Positions 1 to 64,000 of a stretch of 64,000 nt of DNA are shown one piece after another; the stretch's first letter is position 1, and each line of letters starts with the position of its first letter. The position numbers and the translations under genes are program-made. The notes below the pieces were generated by a model, which saw nothing but the letters and a program-made list of their open reading frames with translations, ran no database searches and had not been told where the DNA came from. The stretch is from the NCBI RefSeq assembly GCF_000023885.1, contig NC_013165.1, positions 1,488,001-1,552,000 on the forward strand, written 5' to 3'. Origin of the DNA: Slackia heliotrinireducens DSM 20476. GTDB lineage: Bacteria > Actinomycetota > Coriobacteriia > Coriobacteriales > Eggerthellaceae.

Positions 1-513
1 AAGGTGATCGAAGAGCAGATGAAGGCCGCCAAGAGGCTGGCTCGCTGGGATGAGATCGTTGTTCTGTCGGCCAAGACCGGCAAGAACGTATCCGGCTTCG
101 AAGAAGCCGTGGCCACCTGGCTTCCCGAAGGCCCCAAGTGGTTCCCGGACGACATGGACACCGACCAGCCGCTGGAAGTCATCGTGGCCGAGTTCATCCG
201 TGAGAAGATCCTGCGCAGCTTCCGCGACGAAGTGCCCCACAGCATCGGCGTGGTCACCGAGGACATGCAATACGAGCGTAAGAAGGACTTGTATAAGATC
301 TACGCGACCATCTACGTGGAGCGTGACAGCCAGAAGGGCATCATCATCGGCAAGGGCGGCCAGGCCATCAAACAGATCGGCATCGAGGCCCGCAAGGACC
401 TGGAGCAGCTTCTGGGCTGCGGCGTGTACCTGGACCTCAACGTGAAGATCAAGAAGAACTGGCGACGCGACCTGAACCAGATCCGCCGATTCGGATACGG
501 CGAAGGAATCTAG
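1..513 (+). CDS. era: GTPase Era, C-terminal part (5' end outside window)
   Basis: This is the 3' part of the ribosome-assembly GTPase Era, which binds 16S rRNA near its 3' end during 30S maturation. The frame is open from base 1 and the gene begins upstream of the window. The visible 170 residues hold the end of the GTPase domain (VVLSAKTGKNVSGFEEAV is the G5 SAK region) followed by the complete KH RNA-binding domain with the GKGGQAIKQIG loop, and the usual short C-terminal end RRFGYGEGI. The G1-G4 motifs are not in the window. No truncation is visible at the 3' end. The call is secure because the SAK motif is followed directly by a type II KH domain. Confidence 0.96.
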   Translation, partial: KVIEEQMKAAKRLARWDEIVVLSAKTGKNVSGFEEAVATWLPEGPKWFPDDMDTDQPLEVIVAEFIREKILRSFRDEVPHSIGVVTEDMQYERKKDLYKIYATIYVERDSQKGIIIGKGGQAIKQIGIEARKDLEQLLGCGVYLDLNVKIKKNWRRDLNQIRRFGYGEGI

Positions 514-583
514 CGAATCATACTGTCGCGAAGCGGCAAGTACCACTATTATTGTGAGGGCACATTTGCGGAAAGGAGGACGC

Positions 584-1483
584 GTGGCCAAATACTACTG
601 CTCATGGTGCGGTGCCGAGCTGGAGCCGGGCGCGCATTACTGTAACGAATGCGGCGCACGGGCGCCTGAGATCATCACCGTGGACGGATCCCGGGATGCC
701 ATCGACCGCATGCGCGGCATCGACATCGTCGGCGGCGAATCCATTCCCGCGTCCGACACCCAGCGTATGGACAAAGGCGCCATCTCGGACCGTGTGGTCG
801 TGTCCGGCGGTCGGGCCACGCGTTATTCCAGCGAATCCGGCATTCCCAAGAGCAAGAAACACATCGTCATCGGCGTGGCTGCCGCGGCATGTCTGGTCGC
901 CGCCCTCGTTGGCTTCTACTTCATCTGGGCCGACAAGAACGTCGACCTGCCTGCCTCCGGCAACAGCCTGGACGGTACGGAAACCACCCAGGTCGAAGCC
1001 ATCACGCCCACCGAGAACATTGCCGACGCCCCTGCCGCCCCGTCTGACAGTGAAGTGTACACCCAGCTCGTGAGCTATTACGAGAATCTGGGCATCTACA
1101 AGAACCGACTGTTCACGTGCCTGGACGAGTTCAACAACGGATTCGTGGACCCCTCGCAGGCCGTTCGAGAAGGCTATTACGCGAACGCGTTGTCGCTGTT
1201 GGAGGACTTGCAGAACGACCTGGACAACCTGAACGCCATGGAGCTTGCGGACGATTCGGTGTATGTGGAGGACCTGGAGAACCAGAAGCTTCTCTACGAG
1301 TACATGATCGGCCGCATACAGCCCTTGGTCGATGCGTGGGCCCTCAGCGTGAGCTACGACGACCCCACAACCCACAGCGAAGAGATCCTTGCCGAGCTGA
1401 GCAAAGATTACGTCAACGGCGAAAACCCCAACATCGCGCTGTACGACAACCTGTACTGGCAGGCAAAACCGAAGCAGAAGTAG
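584..1483 (+). CDS. Zinc-ribbon, single-pass membrane protein of unknown function
   Basis: This 299-residue protein begins with a zinc ribbon: CSWC and CNEC pairs lie within the first 30 residues. A basic stretch and one hydrophobic segment follow (about residues 97-117, IVIGVAAAACLVAALVGFYF). The rest is an acidic extracytoplasmic domain, probably helical, with no motif I recognise. GTG at 584 is chosen because AAAGGAGG lies 5-12 bases upstream. The in-frame GTG at 554 has no such site. A cytoplasmic zinc ribbon joined to a transmembrane helix and an outer domain recurs in actinobacteria and Firmicutes, but the function is unknown. A rho-independent terminator follows the gene. Confidence 0.8.
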   Translation: MAKYYCSWCGAELEPGAHYCNECGARAPEIITVDGSRDAIDRMRGIDIVGGESIPASDTQRMDKGAISDRVVVSGGRATRYSSESGIPKSKKHIVIGVAAAACLVAALVGFYFIWADKNVDLPASGNSLDGTETTQVEAITPTENIADAPAAPSDSEVYTQLVSYYENLGIYKNRLFTCLDEFNNGFVDPSQAVREGYYANALSLLEDLQNDLDNLNAMELADDSVYVEDLENQKLLYEYMIGRIQPLVDAWALSVSYDDPTTHSEEILAELSKDYVNGENPNIALYDNLYWQAKPKQK

Positions 1484-1505
1484 CGTCTTCCTATTCCGGA
1501 CACAG

Positions 1506-1532
1506 CGAGCCCTGCCTAGCGGGGCTCGTTTC
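1506..1532 (+). terminator. Rho-independent terminator after the zinc-ribbon gene
   Basis: The stem CGAGCCC (1506-1512) pairs with GGGCTCG (1522-1528) around a 9-base loop and is followed by TTTCGTT. It separates the zinc-ribbon gene from polA. Confidence 0.75.
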
Positions 1533-1641
1533 GTTGCGGACCCGGTGACGGTTTGCGTGTCGGCTGCGTGAAGGCGTCGAACGGCTGCTATACTTTATGA
1601 ACAACTATCGCAAAGGCCGAACGGCCGATGGGAGGAAATCC

Positions 1642-4278
1642 ATGCCCAAGAAAATAGCCGTCATCGACGGAAACTCGCTCATGTACCGCGCCTACCACGC
1701 GGTTCCGCCGACCATGAACGCGCCTGACGGCACGCCTACCAACGCGGTGTTCGGATTCATCGCCATGTTCCTGAAGCTCTACGAGATGGCCAAGCCCGAC
1801 GCGGTCATCTGCGCGTTCGACGCCGGCAAGCCCGAGTTCCGCATGAAGGCCCTTGAAACATACAAGGCGCAGCGTCCGCCGATGGATGACGAGCTGCGCG
1901 TGCAGTTCCCGGTCATCGAAAGCCTGCTTGAGGCCATGAGCGTGCCGGTGGTCCGCCTGAAGGGTTGGGAAGGCGACGACATCCTTGGCACCATCGCCGC
2001 CCGCGACGAGGAGCTGGGGTATGAAACGCTGTTGATCACCGGCGACAAAGACGCGTATCAGCTGGTGACCGACCTGACGCGCGTCGTCACCACCAAGAAG
2101 GGCATTACCGACGTGGCCATCTACGGCCCCGCCGAGGTGGAGGAGCGCTACGGCGTGACTCCCGAGCAGTTCCCCGATTTTCTGGGGCTGAAGGGCGACT
2201 CCGCCGACAACATCCCCGGCGTGCCGGGCATCGGCGACAAGACCGCGGCCAAGCTGCTGCAGAACTACGGCACCATGGACGGCATCTACGAGAATCTGGA
2301 CAAGCTCAAGGGCAAGCAGCTCGAGAACCTGACCAACAACCGCGACGTGGCGTTCATCAGCCGCGAGGTGGCTACCATCGTGCGTGACGTGGACCTGGAG
2401 GTCGACCTGGAAGCGGCGGCGTTTCCGGCATTCGACGCGCAGGCCGTAACCGATGCGTTCCACGCGGTGCGGTTCAATTCCCACCTGCAGAAGATGCTGG
2501 GGCTGGCGGGGCAGGAGGCGCCGGTAACCGCTGCCGCCGCAATCGAGTTGCCGAAAGCGGACGTGCTTACGGGAGCCGAAGCCGCCGAAGGGCTGGCTGC
2601 GGCCATCGACGCCGGCCAGATGATCGCGCTCGAATTCGTCGTGCCCGACCAGGCCAGCCTGTTCGACGACTTCAAAACGATGTTCGCCGGCACGGCCGAA
2701 GCCGTGTTCAAGTTTACCGACGAGGAAGTGGCGCCTGCCTTCGGCAGGGTGGTCCGCGAAGCGCGGTTCTGCGCGTTGGACGTGAAGAAGACCCTGCAGG
2801 AAGGCTATCCGGCCGACACCGCGAAGGATGCCGAACTGACCGCGGACGACGTTCGCCATGCGGACTACTTCGACATCGGCCTTGCCGCCTACCTTCTGAA
2901 TTCCAACACCGACGTCTTTGCCTACGATGCGCTGGCTGACACATACCTTGCATCGTCCTTGCCCGAGACCAAGGACGACGACGCGGCGGCGGCCGTCCAC
3001 GTTCTGGTTGCGCCCCGCTTGGTGAATGCGCTGCGCGAAGCTCTCGACAAAGACGGCTCTGCGGACGTGTATTACAAGATCGACCTGCCGTTGGTTTCCA
3101 CGTTGACGCTTATGGAACGTGTGGGCGCGCAGCTTGACGTGGACGCCCTGGCCGCTATGGGGTCTGCCACCCGCGGTGAGATAGACTCGCTGCGCGCGCA
3201 TATCCACGAGCTGGCAGGGGAGGAATTCAACGTGGATTCCCCCAAGCAGCTGGGCGTCATCCTGTTCGACAAGCTGGGACTCCCCCACGGCAAGAAGACG
3301 CGCACGGGGTATTCCACCAATGCCGCCACGCTCAAGAAGCTGCAGTCCATCCACCCCATAGCCGACGAGGTGCTGCGCTACCGCGAGCTGGCCAAGATGT
3401 CTTCTACCTATATTGATGCGTTGCCGCGCATGCGCGCCGACGACGGGCGCGTGCACACGCATTTCAACCAGACGGTGACCACCACCGGCCGGTTGAGCTC
3501 CAGCGACCCGAACCTGCAGAACATTCCCGTCCGCACCGATTTCGGGCGCCGCATCCGCGAGTGCTTCGTGCCGCTGCACGAAGGAGACGTGTTCGTGTCG
3601 GCGGACTATTCCCAAATCGAGCTCAGGCTGCTGGCGCACCTGTCCGGCGACGAGCATCTGGTGGACGCGTTCTGCTCCGGCGCCGATTTCCATGCTGCCA
3701 CGGCGGCTCGCGTGTTCGACGTTCCGGTGGACGAGGTCACGCCGCAGCTGCGCAGCCGCGCAAAGGCCGTTAACTTCGGCATCGTCTACGGACAGCAGGC
3801 GTTTGGTCTGGCCCAGAGCCTGGACATCGGGTTCAAAGAGGCCCAGGACATGATCGACCGCTACTTCGAGGCGTATCCCGGCGTCCGCTCCTATCTGGAC
3901 AAGACCGTGGAAGACGCCAAGCAGACGGGGTACGCCGTCACCATGTTCGGACGAAAGCGCCACATCCCCGAGCTGAAGATGCGCAACGCCGTGCAGCGAG
4001 GGTTCGGTGAACGCACGGCCATGAACCACCCCATGCAAGGCTCGGCGGCCGACATCATCAAGCTGGCCATGAACGAGGTCCAACGCCGCCTGATCGAGGA
4101 CGGCTTCGAATCGCAGCTCATGCTGCAGGTGCACGACGAACTGGACCTGAGCGTGCCTGCCGATGAGCTGGAACGCCTGAGCGACATGGTGCGAGAGGTC
4201 ATGTCGACCATCGTCGAGCTCAAAGTGCCGCTGCTGGTGGATGTGTCGTCCGGTCCCAACTGGGCAGCCGCGCACTAG
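1642..4278 (+). CDS. polA: DNA polymerase I
   Basis: An 878-residue family A DNA polymerase used in gap filling and Okazaki fragment processing. The N-terminal 5'-3' flap nuclease domain (to about 290) has the GDKDAYQLV and GLKGDSADNIPGVPGIG motifs. The polymerase domain has motif A (DYSQIELRLL, Asp655), motif B (RSRAKAVNFGIVYGQ) and motif C (HDE at 831-833). The middle 3'-5' exonuclease-like domain appears inactive: the region corresponding to the DxE metal-binding motif reads IALEFVVPDQ. Proofreading is therefore probably absent, as in Taq and many Gram-positive PolA proteins. ATG 1642 has GGGAGGA seven bases upstream. The upstream in-frame ATG at 1597 lacks a comparable site. A TATACT -10-like box lies at 1589-1594. 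Confidence 0.98.
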   Translation: MPKKIAVIDGNSLMYRAYHAVPPTMNAPDGTPTNAVFGFIAMFLKLYEMAKPDAVICAFDAGKPEFRMKALETYKAQRPPMDDELRVQFPVIESLLEAMSVPVVRLKGWEGDDILGTIAARDEELGYETLLITGDKDAYQLVTDLTRVVTTKKGITDVAIYGPAEVEERYGVTPEQFPDFLGLKGDSADNIPGVPGIGDKTAAKLLQNYGTMDGIYENLDKLKGKQLENLTNNRDVAFISREVATIVRDVDLEVDLEAAAFPAFDAQAVTDAFHAVRFNSHLQKMLGLAGQEAPVTAAAAIELPKADVLTGAEAAEGLAAAIDAGQMIALEFVVPDQASLFDDFKTMFAGTAEAVFKFTDEEVAPAFGRVVREARFCALDVKKTLQEGYPADTAKDAELTADDVRHADYFDIGLAAYLLNSNTDVFAYDALADTYLASSLPETKDDDAAAAVHVLVAPRLVNALREALDKDGSADVYYKIDLPLVSTLTLMERVGAQLDVDALAAMGSATRGEIDSLRAHIHELAGEEFNVDSPKQLGVILFDKLGLPHGKKTRTGYSTNAATLKKLQSIHPIADEVLRYRELAKMSSTYIDALPRMRADDGRVHTHFNQTVTTTGRLSSSDPNLQNIPVRTDFGRRIRECFVPLHEGDVFVSADYSQIELRLLAHLSGDEHLVDAFCSGADFHAATAARVFDVPVDEVTPQLRSRAKAVNFGIVYGQQAFGLAQSLDIGFKEAQDMIDRYFEAYPGVRSYLDKTVEDAKQTGYAVTMFGRKRHIPELKMRNAVQRGFGERTAMNHPMQGSAADIIKLAMNEVQRRLIEDGFESQLMLQVHDELDLSVPADELERLSDMVREVMSTIVELKVPLLVDVSSGPNWAAAH

Positions 4279-4295
4279 AGATACGGATGTACCGA

Positions 4296-4320
4296 GGACC
4301 CGCTTCGTGCGGGTCCATTT
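4296..4320 (+). terminator. Rho-independent terminator after polA
   Basis: A perfect 8-bp stem, GGACCCGC (4296-4303) with GCGGGTCC (4309-4316), closes a TTCGT loop and is followed by ATTTTGCT. Confidence 0.85.
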
Positions 4321-4623
4321 TGCTGACGCCAGACGCAAAACGCCCGTAAAGGAAGCTCTTGGCAGGTGCCACCGAAGGAAAGCGTGGCGCCCGAACACCG
4401 TACAGTATTTTGGCCCGTTCAACTACCGATTGTATGCAAGTTGCGAAGGTGCACTTCATCAGGTGCATTCGACATGCATTGGTGGTATGATACGTCGGCG
4501 CTTTAACCATAAGTTTCCCCATGGGTAAGGCACGGCATAAAAAAGGATGGGCTCTGAGGTCCCAACAGTGTGTGCAAATTGCGAACACTGCAAGGTTTTC
4601 GGGGTCTTGTCTGGTGATATGTA
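4321..4623. other. Gene-free region upstream of rplU with a diverged direct repeat
   Basis: No credible gene is present here. A 17-base sequence of the form TGTRTGCAARTTGCGAA occurs at 4431-4447 and 4569-4585 with two mismatches. The second copy lies in a small hairpin (CAGTGT 4566-4571 with ACACTG 4585-4590). The region ends at the rplU promoter, so it is upstream DNA rather than the mRNA leader unless another promoter lies farther upstream. I see no known ribosomal-protein leader structure. Confidence 0.4.
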
Positions 4624-4652
4624 TTGACGCAAACCCACGGCGCCGATAAAAT
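4624..4652 (+). promoter_or_regulatory. Sigma-70-type promoter of rplU-rpmA
   Basis: The -35 hexamer TTGACG (4624-4629) and -10 hexamer TAAAAT (4647-4652) are separated by 17 bases. This predicts a transcript start near 4659 and a leader of about 32 bases before the L21 start codon. Confidence 0.8.
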
Positions 4653-4690
4653 ATCGCCTTGCGTTTTTAGACATTCAAGGAGATTTAGAC

Positions 4691-5011
4691 ATGTACGCTA
4701 TCGTAAAAACCGGTGGAAAACAGTACAAGGTTGCTCCCGGCGACATCCTTTCCGTCGAGAAGCTGGACGTTGCCACGGGCGAACAGGTCGAGCTTGAGGC
4801 CATCTGCGTCGTCAACGACGGCAAGGTCGAGCTCGAAGATGCCGCAGCAACCAAGGTTGTCGCGACTGTTCTTGAGCAGTTCAAGGGCGAGAAGCAGCTC
4901 GTCTTCAAGTTCAAGAAGCGCAAGAATTATAAGAAGCTGCAGGGTCATCGTCAGAAGTTGTCCCGCATCAAGATCGACAGCATCGGCGGCGTTGCTGCCG
5001 ACGCTCAGTAA
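4691..5011 (+). CDS. rplU: 50S ribosomal protein L21
   Basis: A 106-residue L21, a 23S rRNA-binding protein of the large subunit. MYAIVKTGGKQYKV is the typical N-terminus and KRKNYKKLQGHRQ is the conserved C-terminal RNA-binding region. The length is normal. AAGGAG lies 8 bases before the ATG. The gene is followed after 22 bases by rpmA and then obg, the classical rplU-rpmA-obg order in many bacteria. It is transcribed from the strong promoter at 4624-4652. Confidence 0.99.
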   Translation: MYAIVKTGGKQYKVAPGDILSVEKLDVATGEQVELEAICVVNDGKVELEDAAATKVVATVLEQFKGEKQLVFKFKKRKNYKKLQGHRQKLSRIKIDSIGGVAADAQ

Positions 5012-5033
5012 CTCGAAGGGCAGGTAGTTTACA

Positions 5034-5321
5034 ATGGCACATAAAAAGGGTCTTGGCTCTTCGCGCAACGGCCGCGATTCTCACGCACAGCGACTCGGCG
5101 TCAAGCGTTACGGTGGCGAGTACGTCATCCCCGGCAACATCATCGTTCGCCAGCGCGGCACCCACTTCCATCCCGGCGAGAACGTCGGTCGTGGCAAGGA
5201 CGACACCCTGTTCGCTCTGACCGAAGGTGTTGTTGAGTTCACCACCAGCACCCGCCGCACCAAGAAGACGCGTCACATCGTTAACGTCCGTCCGGTGGAA
5301 GCGGTCGAAGCCGAAAACTAA
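5034..5321 (+). CDS. rpmA: 50S ribosomal protein L27
   Basis: A 95-residue L27, whose N-terminus reaches the peptidyl-transferase centre. The sequence begins [16 protein letters not shown], so the short mature-type N-terminus is encoded directly and there is no Firmicutes-type cleavable leader. The conserved [18 protein letters not shown] stretch follows. It is co-transcribed with rplU, and a terminator lies just downstream at 5348-5373. Confidence 0.99.
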
Positions 5322-5347
5322 CCTCATACATTTGGGGATCGGAGGGG

Positions 5348-5380
5348 AGAGCTCGCATATGCGGGCTCTTTGCTTATAAT
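5348..5380 (+). terminator. Terminator after rpmA followed by an obg -10 box
   Basis: AGAGCTCGCA (5348-5357) can pair with TGCGGGCTCT (5360-5369), including one G-T pair. TTTGCTT follows. Immediately after comes TATAAT at 5375-5380, a good -10 hexamer without an obvious -35. Expression of obg may therefore be partly uncoupled from the ribosomal-protein genes. Confidence 0.6.
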
Positions 5381-5400
5381 GGCGTCAATTCGCTTGATAG

Positions 5401-6818
<1,418 letters not shown>

Positions 6819-6819
<1 letters not shown>

Positions 6820-7898
6820 TGGAGGAAGCGAAGCAGAAGGTCGCCGTCATCAAGATCGGTTCGTCCACGCTGACGACCGCAGACGGTCAAGCCGACCAGA
6901 TGTTCCTGGCGGACCTTGCGCATCAGGTCTGGCGTATGCGCAACAAGGGATGGGGCGTGGTCATCGTAAGCTCCGGCGCCATTCCGTGCGGGCTTCGCAC
7001 CATGGGCCTGCCCATCAAGCGACCGAAAGACATGCCGACGGTCCAGGCTGCGGCAAGCGTCGGCACCCGCGTACTGCTGGCCGCGTATGACCAAGCGTTT
7101 TCGCCCTACAGCATCCTCACATCGCTGGTCCTGCTCACGCGCCGCGACACGGCAGACCGCAACGCCTACCTGCACGCCCGCGATACCTTCCTGAGGCTTA
7201 TCGAGCTGGGCGTGGTGCCCATCGTCAACGAGAACGACACGGTGTCCGTCGAACAGATCAAGTTCGGCGACAACGATACGCTGGCGGCACTGGTCGCCTG
7301 CCTGATCGGCGCCGACCGTGTGGTCATCATGTCCGACATCGACGGCCTGTACACGGCTAATCCTCAGACCAACCCCGATGCCGAAATCATCCGCGTAGTG
7401 GACCGCATCACCCCCGAAATCATGCAGGGTGCCTCTGGCGCCGGCAGCAGCGTGGGATCGGGCGGTATGGTGACCAAGCTCACTTCGGCACGCGTGCTGG
7501 GTGCAGCGGGCATCTCGCTGGTCATCTGCCACGGCCGCGCCGAGGAGGTCATCGTACGCAGCCTTGAGGACGAGCCTCGGATCGGCACCCTGTTTTCGGC
7601 CCACGAGCCCCGTCACGAAATCACGCCGCGCAAGCTGTGGATTGCCCTGGGCAACTCCACCAAGGCCCGCATAACGGTGGACAGGGGCGCCGCTGCAGCC
7701 CTGCTTGGGCACGGCAAATCGCTGCTGGCGGCCGGGATCAAGCACGTGGACAACGACTTCGACGAGGGCGACGTGCTGGATGTGATCGACATGGACGGCT
7801 TCGTTATCGCCCGCGGTCTGGCCAAGTGCTCGTCCGAGGGTCTGAACAAGGATTCGGGCGTGGTCATCCACCGCGACGAGCTGATGGTGTTCGAGTAA
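6819..7898 (+). CDS. proB: Glutamate 5-kinase
   Basis: A 359-residue glutamate 5-kinase that phosphorylates glutamate in the first step of proline synthesis. The amino-acid kinase domain contains KIGSSTLT near the N-terminus, NENDTVSVEQIKFGDNDTL in the substrate site and GSGGMVTKLTSA. A C-terminal PUA domain (about 275-350) is present, as in the long ProB forms. The gene overlaps obg by one base and is followed 12 bases later by nadD. No proA lies next to it in this window, so the second pathway step must be encoded elsewhere. Confidence 0.97.
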
Positions 7899-7910
7899 CG
7901 GGAGGCCCCT

Positions 7911-8576
7911 GTGGCTGCGATTTGCGAACGTTTCGACACGCTGGGGTTGGAAGATCCCTCACGCACCTACCGTCTGGGCATCATGGGCGGCACCTTCGAC
8001 CCCATCCATATGGGGCACCTGTCCTGCGCCGAGGAGGTGGCCGATGCCTTCCATCTGGACGGTGTGGTCTTCATGCCGGCCGGCGACCCGTGGATGAAAC
8101 ACAACCGCCGCGTGTCAGGAGCCGAGGACCGTTTCGCTATGACCCGTTTGGCCGTGGCCGACAATCCGAAGTTCTGCGTGAGCCGCATCGAGATCGACCG
8201 GGCGGGGGAGACCTACACGGTGGACACGCTGCGCATCATGCGCAGCCATTATCCCGACAACGTGGAGCTGTACTTCATTTCCGGAGCGGACGCCATCGCC
8301 AACATCGCGTCGTGGCGCGGCGCCGCCGAACTGGGCGCTCTGGCCCATTTCGTGGGAGTGACGCGGCCCGGCTACAGCATGGACCGAGCCCGCGAGGAGT
8401 ACCTCCGCTCGCAGGAGGACCTGTTCGACCTTCATCAACTTGAAATCACGGCCCTGGCCATATCCTCGACGGATCTGCGCACCAAGGTGCGCAACGGTCA
8501 GTCCATCCGCTACCTCACGCCGCAGCCGGTGGTGGAATACATACAAGAGCACGGATTGTATCCGTTGGAAGATTAG
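7911..8576 (+). CDS. nadD: Nicotinate-nucleotide adenylyltransferase
   Basis: A 221-residue NaMN adenylyltransferase making deamido-NAD. It has the nucleotidyltransferase signature GGTFDPIHMGHL (HxGH) and the C-terminal ISSTDLR motif. About 20 residues precede the usual start of the fold (RLGIMGGTF). GTG 7911 is preceded by GGGAGG, which supports the longer form. It lies between proB and yqeK in the conserved nadD-yqeK-rsfS order. Confidence 0.96.
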   Translation: MAAICERFDTLGLEDPSRTYRLGIMGGTFDPIHMGHLSCAEEVADAFHLDGVVFMPAGDPWMKHNRRVSGAEDRFAMTRLAVADNPKFCVSRIEIDRAGETYTVDTLRIMRSHYPDNVELYFISGADAIANIASWRGAAELGALAHFVGVTRPGYSMDRAREEYLRSQEDLFDLHQLEITALAISSTDLRTKVRNGQSIRYLTPQPVVEYIQEHGLYPLED

Positions 8577-8585
8577 GAGCATCCG

Positions 8586-9233
8586 ATGGTCGACGTGAAC
8601 CGATTCGACGAAATGCGCGAGCGTCTGAAGGCCCGCGTGAAACCGACCCGTTACACGCATTCTCTGGGCGTTTCTCAGACTGCAGAGCAGCTTGCCCGCA
8701 TCTACGGCGTGGACGAGTCGGAAGCAGCCGTTGCGGGGCTTCTGCACGACTGGGACAAGGCCTTGTCCAAAAAGGAAGTCCGCGAGAAGGCGAAGCGCCT
8801 GTGCCCCGAGGTTCCCAAAGAGGTGCGGAAAAACGCCGTGGGCGTGCTGCATTCCTTTACGGCGGGAGCCAGCCTGCGCGACGAGTTCCCGGAGCTCTCC
8901 GATGCGGTGCTGCAGGCAATCTACCGCCACACCTGCGGAGATCCCGATATGACCGATCTGGATATGGTCATCTACGTGGCCGACATGATCGAGCCGGGCC
9001 GTGACTTCGAAGGCGTCGAGGACCTGCGTGCAGCCGTGGGCGAAGTGGACCTGGACGAGCTGTATTACCTGACGTACCAGCAGTCCCTCCTGTACCTGGT
9101 ACGCTCTGGCAAGACGGTGTTTCCAGGGTCGCTTGGCACGTGGAATGCGTTGGTGCTGAGGCGCGAAGCGTCGCTGGCCGAACGCGTCCAAGACGCGACC
9201 GCTTCTGCTGAGGTTGCGGAAAACACCTTGTAA
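8586..9233 (+). CDS. yqeK: HD-domain YqeK family protein (putative Ap4A hydrolase)
   Basis: A 215-residue HD-superfamily phosphohydrolase. The metal-binding core is recognisable: H in RYTHSLGVSQTAEQLA, HD in AGLLHDWDKAL, and a later YRHTCGD. Family members hydrolyse diadenosine tetraphosphate symmetrically. That activity is inferred from family, not from anything unique here. The position between nadD and rsfS is the usual one. The start ATG follows TTAGGAGC. Confidence 0.92.
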   Translation: MVDVNRFDEMRERLKARVKPTRYTHSLGVSQTAEQLARIYGVDESEAAVAGLLHDWDKALSKKEVREKAKRLCPEVPKEVRKNAVGVLHSFTAGASLRDEFPELSDAVLQAIYRHTCGDPDMTDLDMVIYVADMIEPGRDFEGVEDLRAAVGEVDLDELYYLTYQQSLLYLVRSGKTVFPGSLGTWNALVLRREASLAERVQDATASAEVAENTL

Positions 9234-9329
9234 GATGTAAATTCCCGTTCGCATTGGGTAAGATATCCCCTTGCGAAACGAACCTTGCCATGCGTCTGTG
9301 CGCATGTGATACAGAGAAAGGAGCCCGCT

Positions 9330-9716
9330 TTGGCTCAGGACAAAGGACTCACGTCCCTCGAAAAGGTCATGATCGCGGCCAACGCCGCCGACGACAAGAA
9401 GGCTACCGACATCGTCATTCAGGACGTCCGCGACCTCATCGGGGTTACGGACTACTTCGTTATCATCACGGCGCAGAACAACCGCCAGATCAGCGCGGTC
9501 ATCAACGCCATCGAAGACGACGAGATCAAGCTGGCAGGCGTCAAGCCCCTTCATGTGGAGGGCGCCCGCGAGGGCTTCTGGTCGCTTATGGACTTCGGCG
9601 ATTTCGTTGTGCACGTCTTCCAACCGGAAGGCCGCGACTATTACCGTCTGGACGAGGTGTGGAACGACGCACCCACGGTTCCCTTCGAGCCAAAACCCAA
9701 TCCCAACGCCCAGTAG
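9330..9716 (+). CDS. rsfS: Ribosomal silencing factor RsfS
   Basis: A 128-residue RsfS (Iojap/DUF143) protein, which binds L14 and blocks subunit joining during starvation. It contains DIVIQDVRDLIGVTDYFVI and the typical GFWSLMDFGDFVVHVFQ core. TTG 9330 is chosen because AAAGGAG lies 7-13 bases upstream and the protein then begins MAQDKGLTSLEKV, close to family length. An in-frame ATG at 9285 would add 15 unlike residues. It ends the obg cluster at a strong terminator. Confidence 0.95.
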   Translation: MAQDKGLTSLEKVMIAANAADDKKATDIVIQDVRDLIGVTDYFVIITAQNNRQISAVINAIEDDEIKLAGVKPLHVEGAREGFWSLMDFGDFVVHVFQPEGRDYYRLDEVWNDAPTVPFEPKPNPNAQ

Positions 9717-9744
9717 CGCATCGGAAAAACATACCGAAACATGA

Positions 9745-9770
9745 AAACGCCCGCTCGAAAGCGGGCGTTT
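9745..9770. terminator. Bidirectional terminator between rsfS and the convergent membrane-protein gene
   Basis: The 10-bp inverted repeat AAACGCCCGC (9745-9754) and GCGGGCGTTT (9761-9770) has a TCGAAA loop. The flanking A and T tracts let it act for both converging transcripts. Confidence 0.85.
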
Positions 9771-9791
9771 GTCGTTTATGGGGTGTTCGGT

Positions 9792-10868
9792 CTAGTAGTA
9801 GATGTCGTAGGCCATGGACGCTTCGTCTTTAAGGGCATCAGGATCGGCGAACTCCCAGGTGTCGCCGTTCTTCTGGTAAGACACATAGGCGGTGTAGCCG
9901 TCGGTGGTCACCGTCTTGTCGACCTTTTTGAACTCCTCGAACCCCTTCGTGAATGCCTCTCCATAGGTCTGGGCAGATGCATCGTAGCCTACTTCGTTCA
10001 TGAACGCAGAGGTGAAGGTATCAAGAAGGTACAGGTTGTAGCAGTGTATTCTCGGATATGCCGTTGCTGTTCCGTCTGTGTATCCGTAGAAGCAGCTGGA
10101 ATCCAACTCCACGGTGGTGCCGCTGATCAGAAACTCGTACACCTCGTCCACATCAACGCCCATTTCCGTCAGGGTGTAGCCGTGCTGGTCCTGGTACCTA
10201 CTGTTCAGGGCTTCCTTGAAATGCGCCTCGAAGTCCTCGTCGGGGTGAGTGAAGTACTCGCAGGTCGGGTCATACATGGCCGCGAAGGCCTCGTCGGCCG
10301 CATCGTCTGAGAAATCGACGCTGTCCGACCAGGCAACCTCTTCCACCTCGCTGTAATCGTCGAGGGACGACCCGATGATCGCAGCCGTCACGCCTAAGAG
10401 CATGAGCGCCGAAATGATCAGGCTCACGATGCCGCAGACCTTGCCTGCGGTGGCCTTGCCGTCGCGGCCGTAGTTGTTCACGTGGCGCCTGGCCAGTGCG
10501 ATTGCTGCGATGCCCAGCATCACGCTGGGTATGACGGTGCTGCTCGTCACAAGGGCCAGCACGCCGCACACCAAGGCCGCAGAGGCGGACGGGGCCACGA
10601 AGTCATCCGCATTCAGAAGAGCCCCGCCGTCATGCTGGTCGAAGTCCTCCGTGGGCTGGTAATACACCTGAGACGAGTAAGGCTCCTGGGCCTTGGCCGG
10701 CTTGTAGGTTTCATACGGGCTTGCAGGTGCGGGAGGAGCGGGCTCCGGCGGGCGGACGGGCTCGGTGGCTGCAATGGGAGTTTGGTCCGCATCCGTGAAA
10801 ACCGTATGCTTCTTACGACCGTCCTCGGCGGACGAAAAGTTTCGAGAATCGTATTCCTCGTTGCTCAT
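9792..10868 (-). CDS. DUF4190-like membrane protein
   Basis: A 358-residue protein. Residues 1-90 are hydrophilic and Pro/Glu-rich. Two hydrophobic segments follow (about 93-125 and 142-168), separated by ALARRHVNNYGRDGKATAGK, which resembles the DUF4190 two-helix unit (GIIALGLSRR...GRGLAIAG pattern). The remaining 190 residues form an acidic outer domain with Cys, Tyr and Phe, of no recognised family. The gene is monocistronic, convergent with rsfS, and ends at the shared terminator. The DUF4190 call rests on pattern memory only. Function is unknown. Confidence 0.7.
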   Translation of the reverse strand: MSNEEYDSRNFSSAEDGRKKHTVFTDADQTPIAATEPVRPPEPAPPAPASPYETYKPAKAQEPYSSQVYYQPTEDFDQHDGGALLNADDFVAPSASAALVCGVLALVTSSTVIPSVMLGIAAIALARRHVNNYGRDGKATAGKVCGIVSLIISALMLLGVTAAIIGSSLDDYSEVEEVAWSDSVDFSDDAADEAFAAMYDPTCEYFTHPDEDFEAHFKEALNSRYQDQHGYTLTEMGVDVDEVYEFLISGTTVELDSSCFYGYTDGTATAYPRIHCYNLYLLDTFTSAFMNEVGYDASAQTYGEAFTKGFEEFKKVDKTVTTDGYTAYVSYQKNGDTWEFADPDALKDEASMAYDIYY

Positions 10869-10975
10869 GGAATGCCCTCTCTTCGTGGCTCTTGTGCGAT
10901 TTCAGTATATCGCAGCGGTTCGAAGCTTTTGAGCATGTGTGTTCGGAATCTATTGGATTCGGTATAGTATGGAGA

Positions 10976-11004
10976 TTGACATATGCCAAACACGCATATA
11001 TATT
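10976..11004 (+). promoter_or_regulatory. Strong promoter of the small HTH gene
   Basis: The consensus -35 TTGACA (10976-10981) and -10 TATATT (10999-11004) are separated by 17 bases. A leader of about 58 bases, containing ATGTTACAAACAT, precedes the start codon. Confidence 0.8.
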
Positions 11005-11068
11005 ACGCATCCGAGAATGTTACAAACATTATATAAATAAGCTTCGTATAACAACTTGAGGTGCGGGA

Positions 11069-11326
11069 ATGGCTAATACTGGTGGGGATTATCTCCAAGC
11101 ATCTGAAGACCTGAGGAAGGTATTTTCAGAACGAATGAAAACCGCTCGTGGAGAGCGGTCTCTCTATAGCGTTGCGAAGGCAACGGGAATTTCTTATTCG
11201 GCACTGTGGCTGTACGAGAAAGGGGAGACCCTTCCGTCCACAATGTCCATACTGGCTGTGGCCGACGAGCTTGACGTAAGCGTCGACTGGCTGCTGGGCC
11301 GTTGTGAGAAGCGCAAGCGCCGTTAA
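11069..11326 (+). CDS. Small Cro/C1-type helix-turn-helix regulator
   Basis: An 85-residue DNA-binding protein with a single XRE-type HTH: SVAKATGISYSALWLYEKGETLPSTMSIL is the recognition region (about residues 33-61), followed by LAVADELDVSVDWLLGR, typical of the family. There is no partner domain. GAGGTG lies six bases before the ATG and a near-consensus promoter lies upstream. No phage or toxin gene adjoins it, so the target is unknown. Autoregulation is plausible but not shown. Confidence 0.88.
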   Translation: MANTGGDYLQASEDLRKVFSERMKTARGERSLYSVAKATGISYSALWLYEKGETLPSTMSILAVADELDVSVDWLLGRCEKRKRR

Positions 11327-11416
11327 GCGTGGAATCATCCTGCAAACAGAATAGGCGAATCAACCGAAACATCGCAGCAGTGCGGTCGGTCGGATACCGG
11401 TGTGCGCCGGAACACT

Positions 11417-12370
11417 TTAGATGAGCAGCAGCGAAACCGCCGGAATGGTGCCCATGGAGGCGACGGTGGTGATGAACGTGCCTTGCGTCATGGTTTTGAG
11501 GTCTCCACCGTAATCGATGCACATCATGGTGCCGCTGGAGGCGGCGGGCATCGCCACGCACATGGTGATGACGCCCAGCAGCAGCTGGTTGCTAATGAAG
11601 TGGCCGAGGCCGAAATACACCGCCACAGGAACCAGAATCAGGCGTACGGCCGAACCGATGTAGGGGCTCACGTTGGTCAGCATCTGCTTGACAGGAAGCT
11701 TCGCCAAAGACGAACCGATGACGAGCATAGCGCCCGGAGTGGTCATTTGGCCGATGAGCGATGTGGTGCTGCCGAAGAACCCGCTGTCGGTCACGTGCAG
11801 AAGCACCAGGGCCAATGCCACGTAGCAGCTGATCATGCAGGGGCAGATCAGAGCTTTCGCCATTTGCTTGAGCTGTGCTTTCAGCATGCTGTCGGAGCCG
11901 TCGCCGCCGTCGCGGGCGCACAGCATCATGACGCCTGCAGACCAGGTGAAGATGGTGGAGGGGATGTTCAGCACCGCGCCGTAGAGCACCCCTTGCGCGC
12001 CGAAGATGGCGTGCAGCACGGGAAACCCGATGAAGCCGACGTTGCCGAAGGTCATGAGGTACTCCAGCGTGCCGCGCCTGCGGGCGTCGGTGCGGATGAG
12101 GTGCCCCACGATAAGCGCAATGCCGATGATCATGAGGTATGCCACCGTGGACCAGCCCAGGATCTGCAGCAACGTATTTGTGGAGGGCAGGCTGTCGCTG
12201 GTAAGCACCGAGGCCACGATAAGGGCCGGCATGCAGATGTTGATGACCACTGCGGAGAGCTTCTTATCGAAACCGTCGTCCATCATCCCACGTTTGCGGG
12301 CGAAAAACCCCAGGCCGATGACTACAAACAGAATGGCCATCTGGTTGGCGGCGCTTACGAAAATGCTCAC
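11417..12370 (-). CDS. AEC-family (auxin efflux carrier-like) transporter
   Basis: A 317-residue integral membrane protein with about ten hydrophobic segments. The N-terminus ANQMAILFVVIGLGFFARKRG and the PSTNTLLQIL and NPYIGSAVR-like positions fit AEC carriers, which export or import small organic acids such as malate. The gene is transcribed away from a LysR regulator. That arrangement usually means the regulator controls the transporter in response to its substrate, which I cannot identify. GAAGGAG lies just before the ATG. Confidence 0.85.
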   Translation of the reverse strand: MSIFVSAANQMAILFVVIGLGFFARKRGMMDDGFDKKLSAVVINICMPALIVASVLTSDSLPSTNTLLQILGWSTVAYLMIIGIALIVGHLIRTDARRRGTLEYLMTFGNVGFIGFPVLHAIFGAQGVLYGAVLNIPSTIFTWSAGVMMLCARDGGDGSDSMLKAQLKQMAKALICPCMISCYVALALVLLHVTDSGFFGSTTSLIGQMTTPGAMLVIGSSLAKLPVKQMLTNVSPYIGSAVRLILVPVAVYFGLGHFISNQLLLGVITMCVAMPAASSGTMMCIDYGGDLKTMTQGTFITTVASMGTIPAVSLLLI

Positions 12371-12407
12371 AGCTCATACTCCTTCGGTGCGTGTTCGGTA
12401 CATTGGC

Positions 12408-12436
12408 AAGGTACGTCTGCGGCTGCGGAGGTTCAA
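12408..12436 (-). promoter_or_regulatory. Candidate promoter of the AEC transporter
   Basis: Read on the minus strand, TTGAAC (12431-12436) and TACCTT (12408-12413) are 17 bases apart. The promoter lies about 38 bases upstream of the transporter start codon. Confidence 0.5.
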
Positions 12437-12474
12437 CGGACTTCACAAAACCCCGTGCAGCAACCTCTGAACGT

Positions 12475-12520
12475 TTGTCATAGGTTGTGCTAGGATGTAT
12501 GAACGCTTTGCATACATCCT
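12475..12520 (+). promoter_or_regulatory. LysR gene promoter with overlapping palindromic operator
   Basis: TTGTCA (12475-12480) and TATGAA (12498-12503) are 17 bases apart. A perfect 10-bp inverted repeat, AGGATGTATG (12492-12501) and CATACATCCT (12511-12520), overlaps the -10 and start region. It contains T-N11-A (12500 and 12512), the hallmark of LysR-type sites. This predicts autorepression and perhaps control of the divergent transporter. Confidence 0.7.
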
Positions 12521-12532
12521 GATTGAGGCTCT

Positions 12533-13468
12533 ATGAACTTGCAACATCTTGTGTATTTCCGCAAACTTGCCGAATACGAGCATTACTCGCAGGCAGCCGA
12601 CGAGCTGTTCGTGCGCCAATCGACCATATCCCATGCCGTGAAGAGCTTGGAAGACGAGCTGGGCTGCAAACTGCTGGAGCACGAAGGCCGCAACGTGCGC
12701 CTGACCGAGGAAGGACGCATATTCCAGCAGGCGGTAGAGGAAGCCTTGGGTGCGCTGGAGCGTGCGAAGGCCGAGCTCAAGGGCCGGCAGGGGCATCTTT
12801 CGGGATTGGTGAAGGTGGGCTGCATCGACACGGCTCGGTCGTCGTTTCTGCCCGACGCCATGCTGCGTTTCCAGAAGCTGCACGGGCCGTATGTGGAATT
12901 CCAGGTCATGCAGGGATCCACCCGCGATCTGCTGGCTGGGCTTAAAGATCGTCGGTTCGACATCGCCATCTGCTCGAATGTCGATGATTCCTCCCTTGAA
13001 AGCGAGCATCTGTACTACGAGAAGCTGGTGGCCATCATGTCCAAGCGGCATGTGCTTGCTGGCCACGACTGCGTTACGCTATCGGACCTGATGGGGCGCC
13101 CGCTAGTCACTTACCGTGCGGGCACGCACCCTGGAAGCGCGGTGGATGCATGGCTTGAATCCGAGGCGCAGGCAGAAGGCATCACGGTTGGGGAGGCCTT
13201 AGAGCGCATGGACATGATTCGCAACTACGAGGACGAGGTCATGCTTGGCGCGCTGGTTCAGAAAGACGCCCTGGTGGGGCTTTCGCTTCTCACATCCAGC
13301 CTAGCTCCGTTTCCGGACATTGCGAAGGTGCCGCTGCGCGGGAACGTCGCCGAACGCGGCTTCGATGTGGCGGCCCACGCCCGCAAAGACGACCGCCTTG
13401 AGCCTGCAGCGCGGGCGTTCTTCGAGTTTCTGCGGGACGTGCCGGCCCCTCGGTCCGATTCTGATTAG
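12533..13468 (+). CDS. LysR-family transcriptional regulator
   Basis: A 311-residue LysR regulator. The N-terminal winged HTH is clear (NLQHLVYFRKLAEYEHYSQAADELFVRQSTISHAVKSLEDELG, residues 2-44, only the pattern matters), followed by a linker helix and a periplasmic-binding-protein-like effector domain. TGAGG precedes the ATG. It is divergent from the AEC transporter and an ideal LysR palindrome lies at 12492-12520. It converges with the patatin gene, the two stop codons overlapping by four bases. The ligand is not predictable from the sequence. Confidence 0.95.
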   Translation: MNLQHLVYFRKLAEYEHYSQAADELFVRQSTISHAVKSLEDELGCKLLEHEGRNVRLTEEGRIFQQAVEEALGALERAKAELKGRQGHLSGLVKVGCIDTARSSFLPDAMLRFQKLHGPYVEFQVMQGSTRDLLAGLKDRRFDIAICSNVDDSSLESEHLYYEKLVAIMSKRHVLAGHDCVTLSDLMGRPLVTYRAGTHPGSAVDAWLESEAQAEGITVGEALERMDMIRNYEDEVMLGALVQKDALVGLSLLTSSLAPFPDIAKVPLRGNVAERGFDVAAHARKDDRLEPAARAFFEFLRDVPAPRSDSD

Positions 13469-14346
13469 ATGCCCAAGAACTCCTTGAGCGCAGGCAGGTC
13501 GCGGTAGGCCTGCTTGTAGCCTTCCTGATAGTTCGCTTCCAGCTTCGCCATGTCCGAATCGCCGGATTCGCAGGCCTGGTTTTCCGCGTAGAACACGAAC
13601 GCGGACCCTTCCGCTTCCAGCTGTTCAATCTGGTCGCAGAAAGCGTTGTAGCGCTCCTTACGGGTGTTCAGGGCCTCGCAAACCTTGGGGTATTTGTGCA
13701 GTGCGGCGTTGATCAGCTTGCCCGAGAACCCGGGGTCGGTTTTACGGTAGCTCTTCGGGCGGCTGCGCACGATGACGAACCGTTTGAAGCCGTCGTCGAT
13801 GGCGCGCGGCAGAATGAATCCTGCACCGATGCCAAGGCCGCCGTCGTAATACCAGTTGCCGTCGATTTGGGGAGAAGGCATGGCCACAGGCAACGTGGAT
13901 GATGCCCGCACGCGCACCATGATGTCGTTCAGGCTGCGCATGTCGTCTTTGGTCCAATACACGGTTTCTCCGGTATCGCGGTTGAACGACTGGATGGTGG
14001 CATGTGCCGGATTGTCGAGAAACGCCTGCAGGTTGAAGGGGAGTGGGCCGTCCGATTTGCCCATGCATTGGTAGATGTTGTAGGCGTCGAAGTAGCCCTT
14101 GCCGGTAAGGAAGCTTCCGAACCCGCAGAAACCGGGAAACGAAGCGATGTCGACAAACGATGCCTTCACGCGGTTCTTATCACGGGTAAGGTAGTTCACG
14201 GTGTTGCTGGCGCCGGCGGACAGACCGTACACGTCGTTGATGTAGATTTCGTTTTCGAGCAGCATGTTCACGAAGCCGGCCGAGTAGCTGCAACGCATGC
14301 CGCCGCCTTCGAAAACAAGCGCAGTGTCGAAGATGTTGCTTTCCAT
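13465..14346 (-). CDS. Patatin-like phospholipase
   Basis: A 293-residue patatin-family lipid acyl hydrolase. The oxyanion loop EGGGMRCSYSAG (residues 13-24), the nucleophile elbow GLSAG (Ser43) and a later YYDGGLG give the Ser-Asp dyad. The family hydrolyses phospholipid or lysophospholipid acyl esters at the membrane. The ATG at 14346 follows AAGGAGCCCT. The open frame continues upstream but runs through the tRNA-Arg gene, so the longer start is not credible. It converges with the LysR gene with a four-base overlap. Confidence 0.92.
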   Translation of the reverse strand: MESNIFDTALVFEGGGMRCSYSAGFVNMLLENEIYINDVYGLSAGASNTVNYLTRDKNRVKASFVDIASFPGFCGFGSFLTGKGYFDAYNIYQCMGKSDGPLPFNLQAFLDNPAHATIQSFNRDTGETVYWTKDDMRSLNDIMVRVRASSTLPVAMPSPQIDGNWYYDGGLGIGAGFILPRAIDDGFKRFVIVRSRPKSYRKTDPGFSGKLINAALHKYPKVCEALNTRKERYNAFCDQIEQLEAEGSAFVFYAENQACESGDSDMAKLEANYQEGYKQAYRDLPALKEFLGI

Positions 14347-14525
14347 AGGGCTCCTTGTATGGTTTGACTTTTTTATTGTAGCGGTTGATAGTCCAGTTCG
14401 GGCGCGCGAACTGGGTGTCAACGAAACGTTGCCTTCGGACGACGGGGGGAGCGGAGGATGGTTTGCGTGTATTCGTGAAGAAAAAGAAAAGCCCGATCCG
14501 CTTGAACGACCGGGCAATGCAATCA

Positions 14526-14601
14526 TGGTGCCCCTGGGGGGAATCGAACCCACAACCATCAGATTAGAAGTCTGGTGCTCTATCCATTGAGCTACAGGGG
14601 C
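14526..14601 (-). tRNA. tRNA-Arg (anticodon UCU)
   Basis: On the minus strand, GCCCCTG pairs with CAGGGGC as a 7-bp acceptor stem. The D arm contains AGCTCAATGGATAGAGC, the anticodon loop is CTTCTAA (anticodon TCT) and the T loop is TTCGATT. Discriminator A is followed by an encoded CCA. Confidence 0.95.
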
Positions 14602-14746
14602 AGTGCGTCGGATATTATACCAGCAAGCTTGAGCTGTGCAGAGAATTCGCACGTAATGCGCAGGAGGTGCTTTGCGAAGGTGCAGGGATGCATCATGCTA
14701 AAGTCGTGTGCATCATTTGGATTTGGAAAAAATTCTGCGGCACCCC

Positions 14747-14775
14747 TTGCGAAGTAGGTGAAACATCCGTATAGT
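14747..14775 (+). promoter_or_regulatory. tRNA-His promoter
   Basis: TTGCGA (14747-14752) and TATAGT (14770-14775) are 17 bases apart, about 18 bases before the tRNA. Confidence 0.7.
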
Positions 14776-14793
14776 AACGCTTCGCGTCAAACG

Positions 14794-14870
14794 GTGGGTG
14801 TGGCCTAGTTGGCTAAGGCGCCAGATTGTGGCTCTGGAGATCGGGGGTTCGAGTCCCCTCACCCACCCCA
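14794..14870 (+). tRNA. tRNA-His (anticodon GUG)
   Basis: GTGGGTG pairs with CACCCAC. The anticodon loop is ATTGTGG with anticodon GTG, and the T arm is GGGGGTTCGAGTCCCC. An extra G at 14793 opposite C73 (14867) would supply the G-1 typical of tRNA-His. CCA is encoded. Confidence 0.96.
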
Positions 14871-14871
14871 G

Positions 14872-14889
14872 ACTTTTTTTGAAAAAAGT
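14872..14889 (+). terminator. AT-only hairpin after tRNA-His
   Basis: ACTTTTTT (14872-14879) is the perfect inverse of AAAAAAGT (14882-14889). The T tract directly abuts the tRNA 3' end, so it may terminate or mark 3' processing. A GC-rich stem is absent, which is unusual for this genome. Confidence 0.4.
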
Positions 14890-14891
14890 TC

Positions 14892-14919
14892 TTGCTTTTT
14901 GGCCGACAGGGTATATAAT
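14892..14919 (+). promoter_or_regulatory. tRNA-Lys promoter
   Basis: TTGCTT (14892-14897) and the consensus TATAAT (14914-14919) are 16 bases apart, 44 bases before the tRNA. Confidence 0.7.
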
Positions 14920-14963
14920 AGCTGAGCGCTTTTCGAAAGACGCACTTTGACATATCTTTGAAC

Positions 14964-15039
14964 GGATCGTTAGCTTAGTTGGTAGAGCAGGGGACTCTTA
15001 ATCCCAAGGTCCGGGGTTCGAGTCCCCGACGATCCACCA
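14964..15039 (+). tRNA. tRNA-Lys (anticodon CUU)
   Basis: GGATCGT pairs with ACGATCC. The anticodon loop is ACTCTTAA with anticodon CTT and the T loop is TTCGAGT. Discriminator A is followed by an encoded CCA. A terminator follows at 15050. Confidence 0.96.
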
Positions 15040-15049
15040 TCGAACTTCC

Positions 15050-15072
15050 GCCCCTTTCTCAAGGGGCTTTTT
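15050..15072 (+). terminator. Terminator after tRNA-Lys
   Basis: The 7-bp stem GCCCCTT (15050-15056) and AAGGGGC (15061-15067) with loop TCTC is followed by TTTTTG. Confidence 0.88.
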
Positions 15073-15105
15073 GTTATATCCGGACATAATTGAAACGGAC
15101 ATCAG

Positions 15106-16023
15106 ATGAAACGCATAATCGGGCCTGTTCTGGCAGGAATCCTGTTGCTCGTATCGGTTGCGTGCGTTGCGGATCGAACCTCCAACGTGCAAACCGAGCC
15201 TTCTGCGGCTGTCAACGAGCGCTGGCTGTACGGCATTACCGTGGATGACAGCTGGTATGACGACGTCAGTACGGATGACATCGTTGCCGCAATAGAAGAC
15301 ATGCCAGTGAAGCCCACTGTGCGACTGGTCATGTCTACAGAGCTATCCGCTGAGGATTATGAACCGCTCTTCGCACAGATTCACGAAGTCGCCTACATCA
15401 TGGCCTGTCCGGTCGATTCTTCGGAAATGAATTCCTACAAAGACGAGCAGGCGTATCTGGAACGGTTCCAAGAAGCGTACGAGGTGCTTGGGCCGTATGT
15501 CGATCTGTGGGAAATCGGCAACGAGATAAACGGTGTTGAGTGGATCGGGCAGGAGCCGGCGTTGATCGTATCCAAGGTCGAAGTCGTTAACGACTGGCTT
15601 CGTTCCCGTGATGCGAAAACGGCGTTGACCATGTACTACGCGCGTCCTGACGACCAGGATATGTTCGAATGGATGGAGGAGAACCTTCCTGAAGCGCTCT
15701 GTGAAAACGTGGATTATGCGCTGATCAGCTACTACGAGGACGACAACGAGGGATACATCCCTGATTGGAGTGGGGTATTCAACTCCTTTGAGGATGCGTT
15801 CCCTGATGCATCGGTAGGGTTCGGCGAGTGCGGAAACGTAGCCGAGGATGCCACTGAGGAGAGCAAGCTTCGCATGGCAGGCTTCTATTACGGCCTAAAG
15901 GCTCCGTCGCAACGCTATATCGGCGGATGCTTTTGGTGGAACTGGGTGCAGGACTGCATTCCGCATGAGGACAACGCCGTGTATGACGGCATCAATCAGT
16001 TGATGGAAACGCACGCGGCTTGA
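15106..16023 (+). CDS. Putative glycosidase-like secreted lipoprotein (clan GH-A pattern)
   Basis: A 305-residue exported protein. The N-terminus MKRIIGPVLAGILLLVSVAC is a signal peptide with a possible, atypical lipidation Cys20. The rest reads like a TIM-barrel glycosidase: LWEIGNEING places Glu140 after Asn, as in the acid/base of clan GH-A enzymes, and VGFGECG gives Glu241 where the nucleophile should be. Trp-rich strands (CFWWNWVQD) near the end fit a sugar site. No specific family or substrate can be named. It stands alone after the tRNA genes and is convergent with the histidine kinase. The ribosome-binding site is weak. Confidence 0.6.
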   Translation: MKRIIGPVLAGILLLVSVACVADRTSNVQTEPSAAVNERWLYGITVDDSWYDDVSTDDIVAAIEDMPVKPTVRLVMSTELSAEDYEPLFAQIHEVAYIMACPVDSSEMNSYKDEQAYLERFQEAYEVLGPYVDLWEIGNEINGVEWIGQEPALIVSKVEVVNDWLRSRDAKTALTMYYARPDDQDMFEWMEENLPEALCENVDYALISYYEDDNEGYIPDWSGVFNSFEDAFPDASVGFGECGNVAEDATEESKLRMAGFYYGLKAPSQRYIGGCFWWNWVQDCIPHEDNAVYDGINQLMETHAA

Positions 16024-16050
16024 TGACCCGTTGGTGTTATCGGATGTTTG

Positions 16051-17361
16051 CTACATGGCCGGCAACGTGACCGAGAAGGTGGTGCCTTCGGCCTCGGAGC
16101 TTGTGGCCTCTATGGTGCCGCCGTGCTCCTCGGCGATCGAGCGGGCGATGGCCAGACCCAATCCGAAGCTGCTGTCCTCGTGGGTGCGTGCCTTGTCGGC
16201 ACGGTAGAACCGGTCGAAGATATGTGCCAGGTCTTCAGGGTGGATGGGGTTTCCGGTGTTATGGACGTCGAGCCTGATCTGATGGGACGTGCGGAACAGC
16301 TTCACGTCGATGGAGCCGCCTGTGCCTGCGTACTTGCAGGCGTTCTCGATAAGCGTGGCCACCAGCTTGTCCAGCATCTTCACGTTGCCGTTCACATGGA
16401 TGCCCTCTTCCACCTGGGTGTCCAGATACACCCCGTTCTCGTAGGCGACCGAGTCGAACTGCATCGATATGCCGTCGACCAGCGTGCTGAAATCCACGTC
16501 GGAATGCTCGGGCCGGGATGCGGATTCCACCTGCGCAAGCGTGAGCATGTCGCTTACCAGATCCTGCATGCGTTCAGCCTCCACCTGGGTGGATTCTATC
16601 CATTGGCTTTCTTGCGCGATGGAACGCTCCGGGTGCTTCAGCAGGATGGATGCGTTCGCCAGAATCACCGTCAGCGGCGTTTTGAGCTCGTGCGACGCGT
16701 CGGCCACGAACTGCTTCTGAGCGGTCCAGGCTTCCTCCACGGGACGCAGCGCCCAGCGGGAGAGGAAGATGCTCAGCACGAAGAACAGCGCCAGAACGCC
16801 GACGCCCGCGAAGACCAGCGCCAAGGCCAGTGACTTCCAGTTGCTGACGGAGCTTTCGTCGGCAAAAGCGACGTAAATGCACGAATCGGTGGTGCGCTTC
16901 AGGTAGTACAGCCCGGCGTCGCTCAGGTATCCTTTGCCGTCGGCGGCGTCCAAGATGTCTGGGCTCACGGATGCGAGGACCTCGTCGGAAATCAGCGCCG
17001 TGGCAAGGCCCGGTTGGGAACTCAGGGAGCCGTCTTCTGCCTGCAGGTACACGGCAACGGGAATGAGCTGTTCGCGTCCTGCACCGCCGCCGATCTGCGG
17101 TCCTGCCATCTGGCCGTCCGGTACTTCGTCCATGTTCCCATCGGCAAAAGGCGCCTGCGTGTCGTCCGACCGCGGGCCTGCCATGCCGTCTTTTCCACCC
17201 ACGGCGCGGTCATCGGAAACCGCGTGTTCAAGCGCCATGTCCAAGCTGTTCATCTCGTTCTGGTAACTGTATGCGGCGATTCCAGCGAACGTGACGATGA
17301 CCACGGCGGAAACCATGGCCATGGTGTAGGCGACGAATTTCGTGCGGAGATTCTTAAGCAT
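16051..17361 (-). CDS. Sensor histidine kinase
   Basis: A 436-residue membrane sensor kinase. Transmembrane helices lie near residues 8-31 and 147-175 and flank an outer sensing domain of about 115 residues rich in Gly, Met and Asp. The HisKA box FVADASHELKTPL (His near 221), the N box LVATLIENACKYA and the G boxes FGLGLAIARSI complete the kinase core. The start is set at 17361, where GGAG lies eight bases upstream. An ATG 12 bases earlier (17373) is also possible. Either start overlaps the end of the response regulator gene, so the pair is translationally coupled. Confidence 0.93.
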   Translation of the reverse strand: MLKNLRTKFVAYTMAMVSAVVIVTFAGIAAYSYQNEMNSLDMALEHAVSDDRAVGGKDGMAGPRSDDTQAPFADGNMDEVPDGQMAGPQIGGGAGREQLIPVAVYLQAEDGSLSSQPGLATALISDEVLASVSPDILDAADGKGYLSDAGLYYLKRTTDSCIYVAFADESSVSNWKSLALALVFAGVGVLALFFVLSIFLSRWALRPVEEAWTAQKQFVADASHELKTPLTVILANASILLKHPERSIAQESQWIESTQVEAERMQDLVSDMLTLAQVESASRPEHSDVDFSTLVDGISMQFDSVAYENGVYLDTQVEEGIHVNGNVKMLDKLVATLIENACKYAGTGGSIDVKLFRTSHQIRLDVHNTGNPIHPEDLAHIFDRFYRADKARTHEDSSFGLGLAIARSIAEEHGGTIEATSSEAEGTTFSVTLPAM

Positions 17362-18040
17362 TTGACGCTCCATCGACGTTGAGCTTGTAACCTACGCGGC
17401 GCACGGTGTCGATGGACACGGAAGAACCCAAAAACTTCAGCTTCTTGCGCAAAAATGAAATGTACGCCTCGACGTTGTTGTCGTCGGCGGTGGACTCCAC
17501 GCCCCAGACCTTGGAGATGAGCTGCTCTTTCGAGATGATCTGGCCTGCGTTGGACATGAGGATGTTCGCGATCTCGTACTCCTTGAAGCTGAGGTTGATG
17601 GTCTTCTGACCGCTGGAAAGGTCGTGGCTCTCAAGGTTGAGCGACAGGTCGCCAGCTTCCAGCTTCTCGAAAACGACCTGGCCCTGCCTGCGGGTGAGCG
17701 CGCGAAGGTGCGCCAGCAGCTCCGCGGGGGAGAAGGGCTTGGTCATGTAGTCGTCGGCTCCGGAATCCAGTCCGGTTATCTTGTCGGGAATGGCATCGCG
17801 CGCCGTCAGCAGCAGCACGGGCGTATCCAAGTTCGCGCGACGTAGGGACGCCACTACCTCGAAGCCGTTCATCTTCGGCAGCATGACATCTAAAATGACC
17901 ACGTCGTAAATGCCTGCCACGGCGTAGTCGTAGCCGGACTGGCCGTTGTGGACCATGTCGACCAGGTAGCCGTTGTCTTCCAGAATATGCTTCAGAGCCG
18001 ACGCCAGCCGCACATCGTCCTCAACTATCAAGACCTGCAT
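17354..18040 (-). CDS. OmpR-family response regulator
   Basis: A 228-residue response regulator. The receiver domain has the acidic pair in VEDD, the phospho-acceptor in VVILDVMLPKM and Lys in TKPFSPAELLAHL. The C-terminal winged helix shows SFKEYEIANILM and the DNA-recognition helix region VEAYISFLRKKL. The start MQVLIVEDD at 18040 is chosen because the 53 upstream codons in the open frame bear no resemblance to the family. It precedes the kinase gene. The divergent VTC operon carries an 11-base-spaced direct repeat that could be its target. Confidence 0.95.
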   Translation of the reverse strand: MQVLIVEDDVRLASALKHILEDNGYLVDMVHNGQSGYDYAVAGIYDVVILDVMLPKMNGFEVVASLRRANLDTPVLLLTARDAIPDKITGLDSGADDYMTKPFSPAELLAHLRALTRRQGQVVFEKLEAGDLSLNLESHDLSSGQKTINLSFKEYEIANILMSNAGQIISKEQLISKVWGVESTADDNNVEAYISFLRKKLKFLGSSVSIDTVRRVGYKLNVDGASNA

Positions 18041-18209
18041 CCGTCCATACCTTTCTCGCGTTGTGCATGGTCCCATTGTACCCGCAAGACTTAAATGAAC
18101 CTGAAAGAAGTCGTGCTTCGTTTGCGGCGTCCGCCGTTGAGAATCGGCAACGGTGTCGTTTTGGGCCGAGGCGTCTGCTGTTCGGGTCGGCAACAACATC
18201 GCTTCGGGC

Positions 18210-18242
18210 TTTAAGGTTTGTTTAAGGAACGGGACCTAGCAT
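18210..18242 (+). promoter_or_regulatory. Candidate OmpR/PhoB-type activator site and -10 box
   Basis: TTTAAGG occurs at 18210-18216 and again at 18221-18227, an 11-base period as used by winged-helix response regulators. A -10-like TAGCAT lies at 18237-18242, nine bases after the second copy, in place of a -35. This is the arrangement of Pho-type activated promoters. Assignment to the adjacent regulator is inference. Confidence 0.5.
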
Positions 18243-18295
18243 GTTGACTGTCATAAACGACGGCCGCAGGGGCGGTCGGGAAGGGGGAATCACCC

Positions 18296-19150
18296 ATGAG
18301 CAAAGACGTTTTCCAACGAAAAGAAGTCAAATACCTGCTTACACTCGAGCAATACGAAACCATACGTCAGGGTTTGGTCGGGCACATGCAGCCGGACATG
18401 TACGGGCGATCGCTCATCCAGAGCGTGTATCTGGACACGCCGGACCGCTCCATCGCCGTGCGGTACGACGGCAAGCAGGTCTATAAAGAGAAGCTGCGCG
18501 TGCGCCGTTACGTCCCGGCCAACAGCAACGTGGTGCCGGCTGCGGATTGCGACGCCGTGTTCGTGGAACTCAAGAAGAAATTCAAGGGCATCACCTACAA
18601 GCGCAGGGTCCATGTGAACGAAGGCGTCGCCGGCGCGCTCATGCTGGCCGACAAGAGTTACCTGGATGCCCTGGATGCCTTCATGCCTGCGCGTTCCGTT
18701 TTGGGCGAACCTGCCCGCACGGCCAAGTCGGTCCAGATAGCTTCGGAGCTTGTCGCCACTCGCGACCGCTACGAAGGACTATGCCCGTCCATGTTGATCA
18801 ACGCCGTTCGCGTGGCTTGGGAGCCGGTCGGGGCGTCTGATGCGAATATTCATTCCGAAGAAACGGCGGGCATCGGAGACGTGCGCATCACGTTCGACGA
18901 ATCGATCGAATACGCCGACCTGCAGCACATCTCCCGCGAAGCGGCCGCGCAGGACTTCGGCTCCTGCTTCGAGGCGCCTTCCCATAGGCTGCTTGAGGAC
19001 GGCCTGGTCCTGATGGAGGTCAAGGTGCTCGGAGCCTACCCCATGTGGCTGAGCGAGCTTTTGAGCTCTGCCAAGGCCGTCAAATCCTCGTATACGAAGT
19101 ACGGAAACGCCGTGAGGGCGCACCTCAGCGGCACCGAGGCTGCAGCATAA
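18296..19150 (+). CDS. VTC-domain protein (polyphosphate polymerase-like)
   Basis: A 284-residue protein of the VTC/CYTH tunnel-fold superfamily. FQRKEVKYLLTLEQYE at the N-terminus, the basic strand YKEKLRVRRY, VFVELKKKFKGITYKRR and the final LMEVKVLG carry the alternating Lys/Arg/Glu residues that bind the triphosphate chain and metal in VTC4-type polymerases. There is no SPX domain. Bacterial members are paired with a DUF4956 membrane protein, as here (16 bases downstream). Polyphosphate synthesis is the family expectation, not shown for this protein. Confidence 0.88.
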   Translation: MSKDVFQRKEVKYLLTLEQYETIRQGLVGHMQPDMYGRSLIQSVYLDTPDRSIAVRYDGKQVYKEKLRVRRYVPANSNVVPAADCDAVFVELKKKFKGITYKRRVHVNEGVAGALMLADKSYLDALDAFMPARSVLGEPARTAKSVQIASELVATRDRYEGLCPSMLINAVRVAWEPVGASDANIHSEETAGIGDVRITFDESIEYADLQHISREAAAQDFGSCFEAPSHRLLEDGLVLMEVKVLGAYPMWLSELLSSAKAVKSSYTKYGNAVRAHLSGTEAAA

Positions 19151-19166
19151 CCCAAGGAGATCCACC

Positions 19167-19862
19167 ATGCTTGACTATGTATTCACTTCGATTCTCGGTT
19201 CCACCGAGTCCGCAGCCGCTGGCGTGACGTCCGGCGACTACTTCCTGTGCACCATCGCGTCCATCCTGCTGGGCCTGATCGTCGCCGTGGTCTACATGTA
19301 CCGCAACAGCTACTCGAAGAGCTTCGTCGTGACCATCGCGCTTCTGCCGGTCATCGTGCAGATGGTGATCATGCTGGTCAACGGCAACATCGGCGCGGGC
19401 GTGGCGGTCATGGGCGTGTTCAATCTGGTACGTTTCCGTTCCATCCCCGGCAGCGCCAAGGACATCGCCAGCGTGTTTCTGTCCATGGCAATAGGCCTGG
19501 CGACGGGCATGGGTTTCCTAAGCCTGGCCATCGTGTTCACCATCATCGTGTCGATACTGAACATCGTGTTCTCCCGCACGTCCTTCGGCAAGAAACCGAT
19601 GCCGCCCAAGGTGCTCTCCATCACGGTTCCTGAGGACCTGGAATTCGAAGGCATGTTCGACGAGGTGTTCACGCGCTACACCGAGGAGAACGAGCTTACC
19701 AGCGTGCAGACCTCCAACATGGGCGCGCTCTACCAGCTGAAATACAACATCCAGATGAAGGAAGGCGAAAGCGAGAAGGCCATGATCGACGAGCTGCGCT
19801 GCCTGAACGGCAACCTGAAGATCTCCTGCGGCCTGGCACCCATCGCCAAGGAGGTGCTGTAA
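19167..19862 (+). CDS. DUF4956 membrane protein
   Basis: A 231-residue protein with four hydrophobic segments in the first 135 residues and a soluble C-terminal domain. VMGVFNLVRFRSIPGSAKDIASVF is the conserved core of DUF4956. Such proteins accompany VTC-domain genes and are thought to act at the membrane with them. AAGGAG lies before the ATG. A 37-codon gene follows four bases after the stop codon. Confidence 0.88.
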   Translation: MLDYVFTSILGSTESAAAGVTSGDYFLCTIASILLGLIVAVVYMYRNSYSKSFVVTIALLPVIVQMVIMLVNGNIGAGVAVMGVFNLVRFRSIPGSAKDIASVFLSMAIGLATGMGFLSLAIVFTIIVSILNIVFSRTSFGKKPMPPKVLSITVPEDLEFEGMFDEVFTRYTEENELTSVQTSNMGALYQLKYNIQMKEGESEKAMIDELRCLNGNLKISCGLAPIAKEVL

Positions 19863-19865
19863 AGC

Positions 19866-19979
19866 ATGAGTGCGCCGGAGCGTTTCAGCGGAAGCACTTT
19901 GGCGAAGCACCTGAGCCTGGAGGTTGCGAAGGTCGGCTGCGTGCTTGTGGCGGTGCTTACGGCCATGGTGTTCAATTGA
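19866..19979 (+). CDS. 37-residue hydrophobic small protein (or truncated gene remnant)
   Basis: ATG 19866 lies 11 bases after AAGGAGG, which is inside the end of the DUF4956 gene. The 37-residue product starts MSAPERFSGSTLAKHL and ends in a hydrophobic stretch, VGCVLVAVLTAMVFN. It may be a small membrane protein of the VTC operon. It may instead be the N-terminus, with signal anchor, of a larger exported protein whose remainder has been lost, since VTC-DUF4956 pairs are often followed by a large exported protein. Both readings are inference. Confidence 0.5.
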   Translation: MSAPERFSGSTLAKHLSLEVAKVGCVLVAVLTAMVFN

Positions 19980-20114
19980 TGCGGTTCTGATCGTAGGCGT
20001 GCAGGTCCGGTTCGATGCGGAGGGGCAAAGGCCCCGATGGATCGGCCGGACTTGTTGCATTCCTGTAGCTTTCGAGACGAATGCAAATATTCGTGCGAAG
20101 TGCAAAACCGCGGG

Positions 20115-20120
20115 TATAAT
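20115..20120 (+). promoter_or_regulatory. -10 box of azlC implying a leaderless mRNA
   Basis: A consensus TATAAT at 20115-20120 ends only nine bases before the azlC ATG (20130). A transcript starting 6-8 bases downstream of the box would begin within a few bases of the start codon. No ribosome-binding site precedes the ATG. The -35 region is poor (TCGTGC). Confidence 0.55.
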
Positions 20121-20129
20121 ACCGAAACT

Positions 20130-20852
20130 ATGACATTGGAAGAGGTAAAAGAAGCATTCAAGGCGGCGTGGCCCATCATGGTGGGCTATATCGTGTTGGG
20201 CCTGCCCTGCGGCATACTGTGCGCCGCAGCGGGCATGGACGTCTGGATGGTTGCGCTCATGGGTGCACTGTTCTATTCCGGCGCAGGTCAATATATGATT
20301 CCGAACATGTGGATGGCCGGCAACCCGATAAGCGCCATCGTGCTTTCGGTCACGTTGGTGAACACGCGTCAGATGCTGTACGGCGCATCGCTGTCGCAGT
20401 TCTGCGGGACGGCCGGCAAATTCCTCACCTTCAATTTCGGGGCGTCGGTCACCGACGAGAGCTTCGGCGTGAACCTGGCCCGTTTCATGAACGGCAACTG
20501 GACGGTGCGCAAGGCTCTGCTGGTCAACATCATGTCGCAGTCCATGTGGTTCTCTTCAAATGTGGTCGGGTGCATCGTCGGCACGGCGATCTCCGTTCCT
20601 GCGGCTTTGGCCTCGTTCGCCATGACGTCTCTGTTCATCTGTCTGCTGTGCATGCAGAAGCTGAGCGTGGAAAACGGCGTGGCTGTCGTCGGATCCATCT
20701 TGGGCGTGATCGTGTGCAAGCTCGCAGGGCTTTCGGGTCCGGCCATTCTGATCGGCGCGCTTGTGGGCGTGTTCTCGGCGCTGGCGTTTTCGCTGCGTCG
20801 CACGGCAAAAGGAAAACCAAGCGGCGCCACCGACATCAAGGTGGTGAGCTGA
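20130..20852 (+). CDS. azlC: AzlC-family branched-chain amino acid exporter subunit
   Basis: A 240-residue membrane protein of the AzlC family, the large subunit of the branched-chain amino acid exporter AzlCD. The N-terminus FKAAWPIMVGYIVLGLPCGIL, followed by LFYSGAGQYMIPNMW and the VTLVNTRQMLYGASLS stretch, is typical. Seven or so transmembrane helices are predicted by eye. The start is placed at ATG 20130. The frame is open upstream, but a TATAAT box sits immediately before this ATG. azlD follows one base after the stop. Confidence 0.92.
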   Translation: MTLEEVKEAFKAAWPIMVGYIVLGLPCGILCAAAGMDVWMVALMGALFYSGAGQYMIPNMWMAGNPISAIVLSVTLVNTRQMLYGASLSQFCGTAGKFLTFNFGASVTDESFGVNLARFMNGNWTVRKALLVNIMSQSMWFSSNVVGCIVGTAISVPAALASFAMTSLFICLLCMQKLSVENGVAVVGSILGVIVCKLAGLSGPAILIGALVGVFSALAFSLRRTAKGKPSGATDIKVVS

Positions 20853-20853
20853 C

Positions 20854-21192
20854 ATGTCTGTGCAGGCCTTCTTCCTCATTTTCGGGCTATGTTCCATCAC
20901 CATGCTCATCAGCCGCGTGGCGCCTATGTTCTTGCTGAAAGGCAAGGAGCTTCCCGACACCTTCGTCACGGCGCTCGGCTTCATTCCGCCTGCAGCATTT
21001 GCGGCTCTTGTCACGAACGACCTCTTTAAACCCGAGCTGTTCAGCCAAGACGTGTCAACGTGGCTCTTCCCGATGATCGCTGCGGCCATCGTCGTGGTGG
21101 TGGGTGTCAAGACCAAATCCATGGCCTGGTGTATCGTCGCGGGCGTCGGCACGTTCGCCGCGCTCATCTACGTGCCGGGTTTGGTGTTCTAA
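20854..21192 (+). CDS. azlD: AzlD-family branched-chain amino acid exporter subunit
   Basis: A 112-residue protein with four hydrophobic segments and the AzlD motif SRVAPMFLLKGKELPDTFVTALGFIPPAAFAAL. It forms the small partner of AzlC. The start codon lies one base after the azlC stop, so expression is coupled. No substrate can be read from the sequence beyond the family expectation. Confidence 0.92.
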   Translation: MSVQAFFLIFGLCSITMLISRVAPMFLLKGKELPDTFVTALGFIPPAAFAALVTNDLFKPELFSQDVSTWLFPMIAAAIVVVVGVKTKSMAWCIVAGVGTFAALIYVPGLVF

Positions 21193-21283
21193 ATACGGTA
21201 CAGGTACGTTGGTGTTGCACGGCTTTCCGTGTTCGTGCTGTGTCCTTTGGCGGATTTCGCCTGCATGCAATACATGAGAACCG

Positions 21284-21352
21284 TATAATCTCTGACTGCA
21301 TATATGCTTGCCATTATGCACGTTGACACTCGGTATATGCATGAACTATCCA
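21284..21352 (+). promoter_or_regulatory. Candidate carAB promoters
   Basis: Two candidates precede carA. One is TATAAT at 21284-21289 with a weak -35. The other is consensus TTGACA at 21323-21328 with TATCCA at 21347-21352, 18 bases apart. No pyrimidine-type attenuator or PyrR-binding hairpin is recognisable in the 198 bases upstream of carA. Confidence 0.45.
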
Positions 21353-21390
21353 TCCTTTAAACCGGTACGGGAGACCGGAAAGGAGCAGCC

Positions 21391-22786
21391 ATGGCAAACC
21401 AGGCACTAGCGAATCAATCATCGAGTCAGGTCATGCGGCAAGAGCGCGAATCGCTCTCGCGCGCGATGCTTGCCGCCACCACCAGGGGGAATGCGGCTCC
21501 CGCCGCACTGGTGCTGGAAGACGGAACGGCTTTCGTCGGCACCTCTTGCGGAGCAGCTGGCGAAGCCACCGGTGAGATCTGCTTCAACACTTCTCTCGAG
21601 GGCTATCTCGAAGTCATTACCGACCCGTCCTATGCGGGCCAAATCGTCACGATGACGTATCCCCAGATCGGCAATTATGGCGTCAACCTTGACGACACGC
21701 AGTCGGCCAAGCCCGCCCTTCGCGGCCTAGTGGTCAACAACATGTGCCGCACGCCTTCCAACTGGCGTTCGGCCCAGTCGCTGCCGGACTTTTTGGTGGA
21801 GCACAATATCGTGGCCATCGAAGGCATCGACACCCGCGCGTTGGTACGCCACATTCGCGACCACGGCGCCCAGAAGGCCATCATCAGCGCCACAGGCACG
21901 GTGGACTTGGACGATCTTGCCGCCAAGGTGGCCGCATCGCCTTCCATCGTGGGCATCAACCTGGCTGAAACGGTGAGCTGCGATGCTCCGTACGCCTTCA
22001 ACGAGCTGCCAGAAAGCCATGCCTTCGCAGTGGCTGCGCCCCTTAAGCCCCGTCATCGCATCGTCGCCTACGACTGCGGCGTCAAGCGTTCCATCCTGCA
22101 GGGCCTGGTCCGCGCAGGCTGCGACGTGCAGGTGGTTCCTTGGAACACGTCTGCCGAAGAGGTGCTGGCCCAGAACCCCGACGGGGTGTTTTTGAGCAAC
22201 GGTCCTGGTGACCCCGATGCGGTGGAGGAGACCTTCACCCAGGTGGAGAAGCTGCTGGGCAAGGTGCCTGTGTTCGGCATCTGCCTTGGCCATCAGATGA
22301 TCAGCCTGGCATGCGGCGCTCAGATCGAGAAGCTGAAGTTCGGCCATCGCGGCGGCAACCAGCCGGTCATGAATCTGATCAGCGGCCGCGTGGAGATCAC
22401 CGCTCAGAACCACGGATTCGGCCTGGTATATCCCAGCTTGGGCGAGCTGATTCCCGAGGAATCCGGCGGCTTCAGCGAGCCCGTTGACGACCTGCGATTC
22501 TGGGTGCGCAACGGCGTGGCCCCCGTGGTGCGCAACCCGCGCTTCGGACGCATTCGCCTGACCCATGTCAATCTCAACGACGGCACCTGCGAGGGCATCC
22601 AGCTTCTCGACGTGCCGGCGTTTTCCGTACAGTACCATCCCGAGGCAAGTCCTGGCCCCACCGACGCCCACTACCTGTTCACGGCGTTCGTGCGGCTGAT
22701 GGATGGCGACCCTGATTATCTCGACATCGACGTGTCCAAGGACCGTCTGGCCGGATGGGTCTTCGGTGCAGAGAAGGAGGCCGCCA

Positions 22787-22794
<8 letters not shown>
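21391..22794 (+). CDS. carA: Carbamoyl-phosphate synthase small subunit
   Basis: A 467-residue glutamine amidotransferase subunit supplying ammonia for carbamoyl phosphate (arginine and pyrimidine synthesis). The N-terminal domain starts after about 38 extra residues rich in Ser, Gln and Ala. The class I GATase domain has the nucleophile in VFGICLGHQ (Cys298) and the His/Glu pair in YHPEASPGP. Between QNHGFGLVY and THVNLNDGT lies an insertion of roughly 35-40 residues containing [14 protein letters not shown] that E. coli and Bacillus CarA lack. The length is therefore about 80-90 residues above typical. AAAGGAGC precedes the ATG, and carB overlaps the 3' end by eight bases. Confidence 0.96.
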
Positions 22795-26068
<3,274 letters not shown>

Positions 26069-26100
26069 CGGCCGACGCGACCGACAAATTATGATTTGAT

Positions 26101-26130
26101 AACCGCCCGCGTGCAGAGCGCGGGCGGTTT
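26101..26130 (+). terminator. Hairpin terminator after carB
   Basis: The perfect 11-bp stem AACCGCCCGCG (26101-26111) and CGCGGGCGGTT (26119-26129) closes a 7-base loop. The T run after it is short. Confidence 0.75.
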
Positions 26131-26172
26131 GGTGTATTGTGGGAGCAATGCATCCGCAGGTTAGGAGTCCAT

Positions 26173-26718
26173 ATGTCCAGAAACATCCTTTTCGCCGTAT
26201 CGGGCGGCATTGCCGCATACAAGGCTTGCGACGCGGTGTCCAAGCTGCGTCAGGCGGGTTGCGAAGTCAGAGTGATCATGACCAAGCATGCCGCCGAGCT
26301 GGTGGCTCCTGCGACATTCGAGGCCCTGACCGGCAACAAAGTGTACACCGATACCTTCGACTTCAGCGACGATGCGTCCATCAAGCATATCGTGTTCGCT
26401 CAGCAGGCTGATGTGTTCGTGGCGGCTCCTGCAACGGCGAACCTGATTGCAAAGTTCGCGCACGGCATTGCGGACGACATGGTCACATCGACGTATTTGG
26501 CGGCAACCTGTCCGGCTGTGGTGTGCCCGTCCATGCACGCCAACATGTATGCCAACACGGCGACGCAGGAGAATCTGAAGACGCTTGAGCGTCGCGGCGT
26601 GATGCTTGTGGGACCTACTGAAGGTCGACTTGCATCGGGCGATATGGGACGTGGACCCCTGGCGCCAGTGAACGAGATTATAGACGCCGTGCTCAAACAG
26701 CTTGAAGCAGTCGAATAA
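26173..26718 (+). CDS. coaC: Phosphopantothenoylcysteine decarboxylase (stand-alone CoaC-type flavoprotein)
   Basis: A 181-residue HFCD flavoprotein. VSGGIAAYKACDAVSKL is the FMN-binding start of the CoaBC decarboxylase half, and AAPATANLIAKFAHGIADD is also typical. The gene ends after this domain, with no CoaB synthetase domain attached. The motif that reads PAMN in E. coli is PSMH here, and the later substrate-clamp Cys region reads RLASGDMGRG. I recall that actinobacterial CoaBC proteins often have PAMH, so this need not mean inactivity. TTAGGAG precedes the ATG. A related HFCD decarboxylase of other function cannot be excluded. Confidence 0.8.
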   Translation: MSRNILFAVSGGIAAYKACDAVSKLRQAGCEVRVIMTKHAAELVAPATFEALTGNKVYTDTFDFSDDASIKHIVFAQQADVFVAAPATANLIAKFAHGIADDMVTSTYLAATCPAVVCPSMHANMYANTATQENLKTLERRGVMLVGPTEGRLASGDMGRGPLAPVNEIIDAVLKQLEAVE

Positions 26719-26750
26719 ATCGTGATTTGATACTGAATACGGATTGAGGC

Positions 26751-27407
26751 CTACACGCCGCGCCTTGGGCACAGGTCGTGGATGGGGCATGTCAGGCATT
26801 TGGGATTTCGGGCGCTGCAGAACTCCCGTCCGAAGTGCACCCATTGGTGGTTGATGTAAAGCCAGTCTGTCTGCGGGTAAACCTTGAGCAGCTTGGCTTC
26901 AACCTTGTCGGGCGTGTCGTCGTTTCGCGTGGCGAAGCCCAAACGGTGGGCGATGCGGAACACGTGGGTGTCCACGGCGATGCCTTGAGCGTTGCGGAAC
27001 GCTTGGCACATGACCACGTTGGCTGTCTTTCGGCCAACGCCGGGAAGGCTCTGCAGGCCCTCCATGGATTCGGGGATTTCTCCGCCGTAGTCGGCGACGA
27101 CCTTCTGGGCGCAGGCGATGAGGTTTTTCGCCTTAGAATGAAAGAACCCCAAAGGATGGATTATGTCTTCCACATCCTGGAGTTTTGCGGCGGCCAGGTC
27201 GGCCGGGGTGGGGTACTTCGCGAACAGCGCAGGCGTCACCTTGTTGACGGCAGCGTCGGTGCATTGGGCGCTTAAGATGACGGCAACGGTCAACGAGAAG
27301 GGGTCTGCGTGGTCAAGCGAGCACTCGCCTTCGCCGTAGATGGCGAACAGGCGCTCTTCGATGGCTGCCGCTCTGGCCCGCATGTTCGTCAGATTCTCTC
27401 GTGCCAT
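26751..27407 (-). CDS. nth: Endonuclease III
   Basis: A 218-residue DNA glycosylase/AP lyase that excises oxidised pyrimidines. The helix-hairpin-helix LPGVGRKTANVV provides Lys127, AVDTHVFR provides Asp146, and the [4Fe-4S] motif C-x6-C-x2-C-x5-C is complete (Cys197, 204, 207, 213). The start at 27407 (MARENLTNMRARA) is chosen because the longer open frame runs into repeat DNA and the ptsI 3' end. It is downstream of ptsI on the same strand, separated by 130 bases of repeats. Confidence 0.96.
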   Translation of the reverse strand: MARENLTNMRARAAAIEERLFAIYGEGECSLDHADPFSLTVAVILSAQCTDAAVNKVTPALFAKYPTPADLAAAKLQDVEDIIHPLGFFHSKAKNLIACAQKVVADYGGEIPESMEGLQSLPGVGRKTANVVMCQAFRNAQGIAVDTHVFRIAHRLGFATRNDDTPDKVEAKLLKVYPQTDWLYINHQWVHFGREFCSARNPKCLTCPIHDLCPRRGV

Positions 27408-27435
27408 CGTTCCCCCTAGGTGGTTCGGTTCGGAG

Positions 27436-27486
27436 TGTGTCAATAGGGACGTTTCATTCTGACACATTTTTGTGTCAACAGGGACG
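27436..27486. repeat. REP-like palindromic element, degenerate copy (downstream of ptsI)
   Basis: TGTGTCAATAGGGACGTTTC is followed by the hairpin TGACACA-TTTT-TGTGTCA (27460-27477) and GGGACG. It is a diverged copy of the larger element at 29288-29361: the left arm and central hairpin are kept, while the right arm is mostly lost. Confidence 0.8.
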
Positions 27487-27500
27487 CATCGCAAAATAAC

Positions 27501-27529
27501 GGGACAAAGGGGACTGTCCCCTTTGTCCC
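27501..27529. repeat. Perfect 14-bp inverted repeat next to the ptsI stop codon
   Basis: GGGACAAAGGGGAC (27501-27514) and GTCCCCTTTGTCCC (27516-27529) flank a single base. It lies nine bases beyond the ptsI stop on the minus strand and could end that transcript. It also resembles dispersed GGGACA palindromes. Function is not determined. Confidence 0.8.
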
Positions 27530-27537
27530 AAACGGTG

Positions 27538-29256
27538 CTAGATGCGGGCGTCGTGGGCCGCTTGCAGCGCCTCGTAGACCTCGGAGGCGGTGGACATGGC
27601 CATGACGCGGTCTGCCAGCTCTTTGGCGTCTTCCACAGTCCAGCCGAAGATCTCCTTGCGGGTTGCAAGGACGCTCGTGGCGGACACGGAGAATTCGCCC
27701 AGGCCGAAAGCGATCCACAGCGGGATGAGCAGAGGATCGGCCGCTGCCTCGCCGCACATGCCGACCATGATGCCTGCGGCGTTGCCGCATTCGATGATGT
27801 TGCGGATGCTGCGCAGCACGGCAGGGTTATAGGTGTTGTACAGGTACCGCACGCGGTCATTGCCGCGGTCGGCCGCCATGGTGTAGCCGGTCAGGTCGTT
27901 GGTGCCGATGCTGAAGAAGTCGGCCTCGGCGGCCAGAAGGTCTGCCACCAGGGCGGCTGCGGGGGTTTCCATCATCACACCCACTTGGATGTCGGGGTTG
28001 TACTCCACGCCTTCGCGGTCGAACTCTTCCATATAACGCTTGACCAGGGCTTTCACCTGACGGATTTCGTCGACGCAGGTGACCAGGGGAACCATGATGC
28101 GGATGTCGCCGAAAGCGCTTGCGCGCAAAAGCGCCCGCAGCTGGGTGCGGTAGACATCCTCGCGTGCCAGGCAGTAGCGGATGGCGCGGAAGCCCATGAA
28201 CGGGTTGTCTTCCTTCTCCATCCCCAGGCACGGCACGTCCTTGTCGCCGCCGATGTCGAGCGTGCGGATGATGACCGGCTTGCCCTTCATGATGAGGGCG
28301 GTCTTCTTGTACGCGTCGAACTGCTGGTCTTCGGTGGGAACCGTAGGGGAGTCCATGAACAGGAATTCCGTACGGAACAGACCGATGCCCTCGGCGTCTT
28401 TGTCGTTGGCCTGGTTGGCGTCGTCCGGCTTGCCGATGTTGGCGAAAAGCTCCTTGTGCACGCCGTCGGCGGTCACCGTTGCGCAGCCGATGAACTTCTT
28501 GAGCTCGCCCTGCTGAACGATAAAGGCATGGCGGGCCTCTTCGGCCTGGGTCAGTGTGGCCTCGTCGGGTTCGGCGATGACGCTGCCCAGCGTGCCGTTC
28601 ACGATGACCTGGGTGCCGTCGGCAAGCTTGCTGCAGACGCCAGGGATACTCAGGATGGCGGGAATCTCCATGGCGCGGGCCAGAATGGCGGAGTGGCTGG
28701 TCATGCCGCCGACCTCGGTGATGACGCCGGCGATGCCGCCCGGTTTGACGCCGGCGGTCATAGAGGGCGTCAGGTCGTGGGTGACCACCACGGTGTCGGC
28801 CGGAAGCTTCGACAGGTCGACTTCGCGCTTGTTCAGCAGCTTGGCAAGGATGCCCGTCTTGATGTCGCGTACGTCGGTGGCGCGCTGCATGAGCAGCTCG
28901 TCGCCGCTGCCTTCGAAGATGCTGGCGAACATGTCGCAGACCTGGGACAGGGCGTCCTCGGCGCAGGTGCCGCCGTCGATGGCTGCGGTCATCTGGCCGG
29001 TCATGCCGGGGTCGGAGATCATGAGGATGTGTCCGGTCAGGATCTCGGCTTCTTTCTCGCCGACGGTTTCCTTCATGGCCTCGGCTTCTGCCTGGGTCTT
29101 TTCGATATAGGCGTCGACGGCTGCCTGGAAGCGGGCCTTTTCAGCCTCGGTGTCGGTCACCGTGTGCGAGACGTATTCGAGGGTGGGTTCCTCGACGATC
29201 ATGACGCGGCCGATGCCGATGCCGGCGGACGCGCCGACGCCGGTCAGTGTCTCCAT
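27538..29256 (-). CDS. ptsI: Phosphoenolpyruvate-protein phosphotransferase (PTS enzyme I)
   Basis: A 572-residue enzyme I that transfers phosphate from PEP to HPr. The phospho-histidine lies in GGMTSHSAILAR (His188). The PEP-binding domain has LFRTEFLFMDS, MGFRAIRYCL and MCGEAAADPLL with the catalytic Cys. ATG 29256 follows AAAGGAGATGACGCC. An ATG six codons earlier has no site. It lies last in the fruK-fruA-ptsH-ptsI run. Palindromic repeats sit directly upstream and downstream of the gene, so a separate transcript or differential mRNA stability is possible. Confidence 0.98.
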   Translation of the reverse strand: METLTGVGASAGIGIGRVMIVEEPTLEYVSHTVTDTEAEKARFQAAVDAYIEKTQAEAEAMKETVGEKEAEILTGHILMISDPGMTGQMTAAIDGGTCAEDALSQVCDMFASIFEGSGDELLMQRATDVRDIKTGILAKLLNKREVDLSKLPADTVVVTHDLTPSMTAGVKPGGIAGVITEVGGMTSHSAILARAMEIPAILSIPGVCSKLADGTQVIVNGTLGSVIAEPDEATLTQAEEARHAFIVQQGELKKFIGCATVTADGVHKELFANIGKPDDANQANDKDAEGIGLFRTEFLFMDSPTVPTEDQQFDAYKKTALIMKGKPVIIRTLDIGGDKDVPCLGMEKEDNPFMGFRAIRYCLAREDVYRTQLRALLRASAFGDIRIMVPLVTCVDEIRQVKALVKRYMEEFDREGVEYNPDIQVGVMMETPAAALVADLLAAEADFFSIGTNDLTGYTMAADRGNDRVRYLYNTYNPAVLRSIRNIIECGNAAGIMVGMCGEAAADPLLIPLWIAFGLGEFSVSATSVLATRKEIFGWTVEDAKELADRVMAMSTASEVYEALQAAHDARI

Positions 29257-29287
29257 GGCGTCATCTCCTTTCATGTGTGGCGATGCG

Positions 29288-29361
29288 GGGATGTGTCAGT
29301 AGGGACGTTTCCAACTGACACAAAAATGTGTCAAAAGGAAACGTCCCTACTGACACATCCC
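29288..29361. repeat. REP-like nested palindrome between ptsH and ptsI
   Basis: Two perfect 25-base arms (29288-29312 and 29337-29361, each containing TAGGGACGTTTCC or its complement) enclose a second hairpin, TGACACA-AAAA-TGTGTCA (29316-29333). Transcribed from either strand it would fold into a long stem with an inner hairpin. A degenerate copy lies at 27436-27486. Confidence 0.9.
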
Positions 29362-29414
29362 GTTACAAAAAGGAGCGCGCATCGAGGGACGCGCGCTCCA
29401 GGCTGATCGGTGGC

Positions 29415-29681
29415 TTACAGGTCGCCCAGGCCGGATTCGATCGCCTCGGCGGCGCAGGCCAGGGCCTCGGCCTCGTCGGGGCCGTCGGCGACGATGTCGA
29501 TGGTGTCGCCGCACTTGATGCAGGCGGCCATGATGCCCATCAGGCTCTTGGCGTCGGTCTCAACGCCGTTCTTGACCAACTTGACGGAGCTTTCGAACTT
29601 GGCCAGGTTGCCGGCGAAGATGCCTGCGGGACGCATGTGGAATCCCTGGGGGTTGATCAGCGTTACCGTTTTAGAAACCAT
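29415..29681 (-). CDS. ptsH: Phosphocarrier protein HPr
   Basis: An 88-residue HPr. The phosphorylated histidine is His15 in PQGFHMRPAG. Ser46 in AKSLMGIMA occupies the regulatory serine position of Gram-positive HPr, although no HPr kinase gene is visible here. It carries phosphate from enzyme I to the fructose enzyme II encoded just upstream (fruA). AAAGGA precedes the ATG. Confidence 0.97.
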   Translation of the reverse strand: MVSKTVTLINPQGFHMRPAGIFAGNLAKFESSVKLVKNGVETDAKSLMGIMAACIKCGDTIDIVADGPDEAEALACAAEAIESGLGDL

Positions 29682-29740
29682 GTCAGTGTCCTTTCACTCT
29701 GTGAACGGTTTACCTATAGCAGCTTACGCATTGCGTACGG

Positions 29741-31681
29741 TTATGCGACCTTCTTCTTCAGGACGCGCAGCATGAGGGCGCCGACCACGGCGCCGATGGC
29801 CAGGGCCACCAGGTACATGGGCCAGTTGCCGACGACGGCGAATACGAAGATGCCGCCATGGGGAGCCATGAGCGTGCAGCCGAAGGCCATGGAGATGGCG
29901 CCTGCGACGGCGGAGCCTACGACGCATGCGGGGATGACGCGCAGCGGGTCGGCTGCGGCGTAGGGGATGGCGCCTTCGGTGATGAAGGAAAGGCCCATGA
30001 TGTAGTTGACAGGAGCGCTCTTAAGCTCGGTCTCGGTCCAGCGATCCTTGAAGAAGGTGCAGGCCAGAGCGATAGCCAGCGGCGGAACCATGCCGCCGAT
30101 CATGACGGCTGCCATCATGTCGTAGTTGCCGGATTCGATGGCTGCCAGGCCGAACAGGTAAGCCGCCTTGTTGATGGGGCCGCCCATGTCGATGGCCATC
30201 ATGCCGCCCAGCAGGATGCCGAGCAGAATCTTGGCGCTGCCGAGGCTGGTCAGGAATGAGCTGATGCCGGCGTTGATGGCGATCATGATGGGGTTGACGG
30301 CGCACATGAAGATGCCGATGAAGGCGAGGCCGACCAGAGGATAGATGAGCATGGGCTTCATGCCGTCAAGCGCCTGCGGGATGTTCTCACACACCTTCTC
30401 GAACCAGAGCATGAAGTAGCCGCCCGCGAAGCCGGCGAGCAGGGCGCCCAAGAAGCCTGCGGAAACGGCCTGGCCGGCGGGGTCTGCGAAGGTGCAGCCC
30501 GCAGCTGCCATGGAGCCGCCGACGAAGCCGACCAGAAGGCCGGGGCGGTCGGCGATGGAGCGGCCGATGTAGCCTGCGAGGATGGGCAGCATGAAACCGA
30601 AGCTGACGCCGCCGATGCCCTTGAACCAGGCTGCGACCGGCGTGTTGCTGCCGAAGTTGCCGTCCTGAGGAGCGCCCAGCAGGGTGTCGATCAAAAACGC
30701 CAGGGCGATGAAGATACCGCCTGCGACGACGAAGGGCAGCATGTGGGAGACGCCCTCCATCAGGTGTTTGTAGATCTGGCGGCCGATGCTTTCGCCTTCG
30801 GCGGAATCGGCTGCGGAATCAACGGCACCGGTATGGTGGTACAGAGGAGCCGACCCGTCAAGGGCGCGGTTGATGAGCTCCTTAGGCTTGTTGATGCCGT
30901 CGGCAACCTTGGTGATCACGACTGGTTTGCCGTCGAAGCGGGCCATTTCGACGTTCTTGTCGGCAGCCACGATGATGCCTTCGGCAGCGGCGATCTCATC
31001 GGCCGTCAGGATGTTCTTCGCACCGCCGGAGCCGTTGGTCTCGACTTTGATGGGCACACCCATCTTTTCGGCCTCCTGTGCCAAGGCTTCGGCCGCCATG
31101 TAGGTATGCGCGATGCCGGTGGGGCAGGCGGTAACCGCCAGGACGCGGTAGCCTTCGGGCTCAGCAGTTGCAACGGCTGCAGCAGCAGGAGCGGTGGCTT
31201 CAGCTGCAGGCTCGGGCTCGCCGAACTTCTCGATTTCCTTGGCATCGATGATCTGCAGGAACTCGGCAGGCGTGGAGGCGCCCAGAAGCTTGCTGCGGAA
31301 GTCCATATCCATGAGCATGGTCATCAGGCGTGAGAGGACCTCCAAGTGAACGTCGCCATCGGAGGGGGCGGCGATCATGAACAGGAGGTTCGACGGCTTT
31401 CCGTCGGGCGCCTCGTAGTCGACGCCGTCGGGCACGGTCATCGCGGCAAGCGCAGGCTGCGCCACAGCATCGGTCTTGGCGTGGGGGATTGCCATGCCCT
31501 CGCCGATGGCGGTGGTACCGCCGGCCTCGCGTGCGAGGATTGCCTTGCGGTATTCCTCCACGTCGTTGAGGTTTCCTGCCTTTTCATGCAGGGCGATCAA
31601 CTGCTCGATAGCATCAGGCTTATCGGCCGCGGTCGCGCCGATTTTAATGCTACCTTCTTTCAGCAGGTCGACAATTCTCAT
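29741..31681 (-). CDS. fruA: PTS fructose transporter, fused EIIABC
   Basis: A 646-residue membrane transporter with the domain order EIIA-EIIB-EIIC. EIIA (about 1-150) has the active His67 in EGMAIPHAKT. An Ala/Pro linker precedes EIIB (about 178-275) with Cys186 in TACPTGIAHTYMAAEAL. EIIC from about 300 has eight or more hydrophobic segments. It imports fructose and phosphorylates it at C1. It sits between fruK and ptsH. The FruK product then enters glycolysis. Confidence 0.97.
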   Translation of the reverse strand: MRIVDLLKEGSIKIGATAADKPDAIEQLIALHEKAGNLNDVEEYRKAILAREAGGTTAIGEGMAIPHAKTDAVAQPALAAMTVPDGVDYEAPDGKPSNLLFMIAAPSDGDVHLEVLSRLMTMLMDMDFRSKLLGASTPAEFLQIIDAKEIEKFGEPEPAAEATAPAAAAVATAEPEGYRVLAVTACPTGIAHTYMAAEALAQEAEKMGVPIKVETNGSGGAKNILTADEIAAAEGIIVAADKNVEMARFDGKPVVITKVADGINKPKELINRALDGSAPLYHHTGAVDSAADSAEGESIGRQIYKHLMEGVSHMLPFVVAGGIFIALAFLIDTLLGAPQDGNFGSNTPVAAWFKGIGGVSFGFMLPILAGYIGRSIADRPGLLVGFVGGSMAAAGCTFADPAGQAVSAGFLGALLAGFAGGYFMLWFEKVCENIPQALDGMKPMLIYPLVGLAFIGIFMCAVNPIMIAINAGISSFLTSLGSAKILLGILLGGMMAIDMGGPINKAAYLFGLAAIESGNYDMMAAVMIGGMVPPLAIALACTFFKDRWTETELKSAPVNYIMGLSFITEGAIPYAAADPLRVIPACVVGSAVAGAISMAFGCTLMAPHGGIFVFAVVGNWPMYLVALAIGAVVGALMLRVLKKKVA

Positions 31682-31722
31682 CCTAGTTCCTTTCTCCGAA
31701 TGAGATGCAACTGATATTACCC

Positions 31723-31738
31723 ACGGCCTTGGGGCCGT
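31723..31738 (-). promoter_or_regulatory. Hairpin in the fruK-fruA gap
   Basis: ACGGCC (31723-31728) and GGCCGT (31733-31738) form a 6-bp stem with a 4-base loop and no T run. It may set relative fruK and fruA mRNA levels. Confidence 0.35.
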
Positions 31739-31744
31739 TAGTTC

Positions 31745-32701
31745 CTAAAGACGTGCAAGCAGTTCGTCTACCAGGTCCTTTTCGGCAAGTCCGGCGGAAA
31801 ACGCCGTTGCCGATCCGCAGGCCTGGGCCAGCTTGAAAGCGTGCTCGTAGCGCTCGTAGCCGGAAAGCCCCGCCTCGACGGCCTGCTGGTAGCCGCCGAC
31901 GAAACCTGCGACCATGGAGTCGCCTGCGCCGACGGAGTTCACGAGCTTGCCTTTGATGAGGGGCGCCTGGTGAAGGTTGCCGAACTCGTCCAACAGCACC
32001 GAGCCCTTCGATCCTAAGGAAACGATGACGTTGACAGCACCTTTTTCCTGAAGCATGCGGGCTCCTTCGACAATCTGGTCGAAGGTGGGGTCTTCCACAT
32101 CCAGGATTTCGGCGATCTCCTCGTCGTTGGGCTTGACCAGGAAGGGGCCGGCAGAAAGCGCGCAGTCGAGCACGGGGCCGGTCACGTCAACCACGGTGCG
32201 AACACCCTTGGCAGCCTGAGCGGCGACGATGCTCGCGTATGCATCAACGGGGACGGACTTGTGGGCTGCGCCTGACAAAACGACGATGTCGCCTTCACGA
32301 GTCTGTTCCAGCGTTTCATTCAAGGCAGAAAGAGAGGCAGCGTCGATGTTGGGCCCCGATGCGTTGATAGCGGTTTCCTCACCAGCGGCATACACGTCAT
32401 CGGCATCGGCGATTTCGACCATCTTCACATTGATGCGGGTCTGACCTTCGGGAAGCATGACGAAATCGTGGTCGACGCCCATGGATTCGATGCCCGTGAG
32501 CAGCGCCTGTCCAGTAGGGCCGGCGGCGAAACCGAGGGCTTTGTTCGGGATGCCGATGTTGTTCAGGACAACCGAAACGTTCACGCCCTTTCCGCCGTAG
32601 TAGATGTCCTGCTGAACGCAACGGTTGACGATGCCGTGCTTGACGTTGGAAACGCGCACGACGCAATCGAGCGCCGGATTGAACGTGACCGTATAAATCA
32701 T
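31745..32701 (-). CDS. fruK: 1-phosphofructokinase
   Basis: A 318-residue PfkB-family kinase making fructose 1,6-bisphosphate from fructose 1-phosphate. The N-terminal TFNPALDCVV, GGKGVNVSVVL and the C-terminal SVGAGDSMVAGFVGG (with the catalytic Asp) are all present. It is the first gene of the fructose operon. A -10 box and paired direct repeats lie upstream (32741-32809). No DeoR-type FruR gene is adjacent, unlike many Firmicutes and actinobacteria. Confidence 0.96.
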   Translation of the reverse strand: MIYTVTFNPALDCVVRVSNVKHGIVNRCVQQDIYYGGKGVNVSVVLNNIGIPNKALGFAAGPTGQALLTGIESMGVDHDFVMLPEGQTRINVKMVEIADADDVYAAGEETAINASGPNIDAASLSALNETLEQTREGDIVVLSGAAHKSVPVDAYASIVAAQAAKGVRTVVDVTGPVLDCALSAGPFLVKPNDEEIAEILDVEDPTFDQIVEGARMLQEKGAVNVIVSLGSKGSVLLDEFGNLHQAPLIKGKLVNSVGAGDSMVAGFVGGYQQAVEAGLSGYERYEHAFKLAQACGSATAFSAGLAEKDLVDELLARL

Positions 32702-32740
32702 ACGAAACCAGGCTTCCTGATTGAAGTAACCAACGAGTTC

Positions 32741-32809
32741 ATCATACCTGATAGTGTCTTTCTGATGTATGCGAATGGCAAAATTACGAATGTTGATGGG
32801 AAAATTACG
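32741..32809 (-). promoter_or_regulatory. fru operon -10 box and 21-base-spaced direct repeats
   Basis: TATGAT on the minus strand (32741-32746) lies 40 bases before fruK. Farther upstream a 14-base sequence, ATGGSAAAATTACG on the plus strand, occurs at 32775-32788 and 32796-32809 with one mismatch and a period of 21 bases, two helical turns. That is the expected position for an activator. Confidence 0.5.
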
Positions 32810-32946
32810 GTCAATCGTGTTGTACTGCGGCGCGGCCCGGCCGGCGCGTACAATGGACTTCGGGCCAGGCCCTTATATATGTGTTATGCAGCACCGCGTA
32901 TTCGTTCGGATATGCGGCGCTTGTTCATGTTCGGAAGGTGTTTCGC

Positions 32947-35900
32947 ATGTTGATCGATGCGTTGTCCCGCGTGCTCGTCAAAAGTGACGCGTTGGAGGAA
33001 GTTTGGGCGAAACTGGGTGCCGGACAGGACGCAGCCCTGGGCGTTGCGGCATCTGCCAGGCCTTTCATAACGGCTGCGGTGTATGCGGCGAACCCTCGCA
33101 CGATGTTCGTCGTCGTGCCGGGCTCCGAAGGTGCCGAAGCGTACGCGCGAACCCTGTCTGCCTACCTGGGCGAGGAGCGCGTAGCCCTGTTCCCGGCCCG
33201 CAAGGACTTTCCCTTCGCGCCGAAGAAGGCCGACCTGCGCGACATCGGCATGCGTGCGAAGGCGGCCTGGTCGCTGCAGGACGGTCGTCCCGTTGTTGTG
33301 GTGGCGAGCGCATCTGCCCTGGTGAGGATGCTTCCGCCCGCAGACGCGCGCACGTTCGCCCCGGTCGTGTGTCGCGCCCAGGCCGAGGCGGTCGATGCGG
33401 CCACGGGCGAGGTGCTCTCGTTCGAAGACATGCAGAATGCCTTAGTGGCCAGGGGATATGAGAACACGGGAGAGTTGGACGGGCCCGGCACCTTCTGCAT
33501 CCGCGGCGGCATCATCGATGTGTTCCCGGGCACGGGGGTCTATCCTGTGCGGCTTGACTACTTCGGAGACGAGATCGACGAGATCCGCCGTGTGGTTCCG
33601 TCGACCGGGCAGAGCATCTCCTCGTTGGACAAGTTCGAGATCTTCCCCGTCCGTGAGTACGCCCTTTCGAAAACAACTTTGAACCGCGCCATGAAGCCGC
33701 TGGGCAAGCGCGCCGAAACCGACCCGGTGTGGCGCGACCTGTACGACAAAGCGTCGACCGGCAACGATTTCGAAGGCGCAGACGCATTGCTGCCCCTCCT
33801 GTACGACAAGACGCAAACGCTGGGGGCATACGTGCGCAAAGGCGCCTTAACGGTGCTCGACGAGCCCCGCAGCCTGATCGACGACGCGAACCACGCCTTC
33901 GAAGACGCCTCGCAGCGCTCGCAAGGCAGCCACATTTCCGTTGACGGCCTCTACGTTTCGGGCTCTGACCTGGATTTCGGCCGAAACGAACGGCTCACCC
34001 TGGCGTCCATCATGCGGGTGGGCGGCATGATGGACGCTGAGCTGCCCGTCAAGCGCACCGATGTGGCAGGCGATGCGGAACGCCTGGTGGGACGCCTGCG
34101 CGGCTTCGTCAACCAGGATTACACCACGGTGTTCAGCGTGCCCGATTTCAGGGCGCGACAGGACATGAAGCTTTTGCTGGTGGATGCCGGCATCCCGATT
34201 GTGGAGGTGCTGGACGTCACAGGCCAGACGCCCGAGAAGCTCAAACGGGGCGTGGTCAACATAGTGGATGTGGACGTGCCTTTGGGCATGGTGATCCCCA
34301 AGGCGAAGCTGGCCATCGTTTCCGTACATGACCTGCAGGGACGCGCTTCAAGCGTAAGCCGAAGACGCCACATCGACATAACCGAGATTACGTTCCCGTA
34401 CAAGCCAGGCGACTATGTGGTGCATGCCGCCCACGGCATCGCCTACTTCAGGGGGCTCGTCAAGCAGGACTTGGGCGGCGTGACCCGCGATTACCTTCAG
34501 CTGGAATACGCCGAAGGCGACAAGCTCTTCGTTCCGGTGGAACAGCTTGACCGCGTGACGCGCTATGTGGGTCCGGAAGGAAACGACCCGCGTTTGACCA
34601 GGCTCAACACATCCGACTGGTCACGTGCGCTCACCAAGGCGCGCAAGGCCACCAAGAAACTTGCCTTCGACTTGGTGGACGTATACGCCCGCCGCGCCAG
34701 CGTGCAAGGATTCCGCTATTCGCCTGACACGCCCTGGCAGAAGGAGATGGAGGAATCCTTCCCGTACCAGGAGACGCCATCCAGCTGGCGGCCATCGCCG
34801 AGATCAAGGCCGACATGCAGTCGTCGAAGCCGATGGACCGCCTGATCTGCGGCGACGTGGGATTCGGCAAAACCGAGGTGGCCCTACGCGCGGCGTTCAA
34901 GGCGGTTCAGGACCATAAGCAGGTCATGGTGCTGTGCCCGACCACCATTCTGGCACAGCAGCACTACACCACGTTCAAGGACCGCTTCGACCCCTTCGGC
35001 GTGCGCGTCGACGTGCTGTCGCGCTTCCGTACCAACCAGCAGCAGAAGGCAACGCTTGAAGATTTCGAAAAAGGCGAGGTCAACGTGCTTGTCGGCACAC
35101 ACCGGCTTTTGTCGCGGGACGTGAACCCCCACGATCTGGGGCTGGTGATCATCGACGAGGAGCAGCGTTTCGGTGTGGGGCACAAGGAGCAGCTGAAGAA
35201 CCTTCGCGAGCAGATCGACGTGCTCACCATGTCGGCTACGCCCATCCCGCGCACCATGCAGATGAGCCTTTCTGGCGTTCGCGACATGAGCCTGATCATG
35301 ACGCCGCCGGACGAGCGACGCCCCGTCGAGGTGCACGTGGGCGAATGGGACGTGGACGTGGTGTCCGACGCCATCCGCCGCGAGCTGCAGCGCGGTGGCC
35401 AGGTGTATTACGTATCGAATCGTGTGCGGACCATCGATGACGCCGTCGAACGCGTCGGGGCGGCCGCTGCCGAAGCGCGCGTCGGCGTTGCCCACGGCAA
35501 GATGAGCAAAGACGAGCTCGAACGGGTTATGGAGGATTTCGCGGCGGGCGACATCGACGTGCTGGTGGCGACCACCATCATCGAAAGCGGCATCGACAAC
35601 CCGCATACGAACACGCTGATCATCGAGGATTCGCAGAGGCTGGGCCTGGCGCAGATGTACCAGCTCAAAGGGCGTGTCGGCCGCAGCTCCGTGCAGGCCT
35701 ACGCCTACTTTATGTTCCCGAGCACCATTCCGCTGACCGACGAGGCGCAGGCGCGTCTGGAAGCCATCAACGAACACCGCGACCTGGGAAGCGGCATGCA
35801 AGTTGCCCTGCGCGACCTGGAGATACGCGGCGCCGGAAGCCTTCTGGGCGCCGAGCAGCACGGCAACATGAGCGCCGTGGGCTTCGACCTGTTCGCTCAG

Positions 35901-36401
35901 ATGCTGGCCACTGCAGTCGCGTCTGCACGCGAAGGGTCCGACGTGAAGGACGCGCTGCCGCCGGCTCTTTCGGACATCACCGTTAACCTGCCTGCCAGCA
36001 CGTTCATTCCCGAAGACTACGTGCCTGACACCGACGAACGCGTGCTGGTGTACCGCCGTGCCGCCAGTGCCGATTCCATTTCGGCAGTGGACGACATTGA
36101 ACGGGCCCTTGCAGAAAACCATGGGGAAGAGCCCGTGGAGTGCGTGAACTTCTTCGCGAAGGCGCGCCTGCGTGCGTGGGCAAACGAGCACAACGTGAAA
36201 ACCATCAGCGTGGTGGGCGGCAAACTGACCATGGAACCCATCGGACTGACGGACGCCGACATGAAACCGCTGCGGCGTTACGGCGGACGTTATTCGAAAA
36301 CGGCTCGCAAGCTGCAGCTTCCCATCAAATACTTCGACGCCTCGGGCAAAGGCGACCTGGTGGCATCCGTCTGGTCGTTCGTGCAGACGATGGGGAAGTA
36401 G
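32947..36401 (+). pseudogene. mfd: Transcription-repair coupling factor Mfd, interrupted by a one-base frameshift
   Basis: Mfd removes stalled RNA polymerase and recruits UvrA. The first frame (32947 to about 34780) encodes the UvrB-like domains and the CarD-like RNA-polymerase-interaction domain (PYKPGDYVVHAAHGIAYF). The second frame (from about 34781 to 36401) encodes the translocase with GDVGFGKTEVALRAAF, DEEQRFGVGHKE and the C-terminal TRCF domain. The break falls in the conserved PYQETP-x-QLAAIAEIKADM stretch. One extra base in the ATCCAG context near 34780 would give an uninterrupted protein of about 1150 residues. No other lesion is seen, so a recent mutation or a sequencing error is likely. 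GGAAGG precedes ATG 32947, and a TACAAT box lies at 32849. Confidence 0.93.
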
Positions 36402-36421
36402 GCACTCGGGCTGAAACGGAA

Positions 36422-37831
36422 CTAACGAGAGGTGGTCGTCCGCAAGGACTGCTCTTCGGATTCGGCAAGGTCGATGAGCTCCTGACGGCTGTGCACGCCG
36501 CATTTTCCGTAGATGCGGCGCAGGTGTGTGTCCACCGTGCTTTTGGCCAGATAAAGCTCCTGGGCGATGCGCTCGTTGGTATGTCCGCGCAGCGCCAGGA
36601 CGAATACTTCGGATTCGCGAGCGGAAAGCCCCGAGCGCTCGATGATGCGCCTGCGGGCCTCGTCGGCATAATCCAGGTCGTCCACGACTACGGCCATCTC
36701 GCCGAAGCTGCGGTCCGTGAACAGGAAGAGGTATGCGATCAGGGCGAACAGCCCCGCCGTCGCCATGGCCACATAGGGCGTGATGGCGGTGCCGTTTTGC
36801 GTGTTGAACATGTTGCCGATGACGATGCCCGCCAGCTCGCCGCCGAACACCGCCATGAAGCAGCGGGCGATAAGCACCGGGGCGTCGAGCCCCGATACGG
36901 TGGCGGTTGCTAGAAACAGCGCGACGAAGCAGGAGCAGAGCCCGAGGAAGCCGGCGAGCACCAGGGTGTCGCCCGGCACGCCGCTTTGGGTCATGACCGG
37001 TTGGAACAGGAAACCCGTCATGATGACGAGCAGCGCGATGCGGTACATGCCGCCGAAGGCGTCGCGTTCGGCGGGTTTGTCCGACCAGATGCTCTGGAGC
37101 ACGGCCCAGCAGAACAGAAGCAGAATCACAGCCGTCGCAGCGAACAGGGGAGCCGCAGGTCCGTCAGGGTTCGCGCGGAAGGTTTCCATCAGGCCTGCGG
37201 ACACGCCGTAGAAAAATATGCCCGCTCCGATGCGGGTGCTCATCGTGGCGCTGAAATCCTCACGCTCCTGCATGTCGGTGGGTACTGCAGCACTGCGAGC
37301 GGGAACCATCAACACGAAGCTGACCAGCGGCAATGCGATGGGGACAAAGCGGGCGACGCCTTCGGGCAGGCACAGCGTCCCAAAGCATAGGGCTGCAGCC
37401 ACGCCTGTGGCCAGAAACACCTCGTCTGCCGCAAGGCGGGGCGATGCCGAAGCCAACCTGGACGCCCAGCCGGTCAATCCAACGGCCAGCCCAACGCCAA
37501 TCACGGCATCGGTGGCAAGAAGCAACGGCGTATTGTTGGAAAAGAGGACGGTGGCCGCGTAGGCGACCGCCATGACGATGCCCGCAACCGCATTCGCCGT
37601 CACATCGGTCGAAACGGAACGAAGCTTTCGGTTCTCGACGAAGACGATAAGCGCCAGGCATGCCCCCAAAAGCATGGCAAGCATATCTGCACGTTCGATT
37701 CCGATAGTGCCCACAGGAAGGATGACGTTGCTGCCCATGTAGAAGACGTCGTACATGAACGCAAGCAGGCACGCGAACCCGACAGCATTGCGCCACGAAA
37801 GCTGGTCGGTATGGGTCTCGGTCTGCGGCAT
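36422..37831 (-). CDS. LuxR-type regulator with an N-terminal 12-helix membrane domain
   Basis: A 469-residue protein. Residues 20-390 are almost continuously hydrophobic (about 12 helices, transporter-like). The C-terminal LuxR HTH begins with LSARESEVFVLALRGHTNERIA and ends with YGKCGVHSRQELIDLAES. Such membrane-anchored LuxR proteins are numerous in Eggerthella and Slackia relatives. The membrane part probably senses a ligand, which is inference. The start MPQTETHTDQ at 37831 follows GAGAAGGA. Upstream in-frame ATGs exist without better sites. It is convergent with mfd. Confidence 0.88.
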   Translation of the reverse strand: MPQTETHTDQLSWRNAVGFACLLAFMYDVFYMGSNVILPVGTIGIERADMLAMLLGACLALIVFVENRKLRSVSTDVTANAVAGIVMAVAYAATVLFSNNTPLLLATDAVIGVGLAVGLTGWASRLASASPRLAADEVFLATGVAAALCFGTLCLPEGVARFVPIALPLVSFVLMVPARSAAVPTDMQEREDFSATMSTRIGAGIFFYGVSAGLMETFRANPDGPAAPLFAATAVILLLFCWAVLQSIWSDKPAERDAFGGMYRIALLVIMTGFLFQPVMTQSGVPGDTLVLAGFLGLCSCFVALFLATATVSGLDAPVLIARCFMAVFGGELAGIVIGNMFNTQNGTAITPYVAMATAGLFALIAYLFLFTDRSFGEMAVVVDDLDYADEARRRIIERSGLSARESEVFVLALRGHTNERIAQELYLAKSTVDTHLRRIYGKCGVHSRQELIDLAESEEQSLRTTTSR

Positions 37832-37949
37832 GGGTTCCTTCTCCTCGTGTATAACGCCGTACATGATACCAATATTAGATGCAGCGCTTGTGGGGAAATC
37901 CGTTGGAAGATAGGGCAGTGCCGACACCTTGAAAAAGAAACCGATCATG

Positions 37950-37980
37950 AAAAAAGGGAGACGGCACCGGTCCGTCTCCC
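37950..37980 (-). terminator. Terminator of tatA
   Basis: Read on the minus strand, GGGAGACGG and CCGTCTCCC (plus-strand 37956-37964 and 37972-37980) form a 9-bp stem followed by TTTTTT. Confidence 0.9.
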
Positions 37981-38003
37981 TCGTCGTACATATATATGTT
38001 GGT

Positions 38004-38300
38004 TTACGCTTCGACCTTTTCGGTGGCTTCGGCAGTCTCTTCGGCAGCTTCTTCGGCCTGAGGAGCCTCGATCTTCTTGGCGGCCTTCTTCTTGCGAGGC
38101 TTTGCGGTTTTCTGTTCTTCCTCTTCCTTCGCGGCCTCTTCTTCGGCTTCCTTCATCTCAGAGTCCATACCCTGTCGAAGGTTGCGCACCGTCTTGCCGA
38201 GCGCTGCGCCCAGCTTCGGGAGCTGCTTCGGTCCGAAGATCAGAAGCGCCACAGCCAGGATGATGAGAAGTTCGGGAAGACCCAATCCGCCGATTTTCAT
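38004..38300 (-). CDS. tatA: Sec-independent protein translocase subunit TatA
   Basis: A 98-residue TatA/E-type protein. It begins with MKIGGLGLPELLIILAVALL, a short transmembrane helix, then FGPKQLPKLGAALGKTVRNL, the amphipathic helix with the FGP motif. A charged tail of Glu, Ala and Lys completes it. TatA forms the pore for folded twin-arginine substrates. No tatC is next to it in this window. GGGGGT lies before the ATG, and a strong terminator follows. Confidence 0.96.
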   Translation of the reverse strand: MKIGGLGLPELLIILAVALLIFGPKQLPKLGAALGKTVRNLRQGMDSEMKEAEEEAAKEEEEQKTAKPRKKKAAKKIEAPQAEEAAEETAEATEKVEA

Positions 38301-38740
38301 GTTCGTACCCCCAATGGATGTCGATTTGTTTGCGGTCTTGCACTTGCGATGGGTGCATCCTACGGTTTTCGAGGCGTGGCGCATATCGTGCAAACCCATG
38401 AAATCGAGCCGAATCGGCCGAAATCTTCGTCATGCATATTGAGTATATGTATTACGAACTTGGGTTATGCGATTTGCCAACTTAAACCCCAAACCGCCGT
38501 CATCTTTTAGGAGCCGTGTCTCCAAGACGTTTTGAACCTTAGCGAAATCCAGAAACGATTGCAAAATTGATATTCAAATGAGTTCATAATCGGCAATTTG
38601 TAATCAAGATAATTAAATCCATATCAGCGAATTTAATTTGGCCGCTGTATTTCGACCGTTCACGATTAACTGGACCCCAAAAAGCTCGAAGTGACTATGC
38701 TTTAGGTGTCTTAAAACCAACAAGAAAGGATGTGGTTCCA
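38301..38740. other. 440-base intergenic region between divergent tatA and the SDR gene
   Basis: No gene is credible here. The half next to the dehydrogenase (about 38440-38700) is clearly AT-richer than its surroundings and contains many A and T tracts, which could act as upstream activating DNA for the strongly codon-biased dehydrogenase gene. A TATGCT -10-like box lies at 38696-38701. I see no riboswitch or repeat. Confidence 0.4.
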
Positions 38741-39532
<792 letters not shown>

Positions 39533-39595
39533 TTCCTGCTTGCGCAGACTGAGGGTATCCTCAAGTCCTGCATTCTGACAGAGGTTGGAAACCTG

Positions 39596-39625
39596 CCGCC
39601 CCCGGCGTTCCGGGGGCGGTTTTTT
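39596..39625 (+). terminator. Strong terminator after the SDR gene
   Basis: The 10-bp stem CCGCCCCCGG (39596-39605) and CCGGGGGCGG (39610-39619), with loop CGTT, is followed by TTTTTT. Confidence 0.95.
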
Positions 39626-39705
39626 GCGCAAACGTTATTCCGAATACAGGGGGAAGCGTGTAGGATGTTCTCGGATGAAGGTGCTGTACGGCAAGAGGTG
39701 CAATT

Positions 39706-40410
39706 ATGGAATATACCATAGATGAACTGCGACAATACTATGCATCCATGCCTCAGGAGTTTGGGTTCGCCAGCATGTGCAAGATGACGCTTCCTCAAAA
39801 TGTAGAAGGAATGCGAGTCATCGACATCGGATGCCGACGCGGCAAAGGCGTGCAGAAGTTCGCGTCGCGCATCGGTTCTGACGGTTTCGTACTGGGAGTC
39901 GAGCCGAACGACGCCTTCGTGCGCGAAGCTGTGGATCGCATCCGCGAAGCGGGGGCGGAATCCGACAAGCCGCTCGCGCCGACCGAAATCCGACAGGGCT
40001 TTTTCGAAATGCTCGGCCTGAGCCCGGGAGAAGAGCACACGTTCGATTTGGTCTATGCCAACAGCAGCTTGAACCTCTGCAAGAATATGCCCGAAGCCGT
40101 GCGTCAAATGGCGTTGGCTGCCAGGCCTGGCGCAACCTTGTTGTTAGAAACGGTGCTTGCGACGGGGGAGCGGGATGTTGCCGTTCTTGGTGCCGCACGA
40201 AAGATGGGAAATGCCGTGCAATCGGCCCCCTCGAAGGACGAGTTCTTGGGTTGGCTGTCCGACGCGGGGTTTATCGATGTGCAGCGCACTGTCGTGCAGA
40301 AGCTGACGCCCGACGCTGCCTACAAGCAGGACACGAAGGTTCCATGCGTCGACTCGGTCGAGTGCGTGGAATTCGAAGAGACGATCGTCACGGCAAGGGT
40401 TCCCCGCTGA
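39706..40410 (+). CDS. Class I SAM-dependent methyltransferase
   Basis: A 234-residue protein with a Rossmann methyltransferase core: VIDIGCRRGKG (38-48) binds SAM, VEPNDAFV follows as motif II and FDLVYANSSLNLC as motif IV. The lack of the usual GCGTG glycines at the first motif is a modest deviation. The overall layout recalls arsenite-type methyltransferases, but I see no firm diagnostic cysteines, so the substrate is open. It precedes the ech operon by 217 bases and probably has its own transcript. Confidence 0.8.
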   Translation: MEYTIDELRQYYASMPQEFGFASMCKMTLPQNVEGMRVIDIGCRRGKGVQKFASRIGSDGFVLGVEPNDAFVREAVDRIREAGAESDKPLAPTEIRQGFFEMLGLSPGEEHTFDLVYANSSLNLCKNMPEAVRQMALAARPGATLLLETVLATGERDVAVLGAARKMGNAVQSAPSKDEFLGWLSDAGFIDVQRTVVQKLTPDAAYKQDTKVPCVDSVECVEFEETIVTARVPR

Positions 40411-40477
40411 GCCTGGCTGAGGCAAGTTCGGCGTCGACCGTGGCATATCTGCCGCGAGCGGTTGAATAATGTTACTG

Positions 40478-40501
40478 ATTAGGTACCAATTGTTACCTAA
40501 T
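40478..40501. promoter_or_regulatory. Perfect palindrome upstream of the ech operon
   Basis: ATTAGGTA (40478-40485) and TACCTAAT (40494-40501) are separated by CCAATTGT. The size and symmetry fit a dimeric regulator. It lies about 60-80 bases upstream of the candidate ech promoter. Confidence 0.5.
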
Positions 40502-40561
40502 TGCCGTTGACCGATGTAGTATCTCGTCCAATCGCATATACACCATGGGGTATACGTCTGT

Positions 40562-40589
40562 TTGGTACAGTGCAGCAGGCGATTATTAT
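40562..40589 (+). promoter_or_regulatory. Candidate ech promoter
   Basis: TTGGTA (40562-40567) and TATTAT (40584-40589) are 16 bases apart, 38 bases before the first start codon. Confidence 0.4.
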
Positions 40590-40627
40590 CGCCATTTTGT
40601 TTAGAAGGGGACCGAAAGAGAGCAAAC

Positions 40628-43479
40628 ATGCTGTTAACCGTAACGCTTATGCTCCTGCCGTGCATTGCCGCCCTGGTGATGCTGGCAGCACGGACGGATT
40701 CAGCCCGCGATGTGCTTTTACCATCGCATTCGCGGCGGCAATCGCCATTCTGTCCATCGTGTTTGCGGCCATGTTCATGGGCTCACAGCCCACTGTGTTC
40801 ATGCTGCCGCCCGAGTACACGCCGTGGCTCAGCCGGATCAATCTGATCTTAGACCTGACGGTATCGGCGTTCATCGTGTGCTACGCGTTGAAGTACCGCC
40901 GCACGATCACGTTCGCGCTGATCGCCATCCAGATCGTGCTTACGACCTGGCTGGAGTTCACCATGCGTGGCGGCGAGCATTTCACAAGCCAGATGTACAT
41001 CGATTCCTTCACGGTCATCATGGTGCTGATCATCGGCATCGTGGGTTCGGGCATCATCGTATACGCCCTGGGCTACATGAAGGATTGGCAGGCCCATCAT
41101 GAGGACCAGAAGGATCGCCGTCCGTGGTTCTTCGCCATCATGTTCGCCTTCCTGTCCGCCATGTACAACATCGTGATCAGCGACGACTTCGGCTGGATCT
41201 ACACCGCCTGGGAAATCACCACGCTGTGCTCGTTCCTGTTGATCGGCTTCGCCAAGACTGAAGAGGCCCTCAACAACGCGTTCCTGCAGATCAAGCTGAA
41301 CATGATCGGCGGCATCGCCTTCCAGGTGGGCATCGCGTTCCTCAGCTTGAACGGCCTGCCTATGCTTTTCAGCGAGTTCATCGCCTACGGCTCCGCCGGC
41401 AACGCCATCGTCGCTTTCCCGGTCGCCTGCCTGGCGCTGGCCGGTATGACGAAGGCCGCGCAGATGCCCTTCCATTCGTGGCTGCTCGGAGCCATGGTGG
41501 CACCTACGCCTACCAGTGCGCTTCTGCACTCCTCCACGATGGTCAAGGCCGGCACGTTCCTGCTGCTGCGTCTGGCTCCGCTGTTCGTCGTGTGCCCCAC
41601 TGCATCTTATATGACCATCTTCGTCGGCGGCTTCACATTCCTGATGGCATCGCTTATGGCCATCTCACAGACCAACGCCAAACGCGTCCTGGCTTACTCG
41701 ACCATCGCCAACCTCGGCCTGATCACGGCTTGCGCCGGCGTCGGTACGCCTGAGGCCGTGTGGGCGGGCGTCTTCCTGGTCATCTTCCACGCTGTGGCCA
41801 AGTCGCTGCTGTTCCTCTGCGTCGGCACCGCCGAGCACCACATCGGCTCTCGCGACATCGAGGACATGGACGAGCTGTTCAACCGCATGCCGCGGCTGGC
41901 CCGCCTCATGATGCTCGGCATCATGGGCATGTTCGTGGCCCCCTTCGGCATGCTCATTTCCAAGTGGGCGACGCTGCAGTCCTTCGCATCTACCGGGCAG
42001 GTCGTGCTCATTGCGCTTCTGGCATTCGGTTCTGCTGCAACTTTCCTCTTCTGGGCCAAGTGGCTGGGTAAGCTCTCCGGCATCGCAGCGCATGCTGAGA
42101 ACATCGAGCTCGACGTTCATAAGAGCGAATGGGCTGCTCAAGGCCTCATGGCCGCCTTGGTCGCCCTCTGCTGCGTCTGCATGCCGCTGCTTTCCACCTA
42201 CCTTGTCGAGCCGTTCCTGGTCAACACCTACGGCACCTTCGGAAACACCATCGGCATGGACAACATGCTGCTGATGGGCCTGATCGTCGCCCTTTTGGTG
42301 GTCGTCCTTTTCGGCACGCTGGGCAAGAAGCCCGTCAAGCAGACGAGCATCTACCTGGCAGGCATCTCCGTCGACAACGAGGCTCGCACGTTCAAGGGTT
42401 CGCTTGGCAATGTCCGCACGGCAACGGGCCGCAATTGGTACCTTGCCGACATCTTCGGCGAGGCCAAGCTCGACTATCCTTCCGTCGTGCTTCCCATCGT
42501 CGCCATCGCCATCGGCATCTGCGCCTCGTTCCACTTCGCGATGACCAGCCCGACCACCGTGGTGTCGCTGGTCCTGTATGCAACCGTCGGAACGACTGGC
42601 AATACGCTGCTGCGCATTCTCATCGGCACCTTGGCGTTCGCAATCCTGGCTCCTGTTATCGGCTGCCTGCTTGCCGGCATCGACCGTAAGCTCACAGCGA
42701 AGATGCAGGGTCGTGTCGGTCCTCCGCTGCTGCAGCCTTATTATGACGTGCAGAAGCTGATTGCCAAGGACGACGTCCATGTGAACTCCGTCGAGGGAAC
42801 CTACGTCACCGCAGCACTCATCTTCGCTGTGCTGGCAGGCGGCATCTTCTACGGCGGCGGAAACTTCCTGCTGTGCGTGTTCCTGGTCACCCTGTCCGGC
42901 CTTATGTTCATCCTGGCAGCCTACTCCACGCGTTCGCCCTACGCCGAAGTCGGCGCCGACCGCGAGGCTCTGCAGGTCATGTCCTATGAGCCCATGCTCA
43001 TGTTCTTGGCCGTTGGTCTGTTCCTGACGCTGGGCACCTTCGACGCCTCCGGCGTGTTCCTCTACGATGCTCCGCCCATCGTGGCCCTGTGGCCCATCTT
43101 CATCGGCTTGATGTTCATTCTGACCATCAAGCTGCGCAAGTCGCCGTTCGACCTGTCCTATTCGCACCATGCGCATCAGGAGCTGGTCAAAGGCATCACC
43201 ACCGAGATGAGCGGCAAGACCCTGGCGAAGATCGAGGTCATGCACTGGTGCGAGAGCGTCCTGTTCCTGGGCTGGGTCGGCATGTTCTTCGTGTGCCATA
43301 ACCCGCTGTCGTTGGTACTGGCTGTCGTGGTCGCCTTCCTGGCGTTCTTCCTCGAGATCTTCATCGACAACAACTTCGCCCGTGTGAAGTGGCAGTCGAT
43401 GCTCAAGTGGGCCTGGATCATCTCCGGCGTGCTGGGCATTGCCAATATCGCGGCACTGGTCATCTTCAACGTCCTTTAG
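40628..43479 (+). CDS. Fused EchA-EchB-like membrane subunit of a group 4 [NiFe] hydrogenase (apparent frameshift near the 5' end)
   Basis: A protein of about 950 residues joins two membrane subunits that are normally separate. The first part is a NuoL/EchA-type proton or sodium channel: TAWEITTLCSFLLIGFAKTE and MPFHSWLLGAMVAPTPTSAL are antiporter signatures. The last third is NuoH/EchB-like, with IDRKLTAKMQGRVGPPLLQP. The best start, MLLTVTLMLLPCIAALVML at 40628, is out of frame with the rest. One missing T in TTTT at 40716-40719 would join them. Without correction the frame opens upstream into a non-membrane N-terminus that looks spurious. It heads the ech operon, with EchC 9 bases downstream. 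Confidence 0.88.
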
Positions 43480-43488
43480 GAGTCCGGC

Positions 43489-43929
43489 ATGAGCAGCATT
43501 TCTAAATCACCCTGGGTCTTGCACTACGACGCCAGCAGCTGCAACGGCTGCGACATCGAGGTGCTGGCGGCCCTGTCGCCCGTCTACGACGCCGAGCGTT
43601 TCGGCGTGATCAATACGGGCAACCCCAAGCACGCTGACATTTTCGTCATCACGGGATCTGTCAACGAACGCAACATCGACGTCGTGAAGGAGCTCTACGA
43701 GCAGATGGTCGAACCCAAGGTCGTCGTGGCCTGCGGTTCATGCGCCTGCTCCGGCGGCATCTTCCACGACTGCTATAACGTCCTGGGCGGCGTGGACAAC
43801 GCCATCCCCGTGGATGTGTACGTACCCGGCTGCGCTGTGCGCCCTGAATCCATTATCGATGGTGTCGTCGAAGCGATCGGCATCCTCGAGGAGAAGGCGG
43901 CGGCCTTGAAGAACAAGAAGGGGGAGTAG
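43489..43929 (+). CDS. echC: Hydrogenase small subunit (EchC/NuoB-like)
   Basis: A 146-residue member of the NuoB/[NiFe] small-subunit family of membrane-bound group 4 hydrogenases. It carries the proximal [4Fe-4S] cluster. Candidate ligands are Cys18 and Cys21 (SSCNGCD), the ACGSCACSGG region (Cys82-87) and Cys115 in VPGCAVRPE. AGGAG precedes the ATG. It lies between the fused EchAB gene and EchD, matching the canonical A-B-C-D-E-F order. Confidence 0.93.
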   Translation: MSSISKSPWVLHYDASSCNGCDIEVLAALSPVYDAERFGVINTGNPKHADIFVITGSVNERNIDVVKELYEQMVEPKVVVACGSCACSGGIFHDCYNVLGGVDNAIPVDVYVPGCAVRPESIIDGVVEAIGILEEKAAALKNKKGE

Positions 43930-43931
43930 CC

Positions 43932-44555
43932 GTGGCATTGCAGACCACATTCGAAACCATCGCGATCGACGAGCTGCTCGATGTGGCCGCCCAGAAGAAG
44001 GCGGACGGCTACCGTTTCGTGCAGGTGCTCTGCCATTTCGTCGATCCCGGCATCGATGTCGTGTATTCGTTCATGAGCAGGGAAGGCGTCCTTGAGAACT
44101 ACACCATCAAGGATTACGACCGAGAGACACAGACCATCCCGTCCATCACGGGCAAGTATCTGGCCGCGTTCCCCTTCGAGAACGAGGCCCACGACCTGTA
44201 CGGCGTCAAGATCACCGACATTGCCATCGATTTTGCGGGCAAATTCTACGACGTCGCCATGGACACGCCTATGACGGTCATTACGCCCGAACAGAAGGCC
44301 GCCCGTGACAAGCGCCGCGCCGCTGCCGCAGCGAAGGCGGCCAAAGAAGCTGCGCCGGCCGAAAAGCCCAAGCAGCCCGCTGCCGAGGCCAAGCCTGAGG
44401 CGAAGCCCGCACCGGCGCCAGCCAAGGCACAGCCTGCAAAAGACGTTGAATTGGAAGCGAAGATCGCCGCCATGCCGCCTGAGAAGGCAGCGAAGTTCCG
44501 TGCCGCCATGGAAGCCAAGGCTGCACGCGACGCGGCTCAGAAGGGAGGTGAGTAG
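43932..44555 (+). CDS. echD: EchD/NuoC-like hydrogenase subunit with a repeat-bearing C-terminal tail
   Basis: A 207-residue subunit. Residues 1-115 are the NuoC-like 30 kDa core: FPFENEAHDLYGVKITD is diagnostic. Residues 120-207 form an Ala/Lys/Pro-rich extension ending in a charged segment, LEAKIAAMPPEKAAKFRAAM (174-193). That motif recurs three times in the tail of EchF. The two tails may pair or bind a common partner. Canonical EchD ends near the core. GTG 43932 follows GGGGGAG, two bases after the echC stop. Confidence 0.9.
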   Translation: MALQTTFETIAIDELLDVAAQKKADGYRFVQVLCHFVDPGIDVVYSFMSREGVLENYTIKDYDRETQTIPSITGKYLAAFPFENEAHDLYGVKITDIAIDFAGKFYDVAMDTPMTVITPEQKAARDKRRAAAAAKAAKEAAPAEKPKQPAAEAKPEAKPAPAPAKAQPAKDVELEAKIAAMPPEKAAKFRAAMEAKAARDAAQKGGE

Positions 44556-44557
44556 CC

Positions 44558-45646
44558 GTGGGTAAAGCGACTGTCATCCCGTTCGGCCCCCAGCACCCCG
44601 TGCTGCCCGAGCCTCTGCATCTCGACCTGGTTGTTCAGGACGAGAAAGTTATCGAAGTCATCCCGCAGATCGGATTCATCCATCGCGGACTCGAGAAGCT
44701 CGTTGAGAAGAAAGACATCCACCAGTTCATCTACGTTGCAGAACGCATCTGCGGCATCTGCAGCTTCGGCCACAGCCTCGGTTACGCCGAAACCGTAGAG
44801 AAGCTGATGGGGGTCGAGGTGCCGCGCCGCGCCGAGTATCTGCGTGTCATCCTGCACGAGCTGTCCCGTATCCATTCGCATCTGTTGTGGCTGGGCCTTG
44901 CCGCCGATGCCTTCGGGTTCGAGGCTTTGTTTATGCACTCCTGGCGAATCCGCGAACGTGTGCTGGACATCTTCGAAGCCACCACGGGCGGCCGCGTCAT
45001 CCTGTCCGCCGTGCAGATCGGCGGTGTGATCCGCGACATCGACGATGAGGAGCTCAAGCAGATTTCCGCCACGCTGGACGGCATGAGGAGCGAATATGCC
45101 GAGCTCATGGCCACGTTCCTTAACGACACTTCGGTGCGCAGCCGTCTTGTCAACGTGGGTCGTCTGACCCAGACTCAGGCCGAAGACCTGTGCATGGTCG
45201 GCCCCTTCGCCCGCGCATCCAACGTGAAATTCGACTGCCGCATGCTGGGCAACGGTGCCTACGGCGAGCTTGAGAACTTCCAGCCCATTCTGGACGACGA
45301 AGGCGACTGCTACGCCCGCGTTCGCGTGCGCTGCAAGGAAGTTATCCAGTCCATCGATATCATCCAGGAGCTAATCGCTAAGATTCCGCACGACGGCATC
45401 GGCGAACGCAGCAAGCTGACGCCTCCCGACGGTGCTCAGGCCGCAAACGTGCTCGAGCAGCCCCGCGGCGAATGCTACTACTACGCCCGCGGCAACGGCT
45501 CCAAGAACCTGGAACGCATGCGCATGCGCACGCCCACCAGCCAGAACCTCGCCGGCCTCGTGGCCGCCTGTGAAGGTGCCGAGCTGGCCGACGTGCCGAA
45601 CATTCTTCTGACCATCGACCCCTGCATCAGCTGCACGGAAAGGTAG
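44558..45646 (+). CDS. echE: Hydrogenase large subunit (EchE/NuoD-like), catalytic
   Basis: A 362-residue [NiFe] large subunit. Both cysteine pairs that ligate the nickel-iron site are present: RICGIC (Cys65, Cys68) and DPCISC near the C-terminus (Cys356, Cys359). This therefore looks like a true hydrogenase and not a complex I NuoD. The protein ends at CTER, three residues after the last ligand, so no cleavable tail is present, as in other Ech-type subunits. GTG 44558 follows GGGAGGTGA. Maturation genes (hyp) are not in this window. Confidence 0.95.
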   Translation: MGKATVIPFGPQHPVLPEPLHLDLVVQDEKVIEVIPQIGFIHRGLEKLVEKKDIHQFIYVAERICGICSFGHSLGYAETVEKLMGVEVPRRAEYLRVILHELSRIHSHLLWLGLAADAFGFEALFMHSWRIRERVLDIFEATTGGRVILSAVQIGGVIRDIDDEELKQISATLDGMRSEYAELMATFLNDTSVRSRLVNVGRLTQTQAEDLCMVGPFARASNVKFDCRMLGNGAYGELENFQPILDDEGDCYARVRVRCKEVIQSIDIIQELIAKIPHDGIGERSKLTPPDGAQAANVLEQPRGECYYYARGNGSKNLERMRMRTPTSQNLAGLVAACEGAELADVPNILLTIDPCISCTER

Positions 45647-45652
45647 GTTCTT

Positions 45653-46555
45653 GTGGGAAGTTTCAAACTCGGCAAGATGACCATGCGGTCGTTGTTCGGA
45701 ACGCCGGAAACTGTTCTGTATCCTGTCGTTGAGCCTAAGCGCCATGCGAACACCCGCGGTCACATTGAAAACCATGCCCCGCAGGACTGCATCCTGTGCG
45801 GCATCTGCATGAAGAAATGCCCGGCGAACGCCATCGTCGTCAGCAAGCCTGAACGCACTTGGACTATCGACCCGTTCCGCTGCATCAGATGCAACGAATG
45901 CGCCATCGCATGTCCGAAGCAATGCTTGAGCATGCATATGGAAAAATCGGACGCTTCCAAGGAACATGCGGCAACTGTCGTGGAGATTCCCGAATCCGAG
46001 AAGGATCGTGAGAAGCGGCTGGCCGCCGAAGCGCGCAAGGCTGAGGCCGCCAAGGCTGCACCGGCCACTGCTCCTGCTGCATCTGCTGACGAAAGCGTTC
46101 AGCTGTCGCCCGAGATGGAGGCGAAGATTGCTGCAATGCCGCCTGAGAAGGCAGCCAAGTTCCGTGCAGCCTGCATCGCCAAAGCCAAAAAGGAACAGGC
46201 CGCCGCGGCGCCTGCTGCCGCATCGGACGAGGTCGAAGTGGTGTTCCCCGAGCATGTGGCCGCTAAGCTGGCCAACATGTCCCCTGAGAAGGTGGAGAAG
46301 TTCCGCGCAGCTTGGATCGCAAAGAAGATGGGTGGGGGAGCCGGTGCAGAGCCTGCCTCCAAGCCGGAACCTGCTGCGGACAAGCCGGCTGCAGCGCCTG
46401 TTCAGAAGGTTGCGGTGCCGGAGCTGCCAGCCGAACCGAAGGAGCTGCGCGTGCCGCGCGACCTTGAGGAGAAGCTGAAGCTCCTCGATCCGGAGAAAGC
46501 GGAGAAGTTCCGCTCGGCCTGGTTGGCGAAAGCAAAGAGGGACGCCGGTTTGTAA
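45653..46555 (+). CDS. echF: EchF/NuoI-like ferredoxin subunit with three C-terminal repeats
   Basis: A 300-residue subunit. Two [4Fe-4S] clusters are ligated by Cys46, 49, 52, 56 and Cys77, 80, 83, 87. They pass electrons from ferredoxin to the small subunit. After about residue 115 the protein becomes an Ala/Pro/Lys-rich tail of 185 residues. It contains three copies of a motif of about 27 residues (153-179, 199-225, 268-296) with the core xPEKxxKFRxAxxAK, which also ends EchD. A typical EchF ends after the clusters. GTG 45653 has AAAGGTAGG upstream. It is the last gene of the operon. Confidence 0.93.
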   Translation: MGSFKLGKMTMRSLFGTPETVLYPVVEPKRHANTRGHIENHAPQDCILCGICMKKCPANAIVVSKPERTWTIDPFRCIRCNECAIACPKQCLSMHMEKSDASKEHAATVVEIPESEKDREKRLAAEARKAEAAKAAPATAPAASADESVQLSPEMEAKIAAMPPEKAAKFRAACIAKAKKEQAAAAPAAASDEVEVVFPEHVAAKLANMSPEKVEKFRAAWIAKKMGGGAGAEPASKPEPAADKPAAAPVQKVAVPELPAEPKELRVPRDLEEKLKLLDPEKAEKFRSAWLAKAKRDAGL

Positions 46556-46590
46556 TAGGAATGTATATTCTTTCAATACGGTAATATTCT

Positions 46591-46666
46591 AAAGCCGTGG
46601 GTGTGGCAAACGGAAAACTTGCTAGAATGGTTTAACGCAAGTGATGTTTTGGCCCCCCACGGCTTT
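46591..46666 (+). promoter_or_regulatory. Nested inverted repeats between echF and pgsA
   Basis: AAAGCCGTGGG (46591-46601) is the perfect inverse of CCCACGGCTTT (46656-46666). Within the 54-base interval, ACTTGC (46617-46622) pairs with GCAAGT (46637-46642). TTTTC follows the outer stem. The element could be a structured terminator of the ech operon or a pgsA leader. A -10-like TAGAAT lies inside at 46623-46628. Confidence 0.5.
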
Positions 46667-46683
46667 TCAATAGAAAGTAATGT

Positions 46684-47400
46684 ATGTCGGCAGCAGCTAA
46701 ATCAGAAGTAACAACGAAGATATTCACGATACCGAACCTTATATCGTTCGCCCGGCTATGTCTGGTGCCCGTTTTCGCCGTGCTCTTGCTCGACGGCCAC
46801 AACGGGTTGGCTTGCCTTGTGTTCGCCATCGCCGCATCCAGCGACTTCATCGATGGCTATCTGGCCCGCTCCACCGGCAACGTTTCCAAGCTCGGGCAGT
46901 TTCTTGATCCGCTTGTTGACAGGGCGCTGCTCATCACGGGTGTCGTCTGCCTGCTTGTCGTAGGAAGGCTTCCCTTATGGGTCATCCTCGTCGTGATTGC
47001 CCGCGATATCTATCTGGTTGCTTCCGCTGCGCACCTCATGTACCACTACAACGAACGTATCGCCGTCATACTGCCAGGTAAAGTCGCAACAACATTGCTC
47101 TATATCGGCTTCGCGGGACTGTTGCTCAACATGCCTCAGGGTACGTGGCTCCACGTGACGGACTTCTCCTGGCTGCCTGGATTCAACGGCGTCGCCTGCT
47201 CTTGGGGCATTTGGTTCGTCTATGCGGGTCTGATTCTCTCGCTTATCGTGACCATCATCTATATCCGCAAAGGCTGGGCTGCCCGTTGCCGTCATTATGA
47301 CGAAAACGGTGTTCGCATCGACGAGCGCACCTACACGTTGCGCGACGCCCTCAAGGGAGCGGTCGATGAGCCTGCCAACGACGTCGGCGCAGAAGCCTAA
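46684..47400 (+). CDS. pgsA: CDP-diacylglycerol--glycerol-3-phosphate 3-phosphatidyltransferase-like enzyme
   Basis: A 238-residue CDP-alcohol phosphatidyltransferase. The catalytic signature spans SDFIDGYLAR and then GQFLDPLVDR (D-x2-D-G-x2-A-R-x8-G-x3-D-x3-D). About six hydrophobic helices follow, and the C-terminal 45 residues are hydrophilic. The closest assignment is phosphatidylglycerophosphate synthase. Other phosphatidyltransferases of the family are possible. Its ribosome-binding site is weak, and a hairpin terminator follows. Confidence 0.88.
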   Translation: MSAAAKSEVTTKIFTIPNLISFARLCLVPVFAVLLLDGHNGLACLVFAIAASSDFIDGYLARSTGNVSKLGQFLDPLVDRALLITGVVCLLVVGRLPLWVILVVIARDIYLVASAAHLMYHYNERIAVILPGKVATTLLYIGFAGLLLNMPQGTWLHVTDFSWLPGFNGVACSWGIWFVYAGLILSLIVTIIYIRKGWAARCRHYDENGVRIDERTYTLRDALKGAVDEPANDVGAEA

Positions 47401-47427
47401 GCGCATACGTCTGCCGATTGCATGACT

Positions 47428-47453
47428 GAGCCGCCGGTTTCGGCGGCTCTTTT
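47428..47453 (+). terminator. Terminator after pgsA
   Basis: GAGCCGCCG (47428-47436) and CGGCGGCTC (47441-47449) with loop GTTT are followed by TTTTCTTT. Confidence 0.92.
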
Positions 47454-47594
47454 CTTTGCGGGTCTGCAAAAAGTTCAAGGTAATGTGACGCACATCTGAT
47501 TGTATCTGCACGTTGCATGGTATGTGCGAAAATACGCGTTATGATATCGGCATACTTTGTGCAATCGCAGATTAACCGAGGAAGGAACCCTGAC

Positions 47595-48902
47595 ATGTAC
47601 TATCAGGAAGACATCGAGTGCATGCCTCGTGAGGAGCTTGAGAAGCTGCAGTTGGAACGGCTCAAGCAATCCCTCGTGCATGCCTATGAGAAGATTCCGT
47701 TCTACAAGGAGCGTTTCGACGCCGCAGGAGCCGACCCCTATGCTGTCAAGTCACTGACCGATCTTGCCAAATTCCCCTTCACGGTAAAGCAGGACATCCG
47801 TGACAACTATCCGTTCGGCATGTTCGCAGCTGATAAAAAGGACCTCAAGCGCATCCACGCATCTTCCGGCACCACCGGCATGGCTACCGTCATTGGCAGC
47901 ACCGAGCAGGACCTGAAGAACTGGGGCGACTGTTTCGCCCGTGGCATCGCCATGGTGGGCGGCAGCGAAGAGTCCACCATCCAGATTTCCTACGGTTACG
48001 GTCTGTTCTCCGGCGGACTGGGCGCCCATCTGGGCGGCGAGGCCATGGGCTGCGCCATCGTACCTGCATCCACCGGCAACACCAAGCGCCAGGTCCAGCT
48101 CATGAAGGATTTCGAAGTCGACATTCTGGCCTGCACGCCTTCCTACGCGCTGCGCATCGCTGACGAAGCGATAGCCGAAGGACTCGACCCGCGTACCGAT
48201 TTGAAGGTGTCCGGTGCAATCCTGGGTGCCGAGCCTGTGTCGCCCGGCATGCGCGAGGAAATCCAGGAGAAGCTCGGCGTGAAATACTGCGACGTGTACG
48301 GCTTGTCCGAGGTCATGGGTCCAGGTGTTGCCATGGAATGCGGCCACGGCCACGGCATGCATATCGCCGAGGACCACTTCTTGGTTGAAATCGTCGACCC
48401 CGAAACCATGGAGCCGCTGCCGGTGGGCGAATGGGGCGAGCTCGTCATCACAACGCTCACCCGCGAATGCTGCCCCATGATTCGCTACCGCACCCGCGAC
48501 CTGACGCGGCTCATTCCCGAGCCCTGCACCTGCGGACGCACCCATCATAAACTCGACCGTCTGAAGGGCCGCACCGACGACATGCTCATCATCCGCGGCG
48601 TGAACGTGTTCCCGTCCCAGATCGAGCAGGTTATCACGCAGTTCCCCGACGTGGCTACGCACTACCAGATCGTGCTCACCACCAAAGACGGCTTGGACAA
48701 CTGCGAGGTCCAGATCGAGACTGTGGACGATTTCCCGTTCGATGAGATCCGCAAACTCGAGAAGCTCCGCAACGACCTGATGGCCGAGTTCAAGAGCAAC
48801 CTGCAGATTAAGGTGAACGTACGCATCGTGGAGCCGAACACCATCGCACGCAGCGAAGGCAAGGCCAAACGAATCATCGACAAACGAGAGGGGTTGGCAT
48901 AA
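47595..48902 (+). CDS. paaK: Phenylacetate-CoA ligase (aryl acetate-CoA ligase)
   Basis: A 435-residue adenylate-forming PaaK. The P-loop-like HASSGTTGMATVIGST, YGLSEVMGPGVAMEC and the hinge region LKGRTDDMLIIRGVNVFPSQIE are all present. It activates phenylacetate or indoleacetate with ATP and CoA, or runs toward the acid when coupled to IorAB. The next gene, an ACT protein, overlaps the stop codon by one base, and iorAB lies 2.3 kb downstream on the same strand. This points to aryl pyruvate metabolism. ATG 47595 is preceded by GAGGAAGGAA. Confidence 0.95.
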   Translation: MYYQEDIECMPREELEKLQLERLKQSLVHAYEKIPFYKERFDAAGADPYAVKSLTDLAKFPFTVKQDIRDNYPFGMFAADKKDLKRIHASSGTTGMATVIGSTEQDLKNWGDCFARGIAMVGGSEESTIQISYGYGLFSGGLGAHLGGEAMGCAIVPASTGNTKRQVQLMKDFEVDILACTPSYALRIADEAIAEGLDPRTDLKVSGAILGAEPVSPGMREEIQEKLGVKYCDVYGLSEVMGPGVAMECGHGHGMHIAEDHFLVEIVDPETMEPLPVGEWGELVITTLTRECCPMIRYRTRDLTRLIPEPCTCGRTHHKLDRLKGRTDDMLIIRGVNVFPSQIEQVITQFPDVATHYQIVLTTKDGLDNCEVQIETVDDFPFDEIRKLEKLRNDLMAEFKSNLQIKVNVRIVEPNTIARSEGKAKRIIDKREGLA

Positions 48903-49330
48903 TGATCGAGCAGCTTTCCGTTTTCCTGGTAAACGACAAGGGTCGGCTGGCCCATCTGACCCGCCGCCTTGCGAAGAACAACATCAACCTGCATGCGCTG
49001 TTCATCGCGGATACGTCCGAATTCGGAGTGGTCCGCATCTTCTGCGATACCCCCCGCAAGGCAGCCGACGTGCTGAATGCGGCTGGATACCGGGCCCGCG
49101 TGAACTCCGTCGTAGCCGTCAAGGTGCCGGACGAGCCCGGCGGATTGGCGAAACTTCTGGAATTCTTGGATGCCAACGATTTCAACATCGAATACGGGTA
49201 TTGTGTATCACATAGCCAAGGAAGCGCCATGGACGTGCTGAAAATCGACGACGATTCCGTCGAGGACAAGCTCGTCGAGGCGGGGTTCGAAGTCTACGAG
49301 GCAAAGGACGTGTACACGCTCGATGACTGA
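48902..49330 (+). CDS. Tandem ACT-domain protein
   Basis: A 142-residue protein made of two ACT domains (about 4-68 and 70-136). Each has a beta-alpha-beta start (VFLVNDKGRLAHLTRRLAKNNINL, then VKVPDEPGGLAKLLEFLDANDFNI). Such proteins follow paaK in many anaerobes and probably bind an aromatic amino acid or aryl acetate as an allosteric sensor. That role is inference. The start overlaps the paaK stop (TAATG), so translation is coupled. Its end overlaps the dacF start by eight bases. Confidence 0.92.
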   Translation: MIEQLSVFLVNDKGRLAHLTRRLAKNNINLHALFIADTSEFGVVRIFCDTPRKAADVLNAAGYRARVNSVVAVKVPDEPGGLAKLLEFLDANDFNIEYGYCVSHSQGSAMDVLKIDDDSVEDKLVEAGFEVYEAKDVYTLDD

Positions 49331-50717
49331 TCGCACGAACGCGACATACTCCAACTCTGAATCCTTCGCGCTGCTCGCACCCTCTGTGCGGGCAGCCGTT
49401 GTGTTAGCTGCGGCATGCGCTGCTGCGATTTTCGCATGCCTGTTCGCATCGTCTTCGCCTGCCTACGCGTCGGTCGAAGATGATGACATCATCATGGGCC
49501 AGACCGTTGAGGCCAGGGGGGTTTCTGCAAAGTACTGCCCGGACATCTCCTCGGAATGCGCCATCGTGGTGGGGGACGACGGAACGGTGTATTACGAGCG
49601 CAACGCTGACCAGCAGCATCAGATTGCTTCCATCACCAAGATCATGACGGCTATCGTGGCCCTTGAGAATGCAGACCTGAATACCGAAGTCACCGTCAGC
49701 AAGGCATCGGCCACGGTGGGCGAGTCTTCCGCAAACCTTAAAGAGGGCGATACCATGGATCTCAGGACCGCGCTCATGTGCCTGCTCATCCCATCGGGAA
49801 ACGACGCCGGCATCGCAATCGCGGAAACCGTGGGGACCATCATGGACCCGTCGGCATCCGACCCGCAGGCGGTGTTCGTAAGCGCCATGAACGCGAAGGC
49901 CGAAGAACTCGGCTGCACGAACACGCACTTCACGAACCCTCACGGCCTGGACGCCGACAAGTGGGGCTCTGACATGCATTCTTCGGCCCGAGACGTGGTC
50001 ACCATGGCGCGCTACGCCATGTCCTACGACACCTTCGCCGAGATTGTGCAGATGGGCGATACCACGGTTACCGTTACTGGCAAGGATAACAAGGCGCGGG
50101 ACAACTGGCTTGATGCCACCGACGATCTGTTGGAGGAATACGAAGGCATGAGGGGCGTGAAGACGGGCTCCAGCGTGCTGGCGGACTTCTGCTTCTCGGG
50201 CTGCGTCACCCGGGGCGACGAGACCTTCTACACCGTGGTTCTGGGAAACGCCACGAGCGACGAGCGCTTCGGCGATACGATCACCCTTATGGACTGGGCG
50301 TTCGGCAGCACGGTCCATACCGACTTCATCAATTCCGACTTCGTAATCTCCGAAGAGGATCCACGTCCGTACGTAGCGGACGTCACGCTGCTTGACTGGC
50401 CAAACCGCACCGTGAAGGCCACCGTCGACGACGAGGGCGAAGTGTTCGATCTGTTCTTGCCGGAAGGCGACATCGAGCAGGTCGTGTCCTACGTGCGCAT
50501 CATGGGCGATGTGGAAAAGGGCGACATCGTGGGCCGTTTGGAGTTCCATCGCAACGGCCAGACGCTCAAGGTGGTGCAATTGATTGCCGCAGAGGATGTT
50601 GCCGCACCAACCTTCACGGAATCACAGTACAATAACTTCGATCGATTCAGGCGCATGATGGAAGGTGCTGAAACCCCTGCTCCGTCCGCATGCTATAACA
50701 AGGCCATTCCCGCCTAG
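49323..50717 (+). CDS. dacF: D-alanyl-D-alanine carboxypeptidase (low-molecular-weight PBP)
   Basis: A 464-residue exported serine peptidase that trims the pentapeptide stem in peptidoglycan. A hydrophobic signal (21-42) ends at PAYAS. The active-site motifs are SITK (Ser103), SGN (158-160) and KTG in GVKTGSSV. The C-terminal part (about 330-415) is a PBP5-type beta domain. The gene starts inside the last eight bases of the ACT gene. The precise paralogue name (dacA/dacF) is uncertain. Confidence 0.93.
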   Translation: MTDRTNATYSNSESFALLAPSVRAAVVLAAACAAAIFACLFASSSPAYASVEDDDIIMGQTVEARGVSAKYCPDISSECAIVVGDDGTVYYERNADQQHQIASITKIMTAIVALENADLNTEVTVSKASATVGESSANLKEGDTMDLRTALMCLLIPSGNDAGIAIAETVGTIMDPSASDPQAVFVSAMNAKAEELGCTNTHFTNPHGLDADKWGSDMHSSARDVVTMARYAMSYDTFAEIVQMGDTTVTVTGKDNKARDNWLDATDDLLEEYEGMRGVKTGSSVLADFCFSGCVTRGDETFYTVVLGNATSDERFGDTITLMDWAFGSTVHTDFINSDFVISEEDPRPYVADVTLLDWPNRTVKATVDDEGEVFDLFLPEGDIEQVVSYVRIMGDVEKGDIVGRLEFHRNGQTLKVVQLIAAEDVAAPTFTESQYNNFDRFRRMMEGAETPAPSACYNKAIPA

Positions 50718-50751
50718 CGACAACGCTCGGCGTTTTGTAGAGAGGAACGAC

Positions 50752-51201
50752 ATGACTGAGAAATGCCCTGTTTGCAACACCGTTCTGGACCCTGGTGCGA
50801 CCGCTTGCCCCATCTGCGGGTTCAAGCTGCTGGGACGCACCCAGGCCTTCACTCCCATCGCCATGCAGCCCAACGACGTCACGGCCAATGCCGGCCTGCT
50901 CAACGAGGCTACGCTGCGCATCGTCAAGGGTGCCCAGGTGGGCAGCATCTTCCATCTGTCCGCAGACACCATCACCATGGGCCGCAACCCGCATTGCGAC
51001 ATCTTCCTGAACGATATGACCGTGTCCCGCAACCATGCCGTGTTCGAGCGTCGCGGTTCGGGCTACGCAATTATCGACCAGGGTTCGTTCAACGGCCTGT
51101 GGATCAACCATGAGAACGTGCACGAGGCCGTGCTGCGCGACGGCGACCTAATCGAGGTCGGCGCCTTCATCCTGCTCTATCAGACCAATCCGGGTCATTA
51201 A
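50752..51201 (+). CDS. Zinc-ribbon FHA-domain protein
   Basis: A 149-residue cytoplasmic protein with an N-terminal zinc ribbon (CPVC and CPIC within the first 25 residues) and a C-terminal FHA domain. The FHA domain has MGRNPHCDIFLND, SRNHA and GSFNGLWIN. FHA domains bind phosphothreonine, so it is a probable target or reader of a Ser/Thr kinase, none of which lies nearby. AGAGAGGAA precedes ATG 50752. It sits between dacF and iorA on the same strand. Confidence 0.92.
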   Translation: MTEKCPVCNTVLDPGATACPICGFKLLGRTQAFTPIAMQPNDVTANAGLLNEATLRIVKGAQVGSIFHLSADTITMGRNPHCDIFLNDMTVSRNHAVFERRGSGYAIIDQGSFNGLWINHENVHEAVLRDGDLIEVGAFILLYQTNPGH

Positions 51202-51228
51202 CAAGCATCCTACACAAGGGGGACTTAT

Positions 51229-52965
51229 ATGGAACTGCTATCGGGCAACGAGGCCATAGCGCGTGGTGCGTGGGAAGCCGGCGCCACCATCGGCGTGGCG
51301 TACCCCGGCACCCCCTCCACCGAAACGATGGAGAACTTCGGCAAGTACGAGGACGTATACGCCGAATGGTGCACTAATGAGAAAGTGGCCGTCGAAGTGG
51401 GCATGGGTGCATCCATGGCCGGGCGTCGCGTGCTGTCGACCATGAAGCACGTTGGCGTGAACGTGGCGGCAGACCCGCTGTTCACGGCGGCTTACACGGG
51501 CATCGGCGGCGGCTTCGTCATTCTGGCGGCCGACGACCCGGGCATGCATTCGTCCCAGAACGAGCAGGATTCCCGCTACTACGCCATGGCGGCCCATATC
51601 CCCATGCTCGACCCTGCGGATTCCTCCGAGGCCCTGAAGTTCACCCGCGACGCCTACGAGCTGTCCGAGCGCTTCGACACGCCGGTCATGATCCGATCCA
51701 ACGTGCGCGTGTCCCACACAAGGTGCCTGGTAGAAGTGGGGGAGAAGGTTCCCTTCGAGCCCAAGCCCTATAAGAAGGACGCCTCCAAGTACGTCATGAT
51801 GCCGCTGTACGCCAAGGTGCGCCGCGTCGTGCTGGAACAGCGCGTTGCAGACATGAAGGCTTTTGTCGAGGAATGCGAATACAACAAGGTTGTCGAAGGC
51901 GCCGACAACGAGATCGGCGTCATCTGCGCCGGCTCCACCTACCAACATGTGATCGAGGCGCTGCCTGAAGCCAACGTGCTCAAGATCGGGGTAAGCTGGC
52001 CGCTGCCCGAGAAGAAGATCCGCGATTTCGCGGCATCCGTGAAGGACGTTTACGTGATCGAGGAGGGCTCCGAGTACCTGTCCAATCAGGTGAAGGCCCT
52101 GGGCGTCACGCTGTCCGAAACCGTGCGTCCGCTCAAGCCTGAAGGAGAGTTGACACCTGGCCTGATCAGCTACGCCTTCGGCAAGGATATCCCGAGCCAC
52201 ATCGAGTCCCCGGAAGACCTGCCGCCCCGGCCGCCTGCGCTGTGCCCTGGTTGCCCGCATCGCCCGGTGTTTCGCGAACTGCATCGCATCCACGCCATCG
52301 TGACCGGCGACATCGGATGCTATACGCTGGGCGCCTTGGCTCCGCTTGAGGGCATCGACAGCGTGCTTGACATGGGCGCTTCCGTGTCCATGGCGCATGG
52401 CGTCGAACTGGCGCTTCAGGACAAGGCCCATAACCCCGTAGTCGCGGTCATCGGCGACTCCACCTTCGCCCATTCCGGCGCATCGTCGCTGCTGAACACC
52501 GTATACAACTGCGGCACGGGCACGGTGTGCATTCTGGACAACCGCACGACCGCCATGACCGGCCGCCAGGGCAATCCCGTCAACGGCGTTACGCTGCAGG
52601 GCCGCCCCAGCCGCGAACTGGACCTGCCCGCATTCGTGCGTTCCATGGGCGTGGACGATGTACGCGTCGTTGACCCGCAGGACTTGGAAGCCGTCAAGCG
52701 CGAGCTGGGCGACGCCACCAAGAACGACCACCTGACGGTCATCATCTTCAAATCGCCCTGCGTCCTTCTGGAGCGCAAGCAGCGTGAGAAGTACTGGATC
52801 AACGCCAACTGCCGCGGCTGCGGCATCTGCACCACGCTGGGCTGCCCGGCCATTTCCCGTGACTCAGAGTCGCGCCTGGCCAGCATCGACCCATCGCTGT
52901 GCTGCGGCTGCTCGCAGTGCAGCCAGCTGTGCCCGTTCGACGCCATCGTGCATGAAGGGAAGTAA
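51229..52965 (+). CDS. iorA: Indolepyruvate ferredoxin oxidoreductase, alpha subunit
   Basis: A 578-residue thiamine-diphosphate enzyme. With IorB it converts aryl pyruvates plus CoA to aryl acetyl-CoA, CO2 and reduced ferredoxin. The N-terminal pyrimidine-binding domain begins LLSGNEAIARGAWEAG. The TPP/Mg site GDSTFAHSGASSL lies near residue 410. The C-terminus carries two [4Fe-4S] motifs, CRGCGICTTLGCP and CCGCSQCSQLCP. AAGGGGGA precedes the ATG and iorB follows two bases later. The reduced ferredoxin is a candidate electron source for the Ech hydrogenase encoded 5 kb upstream. Confidence 0.97.
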   Translation: MELLSGNEAIARGAWEAGATIGVAYPGTPSTETMENFGKYEDVYAEWCTNEKVAVEVGMGASMAGRRVLSTMKHVGVNVAADPLFTAAYTGIGGGFVILAADDPGMHSSQNEQDSRYYAMAAHIPMLDPADSSEALKFTRDAYELSERFDTPVMIRSNVRVSHTRCLVEVGEKVPFEPKPYKKDASKYVMMPLYAKVRRVVLEQRVADMKAFVEECEYNKVVEGADNEIGVICAGSTYQHVIEALPEANVLKIGVSWPLPEKKIRDFAASVKDVYVIEEGSEYLSNQVKALGVTLSETVRPLKPEGELTPGLISYAFGKDIPSHIESPEDLPPRPPALCPGCPHRPVFRELHRIHAIVTGDIGCYTLGALAPLEGIDSVLDMGASVSMAHGVELALQDKAHNPVVAVIGDSTFAHSGASSLLNTVYNCGTGTVCILDNRTTAMTGRQGNPVNGVTLQGRPSRELDLPAFVRSMGVDDVRVVDPQDLEAVKRELGDATKNDHLTVIIFKSPCVLLERKQREKYWINANCRGCGICTTLGCPAISRDSESRLASIDPSLCCGCSQCSQLCPFDAIVHEGK

Positions 52966-52967
52966 CC

Positions 52968-53558
52968 ATGGCCGATACGAAAACCATTCTCATCTGCGGT
53001 GTCGGCGGCCAGGGCGCCCTGCTTGCAGCCGACCTGCTCGCTCGTGCCACCGCAGCATCCGGACAGCAGGTCAAGGTGTCCGAAATCCACGGCATGGCTC
53101 AACGAGGCGGATCCGTGACCACTGTGGTCCGCATCGGCGACGAGGTCAAATCCATGGTGGCCGACACGGGAGCCGTGGACTACCTGATCTCCTTCGAAAC
53201 CATCGAGGCTTTGCGCAACATCTCCTTCCTGCGCGAAGGCGGCACGCTCATCGTGGCTGATGAGACCATCAAATCGCTTCCTGTGGCAATCGGCAAGGCC
53301 AAGATGCCCGCACGCGTCCACGAGCAGCTCAACGACGCCGGCGCCCTGCTGGTGGATGCTGAAGAGCTTGCCTTCAAGGCGGGAAGCACCAAGGCTGTCA
53401 ACGTGGTGCTGCTGGGCGTGCTTTCGTACTTCCTACCGTATGAGGTCGACACCTGGAACGAGGTCATCGCAAAACGCGTGCCCCCGAAGTTCAAGGACAT
53501 CAACTTGGCGGCCTTCGCTGCTGGTCGCGCCTTCGCCGAAGAGCATGTAAAGGCATAG
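52968..53558 (+). CDS. iorB: Indolepyruvate ferredoxin oxidoreductase, beta subunit
   Basis: A 196-residue gamma-type domain protein that completes IorAB. It starts TILICGVGGQGALLAADLLARA and contains SEIHGMAQRGGSV, both standard for the family. The start lies two bases after the iorA stop with GGGAAG upstream. The gene is followed four bases later by gluQ. Confidence 0.96.
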   Translation: MADTKTILICGVGGQGALLAADLLARATAASGQQVKVSEIHGMAQRGGSVTTVVRIGDEVKSMVADTGAVDYLISFETIEALRNISFLREGGTLIVADETIKSLPVAIGKAKMPARVHEQLNDAGALLVDAEELAFKAGSTKAVNVVLLGVLSYFLPYEVDTWNEVIAKRVPPKFKDINLAAFAAGRAFAEEHVKA

Positions 53559-53562
53559 CACC

Positions 53563-54516
53563 GTGCCCGTCGAAACGCATACCGCTTTAGAAAACGCCCC
53601 TGTGAAGGGGCGTTTCGCTCCGTCGCCTACGGGTCGCATGCACGCCGGCAACATCTACGCTGCCCTGTGCGCCTGGCTGGTCGCGAAATCGCAAGGCGGA
53701 TCCATCGTGCTGCGCATCGAGGATCTGGACAGGGAACGCTCCAAGCATGAATACATCGATGCGGTGCAGCGCGATTTTGAATTCCTAGGGCTGACCTGGG
53801 ACGAAGGGCCGTATTTCCAGAGCGGGCGCGACGAGGCGTACCAGCAGGCCTTCGACACGCTTGTTGAGAAAGGCCTGGTCTACCCATGCTACTGCACCAG
53901 GGCCGATTTGCATGCCGCATCGGCTCCGCACAGGGGAGAGAAGCTGATCTATGCCGGCACCTGCCGAAACCTGACGGCCGCACAGCGTGCGCAACGGGAG
54001 CTTTCCCGAAAACCTGCCCAGCGCCTCATCGTGCCCGACGAGGTGTACGCATTGGACGATCTGGTCCAAGGGCATTACGAACAGAACCTGGCGCACGACT
54101 GCGGAGACTTCCTCATCCGCAGGTCGGACGGCGCCTTCGCCTATCAGCTGGCCGTTGTGGTCGACGACGCCGCCCAAGGCGTGAACTCCGTGGTTCGTGG
54201 GATGGACCTGCTGTGCTCGACGCCCCAGCAGATCTACCTGCAGCGGATTCTGGGGCTTTCTGAGGCCCAGTATGCCCATGTGCCGCTCCTTGTAGCAGAA
54301 AGGAACCGTCGCCTGTCCAAGCGTGACCATGACGCGTCAATCGACTGCTTGCTCGAGCGTTTCAAGAGTCCGGAAGCTATCGTTGGGCATATCGCGGGCA
54401 TTACAGGGCTTGCGCCCAACTGCGATCCCGCCACGCCGGAACAGCTTCTGGAGACGTTCACGATCGGCCGGCTCTCAACCTGCTTCGACGATCTTGTCCA
54501 AATCCAGTGGCGCTAG
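53563..54516 (+). CDS. gluQ: Glutamyl-Q tRNA(Asp) synthetase
   Basis: A 317-residue paralogue of the glutamyl-tRNA synthetase catalytic domain that places glutamate on queuosine at position 34 of tRNA-Asp. GRFAPSPTGRMHAGN is the HIGH-type motif and RRLSKRDHDAS the KMSKS-type motif. A zinc site, CYC...YAGTC, distinguishes it from GltX, and there is no anticodon-binding domain. GTG 53563 is used. It is immediately downstream of iorB and converges with the 2-hydroxyacid dehydrogenase gene. Confidence 0.93.
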   Translation: MPVETHTALENAPVKGRFAPSPTGRMHAGNIYAALCAWLVAKSQGGSIVLRIEDLDRERSKHEYIDAVQRDFEFLGLTWDEGPYFQSGRDEAYQQAFDTLVEKGLVYPCYCTRADLHAASAPHRGEKLIYAGTCRNLTAAQRAQRELSRKPAQRLIVPDEVYALDDLVQGHYEQNLAHDCGDFLIRRSDGAFAYQLAVVVDDAAQGVNSVVRGMDLLCSTPQQIYLQRILGLSEAQYAHVPLLVAERNRRLSKRDHDASIDCLLERFKSPEAIVGHIAGITGLAPNCDPATPEQLLETFTIGRLSTCFDDLVQIQWR

Positions 54517-54525
54517 AGGTTCGCT

Positions 54526-55500
54526 CTAATACCCCAATGTGCGGTCGACCAGGCGGGCGAGCGGCCTGCCAGAAGCGTAGTTCTTCAGGTCCTCGCAGAA
54601 CAGGCGCACGCACTCGTCACGGGTCCATGCCATGGTCATGTTGCCTGAAACATGGGGCGTGATCAGGATGTTCTTAGCGTCCCACAGCGGATGGTCTGCC
54701 GGCAGGGGCTCAGGCGACATCACGTCCAGCGCAGCGCCTGCCAGATGCCCACTTTCGAGGGCCTCGATGAGCGCCGGCTGGTCTACGGCCGTTCCGCGGC
54801 CCACGTTGATCACAAGCGCGCCTTCGGGAAGCAGCGCGATGCGGTCCTTCGTCAGGACGCCCTGCGTTTCCGGGGTGCCCGGCAGCGCCATGACCAGGAC
54901 GTCTAGGCGGGGGAGCACTTCGTCCAGCTGGGCGATAGGGAAGACCTGGTCGAAGGGTTCGCGGGGCGCACCTGTTCGGCTGATGCCGATGACGGGCCTG
55001 GCGCCCAGGCTCAAGACCTTGCGGGCGTATTCCGAACCGATGTTGCCGGCTCCCAGAACGCCTATCTGGACTTCACGAATCGACCTGATAGGAAGCTGGT
55101 TTTCCCAACGGCGTTCAGCGGTGATCCGAGCGTATTCGGGCATGCGGCGCAGCAGCATGAGGGTGGTCATGACCAAGTGTTCGCCGATGGTTTCGTCATA
55201 GGCTCCAGAGGAGCAGCTGAGCAGGCATTCCTGCGTAGGGAACCACTCGGGGTGCGCGCAGTAGGGATCAACACCCGCAAACGAGCAGCAATACCATTTC
55301 AGGCGATCCGTTGCGGCCTGCAGCGCCTCGGGCGAGTGCGCGAAGAGGATCTCCGCCTCGGCTATGCGGGATTTCGCACCTTCTACCTGGTCGTTCACGT
55401 AGAATCGGGCGTCGAATCCGAGCTTGGACGCGACTTCTTGGATCTGACGCTTCTGTTGGTCGTTCAGCCATTCGATGCACACGCAGATGATACGTTCCAT
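54526..55500 (-). CDS. D-2-hydroxyacid dehydrogenase
   Basis: A 324-residue NAD-linked dehydrogenase of the D-isomer 2-hydroxyacid family. IGVLGAGNIGSEYARKVLSLG is the dinucleotide-binding motif (only the GxGxxG core matters), INVGRGTAVD carries the Arg, and SPEPLPADHPLW and ITPHVSG give the catalytic Glu and His. The substrate is not known. Reduction of aryl pyruvates to aryl lactates is attractive beside iorAB, but is inference. ATG 55500 is preferred. An in-frame GTG three codons earlier is also possible. Confidence 0.92.
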   Translation of the reverse strand: MERIICVCIEWLNDQQKRQIQEVASKLGFDARFYVNDQVEGAKSRIAEAEILFAHSPEALQAATDRLKWYCCSFAGVDPYCAHPEWFPTQECLLSCSSGAYDETIGEHLVMTTLMLLRRMPEYARITAERRWENQLPIRSIREVQIGVLGAGNIGSEYARKVLSLGARPVIGISRTGAPREPFDQVFPIAQLDEVLPRLDVLVMALPGTPETQGVLTKDRIALLPEGALVINVGRGTAVDQPALIEALESGHLAGAALDVMSPEPLPADHPLWDAKNILITPHVSGNMTMAWTRDECVRLFCEDLKNYASGRPLARLVDRTLGY

Positions 55501-55515
55501 GCTCTCCACCTTCCT

Positions 55516-56550
55516 TTAGAGGACGAAGTTGACGGCGCAGGGGAGCGCCAGCATTAGGGCGTAGTACACGTTCAAAGTGATGTTCACGCTGAGAATCTGC
55601 GGCATGGCGCCGTCGCGGGATGCGGGAACCATGGGATTGCGCCACAGTGCCCGCAGCTGCGGGTATGCAGTAAGCAGCATAAACGGTACCAGGATGAGGG
55701 ATGCGGCCAGATCGCCCGGAACCTCAAAACCGTTGTACAAGGCCGCGCGCAACACGGATAGAAGGCAGATTGCGGCGATCCAGATGACGATGAGTGCGTG
55801 GTACATCTTAAGCGCGCGGTCGTGCCCTAAAAGCACAGGCAGCGTCTTGCGGCCGGCTTCGATGTCCTTGTCGATGTCGCAGGTGTTGTTGGTCATCATG
55901 ATGAGGCCGATGCCGATGATGAGCGGCAAAGCGTACAGCAACACCATCCAATCGAAGCTTTTCGTTAAGGAATAGTAGCTGGCCAGACAGATAAGGGCGC
56001 CCATGACAAAGCCGCTGACGAGCTCGCCGATAGGAAGATAGGAGATGGGCGTTTTTCCGCCGGAGTACAGAAACACGATGGCGGCTCCGATAAGGGCGAT
56101 GCCCAGCGGGATGAACCCTGCGTGGTAGATGACATAGATGCCCAGCAGAAACGCCGTGACCAGCAAGCCTACAGCGAAGGCCAGCACGCTTTTCAGATTC
56201 AGGTTGTTATACACAAGCACCGCATCGGTCACGTCGTCGGATGAGTTCTCGACCGTATCGACCCCTTTGACATAGTCGAAGTAATCGTTCAGAACGTTCA
56301 CACAGGATTGCATGAGCACGCTGATCGCTAACAGCACCAGTGTCATGCTAAGGGAAACGGGAACCGTGCCGGAATAGCAAACGCCAACGCCACATGCCAC
56401 ATAATTAGGGCCTGAACAGGCAAGACACACTGCCGCTAAGACAGGGAGGATGGATGCGGGCCAGGTATGCGGAGCTACTTCCTGCCACATCAGCTTTGGT
56501 GTGAATGCGTCGTACGCCTGTTCGCTATCCATCAAATCACGATTTGACAT
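55516..56550 (-). CDS. menA: 1,4-Dihydroxy-2-naphthoate polyprenyltransferase-like protein (UbiA family)
   Basis: A 344-residue integral membrane prenyltransferase. The first Asp-rich motif is VLNDYFDYVKGVDT and the second is NNTCDIDKDIEAGRKTLPV. About nine helices are visible. The family member MenA attaches the isoprenoid chain of menaquinone. The start is placed at the second ATG (56550), seven bases after AGGAG, because the ATG two codons earlier is too close to that site. It is followed by the dehydrogenase gene on the same strand. No other men genes are in the window. Confidence 0.9.
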   Translation of the reverse strand: MSNRDLMDSEQAYDAFTPKLMWQEVAPHTWPASILPVLAAVCLACSGPNYVACGVGVCYSGTVPVSLSMTLVLLAISVLMQSCVNVLNDYFDYVKGVDTVENSSDDVTDAVLVYNNLNLKSVLAFAVGLLVTAFLLGIYVIYHAGFIPLGIALIGAAIVFLYSGGKTPISYLPIGELVSGFVMGALICLASYYSLTKSFDWMVLLYALPLIIGIGLIMMTNNTCDIDKDIEAGRKTLPVLLGHDRALKMYHALIVIWIAAICLLSVLRAALYNGFEVPGDLAASLILVPFMLLTAYPQLRALWRNPMVPASRDGAMPQILSVNITLNVYYALMLALPCAVNFVL

Positions 56551-56684
56551 CTGCATGCTCCTAGAATCGAACGTTTCGGTTTTTAGATTGTACCACAGAC
56601 ATGCATCAACATGACCACTTCACATATGCGTGGCACAATTGCATACTGCTGCGGATGAACCGTGGCAAGAAGGGAAGTGTACGT

Positions 56685-57080
56685 ATGGGATTGAATGTGC
56701 TGGCGGTCGCTATCGGCGGCGGCATCGGTGCTACGTTGCGATATTTGGTCAGCTATTGGTTCGGTATTGCAGGCATCACAAGCAATTTTCCATGGTCGAC
56801 ATTCGTGGTGAACGCGGTGGGATGCTTTGCTATAGGGTTCATGTCGGTCGTGTTCGATGGGCCTATGGGAAAGAACCTGGGCACCTGGAGGATTTTCGCC
56901 ATCACCGGGATGACGGGCGGATTCACAACGCTTTCCACGTTCGGGCTCGAAACCATCAATCTGTTCGAGCGCGGTGCCTTCGGGTACGCCGTCATCAACT
57001 TCGTCGCTAACATCGGCATCTGTTTCGTCGGCATCCTCATCGGCCGAGCCGTGGGCCGCATGGTGTTCCATGCGGTTTAA
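56685..57080 (+). CDS. crcB: Fluoride channel CrcB/Fluc
   Basis: A 131-residue four-helix protein of the Fluc family that exports fluoride. GGGIGATLRYLV, VVNAVGCFAIGFM and the pore motif GMTGGFTTLSTFGLE are all present. AAGGGAAG lies before ATG 56685. The frame is open upstream to 56601 without a better site. No fluoride riboswitch is recognisable in front of it. It diverges from the menA-like gene. Confidence 0.94.
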   Translation: MGLNVLAVAIGGGIGATLRYLVSYWFGIAGITSNFPWSTFVVNAVGCFAIGFMSVVFDGPMGKNLGTWRIFAITGMTGGFTTLSTFGLETINLFERGAFGYAVINFVANIGICFVGILIGRAVGRMVFHAV

Positions 57081-57991
57081 TGCAACCGAGCCTCTTTTGA
57101 TCGACCAGTTTCGATCTTGTGGCTTTTGTAGGGGATATTCCGCCTCTGTCTGCCTTCGGATGAGAACAATGCAACTTTACATAAGATATATTATCAGCTT
57201 CATGTGTAAAATATAGGGGGAGCAGCCGATTGATGTATCCCGAAGTCTTTTGTCAACTTCTGTTCCCGGCCAGTTACAACCGGATCTGAAGCCGCCGGTT
57301 TACACCGCTATGGAGTTACGTTCGTTAGGATTGCTCGTCGCTTGCCGCTTGCGTTTTATTTCGTTTAAGCCGCTCTTCTGGTCGGTTCGCTGGAAACCGA
57401 CCTCCAAATGATTCGTCTTTGGTTTTCGAGTAGCTTAGTCATCAATTGATGCTCCGGCAATCGTTTTCAGGCTTCCATTATAGTATCCTAAGCTGCCTAT
57501 AAGCCTCTGACCTGCGCTTTTATATAGCGACGCTCTGAGAGCCGTTATAAGGCCCCGTTTTAGTTTCAGACGACTAAGTACTCGTGGAAAATGAGGTTTT
57601 TACCTTCGGAATTATCGCTAGCCGTCGAGATTGCAAGATTCAAAGGGTTCGGATGCATTTGTCGGAACCGAACCGCAGACGTTGGCCAATATTTGGATGC
57701 ATGCATCTGGAAAACAGCTTTCAAGTCGCCATGAATCTCGACTCAGCAAAATTAGAAGCGACCGAAACTGCCGAACGGCCTATAGCAAGTTGCCTTGGTC
57801 GTCCGGCAGGCGTTCGATTCTAAATGTCTGAAAGCGTGCAAGCCCTGATTCTTGTTTTCTTTAACACAAAGAGCTGGCAGGATTTGTTCGATGCTGTATG
57901 CTAGCTTCAAAATGCAAATACGAACAAATATACGACCGTATTTAACTAGTGGACAAATGTTCGTATTCAGTACAAAAACACGAACATAAGC
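57081..57991. other. Gene-poor, AT-richer gap of about 910 bases
   Basis: No gene I can support lies here. What can be seen: a GGGGGAG site (57216-57222) before an 18-codon frame at 57233-57289, an 8-bp hairpin GGTCGGTT/AACCGACC (57380-57387 and 57395-57402), and a shorter AACCGG/CCGGTT stem near 57278-57300. At the far end there are clustered TACGAACA-type repeats (57916-57987). Base composition is clearly lower in GC than the flanks. It may be a decayed mobile element or a non-coding RNA locus. Confidence 0.4.
57916..57987. repeat. Inverted repeats with the unit ACGAACA downstream of the tRNA-binding protein gene
   Basis: AAATACG (57916-57922) pairs with CGTATTT (57937-57943). ATGTTCGT (57957-57964) pairs with ACGAACAT (57980-57987). 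The same CGAACA core recurs at 58428 and 58468, near the dinB start. Confidence 0.6.
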
Positions 57992-58342
57992 CTAGCAGCA
58001 ACGCACGCCGTTCGGTACGGGCTTTTCGGGCATGGCTAGGACCGGCATGATGCCGTCCTCGTATCCGATGTCGTACAGCAGCCCCTCGGAATATTCGCCT
58101 GCCATCTTCTTTTTGGCCAGGTTCACGACGAACAGCGCTTGGCAGCCTTCGATTTCTTGCGGGTTCTCGCGTTCTTCACGCATGCCGCTTAGAATCTGCC
58201 GTTTGAAGTCGCCGAAGTCTACGGTCAGCTTGACCAACTTGTCGGACTTCGCAACGTTCTCGACCTTTTCGATCAACCCCACGCGGATATCGATCTTATC
58301 AAGGTCCTCAAAGCTGATGGTTTCCTTCACAGGTGCGCTCAT
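57992..58342 (-). CDS. Stand-alone tRNA-binding (EMAP/CsaA-like) domain protein
   Basis: A 116-residue OB-fold protein like the C-terminal domain of methionyl-tRNA synthetase. FEDLDKIDIRVGLIEKVENV, DFGDFKRQILSGM and VVNLAKKKMAGEYSEG are the family pattern. It may act as a tRNA-binding cofactor or a CsaA-type chaperone. ATG 58342 follows GAGAGGAGAG, while an open frame of 19 more codons upstream lacks a site. It ends in GVRCC, an unusual double Cys. It is divergent from dinB. Confidence 0.88.
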   Translation of the reverse strand: MSAPVKETISFEDLDKIDIRVGLIEKVENVAKSDKLVKLTVDFGDFKRQILSGMREERENPQEIEGCQALFVVNLAKKKMAGEYSEGLLYDIGYEDGIMPVLAMPEKPVPNGVRCC

Positions 58343-58416
58343 GCGGCTCTCCTCTCTCGCTTGCTCTAACGATAGTTCGAGTATAGCAGCATCTTTCATT
58401 TATAACTGATAGCTGC

Positions 58417-58473
58417 TATGATAAATGCGAACATATTTTCGTACGAAAGATTATAATTGGATACACACGAACA
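58417..58473 (+). promoter_or_regulatory. dinB promoter with SOS-like boxes
   Basis: TTTCAT (58394-58399) and TATGAT (58417-58422) are 17 bases apart. CGAACATATTTTCG (58428-58441) falls at the expected start site and differs by one base from the CGAAC-N4-GTTCG LexA-type palindrome. CGAACA recurs at 58468-58473, inside the start of the gene. A TATAAT also lies at 58452-58457, overlapping the TTG start. Confidence 0.5.
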
Positions 58474-59758
58474 AATATCCGTATTCGGTTTTGAAGGTGA
58501 ATGGAACGGCCCTGCCATCCTTCTGGTTGACCTGGACGCCTTTTTCGCATCGGTCGAACAGTTGGACCATCCTGCATGGCGTGGCAAACCGGTCATCGTC
58601 GGAGGCAATGCGGACAAGCACGGCGTGGTGTCCACGGCCAGTTACGAGGCCCGCGTGTACGGTGTGCACAGCGCCATGCCCGCATCGCAGGCGCGCAGCC
58701 TGTGCCCTCATGCCATCTGGACGCCCGGACATTTCGACCGTTATCGTGAAATGTCCCGTAAGGTTATGGCGATCATCCACGACGAGAGCCCTCACGTGCA
58801 GCAAGTCAGTATCGACGAGGCTTTTGTGGACGTGTCGCCGACGCGCGTAAACCGTGAAAGCCCGGTAAGCATCGCGCAACGCATCCAGTCTCGGGTGGCG
58901 AAGCTCGGCATCACGTGCTCAATCGGCGTCGGGACCAGCAAGACCATTGCCAAAATCGCCTCAGACATGGACAAGCCGCGGGGGCTTACGGTGGTATTCC
59001 CCGGTCGTGAGCTCGACTTCCTCTCCCCTCTTCCCGTTCGCGCCATGTCTGGCGTGGGATCGCGGGCCGAAGAGTTGCTGAAGGCCCACGGCGTGGAGAC
59101 CTTGGGGCAGATGGCAAAAGCCCCTGAATCGCTGCTGCATTCAATCTACGGCAAGAATGCGGACATGATGCGCAACCGATGCCTGGGGCTTGACGCAACC
59201 GCGGTTGCACAGGACGACACCGTGAAATCCGTGTCCAGCGAAACCACCATGGCTGACGACCTTGTCACCTTCGACGACATTTCAGCAGTGGCGGGTTCGA
59301 TGGCGGCCAAGACCTGCCGGCGCCTGCGTGCCAAGGGGCTGAAGGGCACAACGTTGGCTCTGAAAATCCGCTTTTCGGACCGATCCACCCGAAGCGTGCA
59401 GCAGCAGCTGGAAGAGCCCTCAGACAATGAGCATGAGCTTATCCCGCTGCTCGACGCCATGATCGGGCACCTATGGAAGCCTGGCATGAAAGTTCGTCTT
59501 ATCGGGGTCGCGGTCACCGGTTTCGACGCCGATGACCTGGTGCAGGATTCCTTGTTCGACGCATCCGAGTACGACGATGCGCCTCCGGAGCCACCTTCGC
59601 GCCATGTCATGTCCAAGGAGCAAGGCGAGCACCTCGCGTCGGCGACCGACCTGGTCAAGAACCGGTTCGGTGAAGGCGCCCTGGTGTTCGGCCGCGATTT
59701 GAAGATGCGTTCCAATACCACCGGCACAGCAGCTAAGAACCCCGAGGATTACCGGTAG
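58457..59758 (+). CDS. dinB: DNA polymerase IV (Y family)
   Basis: A 433-residue lesion-bypass polymerase. ILLVDLDAFFASVEQ supplies the first metal-binding Asp residues, VSIDEAFVDV the catalytic Asp-Glu, and GVGTSKTIAKIASDMDKPRG is typical of the family. A little-finger domain and a C-terminal tail follow. TTG 58457 is the only start in frame before the catalytic core. The SOS-like box CGAACATATTTTCG lies 29-16 bases upstream, so LexA control is plausible. It converges with the unrecognised gene at 59766, leaving only seven bases. Confidence 0.94.
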   Translation: MDTHEQISVFGFEGEWNGPAILLVDLDAFFASVEQLDHPAWRGKPVIVGGNADKHGVVSTASYEARVYGVHSAMPASQARSLCPHAIWTPGHFDRYREMSRKVMAIIHDESPHVQQVSIDEAFVDVSPTRVNRESPVSIAQRIQSRVAKLGITCSIGVGTSKTIAKIASDMDKPRGLTVVFPGRELDFLSPLPVRAMSGVGSRAEELLKAHGVETLGQMAKAPESLLHSIYGKNADMMRNRCLGLDATAVAQDDTVKSVSSETTMADDLVTFDDISAVAGSMAAKTCRRLRAKGLKGTTLALKIRFSDRSTRSVQQQLEEPSDNEHELIPLLDAMIGHLWKPGMKVRLIGVAVTGFDADDLVQDSLFDASEYDDAPPEPPSRHVMSKEQGEHLASATDLVKNRFGEGALVFGRDLKMRSNTTGTAAKNPEDYR

Positions 59759-59765
59759 CCGCACT

Positions 59766-60257
59766 CTAGAAGATGTCGATGCAGCTCGTGTCGTCGAACA
59801 CGCACGGGCTCAACTGCGTCATGCCGCCACGGCATTGCTGGCGCACGAACTCCATGATGTGCGGCATGGCGTTGTCGAAAAGGTCTATGCCTTCCTGAAT
59901 GGTGTTTCGGATAATATCGCGGTTCCTGAAGACCGTCTTCGTCCAAGTCAACTCTCCAGTGCGCATGACGGGCATAATGTCGGCGAAATCACCTTCGCAC
60001 TCGGGAACGAAGTCGTTTGGCTGGAACAGGAAATGGCGGATAGAGTCGTGGATAAAGCCGATGTCGGGAAGCATGAATGCAGGGCTGACCAGCACGTCTA
60101 CGGTGTGCTTTTGCAAGTGCAGGCTTACCGCAAGGCATCCGTAGTCGCGGCGGACGTACAGGATGGCAGAAGAGCGCCCCGTAGGAATCCATTCGGTGTC
60201 GGGCATGTCCCAGGCGAAATCTTCGCTGGCTTCAATAACAGCTTTGTCGACGATCAT
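59766..60257 (-). CDS. Unrecognised 163-residue protein, third gene of the SNF2 cluster
   Basis: I do not recognise a family. The protein is acidic, without signal or membrane segment, and has aromatic-rich strands (WIPTGRSSAILYVRRDYGCL) and a Cys-containing C-terminus. Alternating strand and helix content recalls small chaperone-like folds, but that is only an impression. GAAAGGAA lies before the ATG. It follows the 238-residue gene by 15 bases and the SNF2 helicase gene farther upstream, all in one direction, so a three-gene operon is likely. Confidence 0.75.
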   Translation of the reverse strand: MIVDKAVIEASEDFAWDMPDTEWIPTGRSSAILYVRRDYGCLAVSLHLQKHTVDVLVSPAFMLPDIGFIHDSIRHFLFQPNDFVPECEGDFADIMPVMRTGELTWTKTVFRNRDIIRNTIQEGIDLFDNAMPHIMEFVRQQCRGGMTQLSPCVFDDTSCIDIF

Positions 60258-60272
60258 GGCGGTTCCTTTCAG

Positions 60273-60989
60273 CTAGTAGAGGCGGTCGTCCCACGGGTCG
60301 CACCCGCAGGCGACCGCTGCGATTGTGGCGACGGTGGTCGAGGCTTCGACGATGAGCGCTTTGCAGAAGTCGTCGAAGTGTCCCAGGTTATCCGAGGTGA
60401 ATTCCTCCAGGTAGACGGGACGCGAGCTCACGAAATACACCGTGTCGTCGATAAGCTTGTATTCCCCGAGGATCTTCATCTGGTTGGTGTGGCGAAGGAA
60501 TTTTTCCGCGTTTTCTCGGGCGAACCCGCAGGGCACCGTGAAGTGCGTGTTCACATAGAATTCGAGCGCATTGTCCCAGCCGCTGTAGGACATGGTCAGC
60601 CGGGTGTTGATCATGCAATCCGGTCCTTCGCCGACGGCGATCGCTCCCAGATGCGTGCCCGAGGTGGAGAACCTGTTCCAATCAGTCATCGTCCATGTCA
60701 GCTCGATGGAATCTTCGAACAGATGCATCACTTCCGGAGGCACGTTGCGGGCTACGACGGTTTCCACATCGTCATCGTCGAACGGATCCGGCAGGTATTC
60801 GCGCCCGTTCCGGGTTGGCGTACCGGCTTTTACGGACGCGTGTTCCAGGTCCGCCCGATCTTTCTCATCAGGTTCCCTCTCGGGTGTTCCCGGCTTAGGT
60901 CCAGCCTGGTCAGGTTCGTTTTCCTGCATCAGGTGATCCGGTGCGACAATCGTGGGCCTGACGTCTTCGGTCTTGTTGAACAACGACAT
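60273..60989 (-). CDS. Unrecognised 238-residue acidic protein (possibly YbjN-like), second gene of the SNF2 cluster
   Basis: The first 75 residues are polar and probably disordered (rich in Pro, Glu, Asp). The rest looks like one alpha/beta domain: INTRLTMSYSGWDNALEFYV, then ENAEKFLRHTNQMKILGEY and DDTVYFVSSRPVY. That order resembles the YbjN/type III chaperone-like fold, but this rests on pattern only. GGAAAGGAAGG precedes the ATG. It lies between the SNF2 helicase gene (45 bases) and the 163-residue gene (15 bases). Confidence 0.75.
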   Translation of the reverse strand: MSLFNKTEDVRPTIVAPDHLMQENEPDQAGPKPGTPEREPDEKDRADLEHASVKAGTPTRNGREYLPDPFDDDDVETVVARNVPPEVMHLFEDSIELTWTMTDWNRFSTSGTHLGAIAVGEGPDCMINTRLTMSYSGWDNALEFYVNTHFTVPCGFARENAEKFLRHTNQMKILGEYKLIDDTVYFVSSRPVYLEEFTSDNLGHFDDFCKALIVEASTTVATIAAVACGCDPWDDRLY

Positions 60990-61034
60990 AATCCTTCCTT
61001 TCCGCCGCAGGACACGTGGCCCTGCGGCTGTCGA

Positions 61035-63707
61035 TTACCTCCCGCTTACGAGCTCAATCAGCTCTTCATGGTTCGGCATGCTTGCTGCGCCTGCCGAAAT
61101 GACGCTTTCGCCCAGGTCGTGCTTCTTGTGCTGCAAGCCCAGGATGCGGTCCTCGATGGTGTTTTCCGCAATGATCTGGTAGACGAACACGCTGCTGTCC
61201 TGACCCAGGCGCCAGAGGCGCGAATAGGCTTGGGTCTGCGCGGCTTCATGCCAGAACGGGTCAGCGATGATCGCCGTCGAGGCTCCGGTCATGTTCAATC
61301 CCACGCCGCCTGCGCGCATGGATACCAGCAGCACCGGCGTCTCATCCTTGTTGAAAGCGTCCACGATGCCCACGCGGTCCGAAGCCGGCGTGTCGCCGAT
61401 GATCCAGTCGTGTGCGATGCCGTTCCGGTTGAGGCGTTTCGAGATAGATTCCAGAAACGACACCCATTGGGAGAATATGACGGTCTTGCTGCCCACTTCG
61501 CGGGCCTGTTCGACAAGGTTGACGATGGCATCCAGTTTGCCTGACCCGCCGTCGTAATCTTCGTACACCAATCCGGGGTCGCAGCATACCTGGCGTAGGC
61601 GCGTGATTTCTGCAAGCAGCTGGATGTCCTCCATGTCGCGTTCGGCCAGTTTGCTCTGCAGGCGCTGCTCGCGCGCGTGGTACAGGCGGCTCTGCTCGAC
61701 AGTCATGGGCGCGTAGTGCACCGATTCGACCAGCTCGGGCAAATCCGTTAGCACCTCGCGGGTCAAACGGCGCAGGATGAATGGCTCCACCAGGGCTTTC
61801 AGCTTGGAGGTCGCTTCTTCGTTCCCGCGGACGATCGGCGTCTCGTAGCGGCTGCGGAACTGCTCGTAGTTGCGGGCCAGCATGCCTGGGATGCAGAAAT
61901 CCATGATGGAGTAGAGCTCGCTTAACCGGTTCTCAACGGGCGTGCCGGTGATGGCGATGCGCCCCTCCCCTTTTAGACGTTTGCATGCGCGGGCGGACTT
62001 GGTTGCCGGGTTCTTGATACGGTTCGCTTCATCAAGCGCGATGATGTCGAATTCGGACCTATCGTAGAGCTCGATATCACGCCACAGTGCATCGTAGCTG
62101 GTCACAAGCACGTCGTGCTCGACAGCGTGAGCGATGTCGAGGGCGCGTTTAGCGCGGGGGCCCACGGCCGCCACCACGTCCATGTCTGGCGCGAAGCGTT
62201 CGAACTCTGCCAACCAGTTCTGCACCAACGAGCTCGGGCACACCACCATGCAGGGACGGCTGCGGTTCTTCGTGTTTCGGCGATACACCATGACGACGAT
62301 GGTCTGGGCGGTCTTGCCGAGGCCCATCTGGTCGGCCAGAATCGCGCCACCGAACCCGTTCTCCATTCGTGAGTTGAGCCAGGCGAAACCTTCCTGCTGA
62401 TATGGGCGCAGCGTGCCGGTAAACGCGATCGGCACCTGGTATTCCGCCTCCTGAACATCCGTTATGCGCGCGAGGTATTCGCCTACGCTGTCGTCGACCT
62501 GGGTAGCATATCCCCGGTCGTGTTCGCCGGGTTTCGGCAGAAGCAGAGCCTTGTATCCGGGGAGCTTGGCTTGGCCATCCATCAGGTCATTGTCATCAAG
62601 GCCCAGGTCATCGGCTATTTCGTAGACCTGTTGCAACGATTCATCGTCTAGCCTCACGATGCGGCCGTTGGACAGGCGATGGAACTTCTTCTTCAAGCGG
62701 TAGGCGTGCAGGATGCGGTTGATGTCCTCGTCAGGCACCTCGTCGCCCGTGATACGCACATTGAGCAGGCCGGATTCGACCGAAACGCCCACCTGCAGTT
62801 GCATAGGCGTTGGCTGGCTGATGCGTTTGAACAGATCGGTCACGAACACTTCCCCGAGCCTGGAAAAGTCCTTCACGCCTTCGGTCACGAATTCCATGAG
62901 TTGATCGAGCTCCGTGCATTGCTTCAGGAAGAACTCCTCGCCGTCGCAGTGCTCGAAGTCGTGATGGTTAAGAAGCGCATAGGCCTGTTCTTCATGGTCG
63001 CGATCCGGACCTGCAGAAACGGCATCGAGCAGTCCGCGTTTCCTTCCGCCTGAAAGCACGCGGGCGTCGCACCAGATTCTACCGCTGCGGTTAGCGTCGA
63101 AGTAGAATTGCATGACATGCCCCGGATTTCCATCCATGTGCTCAAGCGCCCAAGCGGCGGATGGCGACGGCAGATGGCGCACGTCCCGTACCCAGTCCAT
63201 GGACTGGAACGATTGCCCCTCTTCGGGAACGGTGACGGACAGCGTGCTGTTCCCGAACGGCGATTTGCTGTCGGGGATGCTGATGCGTACCGGTTTAAGC
63301 AGGGGGATGCCGTGTGCCCTGTTTGAGATGAGCATCTCGACCATATGAGGCAACGTGTGCGACAAGGTGTTGTTGTGCCCCTCGAACTCTTCAGGCTTCG
63401 CAACGAACCGCAACGCCAGCGCAACGCCGTAGCTCGACACGTTCTCGGATTTGAATTGGACGTTGTTCACTACCTGAAGCTCTTGCAGAAGGTCGCCCGT
63501 CACGGTGTTGAACTTGACCGCGACAAACGACGGCGTCGCCGCGCTGGCGTTAGGTGCCGTCGCGACAGTGGCCGCGATTACGGTGCACAGCCCCTTGTAT
63601 CCGCAGGACAAGTTTGTAAACAGGGTGAACTTCGTCCTTGAGAGTGCCGACGCTTCGGCGTAGGTCAGCTTGGAAACCTGTTTGCGGATGCGCGACTCGT
63701 CAAGCAT
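61035..63707 (-). CDS. SNF2-family DEAD/DEAH-like helicase
   Basis: An 890-residue Swi2/Snf2 ATPase. The N-terminal 400 residues are an unassigned region without a clear SWIM zinc finger. The motor begins at LRPYQQEGFAWL with Walker A DQMGLGKT (near 460). Motif II reads LDEAN (near 557) where DEAH, DEGH or DEAQ is usual. TGTPVENRLSELYSI is motif III, and the second RecA lobe has FSQWVSFLESI and RLWRLGQD. ATG 63707 follows AAAGGA. Two unrecognised genes follow on the same strand. Family members remodel protein-DNA complexes. The biological role here is unknown. Confidence 0.92.
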   Translation of the reverse strand: MLDESRIRKQVSKLTYAEASALSRTKFTLFTNLSCGYKGLCTVIAATVATAPNASAATPSFVAVKFNTVTGDLLQELQVVNNVQFKSENVSSYGVALALRFVAKPEEFEGHNNTLSHTLPHMVEMLISNRAHGIPLLKPVRISIPDSKSPFGNSTLSVTVPEEGQSFQSMDWVRDVRHLPSPSAAWALEHMDGNPGHVMQFYFDANRSGRIWCDARVLSGGRKRGLLDAVSAGPDRDHEEQAYALLNHHDFEHCDGEEFFLKQCTELDQLMEFVTEGVKDFSRLGEVFVTDLFKRISQPTPMQLQVGVSVESGLLNVRITGDEVPDEDINRILHAYRLKKKFHRLSNGRIVRLDDESLQQVYEIADDLGLDDNDLMDGQAKLPGYKALLLPKPGEHDRGYATQVDDSVGEYLARITDVQEAEYQVPIAFTGTLRPYQQEGFAWLNSRMENGFGGAILADQMGLGKTAQTIVVMVYRRNTKNRSRPCMVVCPSSLVQNWLAEFERFAPDMDVVAAVGPRAKRALDIAHAVEHDVLVTSYDALWRDIELYDRSEFDIIALDEANRIKNPATKSARACKRLKGEGRIAITGTPVENRLSELYSIMDFCIPGMLARNYEQFRSRYETPIVRGNEEATSKLKALVEPFILRRLTREVLTDLPELVESVHYAPMTVEQSRLYHAREQRLQSKLAERDMEDIQLLAEITRLRQVCCDPGLVYEDYDGGSGKLDAIVNLVEQAREVGSKTVIFSQWVSFLESISKRLNRNGIAHDWIIGDTPASDRVGIVDAFNKDETPVLLVSMRAGGVGLNMTGASTAIIADPFWHEAAQTQAYSRLWRLGQDSSVFVYQIIAENTIEDRILGLQHKKHDLGESVISAGAASMPNHEELIELVSGR

Positions 63708-63940
63708 GATGGATCCTTTCGTGAACGCCCCGAGGGGCTTCTCTTGCGGAACCATCATCCGCTACGCGCAATTCACGAATTGCGCAATGCGCCGCCATTC
63801 TGCACGACGAAAATTTCAAGGTTCTGACTTGGGCTGTTAGGCGTACATCAGATTCAGTTCGAAACAAGGTAAGGTTTTGGCCCTGTTTGGAAGCAAGTTT
63901 TACATACGATTCGGCAAGGTTTGACGTGTACGCTGGCACC

Positions 63941-64000
63941 ATGTGTATCTTTATTGGACAGACCGCTATGGATTACTACCGAGCTCATCGCTACGGCGGA
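63941..64000 (+). CDS. Start of an unidentified gene running off the window
   Basis: ATG 63941 opens a frame that is still open at the window edge (MCIFIGQTAMDYYRAHRYGG). No ribosome-binding site is visible directly before it. The upstream region is divergent from the SNF2 gene and carries three CAAGGTT-like repeats. Twenty residues are too few for a family call. Confidence 0.45.
   Translation, partial: MCIFIGQTAMDYYRAHRYGG

Follow-up and report, generated by a model that had tools for sequence, protein, structure and literature searches.

A conserved, predicted helical hairpin in the tails of EchD and EchF of Slackia heliotrinireducens, its carriers and its candidate docking role

How anaerobes route reduced ferredoxin among competing enzymes is, in our view, largely open. 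The Ech complex is a ferredoxin user, and one locus of S. heliotrinireducens DSM 20476 raises the question of why two of its subunits, EchD and EchF, should share a repeated unit in their C-terminal tails. The locus was analysed within a window of 64,000 nucleotides (NC_013165.1, positions 1,488,001 to 1,552,000, forward strand); all coordinates given here are those of this whole stretch.

The operon and its tails

By its genes and motifs the locus is an Ech-type [NiFe]-hydrogenase operon. Pfam identifies homologues of NuoL/M, NuoH, NuoB, NuoC, NuoD and NuoI in five consecutive genes, the first of which is a fusion (Table 1). In common with energy-converting (Ech-type, group 4) hydrogenases, it has the EchA-F core subunits, two [4Fe-4S] motifs in EchF and both Cys pairs for the NiFe site in EchE, read directly as RICGICSFGH (CGIC) close to the N terminus and DPCISC at the C-terminal end. 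It differs in the fusion of EchA and EchB, which form a single open frame of 992 codons (the real start may lie further downstream), and in the hairpin-bearing tails of EchD and EchF. In Foldseek the EchD model matches complex I NuoC chains, MBS and MBH, and the EchF model the ferredoxin-like subunits of FHL, complex I and MBH; with these whole models the best 50 matches listed are the known cores and do not inform on the hairpin.

Table 1. Features of the Ech operon and of the tail units (residue numbers are those of the protein named)
Feature	Position in window	Strand	Details
EchA-EchB fusion (antiporter-like and NuoH-like membrane subunits)	40501..43479	+	Pfam Proton_antipo_M 228-511, NADHdh 713-985
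EchC, NuoB-like small subunit	43489..43929	+	Pfam Oxidored_q6, E 1.4e-30
EchD, NuoC-like subunit with C-terminal tail	43932..44555	+	GTG start, 207 aa; Pfam Complex1_30kDa only over residues 13-96
EchD tail, residues 116-207	44277..44552	+	Helix 119-140, linker, one hairpin copy (AlphaFold2 model)
Hairpin copy D1, EchD residues 172-198	44445..44525	+	Predicted helices 168-180, 183-205; E 3.6e-13 genome-wide
EchE, [NiFe]-hydrogenase large subunit	44558..45646	+	Pfam Complex1_49kDa, NiFeSe_Hases
EchF, NuoI-like, two [4Fe-4S] motifs	45653..46555	+	GTG start, 300 aa; Pfam Fer4_7 46-91
EchF tail, residues 106-300 (~195 residues)	45968..46552	+	Helix 116-135, three hairpin copies, Ala/Pro/Lys-rich linkers between (AlphaFold2 model)
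Hairpin copy F1, EchF residues 153-179	46109..46189	+	Predicted helices 153-161, 164-185; E 2.5e-14
Hairpin copy F2, EchF residues 199-225	46247..46327	+	Predicted helices 200-206, 211-226; E 3.2e-13
Hairpin copy F3, EchF residues 268-296	46454..46540	+	Predicted helices 269-277, 280-298; E 7.0e-13

An earlier, sequence-only reading of this DNA had placed a motif of about 27 residues once in EchD and three times in EchF, with the later EchF copies diverged, and our analysis gives the same copies at the same residues. Each protein has one exact copy of the core MPPEKAAKFRAA; downstream of it EchF carries the two diverged copies MSPEKVEKFRAA and LDPEKAEKFRSA. A rough consensus of the unit is xLEAKLAxM-DPEKAAKVRAAxEAKAK. 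AlphaFold2 predicts every copy as a two-helix hairpin on flexible linkers, with mostly high confidence (for D1, block-mean pLDDT 91-96 over residues 171-200).

Conservation and carriers of the unit

The tails score far above their own composition. Profile A3, which contains the window's own copies, scores the real EchD and EchF tails at 50.3 and 51.2 bits, against a best of 9.9 (EchD) and 11.2 (EchF) in 5,000 shuffles of each. A profile-free local alignment of the two tails scores 154 (shuffle mean 71, maximum 109 in 2,000 shuffles). When the genome is searched in six frames, the four window copies are the sole strong matches (E 2.5e-14 to 7e-13); the fifth-ranked match is half-length, with E 0.050 using profile A1 and 0.019 using profile A3. 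Both profiles take their rows from genomes that were later searched, so that scores in those genomes are partly by construction.

Over 30 EchD pairs, pN/pS is 0.152 in the module against 0.244 for the NuoC-like core and 0.274 for the remaining tail residues, a comparison biased downwards because the module boundaries were set by its own profile. Among 127 distinct versions of the 24-residue core, 85-89% keep the polar positions K5, K13, K16 and R18, which is how a binding face would behave. Hydrophobic character is kept at core positions 2, 6, 9, 17 and 21.

Close relatives share the unit: a profile search finds it in 110 of the 138 genomes of the window's family. It is also present in a second family of the same order and, phylum-wide, the 20 matching genomes out of 396 all belong to those two families. 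Nor, in the genomes searched, is it a common low-complexity tail of unrelated proteins. Across 43 chosen genomes (42 with a match), 89 of the 91 places found at E <= 0.02 lie in EchD (69), EchF (12) or NfnA (8), places being assigned to subunits by position and one G152 match counted as EchD; the other two are weak and cover half the unit. In three other lineages (L032, L034 and L035) the Ech homologues are without the unit and have short tails at most, in agreement with the earlier description of these extensions as absent from ordinary Ech subunits.

Both subunits could be read in 90 loci, a count that omits L032, L034, L035, repeats of identical EchE and five loci with N runs in EchD (L024, L026, L030, L100 and L157, also excluded from the EchD alignments). 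Full copies are carried by EchD only in 49 of them, by both subunits in 21, by EchF only in 3 and by neither in 17. This split shows that the module can change subunit, and the last class that Ech can do without it. Copy number varies from one to five; three full EchF copies are found, among 101 loci, only in the window. A quick EchE tree of these 101 loci requires at least six changes of presence on EchF and at least nine on EchD; it is weakly resolved, with 31 of its 98 inner branches open. Three masked EchD loci are scored in it as without the unit, and L024, L026, L030 and L157 were kept when EchD carriers and their changes were counted. The view of the repeats as a matter of two Ech subunits is too narrow, given the 49 loci with EchD alone and a third carrier, NfnA.

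The unit does not keep company with Ech genes alone, the pattern that the sequence-only reading had put forward for checking, since it also lies on the tail of NfnA in three genera (g9, g24 and g33). It was profile A1, built without any NfnA row, that gave this match. NfnAB (NADH-dependent ferredoxin:NADP+ oxidoreductase) differs from Ech in being a soluble bifurcating enzyme rather than a hydrogenase. The carrier was identified by a DGTGMCGxC [2Fe-2S] motif in P0006 and by NCBIfam NF004862 (384 bits, cut-off 220); downstream of it in L097 is a 616-aa ORF that by eye resembles the glutamate-synthase-like NfnB. Twenty of the 30 NfnA loci read are without this tail, and the window's own genome gave no NfnA match at E <= 1e-40. 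On the NfnA tree the tail unit is a single change, and so perhaps one event. Searching plasmids with a fragment of NfnA returned five homologues, without bearing on the tail. All three carriers are parts of ferredoxin-using complexes, as an excerpt of PMC6405883 states for Nfn.

EchD and EchF copies from one genome resemble each other more (19.2 of 24) than copies from different genomes do (15.0). This likeness is reached by none of 20,000 permutations with 11 genomes and by 2 of 5,040 when each genus is represented by one genome (7 genomes); in 4 of the 11, the better EchF match lies in another genome. At residues shared by EchD and EchF, codons are identical in 203 of 341 cases within a genome (expected 143) and in 2,395 of 4,722 between genomes. 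The matrix used 11 chosen genomes, the one-per-genus test 7 and the codon test 18, and two L196 copies of unassigned frame were counted with EchD. DNA copying between echD and echF accounts for part of the likeness within genomes, which for that reason does not count as clean evidence of co-adaptation. Copying is visible in other lineages, for example L147 (20 of 22 codons shared), L148 (16 of 22) and L201 (16 of 20). Recent copying as the source of the D1-F1 likeness in the window is unsupported: identical residues share codons in 12 of 20 cases (expected 9.3, P 0.13), although 20 codons give little power, and in 12 of 22 in a longer register (P 0.25). For the window's EchD copy against the EchF copies of other genomes this share averages 0.47.

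Readings of the shared unit

We favour, with about even confidence, the reading that the unit is a small helical hairpin that serves ferredoxin enzymes as a portable protein-docking module. From the shared repeats the sequence-only reading had proposed either docking or a tether to membrane or ferredoxin, and its docking half is strengthened by the NfnA carrier: a unit on Ech and on a second ferredoxin-using enzyme looks like a docking tag that could gather electron-handling proteins. Each hairpin would fold independently or co-fold with its partner, and the Ala/Pro/Lys-rich linkers would let one to five hairpins sweep round the Ech peripheral arm. They would bind a partner common to Ech and, in one genus group, NfnAB; this most likely comes from ferredoxin metabolism, as ferredoxin itself or a ferredoxin-linked enzyme. 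It is possible, and we hold this more tentatively, that the hairpin family is a portable address tag recruiting Ech and NfnA enzymes to each other or to a shared ferredoxin pool for local hand-over of reduced ferredoxin. Such a tag would imply a metabolon of soluble enzyme and membrane complex made from interchangeable parts, and would offer protein engineers a small natural docking part. If it is common to an energy-converting hydrogenase and a bifurcating oxidoreductase, channelling becomes directly testable in gut Coriobacteriia.

The hairpins might instead pair with one another (EchD-EchF, Ech-Ech or Ech-NfnA) as four-helix bundles, clustering complexes without a separate partner. Twenty-seven residues is small for a lone stable hairpin, the conserved hydrophobic positions and the copy number of one to five would suit pairing, and the topology is like that of the PKA regulatory-subunit dimerisation/docking hairpin. 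The likeness of EchD and EchF copies within a genome also points this way but is partly DNA copying, and EchD, often with a single copy, is the sole carrier in 49 of 90 loci; we regard such pairing as rather unlikely. A looser electrostatic arm, in which no specific docking fold is involved and the Lys/Arg-rich helix 2 holds acidic ferredoxin close to the EchF clusters, seems to us somewhat less likely again. Helix 2 has a mean net charge of +2.3 (127 cores), the EchD tail carries +7, every carrier sits in a ferredoxin-using complex, and RnfC of the Azotobacter ferredoxin complex has, in an excerpt of PMC12174285, a long C-terminal helix of unknown function. The EchF tail, however, has a net charge of just +2 and the complete 24-residue core one of about +1, the sequence is conserved far past charge, and in Nfn the excerpt of PMC6405883 has ferredoxin binding predicted on NfnB, not NfnA.

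A device for assembly or stability, with a maturation factor grasping the tails or the tails protecting the complex and no part in electron transfer, would fit the C-terminal site on accessory subunits and a unit dispensable in some Ech-bearing relatives. It does not predict the module on NfnA, a protein lacking an [NiFe] site, and is improbable. A membrane or polyanion tether, the membrane form of which the earlier reading had proposed, would have amphipathic basic helices on the membrane surface. It agrees with Ala/Lys-rich helices adjoining a membrane complex, but their hydrophobic moment of 0.09-0.14 and mean hydrophobicity of -0.3 to 0 are low for a lipid-binding helix, and NfnAB is a soluble enzyme; we consider it very improbable. 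Neutral low-complexity tails growing by slippage can hardly account for the unit itself, being contradicted by the shuffle tests, pN/pS and conservation in two families. The linkers are Ala/Lys/Pro-rich and vary in length and sequence, and for them slippage is likely.

Known families and literature

None of 32 copies scanned against Pfam rises above a curated cut-off (best E 0.069, four unrelated families), and a PDB profile search gave no whole-unit match (best E 0.014, to o-succinylbenzoate synthase over 14 of 31 positions). Whatever its partner, the unit is a conserved element missing from the Pfam release scanned. The dimerisation/docking hairpins of PKA RII alpha and DPY-30 and the SHOCT-like domains are helix-turn-helix elements of 30-40 residues that serve docking or oligomerisation; their likeness to the unit is topological only, and none is among the Pfam matches of the 32 copies at E <= 10.

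Among the papers listed in open-access PMC on Ech or Coriobacteriia hydrogenases, no title or abstract start describes the tails. Searches there listed no paper joining C-terminal repeats, a docking domain, hydrogenase and ferredoxin, and none on RnfC with alanine-rich repeats. Excerpts of PMC9588780 contain nothing about repeats, and those of PMC5861303 do not name EchD or EchF.

The tail repeats of RnfC/RsxC (DPRKAAVEAAIARAKARK in E. coli K-12 RsxC) are likewise Ala/Lys-rich, start with DPxKAA and lie on a membrane-bound Rnf-type electron carrier complex. Homology with the unit is unsupported, since in this one species the unit profile scores negative on the repeats, its best domain (3.7 bits) falling outside them; by analogy the two may perhaps work in a similar way. 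Some RsxB also have an Ala-rich tail, and the NCBIfam RsxB model NF005415 aligns to EchF 40-208, into the tail, with 44 bits (cut-off 281), an overlap that we read as resting on the ferredoxin part and composition.

The repeat in the Ech operon

The repeat unit, of about 27 residues, sits within an operon for an Ech-type [NiFe]-hydrogenase (an EchA-EchB fusion, then EchC, EchD, EchE and EchF) in a genome of 3,165,038 bases contained in one contig. EchE keeps both NiFe-site cysteine pairs. In EchD the Pfam match stops at residue 96; in EchF the best Fer4 match (Pfam) stops at residue 91. Beyond these lie tails of about 92 and 195 residues, respectively, both rich in Ala, Lys, Glu and Pro. The four copies reported by the sequence-only reading, one in EchD and three in EchF, are borne out. 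Each has an E-value below 1e-12 in a whole-genome profile search, while the fifth-best match is half-length, with an E-value of 0.050 (profile A1, made from 32 copies of the unit) or 0.019 (A3, a second profile). A3, which includes these window copies, gives 50.3 bits for the EchD tail and 51.2 bits for the EchF tail; the best scores in 5,000 shuffles per tail are 9.9 and 11.2 bits. When the two tails are aligned without a profile the score is 154, whereas the highest of 2,000 shuffles is 109.

Two other window genes were identified by eye: a probable indolepyruvate:ferredoxin oxidoreductase large subunit (a ferredoxin enzyme, about 5 kb downstream of echF) and a TatA-like protein with an Ala/Lys/Glu-rich tail. 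The unit profile search found no copy in the former, and no copy was found in the latter. EchA and EchB parts are both present in 36 of 55 related loci (one ORF in 6, separate ORFs in 30).

Positions of the repeat copies and of other features in the window and in L097, a locus from a relative
Feature	Source	Position	Strand	Remark
TatA-like protein	window	38004-38399	minus	
EchA-EchB fusion	window	40501-43479		one frame
Unit copy in EchD	EchD	residues 172-198		
Unit copies in EchF	EchF	residues 153-179, 199-225, 268-296		
Probable indolepyruvate:ferredoxin oxidoreductase, large subunit	window	51229-52965		
NfnA and NfnB	L097	1732-4779	minus	separate genes

Distribution and carrier proteins

Of 138 genomes in the window's family, Eggerthellaceae, 110 have the unit among the matches listed (A1, E <= 0.001). 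An EchE match at E <= 1e-40 occurs in 128 of the 138, a count that takes in distant hydrogenase relatives. Across the class, 140 of 396 genomes carry the unit at E <= 1e-4 (90 rows from Eggerthellaceae and 50 from a second family of the same order, probably Coriobacteriaceae); across the phylum, 20 of 396 do so (10 from each family). No match to A3 was found in 348 genomes of the phylum containing Pseudobutyrivibrio; as a positive control, A3 detects copies in 42 of 43 chosen genomes of the two families. All 20 stretches fetched from the second family include EchE with the unit adjoining on EchD, EchF or both, although in one (L157) it lies in an EchD frame that is broken and partly masked.

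A lower-threshold search of the 43 chosen genomes (E <= 0.02) yields 91 places, assigned by position to EchD (69), EchF (12), NfnA (8) and elsewhere (2, both half-length, with E-values of 0.015 and 0.019). Within what was searched, the unit is restricted to three carriers: EchD, EchF and NfnA, a ferredoxin:NADP oxidoreductase subunit. As to the check suggested with the sequence-only reading, whether it accompanies only Ech genes of Coriobacteriia, every phylum match falls in the two families, and the unit also occurs on NfnA.

The NfnA carriers surfaced with A1, on contigs without a listed EchE match. At about 360 residues in length, the carrier protein matches NCBIfam NF004862 at 384 bits and contains the motif DGTGMCGxC; the gene downstream was identified by eye as a glutamate-synthase-like NfnB. 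A search for NfnA homologues finds them in 51 of the 138 family genomes and not in the window's genome. NfnA was read in 30 of the 51: 10 loci, from three genera (g9, g24 and g33), have one unit copy on the NfnA tail and 20 have NfnA without such a tail. This corresponds to one change on the NfnA tree of these loci.

Movement and copying

In 90 loci with both subunits read, the unit is on EchD only in 49, on both in 21, on EchF only in 3 and on neither in 17. A quick EchE tree of 101 loci, itself weakly resolved, requires at least 6 changes in its presence on EchF and at least 9 on EchD; this tally takes in four masked EchD loci, of which three are scored as being without the unit. By these counts and changes the unit relocates between subunits and is sometimes absent. 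The highest copy number in the 90 loci is five on EchD (L102, a 352-aa frame) and three on EchF, the latter in the window. A weak second-helix motif (10-20 bits) is present on EchF in 4 of the 17 loci without the unit. The EchF tails of L202, L010/L218, L016/L220 and L219 have a half-length motif, about EKAARVKAALEAKAARE, which fits the second helix only and occurs in genomes with no EchD copy.

EchD and EchF copies share 19.2 of 24 residues within a genome and 15.0 across genomes, a same-genome likeness reached by none of 20,000 permutations (11 genomes) and 2 of 5,040 (7 genomes). For 4 of the 11 genomes, the EchD copies have a better EchF match in another genome. Codons at identical residues agree in 203 of 341 cases within genomes (143 expected) and in 2,395 of 4,722 between them. 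Part of the same-genome likeness is DNA copying. For the window's own pair the excess is not significant (12 of 20, 9.3 expected, P 0.13); this is compatible with, without proving, an old pair whose likeness is maintained in the protein sequence.

The second family (L144-L163) joins the window's genus on the quick EchE tree (27 rows, 99% SH-aLRT) and is not placed outside the window's family, a hint that the Ech operon may have passed from one family to the other.

Predicted fold and possible function

Compared over 30 related EchD gene pairs, pN/pS comes to 0.152 for the unit (biased downward, the unit being delimited by its own profile), 0.244 for the NuoC-like core and 0.274 for other tail residues. 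In AlphaFold2 models (43 and 42 aligned sequences), every copy is predicted to form a pair of helices that turn near DP/PP. The hairpins mostly have a block-mean pLDDT of 88-96, which drops to 64-81 at certain hairpin ends; for the linkers it is about 45-70. Given pTM values of 0.44 and 0.61, we do not regard the placement of the hairpins against the core as predicted. The conservation of 127 distinct cores (A20 96%, K5 and K13 89%, K16 87%, V17 and R18 85%) points to a basic face and a hydrophobic seam of small size (positions 2, 6, 9, 17 and 21). Sequence searches of Pfam and PDB with the unit gave no credible relative, and no description of the Ech tails was found in the open PMC literature. 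The closest analogue known to us is the Ala/Lys-rich C-terminal repeat of proteobacterial RnfC, a protein of the membrane-bound Rnf-type complex; the unit profile gives no match to the RsxC repeats of E. coli. An RsxB model of NCBIfam reaches into the EchF tail, with a score far under its cut-off.

Our best reading is that the unit is a hairpin on a flexible arm that would dock to a partner protein, which may belong to ferredoxin metabolism. Behind this lie its conservation, its three carriers in what was searched, its relocation between subunits and its predicted fold. Bundling of the hairpins with one another is a live alternative, as is a looser, electrostatic ferredoxin arm. The membrane tether suggested by the sequence-only reading is disfavoured by a low hydrophobic moment (0.09-0.14).

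According to a 2019 review (PMC6405883), ferredoxin is predicted to bind NfnB of Nfn, not NfnA. A role of the NfnA tail as a tag, or in clustering, is therefore favoured over one in handing ferredoxin over directly. In the same review each actinobacterial Nfn homologue is described as a single, fused gene, in contrast to the arrangement in L097.
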